Shown: piece by piece, positions 1 through 28,931 of the stretch | Layout: each line of letters opens with the position of its first letter | Position numbering within the stretch: the stretch's first letter is position 1 | Virus record (IMG/VR): IMGVR_UViG_3300008050_000207 | Coordinates: 1 to 28,931 of that record | Direction: 5' to 3' (one strand) | Length of the DNA stretch: 28,931 nucleotides | Source of the DNA: a virus | The notes under the pieces: generated by a model | Databases searched by the model: none | Seen by the model: the letters and a program-made list of their open reading frames with translations, nothing else | What the model was told of the DNA's origin: nothing | Translations under genes and position numbers: made by a program

Positions 1-24
1 CAACAACCAATGCAACAACCAATG
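1..24 (+). repeat. Two tandem 12-bp units (CAACAACCAATG)
   Basis: The unit CAACAACCAATG occurs twice head to tail at the window edge and encodes QQPM twice. Degenerate copies follow (CAAAATCAAATG, then GGTCAACCAATG at 46-57). More copies may lie upstream. This is coding low-complexity sequence, not a CRISPR or attachment site. Confidence 0.7.
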
Positions 25-270
25 CAAAATCAAATGAATATTCAAGGTCAACCAATGACCGGAGGAATGAATCAAAATATGGCGGCTGGACAACAGGCTA
101 TGAATAACGGAAGCGGTTATCCAATCCCACCATCAGGTTATGATAATATGAATAATCCTTATTGGATGGACCCTGCAACCGGACAGGCTTCATACACTCC
201 ACCTAATAGCGGATTAGGTTTAGGAAAACTTGTGCAAAAAGGCGCTGCATGGGCAAAATGGCTCGCTTGA
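1..270 (+). CDS. C-terminal end of a Q/M/P-rich protein (5' partial)
   Basis: The reading frame is open from the first base, so the gene begins before the window; an ATG at base 10 is probably internal. The visible 89 residues start with a low-complexity Gln/Pro/Met stretch built on QQPM units and continue Asn/Gly/Met-rich. They end in a short segment with hydrophobic and basic residues (GLGKLVQKGAAWAKWLA), which could be an amphipathic helix. I recognise no family. It lies directly upstream of head-tail joining genes, so a virion role is likely, for example the disordered tail of a portal, scaffold or capsid-associated protein. That is inference from position only. The next gene starts 12 bases after the TGA stop. 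Confidence 0.55.
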   Translation, partial: QQPMQQPMQNQMNIQGQPMTGGMNQNMAAGQQAMNNGSGYPIPPSGYDNMNNPYWMDPATGQASYTPPNSGLGLGKLVQKGAAWAKWLA

Positions 271-282
271 GGGGAGTTCATT

Positions 283-1320
283 ATGCCTAATTTATTTGTA
301 GATTCTCCTAATATGTTGAATAAATATAGCGAGAGTCAATTAGAAGTTTTACTTCTTGAGTTTATTTTTAAATATGAAGATAGAAATAGTGTGTTTAACA
401 AAGTGAGGCGAATATTTAGACAAGAGAGGTTGTGGAAAGAGAATAACCAACAGTTCCCTCATGGAAGATGGTTGAGAACCACGCTTAAAAAAATACATAG
501 TGATATTAAAACTAAAAGTTTCAAAGACCACGCTATTGAACACTTCGGAAAGAAGTCATTTAAACCGGAAGGGATGTGGTTATCATTAGACCTGAAGAAT
601 TTCGATGAGGATTTTACTATTGGTAATCTTAGTAATTCAGGGAAAGTTGATGCTGTGGTGGGTAAAACTTCAGAAGATTCAAGAAAAATGCTTGATAAAA
701 GATACCAATTAAGTAAAGCGGAGAAGGCTAAAATTGATGAAAAAATATACGATACTGATAATGTGATTGTTAATATTGAACCTAATACAGTAAATGTTTC
801 AAATGCTACATTACAGACTGGCAAAATTGATATTAAAAAAGAAAATATTTTTGACGACAATAATATAGGATATAAAATAGTCTCTTTGAATATGGAACCA
901 CTAGAGGCTAGTGATAGTAAAATAGTAGAAATGAGCATTACAGATTGGACAAAAGTAGTAGATTTTTCAGCAAATGAAAAAGATGCACATGAAACATTAA
1001 AAGACAATCTTTGGAAAAAGGAAAATATTAAGATACCAAATGATATTTATAATCCATATGTCAATTATAAATTAGACCCAATAATAACACTTAAAATCCA
1101 CAAAGCAAAGTCAATTAAGCCAATTAAGGGTGCTAAATATGAAGTTGAAATAAAAACACTATTAATATATGACCCCATAGAAGAATTAAAAGTGAGTAAA
1201 AAAGATAGTATTGTTAAATATAACGAATCCAGAGATATTTATTTAAGTACAGTTAAAGCAAAACTCGATAGATTATTTAATCTGACGGATAGATTACCTG
1301 AAAATACTGAAGAGGAATAA
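283..1320 (+). CDS. Unrecognised 345-aa protein of the head-joining region
   Basis: I do not recognise this protein. It is hydrophilic, with no signal peptide or membrane segment. The first 90 or so residues are rich in basic and aromatic residues (KVRRIFRQERLWKENN, PHGRWLRTTLKKI) and look helical. Residues 120-345 are dominated by Lys, Asp, Asn, Ile and Glu, with several predicted beta-like stretches (NVIVNIEPNTVNV, KYEVEIKTLLIY). The start ATG at 283 has a good Shine-Dalgarno (GGGGAG at 271-276). Its second half (about bases 700-1300) is visibly richer in A and T than the adaptor gene downstream, which could mean a different origin or relaxed selection. Position between a probable head protein and the adaptor suggests a virion or head-assembly role, but this is inference. 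Confidence 0.6.
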   Translation: MPNLFVDSPNMLNKYSESQLEVLLLEFIFKYEDRNSVFNKVRRIFRQERLWKENNQQFPHGRWLRTTLKKIHSDIKTKSFKDHAIEHFGKKSFKPEGMWLSLDLKNFDEDFTIGNLSNSGKVDAVVGKTSEDSRKMLDKRYQLSKAEKAKIDEKIYDTDNVIVNIEPNTVNVSNATLQTGKIDIKKENIFDDNNIGYKIVSLNMEPLEASDSKIVEMSITDWTKVVDFSANEKDAHETLKDNLWKKENIKIPNDIYNPYVNYKLDPIITLKIHKAKSIKPIKGAKYEVEIKTLLIYDPIEELKVSKKDSIVKYNESRDIYLSTVKAKLDRLFNLTDRLPENTEEE

Positions 1321-1322
1321 TC

Positions 1323-2441
1323 ATGGCAAAGTATTCCTCCCCATCAGATTTTACAGCAGTAAATCCTAATTATGCAACAGGGTTAGGATATTACACAACG
1401 GCTGCTAAGGTTGCGGAATTACTTCAGGTTCCTGATTTTACTTCTACTACTACTCCAATGCACTCAGAAGTGGGGGAGTTTATCAAAAGAGTTGAAGATT
1501 TTATTGATGAGAAAACAGGAACTTCTTGGAGAAGATTACTTTACAAGGATGAACACCATAATTTCACCTTTGGAACAGGGCATTATCCTACTACATATTG
1601 GAGGGATTATGTAGGGTTTGTTCAATTAGATAGACATGACGTTCAAAAAATAATTGCATTAGATGTATGGCAGGGTAACCAATGGCTTAATCTCGCTTCT
1701 GCTGAAGCCTCGGTTACCATGAATGATTACACATCTATGGTTAGTGGAACAAGTCAAATTAATCTTAAATTACCTAATAGTGGATTAGTTTTCAACCTAT
1801 TAGCGGGAACCACCACTTCAAGATTTGATAGCACTTATGGAAACAAAACAGCAGCAGAAGAATTAGTCGCTCTTATCAATGAAACTTTTCCATCTAAAAC
1901 TGCATCATTAACGGGGGCTACTGCGGCTAAAGCGCAAACAGATAGCACTGGTGCAAAGACAGTTTCCGATTTCTTTTATGCTACTATTGATACTGAGGAT
2001 TCAAATAAGGTTCGCATAATTTCCTTACTGCCTTCAGATGATGGGGCTAATTGTAGCATTTATCTAAATGGAAGTGCATCTACTACTTCGGCTCATGGAT
2101 TAGAAGTGACCTCATTTACAGATAATGAAGACTCAAGCAGAATGAATGAATGGTGGAAAATTAACCGAGAAGGTAGAATATTCTTTAGAACTAAGTTTCC
2201 ATATGTTCAATTAAATTCGGTTAGGGTAACTTATCTTGCAGGTAGTGGAAGAGTGGCTGGAGTTATTAGCGATATTGCCACTAAATTAGCAGCGTGTGAA
2301 ATATTGCGCTCGGATGATGCTACTGTTCTAATAACCGAATCCGGTAATCAAATATCAGTTAAGGAAAAATACGACCTTTTAAGAGCCGAAGCATTAGATA
2401 TGTTAGCCGGTAAAAAAGAGGATGTGGTTTTAATTGAGTAA
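1323..2441 (+). CDS. Head-tail adaptor (gp6/connector-like) with an inserted domain
   Basis: Residues about 23-65 (YTTAAKVAELLQVPDF, then an acidic/basic helix EVGEFIKRVEDFIDEKTG) and the helical C-terminus (about 300-372, ISDIATKLAACEILRSDD and a YDLLRAEALDML helix) resemble the helical bundle of phage head-tail connectors, which form a ring under the portal. The family is usually 100-200 residues; this protein has 372. The excess is a Thr/Ser/Ala-rich, probably beta-structured insertion at about residues 140-265, including a segment TAAEELVALINETFPS, a pattern I associate with small accessory domains in phage virion proteins. The start ATG lies just after the previous stop (TAATCATGG), with GAGGAATAATC upstream. 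Function is inferred from helix pattern and gene order; an alternative is another neck protein. Confidence 0.6.
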   Translation: MAKYSSPSDFTAVNPNYATGLGYYTTAAKVAELLQVPDFTSTTTPMHSEVGEFIKRVEDFIDEKTGTSWRRLLYKDEHHNFTFGTGHYPTTYWRDYVGFVQLDRHDVQKIIALDVWQGNQWLNLASAEASVTMNDYTSMVSGTSQINLKLPNSGLVFNLLAGTTTSRFDSTYGNKTAAEELVALINETFPSKTASLTGATAAKAQTDSTGAKTVSDFFYATIDTEDSNKVRIISLLPSDDGANCSIYLNGSASTTSAHGLEVTSFTDNEDSSRMNEWWKINREGRIFFRTKFPYVQLNSVRVTYLAGSGRVAGVISDIATKLAACEILRSDDATVLITESGNQISVKEKYDLLRAEALDMLAGKKEDVVLIE

Positions 2442-2622
2442 TATTCTAAGGAAGGTAAAAGAATTAGAACGGGTATATCGAGAAAGAAATAAATTATTGG
2501 TAGATGCAGGTTTAGAAGATTTTAAATTTAGTAAAGGTGAAATAGAAAGATTCGTTTCAGAAGCCGTTGAAAAAGAAATTTCTAAAGAGATTAATAAAAC
2601 GGTTAAGGATAGTGGATTATAA
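2434..2622 (+). CDS. Small charged helical protein, TTG start
   Basis: This 62-residue protein has no internal Met near its N-terminus, so TTG at 2434 is the only reasonable start. It overlaps the last 8 bases of the adaptor gene, which suggests coupled translation. The sequence is almost entirely charged and helix-forming (ILRKVKELERVYRERNKLL, VSEAVEKEISKEINKTV), with a probable coiled coil. No family recognised. Its stop overlaps the next start (TAATG). It probably works in head-tail joining, judging only by neighbours. Confidence 0.6.
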   Translation: MSNILRKVKELERVYRERNKLLVDAGLEDFKFSKGEIERFVSEAVEKEISKEINKTVKDSGL

Positions 2623-3170
2623 TGAAGTGGAAAAATATATTAAAATCTACTTCTAGTGATAATATTAAAATAAAAGAAGCGGTTAATAAAATTATGGCTA
2701 TTTTAGGAAAAGCAGATAAAAAGTATAATTTAGGAGATAGGATTTTTATTGAAAGGGGAGTACCTTATGAATCTGATATGGTTTATAGAATAGAATATTA
2801 TGAGTTATATGATGAAACTTTAAATGTTGATAAGGAAGGAACACTTCATTCTATGAAATTAGACTATGATGGAACTGAAGAATTTGATATTAATAGTGAA
2901 ACTGGGGGTTATCCAGCATATATGGTAGGGGCATTTGATGGTGAACATTTTACTTTTGAGGTTATGATTCAGGAAGATAACCCTCAAGTAGAAAGTATTG
3001 CTCAAGAGTTACATAATTATTTTGAAAATAAATATGGCATAACTGGTAAAGACACTCAGCCTAAATATTTAGTAGGGTCAACAAGTTCAGAAATAGGAGA
3101 AGGTAAAGAGATTGAAGCAAAAGATTTACCTAAAGATGAATGGAAAGAATCTATGAAAAATAAGGAGTAA
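2622..3170 (+). CDS. Unrecognised 182-aa protein between adaptor and tail terminator
   Basis: The protein starts MKWKNILK, has an N-terminal helix (residues 15-35) and then an acidic alpha/beta region rich in Tyr, Asp, Glu and Gly (FDGEHFTFEVMIQ, SIAQELHNYFENKYG). The last 40 residues are polar and likely disordered. No membrane segment or known motif is visible. The ATG overlaps the preceding TAA stop by one base. In tailed viruses this slot often holds head-closure or neck proteins, but the sequence does not show such a fold clearly. The role is unknown; a virion or assembly function is inferred from context. Confidence 0.6.
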   Translation: MKWKNILKSTSSDNIKIKEAVNKIMAILGKADKKYNLGDRIFIERGVPYESDMVYRIEYYELYDETLNVDKEGTLHSMKLDYDGTEEFDINSETGGYPAYMVGAFDGEHFTFEVMIQEDNPQVESIAQELHNYFENKYGITGKDTQPKYLVGSTSSEIGEGKEIEAKDLPKDEWKESMKNKE

Positions 3171-3175
3171 TTATA

Positions 3176-3763
3176 ATGGATGAAACAACATACCTTGTTC
3201 AATTATTAAGAAATAATTGGCCTTCAACATCAGTTATGGACACCACTTTAGGGATTGCCGCCGCCCATAGAATTAAACCAACGGTTCTCGATATTCGTAA
3301 TTTATCTTCAGGGGGCGCTACTGATGGAACAACGGGTAAAGTTAGTAGAGGTCAAGCCCGACAATATTCTTTGGCGAATAAACTTGACCCAGCCGTAGGC
3401 GGTGCTACTTCTTCTGATTTAATTATCGTCTATGAAGACGGTCAGGATATAGAATATCCTACAATAACTTGGGATGTTCGCAACGAAACTTATAACTTGA
3501 CTTGTCACGTTAGAACCATTTCAGCAGGTGATACAAGAGCAGCAGATAATATCTACGCACATGATAGATTGGAAAGCCTATATAAGATGCTTAGATACAC
3601 GGTAGAACAAAGCCGCAAGGGAGCGACGGTGACCATTGGAAGCGATTCGTTGAAAATGCACCAAATTCATTTAGGGGGAAGAACTGAATCCAATAATAAA
3701 GCAAAGAGACTTTTTGGATATAAGATAAACATTACAATGAAAAGATTCGCCATTTCCGTGTAG
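3176..3763 (+). CDS. Tail terminator / tail completion-like protein
   Basis: At 195 residues, and directly upstream of the tail tube gene, this fits the tail terminator that caps the growing tail and joins it to the head. The central part alternates strands (LIIVYEDGQDIEYPTITWDV, YNLTCHVRTIS), followed by a long helix (YAHDRLESLYKMLRYTVEQS) and a final strand (YKINITMKRFAI). This beta-alpha-beta layout with a mid-protein helix is typical of gpU-like terminators. No catalytic motif is expected or seen. The assignment rests on fold pattern and gene order, not on a recognised signature, so another neck protein remains possible. The gene starts 5 bases after the preceding stop. Confidence 0.5.
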   Translation: MDETTYLVQLLRNNWPSTSVMDTTLGIAAAHRIKPTVLDIRNLSSGGATDGTTGKVSRGQARQYSLANKLDPAVGGATSSDLIIVYEDGQDIEYPTITWDVRNETYNLTCHVRTISAGDTRAADNIYAHDRLESLYKMLRYTVEQSRKGATVTIGSDSLKMHQIHLGGRTESNNKAKRLFGYKINITMKRFAISV

Positions 3764-3794
3764 GTAATGTAAGTAAAAAAAAGGTGAACAAATC

Positions 3795-5381
3795 ATGGCA
3801 GTAGAAAACAGTGAAGTATTTTTAGGCAGCGGAGCAAATTTAACGTTTGTTCCTGAAGTGGACTTTTATTTTAAAGCGCAAGGAAGTAGCCAAACAGATA
3901 TTCAAATTGAAACAACTAATGCTGTTCAATTTCAATTAGTAACGGATATGTATGTTGGTTGCACTTTGGATTTTTATAATGATTCTGATTCTGATGTCGC
4001 AGGTTCATATACTTCTTCACATACTGTCACTTCTAATGACAATGATACCTTTACAATTACACCAGCAATTGAAGAAGCGGTCACGGCAGCAGATGAATTT
4101 GTTTTAAGAGGATATGGCGCACCATGTCCAGCCCCCGATTCAGATAATGATGGAAATGGTAGAGTTAGACTTAATGCTGATAATTGGCTTGGTCTTGTTG
4201 AATCAGCAGCATTTCCTAATTTAGAGATTGAAATGAAGCAATTAAATTTAGCATTGGGTGGAACAAGGAATTACACCCATCAATACAAAGGCATTGAAAC
4301 TGCTTCAGGTGGAAATTTAAATCTTGTTTGTCATCAGGCTACTTGGTTATATTACGCATTAGGATTATGTGAAGAGTTAACCCCTGCATCTACTTCCTCA
4401 AGTAATCATCCGAGTAATTATCATACGGCTAGTAGCACTGACCATAAATTATATTTCCACGGAACAAATGCTACTTCTCATATTAGTCAAGGGGCATTTA
4501 TTCACAGGGCTAATTGGAACTATGGTGCAACCCATATTGTTCCCCCGATAAATGAAAATATAGATGGCGCACCACAAACCCACTTTGATGATATTACTTA
4601 TCCAGTTCCTACAACTGGAGGTTTTATCACTTACAAATTCTCTGAATCTAATACTGCCCACTTACCTTCATTTGCTCTTGAGCAATCTATAAGTAAATTA
4701 GCAACCAATTTTTTGCGAACAGATACAGATTCCGATGCGGAAGATTTGAATTTTGTGAGAGTTGCTAGAGGTAATCGAGTTAATACATTAACCTTGACCG
4801 CTAATGAAAATGAAGAAGTAAAGATGACTTTAGATTTAAACACTAGGGCAGTTAATACTATTCCTCAAACAACGGCTTATGATTCAAGAGGTGGACAAGA
4901 AACGGCTAATGGGAGTTTATTCAATTTCACTACCGAACCAACACATCTTGAACCATTCTTTTTCTCAGATGGAACAATTAGTATTTATGGTCAAGAATTC
5001 CTAAAAATTACTAATTTCACATTAACAATAAATAATAATCTTCAAGATAAAAGATTCATAGGTATTGGAAATAGAAAAATTAAAGATGCTATTCCCGCAC
5101 AAAGAACATATGAAATTTCTTTATCGGCTATGGTCACAGATGATACACTATTTACTGAGTTATTAGATACTGCTGAGAATACTGCTTCGGGAGAATCAAT
5201 TAATTTGGTATTCACTAAAGATAGTGGGGAATCCCTAACACTTGATTTTGAAGATTATTTCACTACATCAAACACATGGACTATTCCTGAAGATAAAGGC
5301 CCAGTTATTGTTGAAGCGACTTTAATGCCGAGAACTCTAACCAATTGCACAACAGTAAGTCATTGGGTATTGCAGGGGTGA
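3795..5381 (+). CDS. Major tail tube protein, enlarged with accessory modules
   Basis: The best marker is at residues about 160-191, RNYTHQYKGIETASGGN followed by LVCHQATWLYYALG, which resembles the conserved strand-turn-helix region of tail tube proteins. Position after the terminator and before the tail chaperones agrees. The protein has 528 residues, against 150-300 for most tube proteins. Extra material includes an N-terminal module at about residues 29-110 (QTDIQIETTNAVQFQLV to EFVLRGYG) and Ser/Thr-rich stretches that could decorate the outside of the tail. The start has an eight-A run followed by GGTGA 8 bases before the ATG, an archaeal-style binding site. As the tube subunit it would be made in many copies. 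Confidence 0.68.
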   Translation: MAVENSEVFLGSGANLTFVPEVDFYFKAQGSSQTDIQIETTNAVQFQLVTDMYVGCTLDFYNDSDSDVAGSYTSSHTVTSNDNDTFTITPAIEEAVTAADEFVLRGYGAPCPAPDSDNDGNGRVRLNADNWLGLVESAAFPNLEIEMKQLNLALGGTRNYTHQYKGIETASGGNLNLVCHQATWLYYALGLCEELTPASTSSSNHPSNYHTASSTDHKLYFHGTNATSHISQGAFIHRANWNYGATHIVPPINENIDGAPQTHFDDITYPVPTTGGFITYKFSESNTAHLPSFALEQSISKLATNFLRTDTDSDAEDLNFVRVARGNRVNTLTLTANENEEVKMTLDLNTRAVNTIPQTTAYDSRGGQETANGSLFNFTTEPTHLEPFFFSDGTISIYGQEFLKITNFTLTINNNLQDKRFIGIGNRKIKDAIPAQRTYEISLSAMVTDDTLFTELLDTAENTASGESINLVFTKDSGESLTLDFEDYFTTSNTWTIPEDKGPVIVEATLMPRTLTNCTTVSHWVLQG

Positions 5382-5385
5382 TTAA

Positions 5386-5535
5386 ATGGCAAATTATGGC
5401 GATTTATACAGAGCGGCACTTGCTGAAAGAAAGGCTAAGGAAGTAGCAAAAGAAGCAAGGGCTAAGAAAGCCGCAGCAAAGAAAGCGGCTAAAGCAGAAC
5501 CGGAGGTTGCGGAATCATCCGAAACTTCTGAGTAA
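5386..5535 (+). CDS. 49-aa Lys/Ala-rich small protein
   Basis: The ATG at 5386 follows the tail tube stop, and the binding site GGGTGATT contains that stop codon. The 49 residues begin MANYGDLYRAAL and run into an uninterrupted Lys/Ala/Glu helix (KAKEVAKEARAKKAAAKKAA), ending in an acidic Ser/Glu tail. It resembles a small basic helical protein able to bind nucleic acid or act as a virion accessory, but I recognise no family. It lies between tail tube and tail chaperone, where some phages carry small tail accessory genes. The good ribosome binding site and tight packing support it as a real gene. Confidence 0.6.
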   Translation: MANYGDLYRAALAERKAKEVAKEARAKKAAAKKAAKAEPEVAESSETSE

Positions 5536-5545
5536 TGCGTTTTAA

Positions 5546-5585
5546 TTCCACCAACACGTTGTCCGTATGTTGGTAAGAGGTGGAA
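5546..5585 (+). promoter_or_regulatory. Hairpin able to mask the ribosome binding site of tail chaperone G
   Basis: ACCAACA (5550-5556) is perfectly complementary to TGTTGGT (5568-5574), leaving an 11-base loop. TTCCACC (5546-5552) is perfectly complementary to GGTGGAA (5579-5585), which contains part of the Shine-Dalgarno of the next gene. The two pairings compete over 5550-5552, or TTCC/GGAA can extend the first stem across an internal loop that holds AGAGGT. Either way the binding site would be partly buried in the mRNA. This is the longest spacer between + strand genes (53 bases). Complementarity is seen directly; a regulatory role is inferred. Confidence 0.5.
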
Positions 5586-5588
5586 AGA

Positions 5589-5984
5589 ATGTTAAATGGA
5601 AAAAAAGTAGTAGAGAATAAGAGTTTGCTGTTTGCAGCAAGTGAAGCGAAGTGCCACTTTGTTAAGGTTGCACCGAATGTAGAAGAATACTTGAAAGTGT
5701 GGGTTAAAGAACCCACATGGCTTCAAGTAGAACAGGCCATGAATTCTATCATGAAAATAGATAGTAAGAGTGGCGGAATGGATATTGATTTGAAAGCAAT
5801 GTATAATTACGCCATTGATAATTTCATAGAGAAGACTGAGCCTTCTCTATCCAAAGTAGATTTAATTCGATTGAGTCCCTTCGTGGGAAATCAACTCAAA
5901 GAAATCCTCCCTAATCCTTTACAGGATATGATGGGGGATGAAGTAAAAAACGAAGAATCCGAGATGCCATCCGTGGGAGAATAA
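5589..5984 (+). CDS. Tail assembly chaperone, short form (G-like)
   Basis: This 131-residue protein sits immediately before the tape measure gene, where tailed viruses encode the chaperone that coats the tape measure during tail assembly. It is a mixed alpha/beta protein (SLLFAASEAKCHFVKVAP at the start, then WLQVEQAMNSIMKI) with a helical middle and an acidic C-terminal tail (GDEVKNEESEMPSVGE). The ATG at 5589 is preferred over the in-frame GTG at 5580 because GAGGTG (5577-5582) sits 6 bases before it. Near the 3' end lies an in-phase slippery heptamer that produces a longer G-T fusion. Sequence similarity to a named chaperone is not obvious; the call rests on position plus the frameshift arrangement. 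Confidence 0.72.
   Translation: MLNGKKVVENKSLLFAASEAKCHFVKVAPNVEEYLKVWVKEPTWLQVEQAMNSIMKIDSKSGGMDIDLKAMYNYAIDNFIEKTEPSLSKVDLIRLSPFVGNQLKEILPNPLQDMMGDEVKNEESEMPSVGE
5945..5951 (+). other. Programmed -1 ribosomal frameshift site (A AAA AAC)
   Basis: The heptamer AAAAAAC lies in the G frame as GTA AAA AAC, the exact X XXY YYZ phase for simultaneous -1 slippage. The -1 frame is closed by a TGA just upstream (5939-5941) and open from 5942 to the TAG at 6161-6163. Slippage would therefore add 70 residues after Asn121 of G and give a 191-residue fusion. Tail chaperone G/GT pairs made by frameshift are well established in phages such as lambda. I see no strong stem-loop right downstream, only a weak CCA-TCCG-TGG hairpin at 5967-5976. 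Confidence 0.82.
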
Positions 5985-6163
5985 ACGACCCCAAAATGGT
6001 ATCTCTGATTACAGTTTATACCCTAGCGAAAGCGTTAGCGATAAGCCCATTAGAGATATACAAAATGCCAGCATCATTAGTTCAAGAATTATTAATTATT
6101 CACATAGAAGCCGAAAACTACAAAGCCGAGTTAATGGAGAAAGAATCGAAGAAGGTGAGATAG
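5951..6163 (+). CDS. Tail assembly chaperone frameshift extension (T-like)
   Basis: Read in the -1 frame after the slippery site, this segment encodes 70 residues: a basic linker (RRIRDAIRGRINDP), then a compact helical domain with LAKALAISPLEIYKMPASLV and LLIIHIEAENYKAELMEKE. This layout (helix, PxxIxxMP turn, long helix ending in a charged coiled stretch) resembles the T domains of phage tail chaperones, which bind the tape measure protein. An internal ATG at 5996 has no well-spaced binding site (GGGAGA is about 15 bases away), so independent translation is less likely. The TAG stop abuts the tape measure ATG. The product would act in the cytoplasm as the minor GT form. Confidence 0.75.
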   Translation, partial: RRIRDAIRGRINDPKMVSLITVYTLAKALAISPLEIYKMPASLVQELLIIHIEAENYKAELMEKESKKVR

Positions 6164-8083
6164 ATGGGTGAGGTAGACCAAACTAGAGAATCTTTGTCTG
6201 ATTTAAGTCAAATGATGGCTACCGTTGAACAACAGTCAATATCTCTCGCTAAACGCTTCGGGGATATGTCCGATGAAAGTAAAAAATGGACTTTCCTTAG
6301 CCGTATTCTTTCAGGAACAGGACTTTGGCGATTACAGAATAGGGTTCGGGCATTGGGACAAGGAATGAAATTCTATAAAGATACTCAATTAGATAAAGTG
6401 AAGGCTGATATTAAAGAAGCAGAAAGTATGGCTCAATTACAAAACGCTATGGAAAGTCAAAAAAATCAGCAAGAAGTATTACTCAAACTGAAGGAAAAAG
6501 GGGCCGAGAGAGCGGCTGAACATTTAGTAGAAGGAACTAGAGAATATGAACAGGCTATGAAAATTATTGACCAATATAAACTATTAAGGAAGACTGTTGA
6601 AGATACATCTCATGCTCAAGACGCTCATAAAATAGCCCTACAAAAAACAGCAGCAGCCTATGATGCAGTTGGAAATGCTATTGAAGAGATACAAGAAAAG
6701 CGAACAAAAAAATACCAAAAAGCGTTAGATAAGCAGGATAAAAAAGAAGAGATATTAGCAAAGAGGGAGATAATTAGACAGAGTAAAAATGATAAGTATT
6801 TACTAAAACAACAGAAAAAACTTGTGAAACAACATGTAGAAGCCAAAGAAAAACAAGCATTAGCATTGGCGGAAATAGAAAGACAGATTGAAAATAACGC
6901 ACTATCCGGTGATAAAACAAAAAAGAAATTATTTGATGAAAGAATGAAGGCCCAAGTAAAACTAGAAAAGCATCAGGGTTTAATTGATGACTCTAATATG
7001 GAAATAGTAAAACGAGGAAGTGCAGTAAGAAAAGGAACTAAGGCTAAAGGTAGATTAAAAGAATTAACCGGATTTAAAACCACCTTTACTAACGTGTTTA
7101 AAACAATAGCCAAACCTTTGATATTTCTAAAAGATAAAGTAGGTAGTGCGACTGAAAATTATCGAAACAATATAAGTAAAGCCAAAGGCTTGCGTAATAA
7201 ATTATCTGAAGGTTTTTCACCCATAACTAAAGTTATGAAATTCGCCGCAAAGAATCTCATGTGGTTCACATTATTATTAATGGGAGCATTCCTAGTATTC
7301 TCAATCATAAGAAAAATCTTTGAGAATGCTGAAGTTATGACTACCGTAATAGAGGGAATTAAAGGATTATTTGAAGGGGTAGCAATTATTTTTTCGGGAT
7401 TATTTGATATATTTGGGGCTTTCTTTGGAGGTGGAACCTTTGGAGAAAGGCTACAATTACTCTTAAAAGGTATTATGAAATTATGGGGCGGAATAGGAAA
7501 GATACTAATGACAGTATTAGGAGCGGGGATAAAACTACTTGGTGGTTTATTATTGGGAATACTGCAATTTATCCCTCAAATGTTATTTGCTGCCGGTATG
7601 TTATTAGGAAAAATAACACTCGGAATATGGAAGATGGCTTGGGAAGGATTTATAGCGTGGATGAGAGATACCCTTTGGGGTGCATGGATTAAACCAATAT
7701 TGGAACCTATGTTAAATCTAGTTCAGGGTGTAATAGATGCAATTAAGGGCGCAGGGGATTGGGTTTCTGATTCATATGATAACGTTACTAGTCTGGATTG
7801 GTGGGGGAAAACAATAAGCCCATTTGCAGATGGCGGCGTATCTAAAGGAGGAATGGCATTAGTAGGAGAAAGAGGACCGGAATTAGTTAATTTATCTAAA
7901 GGTTCAAGAGTCCATTCAAATGCAGATTCAAGAAAAATGATGGGTAATACAATCAATGTCAATGTTAGCGGAAGAGTGGGTTCAACAGATTCAGAACTCC
8001 GAGACATTGCAAAGAAAATAGGAAGAATGGTTTCTGCGGAAATAAACCGCACAACATCTTCATCAACAAATGTGAGGTTCTAA
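6164..8083 (+). CDS. Tail tape measure protein
   Basis: The tape measure sets tail length and leaves the tail during DNA entry. At residues about 70-300 there is a long, highly charged coiled coil. Hydrophobic segments follow: residues 364-386 (MWFTLLLMGAFLVFSII), about 402-425 (VAIIFSGLFDIFGAFFGGG), and further Gly/Leu/Ile-rich stretches to about 510. The C-terminal GGMALVGERGPELV motif near residue 560 is a signature of many siphovirus tape measures. At 639 residues, the usual rule of about 0.15 nm per residue predicts a tail of roughly 95 nm. It starts directly after the chaperone stop, with GGTGA upstream (6154-6158). No peptidase or lytic domain is visible. Confidence 0.88.
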   Translation: MGEVDQTRESLSDLSQMMATVEQQSISLAKRFGDMSDESKKWTFLSRILSGTGLWRLQNRVRALGQGMKFYKDTQLDKVKADIKEAESMAQLQNAMESQKNQQEVLLKLKEKGAERAAEHLVEGTREYEQAMKIIDQYKLLRKTVEDTSHAQDAHKIALQKTAAAYDAVGNAIEEIQEKRTKKYQKALDKQDKKEEILAKREIIRQSKNDKYLLKQQKKLVKQHVEAKEKQALALAEIERQIENNALSGDKTKKKLFDERMKAQVKLEKHQGLIDDSNMEIVKRGSAVRKGTKAKGRLKELTGFKTTFTNVFKTIAKPLIFLKDKVGSATENYRNNISKAKGLRNKLSEGFSPITKVMKFAAKNLMWFTLLLMGAFLVFSIIRKIFENAEVMTTVIEGIKGLFEGVAIIFSGLFDIFGAFFGGGTFGERLQLLLKGIMKLWGGIGKILMTVLGAGIKLLGGLLLGILQFIPQMLFAAGMLLGKITLGIWKMAWEGFIAWMRDTLWGAWIKPILEPMLNLVQGVIDAIKGAGDWVSDSYDNVTSLDWWGKTISPFADGGVSKGGMALVGERGPELVNLSKGSRVHSNADSRKMMGNTINVNVSGRVGSTDSELRDIAKKIGRMVSAEINRTTSSSTNVRF

Positions 8084-8084
8084 T

Positions 8085-8870
8085 ATGGTAGATAGTCTTG
8101 ATAATCATTTTGTCTTTTTAGATTTAGGCGCTAGAACTCCTTTATTCGATGAAGTGAATATGGAAAATTATGCCACTAATAGAATAGCATTGAAATGTGA
8201 AAGTGTAGGCATTTCCACTGCGAAAAATATTATGGCGTTTCCAACACCGGCAATAGGAATTGCTACGGGTGAATCAGTTTCATTAGGATTAGATTTAGGA
8301 ATGGCTACTAAGTCAATTAGTTTAAGTGGGATAATTACTGAACAGACAATTTACAAACAGTTTTCTAAATCGGATATTGACTTAACTACATATCCTACTA
8401 GTTATACAGATGATGTTAATGGGCAGAAATTAGTTAAGGTTAATATGACAGCACAAGAAGTATGTCAATTAATTCATTCTTATGTTGATGCTTCTTTCCT
8501 TCAATCACATCAAAACCTTAATCGTTTGATTATACTTTATGCTGGAAGAGTAGGGCCGGATTACAAATATTATGATGAGGCGTTATCTGATTCCACGGAT
8601 GAAGATTCAGCAGTTAAAACTGTTGAAAACTGCCCTTTAATCCCCTTCACTTATCGGGTTAGAAATTTAAGTGAAGATGGAAAAAGAAGAGATATATTAG
8701 ATGCTAAAGGGAGCATACCAATAGGAAGTTTCCCTGAACCTTTTGATGCTGGCGAAAATAAAATAGACGCTTTATCAGGATTTGTTCGCTCCTTTGATAC
8801 AACATTTGTTGGTGGACAACCCTATGTAGAATTTAGTTTATCCTTTGAGATAGCCAATGCCAGCCTGTGA
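8085..8870 (+). CDS. Distal tail / baseplate-like protein
   Basis: This 261-residue protein follows the tape measure by one base, with GAGGTT upstream of its ATG. Residues about 66-95 (GESVSLGLDLGMATKSISLS, then GIITEQ) alternate polar and hydrophobic residues and resemble the N-terminal beta-sandwich of distal tail proteins, which form the ring between tube and tip. A helical segment (TAQEVCQLIHSYVDASFL) and a C-terminal strand pair (FVRSFDTTFVGGQPYVEFSLSFEI) follow. Gene order (tape measure, this gene, then hub) is the usual place for a distal tail protein. I see no diagnostic motif, so the call is tentative. Confidence 0.42.
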   Translation: MVDSLDNHFVFLDLGARTPLFDEVNMENYATNRIALKCESVGISTAKNIMAFPTPAIGIATGESVSLGLDLGMATKSISLSGIITEQTIYKQFSKSDIDLTTYPTSYTDDVNGQKLVKVNMTAQEVCQLIHSYVDASFLQSHQNLNRLIILYAGRVGPDYKYYDEALSDSTDEDSAVKTVENCPLIPFTYRVRNLSEDGKRRDILDAKGSIPIGSFPEPFDAGENKIDALSGFVRSFDTTFVGGQPYVEFSLSFEIANASL

Positions 8871-8875
8871 TTATC

Positions 8876-10663
8876 ATGTCAAGTTATAGAGTATATGCGG
8901 GCAATAAAAAAGCCTTAGTTTTTCCTATTATGGGAGATGCGTATGTTCATCTTGATTATTCTAAACACATTACAGATGAGGTTTATGGGCTATGGGGGCA
9001 TAAGTCATCTTTCACCATTGAAGCAATAGTGACCCCTTATGATGTGAATGGATTTGGATATAGATTAAATAAGGATTTATCCAGTAGTCAAACTCCTGAT
9101 TACCTTGAATCAGAATTCGGTCTACCTTTTATGAATAGATATTATTCTATGCCAGCACCAGCAACCACTACTACTTCTCGCTCTAACTCATACCTTTCTT
9201 ATGCGGATAGACTTGAACATAAAATGACTCTTTTCTATAATACTAATTGTGAGTTTTATCTTGAGAATCTAACTAGAACAAACATGAATCAACCTGCGGA
9301 ATATAAATTAGGTTGTGTAATAAAGGGAAAGAATGCGGCAGGGGCAACAAGAACAATTACCATTACAAGTAAAGCGCCCGTTATTACTGCTTCAAATCAA
9401 TATCATCTTAATCCCATAAAGCAAACTTTGGTGGGATTGAATACTTTTGGACAGCCTTTGTTTTTAGATGGTGAAGATGTTGTTAGGTATCACGCAATAA
9501 GAAATGATTCCGATAGTTCCTATGCTCGTATAATAAGACCTTTTCCCGATGCTGGAACTTCTCAATCTCTTACTGCCAATTTAGTTTATGATGGTGCTAC
9601 CATAACTTCAGCATCAGATACATTTCATGCTGATTTATCTACCGCATCATATATTCAGTTAACGGGAAGCAGCCATAATGACGGCTACTATAAAGTGAGT
9701 TCAGGGGCTAATTCAACCGCTATTACTTTATCTACCAGCAATTTATATTTTGGAGCAGATGCCAATAATATTACTGTTAAAAGAGTACCAGCAGATAATA
9801 GAATACAGTTTATGAGTAGTGGAGCAGATGCCGCTGCCGATATGGTTGATTCAATATGGATTGGAATGCCTATTTATGCTCAAACTCATGCCGGTGGAGT
9901 GTTTGCTGATGCTTCTGATAATATTATTCTTCCTGACCAAACAGAACCCATTGCTTTAGGTTATGTAGGAGCCTATCATGTTGGAGATAAAATTGCAGAT
10001 TTATACGGTGGGAAATTAGCGGCAGCGATAACTGCCACAGATGCCACTACAATTTATGTTGATGATAATAGATACTTTACAATAAACCGAACTATAAAAA
10101 TCGGTAGTGAAGAGATGCGAATTACTGCTATTTCTGGAAATGCTTTAACTGTCACTAGGGCGTATAATTCTACTACGGCTGCTACTGCTTCTGTTTCAGC
10201 AAATATTGAATTGTATTTACCTGATGATTTTATGGTTGGATTTAGAAATAAAGATTCAGGGGCTTATACTCAACCTTTGAGAACTGGAGTATTTGCATTA
10301 ACAGATGCCACCAAAGAAATAAATTATGTTTTGCGACCATTCCATGTTGCTATGGGATATGATAAAGCATCCCAAAAAGTTTCACTTTATTTAGATGGAG
10401 GGGAATTACAAACAGATGTGTATAATGCAGACGGAACATTAGTATTAGATTTCACCGATTTTGAATTTGAAGAATCAGACTGTTATTTCGGCTCCAATGG
10501 TAATGCTACTTTAGCCACAAGAAGGGCTAGTCAATTTATGGGAGAGATGCACGAATTATGTATAAGTGGAACGTACAAAAATGAATTTCAAACAATAGAT
10601 ACCCTTCTTCCTAATTATAGAAATAACCTGCTTTATTATAGATTTGAGGAGGCTAATCTATGA
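8876..10663 (+). CDS. LamG / concanavalin A-like lectin-fold tail protein
   Basis: The N-terminus (SSFTIEAIVTPYDVNGFG) and C-terminus (HVAMGYDKASQKVSLYLDGG, then MGEMHELCISGTYKN and LLYYRFEEANL) carry the spaced strand pattern of LamG-type laminin-G/concanavalin A-like domains, which often bind sugars. The two halves are separated by about 350 residues. That gap includes a module at bases 10030-10215 (RTIKIGSEEMRITAIS, LTVTRAYNSTTAAT) that recurs in the next gene. ATG 8876 is chosen; a GTG at 8867 would add three residues and overlap the previous stop, and neither has a strong binding site. Likely a tail-tip protein contacting the host surface. It ends with an ATGA overlap into the giant gene. 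Confidence 0.58.
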   Translation: MSSYRVYAGNKKALVFPIMGDAYVHLDYSKHITDEVYGLWGHKSSFTIEAIVTPYDVNGFGYRLNKDLSSSQTPDYLESEFGLPFMNRYYSMPAPATTTTSRSNSYLSYADRLEHKMTLFYNTNCEFYLENLTRTNMNQPAEYKLGCVIKGKNAAGATRTITITSKAPVITASNQYHLNPIKQTLVGLNTFGQPLFLDGEDVVRYHAIRNDSDSSYARIIRPFPDAGTSQSLTANLVYDGATITSASDTFHADLSTASYIQLTGSSHNDGYYKVSSGANSTAITLSTSNLYFGADANNITVKRVPADNRIQFMSSGADAAADMVDSIWIGMPIYAQTHAGGVFADASDNIILPDQTEPIALGYVGAYHVGDKIADLYGGKLAAAITATDATTIYVDDNRYFTINRTIKIGSEEMRITAISGNALTVTRAYNSTTAATASVSANIELYLPDDFMVGFRNKDSGAYTQPLRTGVFALTDATKEINYVLRPFHVAMGYDKASQKVSLYLDGGELQTDVYNADGTLVLDFTDFEFEESDCYFGSNGNATLATRRASQFMGEMHELCISGTYKNEFQTIDTLLPNYRNNLLYYRFEEANL

Positions 10664-13600
10664 CAACAGTTGGTAGTTTTACAGATGCTTCTTGTGACAC
10701 TAATCATACTTCAGGTTTATCTGATGGTTCAACTACAAGTGTAAGACATATAACTCATACTGCTAATGCGAGAATAGTTGTTGGTTCAGGGGTTAGTGGA
10801 ACAGGAATACCTACTGGAACTTTCATAGTAAAAAAGAATACTACAACGTGTTTTACAATAAGTGCTGATACTACGGCTACAAATACAAATACTACTCTTA
10901 CCTTTTCTAATATAACTAATGTTTTTGCTATGGGTAAAGCATCAACAGAAGGAACAACAGTTCAGGCTAAGATAAATGAAACAGCAGATAGCGCAGCAAA
11001 TTATACAGGTAATTTTTTAGAAAGTGCTATCTATAAAACACCTTTAAATCCATTATTATCAAGAGGGATGGTAAGTTTAGATTTTGCAGATTTTACAATG
11101 GTTAGTAATGCTACTGCAATAACAAGTTATGAAATACACCTTGCAGATTATACACCTTTAACTGATTCAGTGACAGGAATTAATATTTCAAATAGTTCAA
11201 CTCAAACTTATTCTTCAGTAAATAGAATATATCCTAATACTACTACTGTTAATGACTACCTTTCAAATTTGGAAACAACAAAAGGCCACGTTTTGAAAAC
11301 TTATGACTATCTTTCAAATGTAGGTCAAAGATTAATTACTGAAAGAACCACATTAAGCGGTAATGAAACTTCTACTGATACAACGGTAGCGGTAGCGAGT
11401 GCTACTAATTTAGCGGTTAATGATGTGATAATTGTTAATAATGAAGAGATGCTTATTACAGCAACTAGTGGAACTAATTTAACTGTTGAAAGAGGCTACA
11501 ATAATACAACTGCTACTGCTCATTCAAGTGGGGATTTAGTCTATGAAAAAGATTTACTCGATAACCTTTGGGTATTGGTTTATTCAGATGACCCTAATAC
11601 CCACCACTTTGCTAAAATAACTGAAATCCTTGAACATGATATTTATGGAGATGCAATAGAATTTACTCCATCTTTAAGTGCAGATATCCCAAAAGACACT
11701 AAGTTTGCAATATTCAAAGGTGGAACAATAAAAACAAATGATACCCTTGTTGCTTGTGCTTATGGTCTTCAGTCTGATAGTTCTAATAATAGACATTATA
11801 TGAACACGCATGTTTCTAAACCATTCTTTTATTTCACAAATGGAAAGGATAGATTAGAACCAGCAACAAGATATATTCTTAGAACCTCTTCTTGGAATGG
11901 TTCAGCGCACACTTATACCTATTCTACGTTCTTAACTGAACAAGCCTATAATGGAGTTATTGTAGATTCAGGGCCATTCACAATGGAAGCAACTCTTGTT
12001 GATATGATGTATAAAGCGGATAATCCTGCGGCTATGAATTTCTTAGAATATACAAGTGATAATTTAGAATTGGCTAATGGAACCCCCGATGCAATTACCA
12101 TAGTAACAGACGGAAGTTTTACTTTAGTAGGTTCCCATTTAGCATATTACACTAATTTAGATGGAACAGAAGGAACGAATTGGTCATTAACTGGAATATT
12201 AAAAGATTCAAGATTGGTTATTGATGGGGCGCAAGATGGTATTTATTGTATAGATAGTGATTCGACGCAAGGTGCTTTAACTATGGATGCAGGGGATTTT
12301 TCGGGAGGTTCAACTTCCCCTGATTTAATAATCAGGTTCTTAGCCCATGCAGTAGACTTAGACCACAACAAAATGTACTGTGCATTTGATTCTACCAACC
12401 ATTTAAAAAACTCATTTAGAATGGCACATAGACCTAATACTGAATCTTCTACCATTCATTATCAACATAATATGGGGCAATCAAGATATGCCTTTTATAC
12501 AGATTCTCCCTTAACCAATACAATAATTCCTAACATGATGGAAATGATTGATTATGAAGGAGTTTCAGCGTCGGGAGGATATGTAGATATTGTATTTGCA
12601 GACACGCAAAAAATCCTCGCTAAAAAGATTCAGCAGAATGATTCAATTACTATTCATCAAGTAATAGATGAGCAAGAAGTAGGTTCAGGAAGAAATATAG
12701 TTTTGGCTGGAACCTTTGAATATAATAGTGCTGGAACTACAATCACTGTAAAGGATTTAAACGAAGGAGAAGATTTGAGATATTTACTTGAAGCGGCTAT
12801 TCCTAATAACGATGATGGGGGGAATAAGTTATTTGAATCCTTTACAGTTATGACTTCAAGTGGTCCTTATCATATCCTTCCCGATACTATAGGCGCACCT
12901 TCAAGTAATACTCAAACCATTACTGTAAAGGAGTGGAGAAAATACTCAGATGCTCTTTATACCACTACCACTCCCGCTTCTTTTATTCCAGCATTTTCCA
13001 CTAACGCATATAGAAAAACATGGTCATTTGTTGCAGACAATGTAATGTTGCCCAATATTCCCATTGATAGTAAATTGGATAAAACATATGCTCAGATTAG
13101 AGATTTTGAAGATACAGTTGCTACTGATTTAACAGCAGCAACAGTCAACGAATTTAAAATTGGAGAAACCGTTCTTGAAAAAGCGTCGGAAAGTAGAATA
13201 CATGATATTAACTTAATATTAAGGGGTGGTCAACAGACGGGATTTAGAACAAATATTAATTTTGGAGATAGTAAAAACCAATTTGTTAAATTGAAAAATC
13301 CACTTCTCTTCGATAAAAAAATGAGTAATTTAGGTAAAGAACCAATTGATAGTGAATCGGAATTAGGATATGATATGAACACCACTATTGCTAAAGTGGC
13401 AAAAAGAAACCTTTCCAATGTTTCTTTCTATGGGCCAAATATTAATCCCAAAATAGATGGTGGCAGTAGTAATTACAGGTATGATTTAGATGGTGCTACT
13501 ACTGATGTTGCAGCCGCAAATCACGTCAGAGGAACCACTTCTTATCTTGATTACTTCACAGGAGCATTCAATATTGAAAAGAAAGTATTTTCAGGTGTTG

Positions 13601-16600
13601 TAGATAGTATTGAGCAAGTAGTAGAAGATGGAATGTTTAAACTAAAGATTAGAGGTAGAGATAATACTGCTGAATTATTGGGGCCAATCATCAATCAGAC
13701 TTTTAAATTTACAGAAGATATTGTTTATTCTACGGTGGGACCATTTGAACAAATGACTCCGGTTGCGGTAGTGGATTATCATACAGGTTCAAGTGAAACG
13801 AGTAAAGGGACTCAGGATTCTTATAACACTTATAATGCCGGCGCTACTATTATTGTAGCAGATATGGATGTTAATTTACAAGTTAACAGTCAAATAAATA
13901 AAGGAGATTTAATGTTTAATAAACGTGGAGATTTTGTAGGTAGAATACATAATTTACAGGGAACTAATGCTGGTAAAGATGGGGCCACAGATACAATAAT
14001 TACTTTTGAAGAAGGAATACCGCTTAGATTAAAAGATGGAGAGTGGCTATTTGCTAGTAGGAGATATTCAAGTGCAGACCTTTCAAATAGGGCCATAGAA
14101 GGGTTTGAAGATGATACTATAAGTAAATTACTAACTCAACCCATTAGAGGAAATACTGTATCTTTTGCTAAAGCGATGGCGGCAAATCCATATTCCACTA
14201 CTAGAGTTAATTCATTATTGGGTGCAGCAAATAAAGGAATCATATTTAATAATGGTAATTCATTATCATTGAGTGCTGATGGCGCACCGTATAGTGATAG
14301 CACTACATTGGTAGGCACTTCTAGTAGTTCTCACCCTCTAGCAAAGGGATATAGTATATCTTCACCTAATTCCATTGATTATGATTTACCTTTTTATTCA
14401 CACCTTTCGGATGAAATAACTGATAAATATACAGTAGATTATACTAATTTAGAAACGGTATCTTCAATAACTAATTATGATGTTGTAAATATAACTTCTG
14501 AAAACAATGAAACTATTGTAGAAATAGCACCTATTTGTCCAGCAATATTAGCAAGAGTAGATGACAACCCCTTAGATGGTAGAGATAAAACATTAGTTAG
14601 CACTACTGGGTTTAATGCTACATATTCTAAAGGGTTTCAGGGGCCAATGCAATTAGATGCGTCTTTAAAATTGAAATTGGGAGATGCTTTATTTGATTCG
14701 GATGGAGTTTTATTTGGAAAAGTAATTGATTTTTCAGACAGTTGGAGTTCAAGTGATGCTTCTGCAAGAAGAATGACTACATTAGATAGACCATTATCAA
14801 AGGATGTTACTGCTTCTACTACAATACACAAATATTTTTCTAATGCAAGCCCCCTTATGCCCACTTCATCTACTGCTATTGCTTTTGGTAATCAAACTAC
14901 AGACACACATTTTTCTGATGCTAATTGGCGACAAGCATATATTTTTACTGCAAGCACTACAAGCGCAATAGCACTAAACCTTCAAAAATTAAAATCGGGA
15001 ATGAAAATAGAATTAAGAGGAAGTGCAAATGAAGCCAATTGTGGAGTATTTACAGTCGATAGAGTGCGAATAGCAGGGACGAGTAGTACCTTTGTATATT
15101 TCACACCAAGAAAACATGACGGTGAAAGAAGAAACGCTTCAGGTTATGGGACATTTACAACAGAAAGTGCAACAGCGGAAATTTATATTACAGTTTTAAC
15201 CGACCATCATACTCAGGGATTATATTTCTTAAACACTCAGGGATTAAGTCAAGGTGGAGTCTTAACTTTAACCAATCCTTCTCTATCTAGCCCTAATGCC
15301 GCAGATGGTATTTGTAAACCTATTAAATGGGCTGAGAATATTAATCAACATTTTACAGACAATTCTATCACTTTAGATTATGATGGGTCAAGTTATACTC
15401 CGGCTTATAATTCAGTATATTCTGATTTCATTACAAGATATGGGAATACTAAATGGCGATATTTTGGCCTTCAAACTGGGCGTTCACTATCATATATTAA
15501 TAGACGTAGAAAAGATGGTAAAATAAAAGACACTTATACTAAGGAAAAAGGATTAGTTAGTGGTTATGCTACTGCATATAGAGTTGCAGATGCCTCACAT
15601 AGAAATGGTAAATTATATCAATATCCGTATAGTTTTCATAATAATGATTTTGCATGGGATGTTAGATGGTATTTTCCCAATGGTACACCAGCAGCCTTCT
15701 ATCAAACAATGTACGATAAAATAAATAAAAGAAAAGACCATCCATATTTCTTAGAGACTCTTTCTCCTGAATCAAGAGACTTCAAACCTGTTATGGGTAG
15801 TAATTTTGCAGATTTTGACAAATATCCAACATATAGAATCCTAGCGGGGGATAATGGAGGGCTTACCACTTCAGCAAATTATCGAGTATTAAACGTTCCA
15901 AGAAATATGCCAAGAATGCACGACAATTGGAAAGGTGGGGATTGGCAACATGATACAGAAGTTCCTGAAAATCCTTCTGATACTAGCACAACATATAAAA
16001 AATTAAGCGGGGCTACTTATCAATTCGCAATAACTACCAATGAAACTAAAATTGATTATTCTGCATTGAGTTCAGGAGCATTAGATGGACTAGTGAATAG
16101 TTGGGTTCAGATTTCAGGAGCCGCACAAAAAGCAAATAATCGAACAGTATTATTAGGTTCAGAAAGTAGCGATGTCATTACAATGGATGCCGCCCAAGCA
16201 CCATATAGAAATTTGAATGTAGTAGGTGGGGATGATGTTGGAGTTAGCGCAAATCACGGAATAACCGTTCTTTATCCGCCGTGGATTGGACCTAAATTCG
16301 ATGGAATAACTAGAGCAAAGGACCATTGGGAATTACCTGACCCTAAGACACTGCGCTGGTTTATTTTCTCCCCCGCTGATTTATACCCTGATAGTATGTC
16401 AAGAAAACACCACATTGGTTATTCTGGAATTATTGATGGTGGAACAGCAGTTAGTAGAAAGTTTACTGATTATGGAATCATGTTAAAAGGGCAGAGTAGT
16501 TTTTCAAGTAGTGGAACTCAACATGAATATTATGAAGGTTCTTTAAATGAAGAACAGGAAGTTGATGACCAATATGAAGTATTACCTATTACTGAAGCCT

Positions 16601-19600
16601 CTATTACTCCCTCTGAAATGAAAAGATTTGGATTGATGAGATTAATTGAATGTACTTATGATTGGCATTTTAATTTAATTGACCCTGAAAGAATGCCTAG
16701 AGATATGACTAAGATGACTACCCCTAATTTTGAATATACGAGGTATCAACCATTAAGATTATATGAAGATTTAGTGGTTGCTCATTACTTATCAGCCGAT
16801 GAATCTAGCCATAAGGATTTAGTGACTCAATTTACTGAATCATCTTGTACTGTAATTTCAGGGGATGCTACTGTGACGTGTAGTGATACTGATTATTTAA
16901 GAGTTGGAATGTTGGTCACTGGAACAAGTGTTCCCTCTAATTCCTATATTGCATCTATCACTGATGATACACATTTTGAATTAAATGCTAATGCTACCGG
17001 AAGTGGTTCACAAACAGTCGAACTTACTTATGGAACTTCAGCAGGTGCTACAAATACTACGTTTAGGGTCAACGACCATATCTTTACCCCTGAAGGTAGA
17101 TATATCGGGACTGTTCTACTTACTGAAAACTCCGGTTCTTCTACTACTGGAAACTTTACATGGACAGATTATATTAGGTTAAAAAATGGTGCTAAATTAC
17201 CTATTACTGGGTTAGATGAAACTACTGGATTAAAGTATTACGGTCCAATTGCTTCCTGTACTAATGCTACCGGAAGTGATTATGGCCATTTATATGATAG
17301 TTTTTATCAATTTCAAACAATGGGTAGGGGTGGCACTGCTAACTTCTGTGAACCTTCTACTGATAAGAAATTAAATATGTTGCAAATGATGTGGAATAGT
17401 GGTAGAGATGGTAGCGATGCTACTGACCAAGTATATTACGGAAATACATATTATGATAGTGGAACAAGTGGTACTAATTTTAACAATAGAGCAATAGGAA
17501 TTAATAATCCGGTATATAGGCAGCATTTTGGAAGAGATACAGATAATCATGCAGTTCCTTCGGGTGGTGGGTCGGCAGGAACAAATGATTACGGTGGATT
17601 AGAAGAATTAGTTCAAGATAATTTTACAACAGGTGGTTATGGCGTTATCGCTTTACCTGTGGCTTTTAAAACGTATTACCATTATGATTATACAACTCCT
17701 ACTCATAAAGCACGAAGTATTAACGCTTTACAAGAAAAAACATATTTAACTCATGGTAATGATTCTTCTGCTACTACTACTAATACCCAATATATTGAAT
17801 ATGCCCACCCTTCTAATATTTTAGAATCTTATCAGGCAAAATCACATTCTTCGGTTAATACTAAATTAAACCCGTATAATTATATGCACTGTGTAGCGTT
17901 AGGAAGATACTCAGTGGAAGATTCAGTGGGTATTAAGACTCCCATTGGTGGCGTTATTTCAACTAGTAATGATGGAAGTAGAGATTATTATGGGATAATA
18001 GCCGAGATGCGCTCAAAACCTTCTACTGGAACAGTAAATGCTGCCGCAAGATATGGTGATGGAGTAGGAGATTTAGATAGTGTAAGTATTACTAATGCTG
18101 AGATTGCTACATGGAATAGTAAATCTAAAGAATACTCTTACCCCTTTATAGTATCAGAATTTGACGATGGTTCATATGCTAAAATAACAGATAAAATGGA
18201 AAAAGATTCTTCTGCTGTTCCTATTTATCCTCAAGATACTTCTGCTTATATTGCCGATGGAGTATTTTGTGCATTTAAACCAATATTACATTTTCGCACT
18301 ACTGAATTAGCAGCACTCGCAGATGTAGCAGATGACAATGGAGCAAAAGGATATAAAAAATTCACATCAATTAATGGTAATACAGATATAGCGGTTTTAA
18401 AATTACTGACTGGGGTAAACACCACAGATTTTAATACTTGGTTAAATCATGTAGATTTAACTGGAATGTATTTGGTAGGTAATTACGGTTATCCTATTAA
18501 TGGTGAAAGTAAAACTAATTCCTCTTATCCATTTGATGACGGAGGTACTTGGTCAGAAAAAGCAAGGAGGGTAGACATTACTAGTAGCAAACATACTAGT
18601 ATGAACGATGCGGTAATTGAACCTAGAGTAATACATTATGTTTATTCACATAGGCGAAACGCTACTGGCGGAAGAGTTTCACATGAATTATTGATTGATA
18701 ACGTGACACTGAAAGATGATAATACTTTTTTTACAGTAGACACATATCGAGTTATGCGCCCTGCTGAAGTGTGTCTTTGGCCTAATAGCCCTGATGAAAT
18801 TGACATAAATACTTTAAGTTCAAGTTTAACAAAAAGGCCGAACTCAAACCAAATGTATGAAACTATCCCATCAATGTATGTTGTAGATGAAAATTTTGAA
18901 TTTAAAGGTTCAAGAGAATCTCCCTCTTTTGGTAGTAAAACGGGAGAATTAGGAGAAAATGAAGCGGTTCTATCAATGTATGTTGCAGTAGATATGGATT
19001 CAAAACATGCCCAGTATAAACAGTTGACGGGTAATGGGGCGGGTGTTGCTGGCTCTAAAGCATTGACTCATGGTGGAGTGTCTACTGCATTTGAAACGGA
19101 TGGATTATTAGCAGGTGATAAAATTAAAATTGGTACACAATTTACTTATGTGGATAAAATTGAAGATGAAACAAATTTAACCTTAACAGATGCTATATTA
19201 AATGCGGGTACATATACGCTTTATTTAGCCAATAATACATATACAGTTTTAAGAGATTATATTCACTTATTTAATCCAACAGGGAATCGTGGCACTTTTA
19301 AGAATGGTGAAGCATATGGTATGTATTTAACTGATGGTAATACTAATTTAAAAACAAGTATGGGAGTAGAATGCGATTATTATGACGTTTCTCCAAAGTG
19401 TTCAATTAAACTAGGTAAAAAGGTTTCAGAGCCTATGGTGGGAATAATTTCCTTTGGGGAGACATTTTTCATAAAGAGTAATATTCCTACTAAAAATAGT
19501 GATGCTGTTAGTGCAAAAATAGGTTCAACGGTCACCATAGGTAGTGAAGTAGAAGATGTCGTCAATGACCTTTTAGCCAATGAAAACATACCTTATGACA

Positions 19601-20457
19601 TATCAGATAATCGGGAATATCCATATTACATCGCTCCTAATTTTCAGGGCGTTGACCTATACACAGCAGTTAATTTCGCTGCTAAATATAAAGATAAAGA
19701 AGTCAGGGTGGATGAAACAGGATTATTCCTACGCAAGCAAACTAGAGATTTAGACCTGCAAGATATTACTCTATCCTATAAAAATACAGACCTCAACATA
19801 ATAGAAGTTTCACGCAATAAATCTACATTTGACCTTTACAATGAAGTAATTGTTTATGGAAGTGGAGTTCGCTCAGTACGTCGCAATAGAGCCTCCATAG
19901 AGAAATTCAAAAAGAAAACTTTAGAGGATGTCAACATGGAATTGACCACTCAAGATGATGTTGATAAAAGGGCCATTTCACTTCTCAGGGCGCATTCAGA
20001 AGGTGATGATAGACTCACAATAAAGATGGGTAAAGCGGGAATTGAGTTTGTTAAAGCGGGGGATATAATCACCGTTGATTTACCTGAAGAGGGCATAACA
20101 AAAAGTCAATATAAAATCTATGAGATAAGGAGAGAATTGGCCGGACTTATTGAATTAGAGGTTGGAACCTATCGAAAGGATTTAGCCGCTCGATTTGCAG
20201 AATTAGCCATTCAGAATAAATCTAATACTGCATCTATTCGTGGTAGTAATTTCTTAACCACTGTTCCTCCACTTGATTTCTTCGATAAGATTAAACTAAA
20301 GGAGTTGCGCCTAATAATCAAGAGGACAGGATTAGCCGACGCAACCTCATTCACATTAGGATTCCAAACATTAGAAGCGAGAAAATTAGATTTTGGAACA
20401 ACAATGGGACCAGCAGATGTAGTAGTGGAAATAGTAAGGGATGTTGATTTAGTATGA
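10660..20457 (+). CDS. Giant 3265-aa tail hub / tip protein with inserted beta modules
   Basis: Two parts look like tail hub (Tal/gpD/gp27-like) sequence. Residues about 977-1010 contain VFSGVVDSIEQVVEDGMFKL and IRGRDNTAELLG. Residues about 2995-3200 contain VDLYTAVNFAAKYKDKEV, LYNEVIVYGSGV and a basic/acidic region ending GDIITVDLPEEG. The roughly 2,000 residues between them are Ser/Thr/Asn/Tyr-rich and beta-like. Small modules recur: near residues 45-85 (GTGIPTGTFIV), 245-297 (NEEMLITATSGTNLTVERGY), 1079, 1338, 2066-2125, 2136 and 2815. Three share a GD-x-hF-x3-G-x-hhG pattern. No enzymatic motif is evident. The whole frame of 9.8 kb is open with consistent codon use, so it is a single gene. 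It probably forms the tail tip and may carry receptor-binding surfaces. Confidence 0.72.
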   Translation: MTTVGSFTDASCDTNHTSGLSDGSTTSVRHITHTANARIVVGSGVSGTGIPTGTFIVKKNTTTCFTISADTTATNTNTTLTFSNITNVFAMGKASTEGTTVQAKINETADSAANYTGNFLESAIYKTPLNPLLSRGMVSLDFADFTMVSNATAITSYEIHLADYTPLTDSVTGINISNSSTQTYSSVNRIYPNTTTVNDYLSNLETTKGHVLKTYDYLSNVGQRLITERTTLSGNETSTDTTVAVASATNLAVNDVIIVNNEEMLITATSGTNLTVERGYNNTTATAHSSGDLVYEKDLLDNLWVLVYSDDPNTHHFAKITEILEHDIYGDAIEFTPSLSADIPKDTKFAIFKGGTIKTNDTLVACAYGLQSDSSNNRHYMNTHVSKPFFYFTNGKDRLEPATRYILRTSSWNGSAHTYTYSTFLTEQAYNGVIVDSGPFTMEATLVDMMYKADNPAAMNFLEYTSDNLELANGTPDAITIVTDGSFTLVGSHLAYYTNLDGTEGTNWSLTGILKDSRLVIDGAQDGIYCIDSDSTQGALTMDAGDFSGGSTSPDLIIRFLAHAVDLDHNKMYCAFDSTNHLKNSFRMAHRPNTESSTIHYQHNMGQSRYAFYTDSPLTNTIIPNMMEMIDYEGVSASGGYVDIVFADTQKILAKKIQQNDSITIHQVIDEQEVGSGRNIVLAGTFEYNSAGTTITVKDLNEGEDLRYLLEAAIPNNDDGGNKLFESFTVMTSSGPYHILPDTIGAPSSNTQTITVKEWRKYSDALYTTTTPASFIPAFSTNAYRKTWSFVADNVMLPNIPIDSKLDKTYAQIRDFEDTVATDLTAATVNEFKIGETVLEKASESRIHDINLILRGGQQTGFRTNINFGDSKNQFVKLKNPLLFDKKMSNLGKEPIDSESELGYDMNTTIAKVAKRNLSNVSFYGPNINPKIDGGSSNYRYDLDGATTDVAAANHVRGTTSYLDYFTGAFNIEKKVFSGVVDSIEQVVEDGMFKLKIRGRDNTAELLGPIINQTFKFTEDIVYSTVGPFEQMTPVAVVDYHTGSSETSKGTQDSYNTYNAGATIIVADMDVNLQVNSQINKGDLMFNKRGDFVGRIHNLQGTNAGKDGATDTIITFEEGIPLRLKDGEWLFASRRYSSADLSNRAIEGFEDDTISKLLTQPIRGNTVSFAKAMAANPYSTTRVNSLLGAANKGIIFNNGNSLSLSADGAPYSDSTTLVGTSSSSHPLAKGYSISSPNSIDYDLPFYSHLSDEITDKYTVDYTNLETVSSITNYDVVNITSENNETIVEIAPICPAILARVDDNPLDGRDKTLVSTTGFNATYSKGFQGPMQLDASLKLKLGDALFDSDGVLFGKVIDFSDSWSSSDASARRMTTLDRPLSKDVTASTTIHKYFSNASPLMPTSSTAIAFGNQTTDTHFSDANWRQAYIFTASTTSAIALNLQKLKSGMKIELRGSANEANCGVFTVDRVRIAGTSSTFVYFTPRKHDGERRNASGYGTFTTESATAEIYITVLTDHHTQGLYFLNTQGLSQGGVLTLTNPSLSSPNAADGICKPIKWAENINQHFTDNSITLDYDGSSYTPAYNSVYSDFITRYGNTKWRYFGLQTGRSLSYINRRRKDGKIKDTYTKEKGLVSGYATAYRVADASHRNGKLYQYPYSFHNNDFAWDVRWYFPNGTPAAFYQTMYDKINKRKDHPYFLETLSPESRDFKPVMGSNFADFDKYPTYRILAGDNGGLTTSANYRVLNVPRNMPRMHDNWKGGDWQHDTEVPENPSDTSTTYKKLSGATYQFAITTNETKIDYSALSSGALDGLVNSWVQISGAAQKANNRTVLLGSESSDVITMDAAQAPYRNLNVVGGDDVGVSANHGITVLYPPWIGPKFDGITRAKDHWELPDPKTLRWFIFSPADLYPDSMSRKHHIGYSGIIDGGTAVSRKFTDYGIMLKGQSSFSSSGTQHEYYEGSLNEEQEVDDQYEVLPITEASITPSEMKRFGLMRLIECTYDWHFNLIDPERMPRDMTKMTTPNFEYTRYQPLRLYEDLVVAHYLSADESSHKDLVTQFTESSCTVISGDATVTCSDTDYLRVGMLVTGTSVPSNSYIASITDDTHFELNANATGSGSQTVELTYGTSAGATNTTFRVNDHIFTPEGRYIGTVLLTENSGSSTTGNFTWTDYIRLKNGAKLPITGLDETTGLKYYGPIASCTNATGSDYGHLYDSFYQFQTMGRGGTANFCEPSTDKKLNMLQMMWNSGRDGSDATDQVYYGNTYYDSGTSGTNFNNRAIGINNPVYRQHFGRDTDNHAVPSGGGSAGTNDYGGLEELVQDNFTTGGYGVIALPVAFKTYYHYDYTTPTHKARSINALQEKTYLTHGNDSSATTTNTQYIEYAHPSNILESYQAKSHSSVNTKLNPYNYMHCVALGRYSVEDSVGIKTPIGGVISTSNDGSRDYYGIIAEMRSKPSTGTVNAAARYGDGVGDLDSVSITNAEIATWNSKSKEYSYPFIVSEFDDGSYAKITDKMEKDSSAVPIYPQDTSAYIADGVFCAFKPILHFRTTELAALADVADDNGAKGYKKFTSINGNTDIAVLKLLTGVNTTDFNTWLNHVDLTGMYLVGNYGYPINGESKTNSSYPFDDGGTWSEKARRVDITSSKHTSMNDAVIEPRVIHYVYSHRRNATGGRVSHELLIDNVTLKDDNTFFTVDTYRVMRPAEVCLWPNSPDEIDINTLSSSLTKRPNSNQMYETIPSMYVVDENFEFKGSRESPSFGSKTGELGENEAVLSMYVAVDMDSKHAQYKQLTGNGAGVAGSKALTHGGVSTAFETDGLLAGDKIKIGTQFTYVDKIEDETNLTLTDAILNAGTYTLYLANNTYTVLRDYIHLFNPTGNRGTFKNGEAYGMYLTDGNTNLKTSMGVECDYYDVSPKCSIKLGKKVSEPMVGIISFGETFFIKSNIPTKNSDAVSAKIGSTVTIGSEVEDVVNDLLANENIPYDISDNREYPYYIAPNFQGVDLYTAVNFAAKYKDKEVRVDETGLFLRKQTRDLDLQDITLSYKNTDLNIIEVSRNKSTFDLYNEVIVYGSGVRSVRRNRASIEKFKKKTLEDVNMELTTQDDVDKRAISLLRAHSEGDDRLTIKMGKAGIEFVKAGDIITVDLPEEGITKSQYKIYEIRRELAGLIELEVGTYRKDLAARFAELAIQNKSNTASIRGSNFLTTVPPLDFFDKIKLKELRLIIKRTGLADATSFTLGFQTLEARKLDFGTTMGPADVVVEIVRDVDLV

Positions 20458-20873
20458 TAACAGACACAATAAAGAAAAAGATGGCATTATTTTTAAGAGA
20501 AATGTATGGGGCAACAACGGGTAAAATGGTAGTAGGAACAGGGGGAGGAAGCACTAATCCTTTGGCTACAAATTTAGATGTTCCAATAAGCACAGTTGCT
20601 AATGGTTCCACTATTACCTCTACATCACAGGATTCTAAAGTAGTGGAGTTTAAAGCCAGTTTTAATGGAAGCGTACTTCAAGGATATACAATTAGGGAGA
20701 TGGGAGTTTTCGGCTCTTTGCCTACTGATGCTGAAATGGCCTTAATTGAAACAAGCGGATATGATTTTAGTCCAGTAGAAACAGTTATGCTCTCAAGAGT
20801 TAATTTTGATGCAATAGGAAACTTTTCAACAAGTGATACGGTGGAAGTTATATTCACAATGGAGGTGGAATGA
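20454..20873 (+). CDS. Small tail-tip / fibre-base protein
   Basis: This 139-residue protein starts inside the end of the giant gene (ATGA overlap). Residues 20-40 (TGKMVVGTGGGSTNPLATN) and 75-90 (LQGYTIREMGVFGSLPTD), plus the C-terminal strands (SDTVEVIFTMEVE), follow a layout common in phage tail-tip proteins: a 'VGTG...P...T.L' start, a central 'I.E.GvF' strand, then a closing beta strand. These proteins usually link fibres to the tail tip. No enzymatic motif. The match is by pattern, not by a named domain, so treat the function as probable. Confidence 0.5.
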   Translation: MITDTIKKKMALFLREMYGATTGKMVVGTGGGSTNPLATNLDVPISTVANGSTITSTSQDSKVVEFKASFNGSVLQGYTIREMGVFGSLPTDAEMALIETSGYDFSPVETVMLSRVNFDAIGNFSTSDTVEVIFTMEVE

Positions 20874-22867
20874 TGGTAGCAAATTCAGGAATTTTAAGCA
20901 CATTGACAACGACAGCGAATACCGAAATAACAGATAAGGTGGATTCTCCCCATTCGGGATTATTCAAAGCGTTACATAGAATGACCGAAGGAAATTATAC
21001 AGTAAAGGATGCTCATTCTTCTTTAGGTCTTGTTCATACTTTTTCCTTTTCCGGTAGTAATCCACAAGTAGCCATTACTGCTGGAAAGGGACTTTTTAAT
21101 AATAAATATATTACCATTAGTGCGCTTACTACTCATACCATTACTGGTGGAAAACCCTCTTCAGGCACTTTTTATCATTGGGCTAGATATAATTCTAGTG
21201 GGACAATATCAATAGTAACGGGAACATCTGATGGTGTAGTTCCGGCACTCGGAACTGGTTATGCCCCAATTTCTCTCATTAGAGTTTTATCAACAGATAC
21301 CGCAGGGGGAGATATTGCATTCCAATTATTTACCACCAGTAAAACAGAAAATTCACTTTCAATAGGATATGAAGCCTCTAATATTTATACTGAAGCAATG
21401 AATATAACTGCAAGTTCAGGAGATGTCACATTCAAAAATACAGTTTCAGATAAAGACATTATTTTCAATGTTAATGATGGTGGTTCTGATACTGAAGTTA
21501 TGAGAATTAAAGGTTCAAACAGTAGTGTTGGAATTGGGGAATCTAGTCCGGTTTTTGCATCAGGTGGAGGATTACATATCCAAAATAGCACTCAAGCACA
21601 AGTTAGATTAGAAGACGATTCAACAGAATATTTTGATGTGGCTATGCAAGCGGGTAATGCTTATTTGATAAATCGAGTTTCTGACGGAACAATGCAATTT
21701 TGGACTAACGGTTCAGAAAGAATGCGTATTCTAAGTGGCGGAAATGTAGGTATTGGTGAAAATGCCCCTGATGCTCCTTTGCATGTTACATATACAGGAA
21801 CAGGTGATGGGTTAATTTTAGAATCAACAGAAACGGGGACTGGTCAGGCTCCTGATTTAGTATTATGGCGAAACTCAGCATCTCCGGCAGTTGGTGATGA
21901 TGTGGGAACCATTCTTTTTGATGGGGAAAATGACGGAGGAGCAAGAATAACTTACGCTGAAATAAAAGCAGAAATTGACCAAATGGCTGCTTCCAGTGCA
22001 TCGGGTAGATTAGAGTTCGATGTAAGGAGTAATAACACTATGGTTTCATTTATTAGACTGTTAGGAGAAGATACTGGCCAGCCTAAAGTAATAGTTAATC
22101 AGGATGGGGCAGATGTTGATTTTGTTGTAAACGGGGATAGTATTTCTGATTTACTTTACATAAATGCGGGTACTGATAGTATAGGTATTGGAACAAACGA
22201 CCCTAGTTCTCCTTTACACATTAAATATACTGGGGCTGGTGAGGGATTAATTTTAGAATCAACCGAAGACGGTGCTACAAATGCCCCTGATTTAATTTTG
22301 TGGAGACATTCTCCCTCTCCAGCCGATGATGATGAATTAGGTGTAATTAATTTTAGAGGGGAAGATAGTGGTAGTGCGGCAACTGATTATGCTTATATTT
22401 CTGCAAGAACAACCGATGTTTCCCATTCGTCTGAAGAAGGTGCGCTTAAGTTTGGAATATTTACAAATGGGGTTTCAACTACTATGGCTAGATTAGCAAA
22501 ACCCAATGTAGATGTTTTTACAGATGCTTCTGCCGCTACTGTTTATGCAGGTTGGCATACTAGACCTGCTACTGTTATTATAGGGGCGGCGAAAACTTAT
22601 GCTCCCGATGTTGCTTCTTCAGGAACATTAATTATATTTGAGCATAGTGGGTCTAATCTAACTTTACCTTCGGTTAATGATAACGTAAGTGTAGGTGTTC
22701 AATTTACAGTATTTAATGAAACAGGGAGTGCGATAAATGGGCAAATAGCAGTAAATGATTCTGCTACCGTCAATGGTGGTGCTATTAGTGCAAGTGATGA
22801 CATCGCTTCCTATAAAGCCGCTACATTTGTTTGTAGTGGAAATAATACTTGGATAAGAATAGGGTGA
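20873..22867 (+). CDS. Tail fibre with tandem 145-residue modules
   Basis: ATG 20873 is preferred over ATG 20870 because GGAGG (20861-20865) then lies 7 bases away. The 664-residue protein is Gly/Ser/Thr-rich and beta-like. It holds three GIG motifs of the fibre-stalk kind (VGIGESSPV, VGIGENAPDAPLHV, IGIGTNDPSSPLHI); the last two begin tandem modules 145 residues apart. The C-terminal 90 residues (GTLIIFEHSGSNLTLPSVND, a repeated beta run, then GNNTWIRIG) resemble fibre tip domains that wrap up as trimers. The first 100 residues probably attach to the tail tip. Likely function: receptor binding. No endosialidase-type autoprotease or glycosidase motif seen. Confidence 0.65.
   Translation: MVANSGILSTLTTTANTEITDKVDSPHSGLFKALHRMTEGNYTVKDAHSSLGLVHTFSFSGSNPQVAITAGKGLFNNKYITISALTTHTITGGKPSSGTFYHWARYNSSGTISIVTGTSDGVVPALGTGYAPISLIRVLSTDTAGGDIAFQLFTTSKTENSLSIGYEASNIYTEAMNITASSGDVTFKNTVSDKDIIFNVNDGGSDTEVMRIKGSNSSVGIGESSPVFASGGGLHIQNSTQAQVRLEDDSTEYFDVAMQAGNAYLINRVSDGTMQFWTNGSERMRILSGGNVGIGENAPDAPLHVTYTGTGDGLILESTETGTGQAPDLVLWRNSASPAVGDDVGTILFDGENDGGARITYAEIKAEIDQMAASSASGRLEFDVRSNNTMVSFIRLLGEDTGQPKVIVNQDGADVDFVVNGDSISDLLYINAGTDSIGIGTNDPSSPLHIKYTGAGEGLILESTEDGATNAPDLILWRHSPSPADDDELGVINFRGEDSGSAATDYAYISARTTDVSHSSEEGALKFGIFTNGVSTTMARLAKPNVDVFTDASAATVYAGWHTRPATVIIGAAKTYAPDVASSGTLIIFEHSGSNLTLPSVNDNVSVGVQFTVFNETGSAINGQIAVNDSATVNGGAISASDDIASYKAATFVCSGNNTWIRIG
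21773..22490 (+). repeat. Tandem coding duplication, 435-bp period
   Basis: The module starting at 21773 (APLHV, then GLILEST, APDLVLWR) recurs at 22208 (SPLHI, then GLILEST, APDLILWR), exactly 435 bases or 145 codons later. The first 60 residues of each copy match best. The copies differ at many synonymous and non-synonymous sites, so the duplication is old. Confidence 0.75.
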
Positions 22868-22871
22868 TTAA

Positions 22872-23330
22872 ATGGGTCTTCATTGGCAATTTGGTGTAGT
22901 GCAAAATGCTGTTGCGTCAGGACCAGCCGCAGTTAGCGATTTATATATTAAAGATGATGCTGGAACCGGAGCAACTGGTGACGGTAATAGTAAATTTACT
23001 AAAACTATTGGTGGAAGTGCGACACATAATCAAGTGGTATTAGACCCCTTTATAGTATCAGCAAGCAACGTAATTACAGTCGGTCTTAATTCAGGATTTA
23101 CCGGAACTGCCGCTTCTTACGCTTGGACTATTGTTGAAATAGATAATGGCCTCGGATTAGTTTCAAGTTTATCCGCTACAAGTGCTACAAGTGCGGATTT
23201 TGACCCAGTTTTTACAATTAGTGGAAGCGGTGGAAGCGGTGAAGCAGCAGTCTATGAAATAATATTAGCAATAACTAATGCTGGTGGGACCACATCTAAA
23301 ACTTGGACTTTTATGATAACGATACCTTAA
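22872..23330 (+). CDS. PKD/Ig-like tail surface protein
   Basis: This 152-residue protein is the last + strand gene. The C-terminal 75 residues (ASYAWTIVEID, a Ser/Thr-rich loop, then AAVYEIILAITNAGGTTSKT and WTFMITIP) match the PKD/Ig-like pattern: 'Y.W.I', a polar loop, 'Y.i.l.itna.G' and a final strand. The N-terminal half is Gly/Ala/Thr-rich. No signal peptide is visible, as expected for a virion protein. Its binding site GGGTGATT contains the previous stop codon. A role in surface adhesion beside the fibre is inferred from fold and position. Confidence 0.55.
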   Translation: MGLHWQFGVVQNAVASGPAAVSDLYIKDDAGTGATGDGNSKFTKTIGGSATHNQVVLDPFIVSASNVITVGLNSGFTGTAASYAWTIVEIDNGLGLVSSLSATSATSADFDPVFTISGSGGSGEAAVYEIILAITNAGGTTSKTWTFMITIP

Positions 23331-23360
23331 ACTCGGTAATATTAATTTACCCTTATAATA

Positions 23361-23403
23361 AAAAAAATAAAAAATGGCAGCAAGGGTTTCCCCCTACTGC
23401 CAT
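23361..23403 (-). terminator. Hairpin plus T-tract terminator of the leftward operon
   Basis: ATGGCAG (23374-23380) pairs perfectly with CTGCCAT (23397-23403), and GGG/CCC inside the loop can add a second short stem. On the minus strand this hairpin is followed directly by a run of T broken by one A (23361-23373). It therefore serves leftward transcription; on the plus strand the A-run precedes the hairpin and no T-run follows. The TAG stop of the zinc-ribbon gene (23394-23396) lies in the loop. Confidence 0.7.
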
Positions 23404-23525
23404 AAATTGCCGCATCTGCGACATTCCCATATTTTTATAATGTCTTTCGACCCTGCATAATAACCCTTGATTCTTCTAGGAATTGTGCGGTTTTTGCATT
23501 CCCCACATACCTTTTCAAGCGCCAT
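23394..23525 (-). CDS. 43-aa zinc-ribbon protein
   Basis: The ATG at 23525 lies two bases after the stop of the preceding membrane-protein gene. The 43 residues contain two CxxC pairs, CGEC near residues 7-10 and CRRC near 35-38, separated by a basic stretch (NRTIPRRIKGYYAG). This is a classical zinc ribbon with tryptophans flanking the second pair (IWECRRCGNLW). Such mini-ribbons in viruses often bind nucleic acid or act as transcription regulators; this example has nothing beyond the ribbon. It is the last gene of the leftward operon, and its stop codon lies within the terminator hairpin. The cysteine pattern makes it very likely real despite its size. Confidence 0.72.
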   Translation of the reverse strand: MALEKVCGECKNRTIPRRIKGYYAGSKDIIKIWECRRCGNLWQ

Positions 23526-23526
23526 T

Positions 23527-23685
23527 CTACTTCCTTCTCATTGCTTGTTGGTCTTCTTTTACCAAGTTCTGTATATATTCTTCAACGGTATCTTCAGTGA
23601 CGGATGCTCCGCCAAATGCCGCAAAAAACAGAACACTGATAACCAACAAGAATAAAAGCCAGCCAAATACTTCTCCGGTTCCCAT
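23527..23685 (-). CDS. 52-aa single-pass membrane protein
   Basis: The ATG overlaps the stop of the exonuclease gene (TAATG), implying coupled translation. After MGTGEVFG comes one hydrophobic segment, WLLFLLVISVLFFAAF at residues 9-24, then an acidic helix (VTEDTVEEYIQNLVKEDQQ) ending in basic residues (RRK). A membrane anchor with a short soluble tail is the obvious reading. I recognise no family. It could be a small membrane anchor for replication proteins or a lysis-related protein; neither can be shown from sequence. Confidence 0.62.
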   Translation of the reverse strand: MGTGEVFGWLLFLLVISVLFFAAFGGASVTEDTVEEYIQNLVKEDQQAMRRK

Positions 23686-24284
23686 TACCAATCAACTCCC
23701 AGTTCTACTTCCCTCTCATCGTTCATACTAAAAGCCTTTACTATTCCGTTGTCTTGCCCATATTTCCATAAATCGTAAACTAATTGAGAGTCTTTCATGC
23801 AATAATCAACCACAATATCATACTCTCCGGCCTTCCATAATTTAGGAGCATCCATGCTGTCTAGCGTTTTTTGCCTTCCTAACGTGTGGTCAACAAGATT
23901 ATTGAGTGGAAACCTTTCACCATGTTCTTTAGTAAGTATTTTGCTGGTGTCAATATATTGACCTTCAGCAAGGTATTTGTGAATGCAATAAATATCCATT
24001 GCATCACGCAATACTGGAAAATCGAAGGCAACGATGTTATGTCCTAATAGGCGACCACCTTTCTTAAAGTGGTCATCCAAATCAAACTTCAGTTCACGGA
24101 GAGGTTTAACTTGAATTCCACTTTTTACAAATGAATTAGATACGGGTTCATCAACGTAGACGGTTCCCGTTTCCCCATTCCAAGTAGTAGCAGTTGAAAC
24201 TAGAAACATATGGGTGTTGCCCCATCCCCCAATATCGGTAGATAGATTTTTAGTTTCTATATCAAATGCCATAACATTTGACAT
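23685..24284 (-). CDS. Stand-alone DEDDy 3'-5' exonuclease
   Basis: This RNase H-fold exonuclease has 199 residues. ExoI is FDIET (Asp8, Glu10), ExoII is GHNIVAFDF (Asn83, Asp88) and ExoIII is YCMKD (Tyr161, Asp165), so all four DEDDy metal-binding acids and the tyrosine are present. Such domains proofread in family B polymerases or act separately on DNA or RNA ends. Here there is no polymerase part and no polymerase in the window, so it may supply proofreading in trans or trim repair intermediates. It starts right after the DUF4177-like gene stop and lies downstream of helicase, nuclease and primase in one operon, consistent with genome replication. Confidence 0.8.
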   Translation of the reverse strand: MSNVMAFDIETKNLSTDIGGWGNTHMFLVSTATTWNGETGTVYVDEPVSNSFVKSGIQVKPLRELKFDLDDHFKKGGRLLGHNIVAFDFPVLRDAMDIYCIHKYLAEGQYIDTSKILTKEHGERFPLNNLVDHTLGRQKTLDSMDAPKLWKAGEYDIVVDYCMKDSQLVYDLWKYGQDNGIVKAFSMNDEREVELGVDW

Positions 24285-24515
24285 TTACTTTCCGCCCCAT
24301 AGTTTCAAAGTTTCTTCTTTTTCTTCTTGTTCAGGGGAAGGGTCAGGGTAATGAGTTGCCTTTTTTAAGAAGGCGCATAATTTTTCTCCCGTTATACTAA
24401 CGATTGATGCTAATTCCCAACCTTCATTCCCTTCAGTATTCAACGTATCTATCATTGTTTTTGGTCCACCTTTGACATCAAAGATGACGTATTTATTTTC
24501 CCATGTTGTTTCCAT
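24285..24515 (-). CDS. DUF4177-like small protein
   Basis: The 76-residue protein begins METTWENKYVIFD and has the hallmark 'lN..G.eGWEla.i' (LNTEGNEGWELASIVSITG) followed by AFLKKAT, matching the small DUF4177 fold whose biochemical function is unknown. The last 20 residues are acidic and probably disordered. Its ATG lies inside the end of the helicase gene (23-base overlap), with GGAGGG upstream. Its place between helicase and exonuclease suggests a small accessory of replication, which is inference. Confidence 0.65.
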   Translation of the reverse strand: METTWENKYVIFDVKGGPKTMIDTLNTEGNEGWELASIVSITGEKLCAFLKKATHYPDPSPEQEEKEETLKLWGGK

Positions 24516-26127
24516 TTTTAATTCCCTCCTTTGGTTTGATGAATGCTAATTTGTCTACTTTCTTATACAAGAATTTATCTTCTACATTTTTCCAATAATT
24601 TGCGATGCTGGCTTTACTTTTTGATAGTACCTTTTCTGCATTTTCCTGTACTGTTTTTTTATACGCAAACCCATCTAAAATTAAAATATTTACTTGCTCT
24701 TTCCATTCTACAGTCTTCATCGGGTCTTTGCTAGGACACTTAATAAGCCCCTCTTTTAATATATCCACGTTGAGCGCCAGTTCATAAGCCTTTATGAAAC
24801 CGGCCAATTGAGAATTAGGCTTCATTTTAGATTTCTTCTTGACGTGTAGGTTCTCTTCCAAATAACTAACTAAAGTCTTGTAGCACATCCAAACCACGCT
24901 ACCTCCTTGTAAAACGTGCGTTTTAGTTAATCTCCATGTAGGGCTATTAGAGTTAGCATTATTTGTAGCACAAGAGATGATGGCTAATTTATTAATATAT
25001 TCTAATAGGTTGGCTTCAAATGTGCTAACTACTGAAGAAATATGTGGAGGTAGGTTTTTAACATATTTTTGTATTCGGTCATACATTTTTTCTACCAGTT
25101 CACTAGCATGTTCACTATAAACTATGGTAGATTCTCTATCCTCTACACTTTCAAACCTTGCTTTCGTTTTAAGAACGACAGTTTTCATAGGTTCTACTAG
25201 ATGGAAAGGTGGCCCCCTAACTTCTGTGCGAGTTCCAAAAGACCTTGCTAAATTTAACCTTTGAGCAGTTAATCTATCTCTAGGAACCTCATAAATAAAT
25301 GGTAAGAACCTTTGCATTATCCCCTTTCCTATGATAGTATCATCTAATTTTTCAGGAATATAGGTTCCAGCAAATACACTAAACTTAGAGTCTAAAGTGA
25401 CTGTAGGCTTTCCAGTTAATATTTTATCATACTTATTAGCACCAATATGAAAATTATTCATGAATGTTTGAAACACAATATTTATGTTATCGTTGTGGCT
25501 TTTAGGAGTAAATATTCCGCTACCTTCAAATTCATCAGCATACCATATTCCGCTACCTTCAAGTTGACTAGGAAAAATAAAATATTCATCTTTTGTTTTA
25601 TTGTATTCCTGAAGAGCATTAGTAATGGATATATCATATTCATCTTGGGGGATATTATCATCATCCAGTTGAGCATTTAAGTAATCTTGCCTTGAATCCC
25701 ATTTTACTTGAGCATCAGGTTTATAATTTCTATTCTCTTTATGGGAACCAACAAGGGAAGCGGTAGTATAATCATCTAAAGATATTACCTTAAAATCTTC
25801 TTTTAAGTCGTCTTTCAATTCTTCTGTTAGTTTAGTCGCTAAAGGTTTTAACACATATTCTACTAATGTGGTTTTTCCTGTCCTCGCTGTTTGAATCCAG
25901 CAGAAATGGCATCTAGTATCAATAGAGGTTGCACCCTTTGGGATTTCAATGTAATCCTGTAATAGTGAACCCATGATATTGAAATAGCCCATAATAGCGG
26001 GTAAATTATTCTCTCTTGAATACTGAGTTGCATTTGCTTCAAATGCTCTAATAAGAGAGGGTAATTCCGCTTCAGTAATCCATGCCATATCACTATCTTC
26101 AATTTCATATTCTTCGTCGTAATTCAT
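24493..26127 (-). CDS. P-loop ATPase, probable replicative helicase (DUF3987-like)
   Basis: This 544-residue protein has a Walker A-like motif QTARTGKTT at residues 79-87, in which Gln replaces the usual first Gly. Walker B is GIWYADEFEG (Asp198, Glu199). A sensor-1-like strand (KFSVFAGTYIPEKL, 248-261) and an arginine-finger-like GKGIMQRFLPF (Arg273) follow. That order resembles DUF3987 and related viral helicase/primase-helicase ATPases. The C-terminal 270 residues are helical, ending in a basic helix-turn-helix-like stretch (AEKVLSKSKASIANYWKNVE). It starts with an ATGA overlap after the nuclease gene, with AAGGTG upstream. With the primase it probably forms the core of the virus replisome; helicase activity is inferred. 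Confidence 0.62.
   Translation of the reverse strand: MNYDEEYEIEDSDMAWITEAELPSLIRAFEANATQYSRENNLPAIMGYFNIMGSLLQDYIEIPKGATSIDTRCHFCWIQTARTGKTTLVEYVLKPLATKLTEELKDDLKEDFKVISLDDYTTASLVGSHKENRNYKPDAQVKWDSRQDYLNAQLDDDNIPQDEYDISITNALQEYNKTKDEYFIFPSQLEGSGIWYADEFEGSGIFTPKSHNDNINIVFQTFMNNFHIGANKYDKILTGKPTVTLDSKFSVFAGTYIPEKLDDTIIGKGIMQRFLPFIYEVPRDRLTAQRLNLARSFGTRTEVRGPPFHLVEPMKTVVLKTKARFESVEDRESTIVYSEHASELVEKMYDRIQKYVKNLPPHISSVVSTFEANLLEYINKLAIISCATNNANSNSPTWRLTKTHVLQGGSVVWMCYKTLVSYLEENLHVKKKSKMKPNSQLAGFIKAYELALNVDILKEGLIKCPSKDPMKTVEWKEQVNILILDGFAYKKTVQENAEKVLSKSKASIANYWKNVEDKFLYKKVDKLAFIKPKEGIKNGNNMGK
25512..25562. repeat. 18-bp direct repeat flanking the Walker B codons
   Basis: ATATTCCGCTACCTTCAA occurs at 25512-25529 and again at 25545-25562, 33 bases (11 codons) apart and in frame. 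On the minus strand each copy encodes a xEGSGI peptide, so the ATPase reads LEGSGIWYADEFEGSGIF with Walker B in the middle. This looks like a local in-frame duplication. Confidence 0.7.
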
Positions 26128-26810
26128 TGTTTCACCTTCTTTTCCGAGTTGAATACATCTAGTATTCGCTTTGCGGTTGTTTCACCTATGCCATCTAATC
26201 GGCATAAGTCCGTCTTTGTTAAGTCTCCTATTTCCATCAAACAACCAAATTGCTTAAGGAGAGTTTTTGCTTTATTATCACTTATTCCTTTAATGTGGGA
26301 AAGCATATTTATCCGCACATCATCCGTAGTTATCCGCTTATGTAAGTGCGGTTTTATTTCAGGTCTATCCATAGGTTGCATCTTTGCCATAGTGCATATA
26401 ATGTTTGCAGCAATTTTTTCATCAGCAACCCATAGGGGTTTCATATCCGTGTCCATAGCAATTCGACCTAAACCACCATAGAATTTATTTGTCAATAGTT
26501 GTTTTCTTCGACCTATTGGCATATTGCTATGGGTATAGTCCGTGTATGTAAGGGCTTCCGTGAGTGTTCCATGAATAATAATAATGTTGGTTTCATAGCA
26601 TCGGTCCATATTGTCAATCTGAGTCCACATTCTTTTCGATATGAGCGAGGATAAAAAGTCATGTGTAGATTTCGCTTCAAAGCAAATATTACCAGCAACG
26701 TAATCTCCAACCTCAATCCATTGTCTTTCAAATGAAAGATTAAACTTTGCTGCGGTTTTTTCAACCATCTTGGAAAGGTTTGATTTTTCTCTACTATCAA
26801 TCGTTAGCAT
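26124..26810 (-). CDS. XPF/Hef-type ERCC4 structure-specific nuclease
   Basis: The start at 26810 (MLTIDSRE) is preferred over an in-frame ATG at 26846 because AGGAGG lies 7 bases before it. The 228 residues hold an ERCC4 nuclease domain: IDSRE (Asp5), GDY (35-37), FEAKSTHDF (44-52; the canonical ERK is EAK here) and a following helix. Two helix-hairpin-helix motifs come at the C-terminus (IKGISDNKAKTLLKQFG, LDGIGETTAKRILDVF). There is no helicase domain, so this is the nuclease-HhH2 half as in crenarchaeal XPF. The family cuts 3'-flaps, forks and other branched DNA. Here it would process replication or recombination intermediates. Its start overlaps a 38-aa membrane-protein gene. Confidence 0.85.
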   Translation of the reverse strand: MLTIDSREKSNLSKMVEKTAAKFNLSFERQWIEVGDYVAGNICFEAKSTHDFLSSLISKRMWTQIDNMDRCYETNIIIIHGTLTEALTYTDYTHSNMPIGRRKQLLTNKFYGGLGRIAMDTDMKPLWVADEKIAANIICTMAKMQPMDRPEIKPHLHKRITTDDVRINMLSHIKGISDNKAKTLLKQFGCLMEIGDLTKTDLCRLDGIGETTAKRILDVFNSEKKVKQ

Positions 26811-26913
26811 TTTTATTCCTCCTGAAAGGCCATGTAATAATCTCAAATATTATAATAATAGTTATTGCTAAAAATAGGGCAACATCCTGTCTAAATTGTT
26901 TAAAACTCATCAT
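26797..26913 (-). CDS. 38-aa single-pass membrane protein
   Basis: The ATG at 26913 overlaps the primase stop (ATGA) and has GGAGG 5 bases upstream. The short product is MMSFKQFRQD, then one hydrophobic helix (ALFLAITIIIIFEIITW), then a basic tail (PFRRNKNAND). The reading frame overlaps the start of the XPF-type nuclease gene by 14 bases and contains that gene's binding site. These overlaps and the strong binding site argue for a real gene. Positive charges flank both sides of the helix, more at the end. The family is unknown. Confidence 0.6.
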   Translation of the reverse strand: MMSFKQFRQDVALFLAITIIIIFEIITWPFRRNKNAND

Positions 26914-27998
26914 TTCAACCTCCAACATTTACCTATACAATAGCCTTTAGGGATGAGCGTATAGCAGTTTGGGAATGAATAATTCCCATTGACTACATAT
27001 CCAGTTCTGTATCTAGTGACTTCTTCATTAAAGTCTAACCATACTCCATATGTTTCATGTAAGTGTTTTATCTCAGCGGTAATCTGCTCAGTTATTTGCT
27101 TCCTTGTTTCTAAATTAGGAATTACCTTTTTAGAAGTAAAGGGTACATTGAAATCCGCCCACAATAATAAGTCCTTATACCACGATACGAGATAGGCTCT
27201 CGCTTCATCTGTTGGATTTTCAATCATAATTGCACTGTGCATACAAGGAGGTATTGGTAAATTACCAACCTTAATCACATCTACTTCAACAGTAGATTCT
27301 TCGATTGGTGCAACGTCAGGCCACACTACTAATTTTTCACCATAGGTTATGCGAGGATAAAGTCTTTGAGATTTAGCAGCATGTAGTATTTCCAGTGTTC
27401 CCTCTTTAGGAGAATAATTTAAATCTTTTATATCCATAGGTATGCAATAATAACACCCTTCATTATGTGCCGCTTTCATATTCGCAGTATTACTTATTCG
27501 CCTCAACCTTCTAGGTGAAACTGCGCTACTATCTAAAGTCCCATGTTTTGTTAAAGTCTTCATCTGATTAAAAAACGCAGTTAGTTTTCGGATATTTTTA
27601 GTAGGCTCCCCATAAACATAAACGTGGAACCCTCTACCGGAAAACGACATATCAAATTTTAGATTTTCTTTTTCCAAGTATTTTACAACATCTTGTAAAT
27701 CTTCAAAACAACCTTCTAATTTTTCAGGGTGAATTAATACTGCTCCAGTGTGTTTATCAGGTTCTCCATAATGGGCATCAAAATCAAGAAATATTCTATC
27801 GAGGATAACTGTTGAGGTGACCGCTTGCTTCTCAGTGTACTGTTCATAATCATAAACTGAAGTAAAGCAGTTCATTTTACCATTATACAATTTAACGTAA
27901 GAGTTAAACTCATCCTGATTATGAACTAATTTACGTTTATTAGAGAAAGCATTTGTTTGTATGTTTGCTCCAGCCCAAACTTCTCTAGGGAATTTCAC
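26910..27998 (-). CDS. Archaeo-eukaryotic primase, PriS-like catalytic part fused to a PriL-like Fe-S domain
   Basis: Residues 70-74 FLDFD give the metal-binding Asp72 and Asp74. Residues 120-125 SGRGFH give the catalytic His125. Asp156 (LDSSAV) and RRLRRISNTAN (163-173) complete the AEP signature of PriS-type primases, which make primers on single-stranded DNA. The C-terminal third has Cys252 (IPPCM), Cys345 (NCYTL), Cys354 (GYC) and Cys358 (GKC). This spacing matches the four cysteines that hold the 4Fe-4S cluster in the PriL C-terminal domain. A one-chain primase is known from some DPANN archaea and mobile elements. The start is GTG at 27998, overlapping the stop of the upstream 51-aa gene (GTGA), with GGTGG upstream. 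At 362 residues it is shorter than PriS plus PriL together. Confidence 0.82.
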   Translation of the reverse strand: MKFPREVWAGANIQTNAFSNKRKLVHNQDEFNSYVKLYNGKMNCFTSVYDYEQYTEKQAVTSTVILDRIFLDFDAHYGEPDKHTGAVLIHPEKLEGCFEDLQDVVKYLEKENLKFDMSFSGRGFHVYVYGEPTKNIRKLTAFFNQMKTLTKHGTLDSSAVSPRRLRRISNTANMKAAHNEGCYYCIPMDIKDLNYSPKEGTLEILHAAKSQRLYPRITYGEKLVVWPDVAPIEESTVEVDVIKVGNLPIPPCMHSAIMIENPTDEARAYLVSWYKDLLLWADFNVPFTSKKVIPNLETRKQITEQITAEIKHLHETYGVWLDFNEEVTRYRTGYVVNGNYSFPNCYTLIPKGYCIGKCWRLK

Positions 27999-28150
27999 TT
28001 GACCACCAATACTAAAAGTAAAACTACAATCGTCATTATATTAACACCGTTAACCATCATTAGTATTTTATTACTACGCTTTACATTGGTCAATAACTTC
28101 TGTAAGGTTTTATTGGTTTCTTTTTGAACGTCAATTATTTCTTCAAACAT
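27995..28150 (-). CDS. 51-aa membrane protein with N-terminal coiled helix
   Basis: The product starts MFEEIIDVQKETNKTLQKLL, a helix with heptad-like spacing, and ends in one hydrophobic segment (IMTIVVLLLVLVV) and a final Lys. It is most likely a tail-anchored protein facing the cytoplasm. Its TGA stop overlaps the GTG start of the primase gene, so the two should be translated together. The ATG lies one base after the stop of the proline-rich gene. No family recognised. Coupling to the primase suggests it could hold replication proteins at the membrane, but that is a hypothesis. Confidence 0.6.
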   Translation of the reverse strand: MFEEIIDVQKETNKTLQKLLTNVKRSNKILMMVNGVNIMTIVVLLLVLVVK

Positions 28151-28151
28151 T

Positions 28152-28592
28152 TTAAACCCTCTTTACGTTAACTTTACCTGCTCTAGTAGATACTTTACCA
28201 TCCTTTTCTACTAAGTTTACATCTTTGCCTTCCGATAAGGCTTCTAAAGTCCGTGTGTCGGCAGATTTTTCATTCATTGGTGGTGGAGGTGGAGGTGGAG
28301 CGTGGCTTTTTTGGGCAGGTGCATCAAAATTAACCGTAGCATCCTCAAACTTCTCTTGAAAGGCTTTCATAATTTCCTTATGTAAAGTCGCCATCACTAT
28401 TTCTTTGAAGAATGTTCCAAAGGTCTTTGGCTGCGTGGAAAAATCCTCATTCCAAACTAAAGTCAATTGCTCATGAGGAGTCAATTCTTGATACATCTCT
28501 TCAGCAACAGCATTTGCCGCCTCAGATAATTTAAGCAATTGGTGGAATTTCCACTCCTTGCTATTTATCTTCTCAAGTATTTTATCTCTCAT
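28152..28592 (-). CDS. Proline-rich 146-aa protein of the replication operon
   Basis: I do not recognise this protein. The N-terminal 85 residues are helical and charged (WKFHQLLKLSEAANAVAEEM, TFFKEIVMATLHKEIMKAF). A linker with seven consecutive prolines follows (residues about 99-105), then a polar, basic tail (KVSTRAGKVNVKRV). The poly-proline run is encoded by GGTGGA-type repeats read from the other strand. The layout (helical domain, stiff linker, basic tail) suits a DNA-binding or scaffolding accessory protein. It starts with an ATGA overlap after the membrane/zinc protein and comes shortly before the primase, so a replication or early-takeover role is plausible but unproven. Confidence 0.6.
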   Translation of the reverse strand: MRDKILEKINSKEWKFHQLLKLSEAANAVAEEMYQELTPHEQLTLVWNEDFSTQPKTFGTFFKEIVMATLHKEIMKAFQEKFEDATVNFDAPAQKSHAPPPPPPPMNEKSADTRTLEALSEGKDVNLVEKDGKVSTRAGKVNVKRV

Positions 28593-28879
28593 TCTTCTTC
28601 ACCTAACCATTCTTCAAAGGTCATATCAGAGGGAATGAACCCCTCAACCCTTGCTATTTGATATTCCTCAAATTGTTCTTCAGCCTTTTCAAAGGCACAT
28701 TCACTACATTTACTTCCATAGTATAGAAGTAAATTGTGTTTTGAACATTCCTTCGCTTTCAGATTCTTTCCCATTTCATAACCCCCATGAACCACAAAGG
28801 CTTTCTTTTCTCTTGGAACCTTTAATCCAATAATTACACCTATTAAAAAGGCAATCACAAAGTCTGACCAAATCACCAT
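28589..28879 (-). CDS. Membrane-anchored zinc-finger-like protein
   Basis: This 96-residue protein starts with one hydrophobic segment (FVIAFLIGVIIGL, residues 7-19) followed by a basic patch (KVPREKK). A C-x2-H and CxxC set (ECSKHN ... KCSEC, residues about 44-61) could bind one zinc. The acidic C-terminus contains EGFIPSDMTFEEWLGEEE. The ATG at 28879 is the only start after the in-frame upstream stop. An internal ATG at 28774 (MGKNLKAKE) is preceded by GGGGG and would give a soluble zinc-only form. It is the first complete gene of the leftward operon in the window. The function is unknown. Confidence 0.58.
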   Translation of the reverse strand: MVIWSDFVIAFLIGVIIGLKVPREKKAFVVHGGYEMGKNLKAKECSKHNLLLYYGSKCSECAFEKAEEQFEEYQIARVEGFIPSDMTFEEWLGEEE

Positions 28880-28931
28880 CCCAACATCACATTGCCTTGT
28901 GCAGTATCACATATTACTACATAACTACAAA
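28873..28931 (-). CDS. C-terminal end of an unknown leftward gene (partial)
   Basis: A minus-strand frame is open from the window edge to a TGA at 28873-28875 and ends in CDTAQGNVMLGW. The stop overlaps the start region of the membrane/zinc gene (ATGGTGA), as at most junctions in this operon. Only about 18 residues are visible, so product and even reality are uncertain. Confidence 0.35.
   Translation of the reverse strand, partial: CSYVVICDTAQGNVMLGW

Follow-up and report, generated by a model that had tools for sequence, protein, structure and literature searches.

Two overlapping reading frames of a magrovirus-like archaeal tailed virus, here called G and T, are almost certainly a single tail assembly chaperone gene expressed by -1 ribosomal frameshifting. 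The evidence is the phase of the slip site, its conservation, synonymous selection, covariation and homology, all read from sequence. The window, by which we mean the whole stretch analysed (28,931 nucleotides, IMG/VR record IMGVR_UViG_3300008050_000207), carries the pair between two tail genes, in the order tail tube, G/T, tape measure (Table 1). In the model that we infer, which covers the slippage itself, its efficiency, the parts played by the stimulators and the role in tail assembly, the majority of ribosomes would translate G through to its stop at 5982, and a minority would slip by -1 at A AAA AAC, where the tRNAs of Lys120 and Asn121 would re-pair on AAA AAA before translation continues in the -1 frame to give a G-T protein. 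Slippage would be stimulated from upstream by pairing of GGGGG (or AGGAGG) with the anti-Shine-Dalgarno of the 16S rRNA, and from downstream by a stem-loop that would meet the ribosome about 5 nt past the heptamer. Phage lambda suggests, by analogy, a division of labour in which G would form a coat on the tape measure protein and the T domain of G-T would bring in the tail tube protein. This is a known trick of tailed viruses, encountered here in a new group and in a very well supported case, the signal being better defined than in the archaeal viral cases from the literature that we compared.

Table 1. Features of the window around the G/T junction, and related loci with a different frame relation
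Feature	Position	Strand	Basis
Tail tube protein gene, upstream of G	3795..5381	+	Pfam Phage_tube_2, E 1.2e-16
Gene G, tail assembly chaperone, 131 aa when decoded normally	5589..5984	+	ORF, PHROG families, predicted fold
Shine-Dalgarno-like GGGGG inside G, 6-7 nt ahead of the heptamer	5934..5938	+	Anti-Shine-Dalgarno duplex energy, codon choice in relatives
Slippery heptamer A AAA AAC	5945..5951	+	Phase; in-phase X XXY YYZ in 175/175 distinct relatives
T extension, -1 frame, 70 aa, TAG 6161-6163	5951..6163	+	PHROG phrog_9001, conservation in 70 relatives, helical model
Candidate stimulatory stem-loop	5956..6010	+	z = -5.87; covariation in 43 relatives; mean z peak after the heptamer
Tape measure protein gene, directly 3' of T	6164..8083	+	PHROG tape measure families, E about 1e-6
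Loci with T in the -2/+1 frame: L051, L087, L146, L147, L149, L151, L156, L157, L158, L171, L172			G/T junctions

Reading frames and protein families at the junction

Gene G opens with an ATG at 5589 and runs for 131 codons to a TAA (5982-5984), and the heptamer consists of the third base of codon 119 followed by AAA (Lys120) and AAC (Asn121). The -1 frame is closed by a TGA at 5939-5941, is open from 5942 to 6160 and ends in a TAG directly followed by the tape measure ATG at 6164; the predicted G-T product thus combines 121 and 70 residues into 191. An earlier note on this DNA, made from the letters alone, had reported the coordinates of the heptamer and of the -1 stop ahead of it, the slippery phase, the open -1 frame, the abutting TAG and ATG and the 191-residue product, and our check of the reading frames reproduced them all. 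The layout recurs in relatives: in 72 of 76 clusters the end of T is followed by a long ORF that begins no more than 10 nt away.

Sequence, fold and gene order all place G and T in tail-assembly-chaperone families. The PHROG tail assembly chaperone family phrog_25860 was matched by G of 57 out of 71 relatives, and T, which is conserved as a protein across 70 relatives, matches the tail assembly chaperone family phrog_9001 (E 2e-6). The fold of G was predicted with a pLDDT of 84, and that of T, which the earlier note had described as a helical domain, is a confident helical model (pLDDT 94). A structure search of BFVD with the G model retrieved the chaperone of HHTV-2 (E 1.8e-6). Against the PDB, Foldseek returned nothing significant for this model, and a second comparison gave modest scores (YqbN 3klu, Z 6.2; 3fgx, Z 4.1; HK97 chaperone 2ob9, Z 3.8). 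Neither blastn nor tblastn found a close relative of the window region among named phages, and the only named phages matched by G were haloviruses, weakly (E about 6).

The surroundings of the pair hold three further features. A small Lys/Ala-rich ORF (49 aa, 5386-5535) lies between the tail tube and chaperone genes, and similar Lys-rich ORFs occupy the equivalent place in L095 and L146. The leader of G (about 5546-5586) contains a conserved nested inverted repeat, TTCCACCAACAC...GTATGTTGGTAAGAGGTGGAA, of which the TCCACC is able to pair with the Shine-Dalgarno of G (GGTGGA); the strict motif occurs upstream of G in 118 of the 175 relatives, these loci having it at no other place, and the repeat may control the translation of G. 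Within the tail module, a single ORF of 3265 residues (10660-20457) takes up about one third of the window, and its product is probably a giant tail fibre or an adhesin-like protein.

The slip site and its flanking elements

The loci compared come from IMG/VR, where G served as query in a protein search and in two profile searches and T in one search; they collapse to 175 distinct G/T sequences, which form 80 clusters when grouped at 85% identity. All 175 show an in-phase X XXY YYZ close to the 3' end of G. The G protein sequences together with viral codon usage would lead one to expect this in 43% (35% at the exact site), and the result also holds across the 80 clusters. Most are AAAAAAC, followed by GGGAAAC/A/T/G, AAAAAAA and AAAAAAG. 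A chance heptamer is set aside by this conservation; the frequency of AAAAAAC in the window is by itself as expected (10 found, 13 expected), so that conservation, and not presence, carries the argument. Codon 0 of the slip site is either AAA (112 loci) or GGA (63 loci), and the base that precedes GGA is always G, which means that the X bases change in concert. On a tree of G and T the window falls in the AAAAAAC lineage, and switches between A-type and G-type sites require about three steps, the X bases changing together each time. The asparagine codon of the slip site is AAC in 56 of 62 clusters versus a background of 26% (P 1e-26, 80 clusters); AAT is three times commoner than AAC in these genomes, and the heptamer AAAAAAT is absent among the relatives. 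This preference suggests a role in these hosts for the tRNA that reads AAC in the A site, or for the pairing once the slip has occurred. A search of Rfam gave no match at the slip site.

Upstream of the heptamer, codons -5 to -3 of G are chosen so as to give GGRGG (80 clusters). Glycine at codon -4 is GGG in 47 of 51 clusters (background 11%), glutamate in this stretch is GAG in 27 of 27 (background 18%) and glutamine at codon -5 is CAG in 21 of 21 (background 16%), with P values for synonymous selection down to 3e-41 across the 80 clusters; the spacing to the heptamer is 7 nt in 54 of 60 clusters. For the host 16S rRNA we assumed the general anti-Shine-Dalgarno consensus rather than one taken from a host sequence. 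The GGGGG of the window pairs with this consensus, which may not be that of the host, at -10.5 kcal/mol, the 0.4th percentile of random positions. Among the gene starts of the window, 18 of the 20 checked have a Shine-Dalgarno-like pairing within the best 10% of random positions, which indicates that the translation system of the virus uses this pairing. The element probably stimulates slippage, and the selection on its codons strongly supports what the earlier note had offered as a guess, an internal Shine-Dalgarno as stimulator.

The same note had seen no strong stem downstream, which proved wrong. In the window fold, arms at 5956-5970 and 5996-6010 pair with one mismatch and carry an apical helix (5974-5977 with 5990-5993); the z of about -5.9 is accompanied by covariation in the relatives. 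Mean z is -2.8 just after the heptamer, and at more distant positions it ranges from 0.0 to -1.3 (80 clusters). When this named structure was followed through 43 A-type clusters, 80 double-change cells were counted, versus 36 +/- 6 in shuffled and 22-38 in slid controls; RNAalifold alone, run on the same diverse set of 43 sequences, did not find a consensus structure. Of the A-type clusters, 44 of 45 have the stem-loop in their predicted fold, as do both -2 clusters, but only 23 of 33 clusters of GGGAAAN type. It begins 4 nt beyond the heptamer in the MFE structure of the window and 5 nt beyond it in the 43-sequence alignment, the latter within the distance of about 5-9 nt expected of a structure downstream of a -1 frameshift site, and it probably acts as the second stimulator of slippage.

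Could T instead be a gene of its own, translated alone or by re-initiation after the G stop? The window does have a T-frame ATG at 5996, 11 nt past the stop of G, and some ATG precedes the T core in frame in 111 of the 175 relatives. Yet this ATG lies inside the 3' arm of the conserved stem and has no Shine-Dalgarno, in contrast to 18 of the 20 starts checked, so that the earlier note was right to find T devoid of a well-spaced binding site. Ahead of the conserved core, the T frame contains no ATG, GTG or TTG in 28 of the 175 loci and no ATG in 64, and an ATG or GTG with Shine-Dalgarno pairing is present in only 13; to judge from these frames, most relatives provide no start from which T could be translated independently. 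Moreover, the T residues between the slip site and the window ATG are conserved, even in comparison with the halovirus HVTV-1 (IRDAIRGR / VRAAIRGR), and separate genes would give the heptamer no reason to persist. The earlier note had proposed to look in relatives for conservation of the heptamer and its phase, and had named as the case against its reading a lost heptamer with G and T separate and a good start for T. What we found is the opposite, with the in-phase heptamer kept in 175 of 175 and no T start codon in 28, and we consider independent translation of T extremely unlikely.

That the frames are joined by transcriptional rather than ribosomal slippage, through stuttering of the polymerase on the run of A, is scarcely credible to us. 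Runs of 6-7 A do make up the majority of slip sites, but they are shorter than the 9-base runs reported for transcriptional slippage in bacteria (PMC5009743), and 63 of the 175 sites are GGGAAAN without any long run, which argues against such stuttering. The Shine-Dalgarno-like element and the stem, furthermore, are signals that act on ribosomes. Frameshifting by the ribosome is the reading retained here.

A sublineage with a changed frame relation

In 11 distinct relatives among the 175 (Table 1), T lies in the -2 (or +1) frame with respect to G. All 11 have the sequence GAA AAA AAG (A7G) with AGGAGG 7 nt upstream, and on the tree of G and T they are nested in one clade of A-type sequences. 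As they form one clade and come from many metagenomes, sequencing error is unlikely. L016 and L051 had been considered as broken T genes, which we rejected, both belonging to the -2/+1 group. In three other relatives (L035, L070 and L085) the local site is as in this group, yet T is in the -1 frame.

Two mechanisms would fit the sequence of the A7G sites, either slippage by -2, with both Lys tRNAs re-pairing on AAA, or slippage by +1 of the tRNA in the P site. The -2 slip seems likelier, since the conserved GAA before the site is needed for it and since -2 frameshifting is known in the decoding of phage Mu (PMC5009743). On balance, and with some reserve, we favour the view that marine archaeal viruses share a conserved three-part signal of the dnaX type and that in one sublineage the slip went from -1 to -2 on A7G with the pair of proteins unchanged. 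If true, this would show the size of a frameshift changing naturally within an archaeal translation system. The sites would offer short cassettes for asking how archaeal ribosomes slip, whether anti-Shine-Dalgarno pairing stimulates slippage in archaea and what determines -1 versus -2.

Viral affiliation and known frameshifting systems

By gene content the virus very probably fits the Magrovirales, viruses of Poseidoniales, a placement from which we infer the host. Magrovirales are described as having a split PolB, an ATP-dependent ligase, a chaperonin, a TFB-like protein and an SF1 helicase in genomes of 90-110 kb (PMC10768690, PMC12999244). PolB is present in all of 10 relatives; nine have it divided between two ORFs, and the tenth, which is a fragment, shows one of the parts. 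The ERCC4-type nuclease of the window is present in 10 of 10 at 52-57% identity. One relative of 96 kb (G005) also encodes an ATP-dependent ligase, a cpn60/TCP-1 protein, a TFIIB zinc ribbon, a UvrD-type helicase and a prohead protease. The window, a fragment of 28.9 kb, is tied to the Magrovirales through the shared ERCC4 nuclease and G/T, and not through a PolB of its own. Pfam PCNA had no match in the relatives, and Pfam MCM (2 of 11 relatives) and TFIIB (1 of 11) matched weakly, below the curated cut-off, and were left out as archaeal markers. A scan of genome contigs returned no provirus, host or relative.

A bacterial host, which would turn the junction into an ordinary bacteriophage frameshift, appears very unlikely. 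Frameshifts in tail chaperones are known mostly from bacteriophages, and the N-terminal part of PolB of one relative matches a cyanophage PolB at similar identity. Against this, the split PolB, the ERCC4-type nuclease found in all 10 relatives and, from one of them, the ligase, TCP-1/cpn60 and the TFIIB-type zinc ribbon constitute the Magrovirales gene set (PMC10768690); the ERCC4 nuclease matches only viruses of Methanobacteriales among named phages, and G matches haloarchaeal chaperones, albeit weakly.

The earlier note's reading of a frameshifted tail chaperone in an archaeal virus is upheld by the 175 conserved heptamers, but the novelty that it implied is not, since frameshift sites had already been predicted in the haloarchaeal tailed viruses HVTV-1, HCTV-1/2/5 and Hardycor1 (PMC5009743, PMC8211752, PMC7911831). 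HVTV-1 and HCTV-5 (Druskaviridae) are annotated with a joined G / G-T ahead of the tape measure gene; they have G GGA AAG as the slip site close to where G ends, a Shine-Dalgarno-like GGAGG before it and alignable residues 40-129 of G (hhalign E 1e-5, probability 82%), and HVTV-1 has a similar -1 peptide right after the slip. They differ in the spacing between GGAGG and heptamer (about 10 nt versus 7 nt here) and in a longer T (about 125 aa), their sequences are very distant, and in HVTV-1 the downstream stem is not significant (z -1.0). The Druskaviridae are reported to have arisen among marine archaeal viruses (PMC8651126), which fits the chaperone layout shared with HVTV-1. For Hardycor1, G GGA AAT was predicted at the equivalent place upstream of the tape measure gene (PMC7911831), but from one or two genomes without a broad comparison, and this heptamer is among the rarer types here.

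Among bacterial systems, gpG / gpGT of phage lambda likewise slips by -1 close to the end of G, with T read in the -1 frame and the tape measure gene directly after; its host, however, is bacterial, we found no sequence match, and the stoichiometry of G and G-T may differ here. The dnaX gene of E. coli combines an internal Shine-Dalgarno, a slippery heptamer and a downstream stem-loop as here, but the gene is unrelated and its heptamer is A AAA AAG, whereas heptamers ending in AAC are favoured here. FS-gp41 of phage Mu, a -2 tail assembly protein, resembles the G fold weakly (E 0.04), and its shift (PMC5009743) has a parallel in the 11 relatives whose T is in the -2/+1 frame, while the window itself uses -1.

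A literature search, of incomplete coverage, returned no report treating magroviruses and tail-gene frameshifting together, and frameshifting is not mentioned in the ICTV profile, where a tail assembly chaperone is annotated. The comparison of 175 loci defines the whole signal including its stimulators, apparently in viruses of very abundant ocean archaea, and annotations of magrovirus genomes should join T to G. One record among the relatives (L023, as a genome G001; IMGVR_UViG_3300021958_000021, 184,733 bases) contains two sets of split PolB and a pair of different ERCC4 nucleases, and seems to be two distinct magrovirus genomes joined or binned together.
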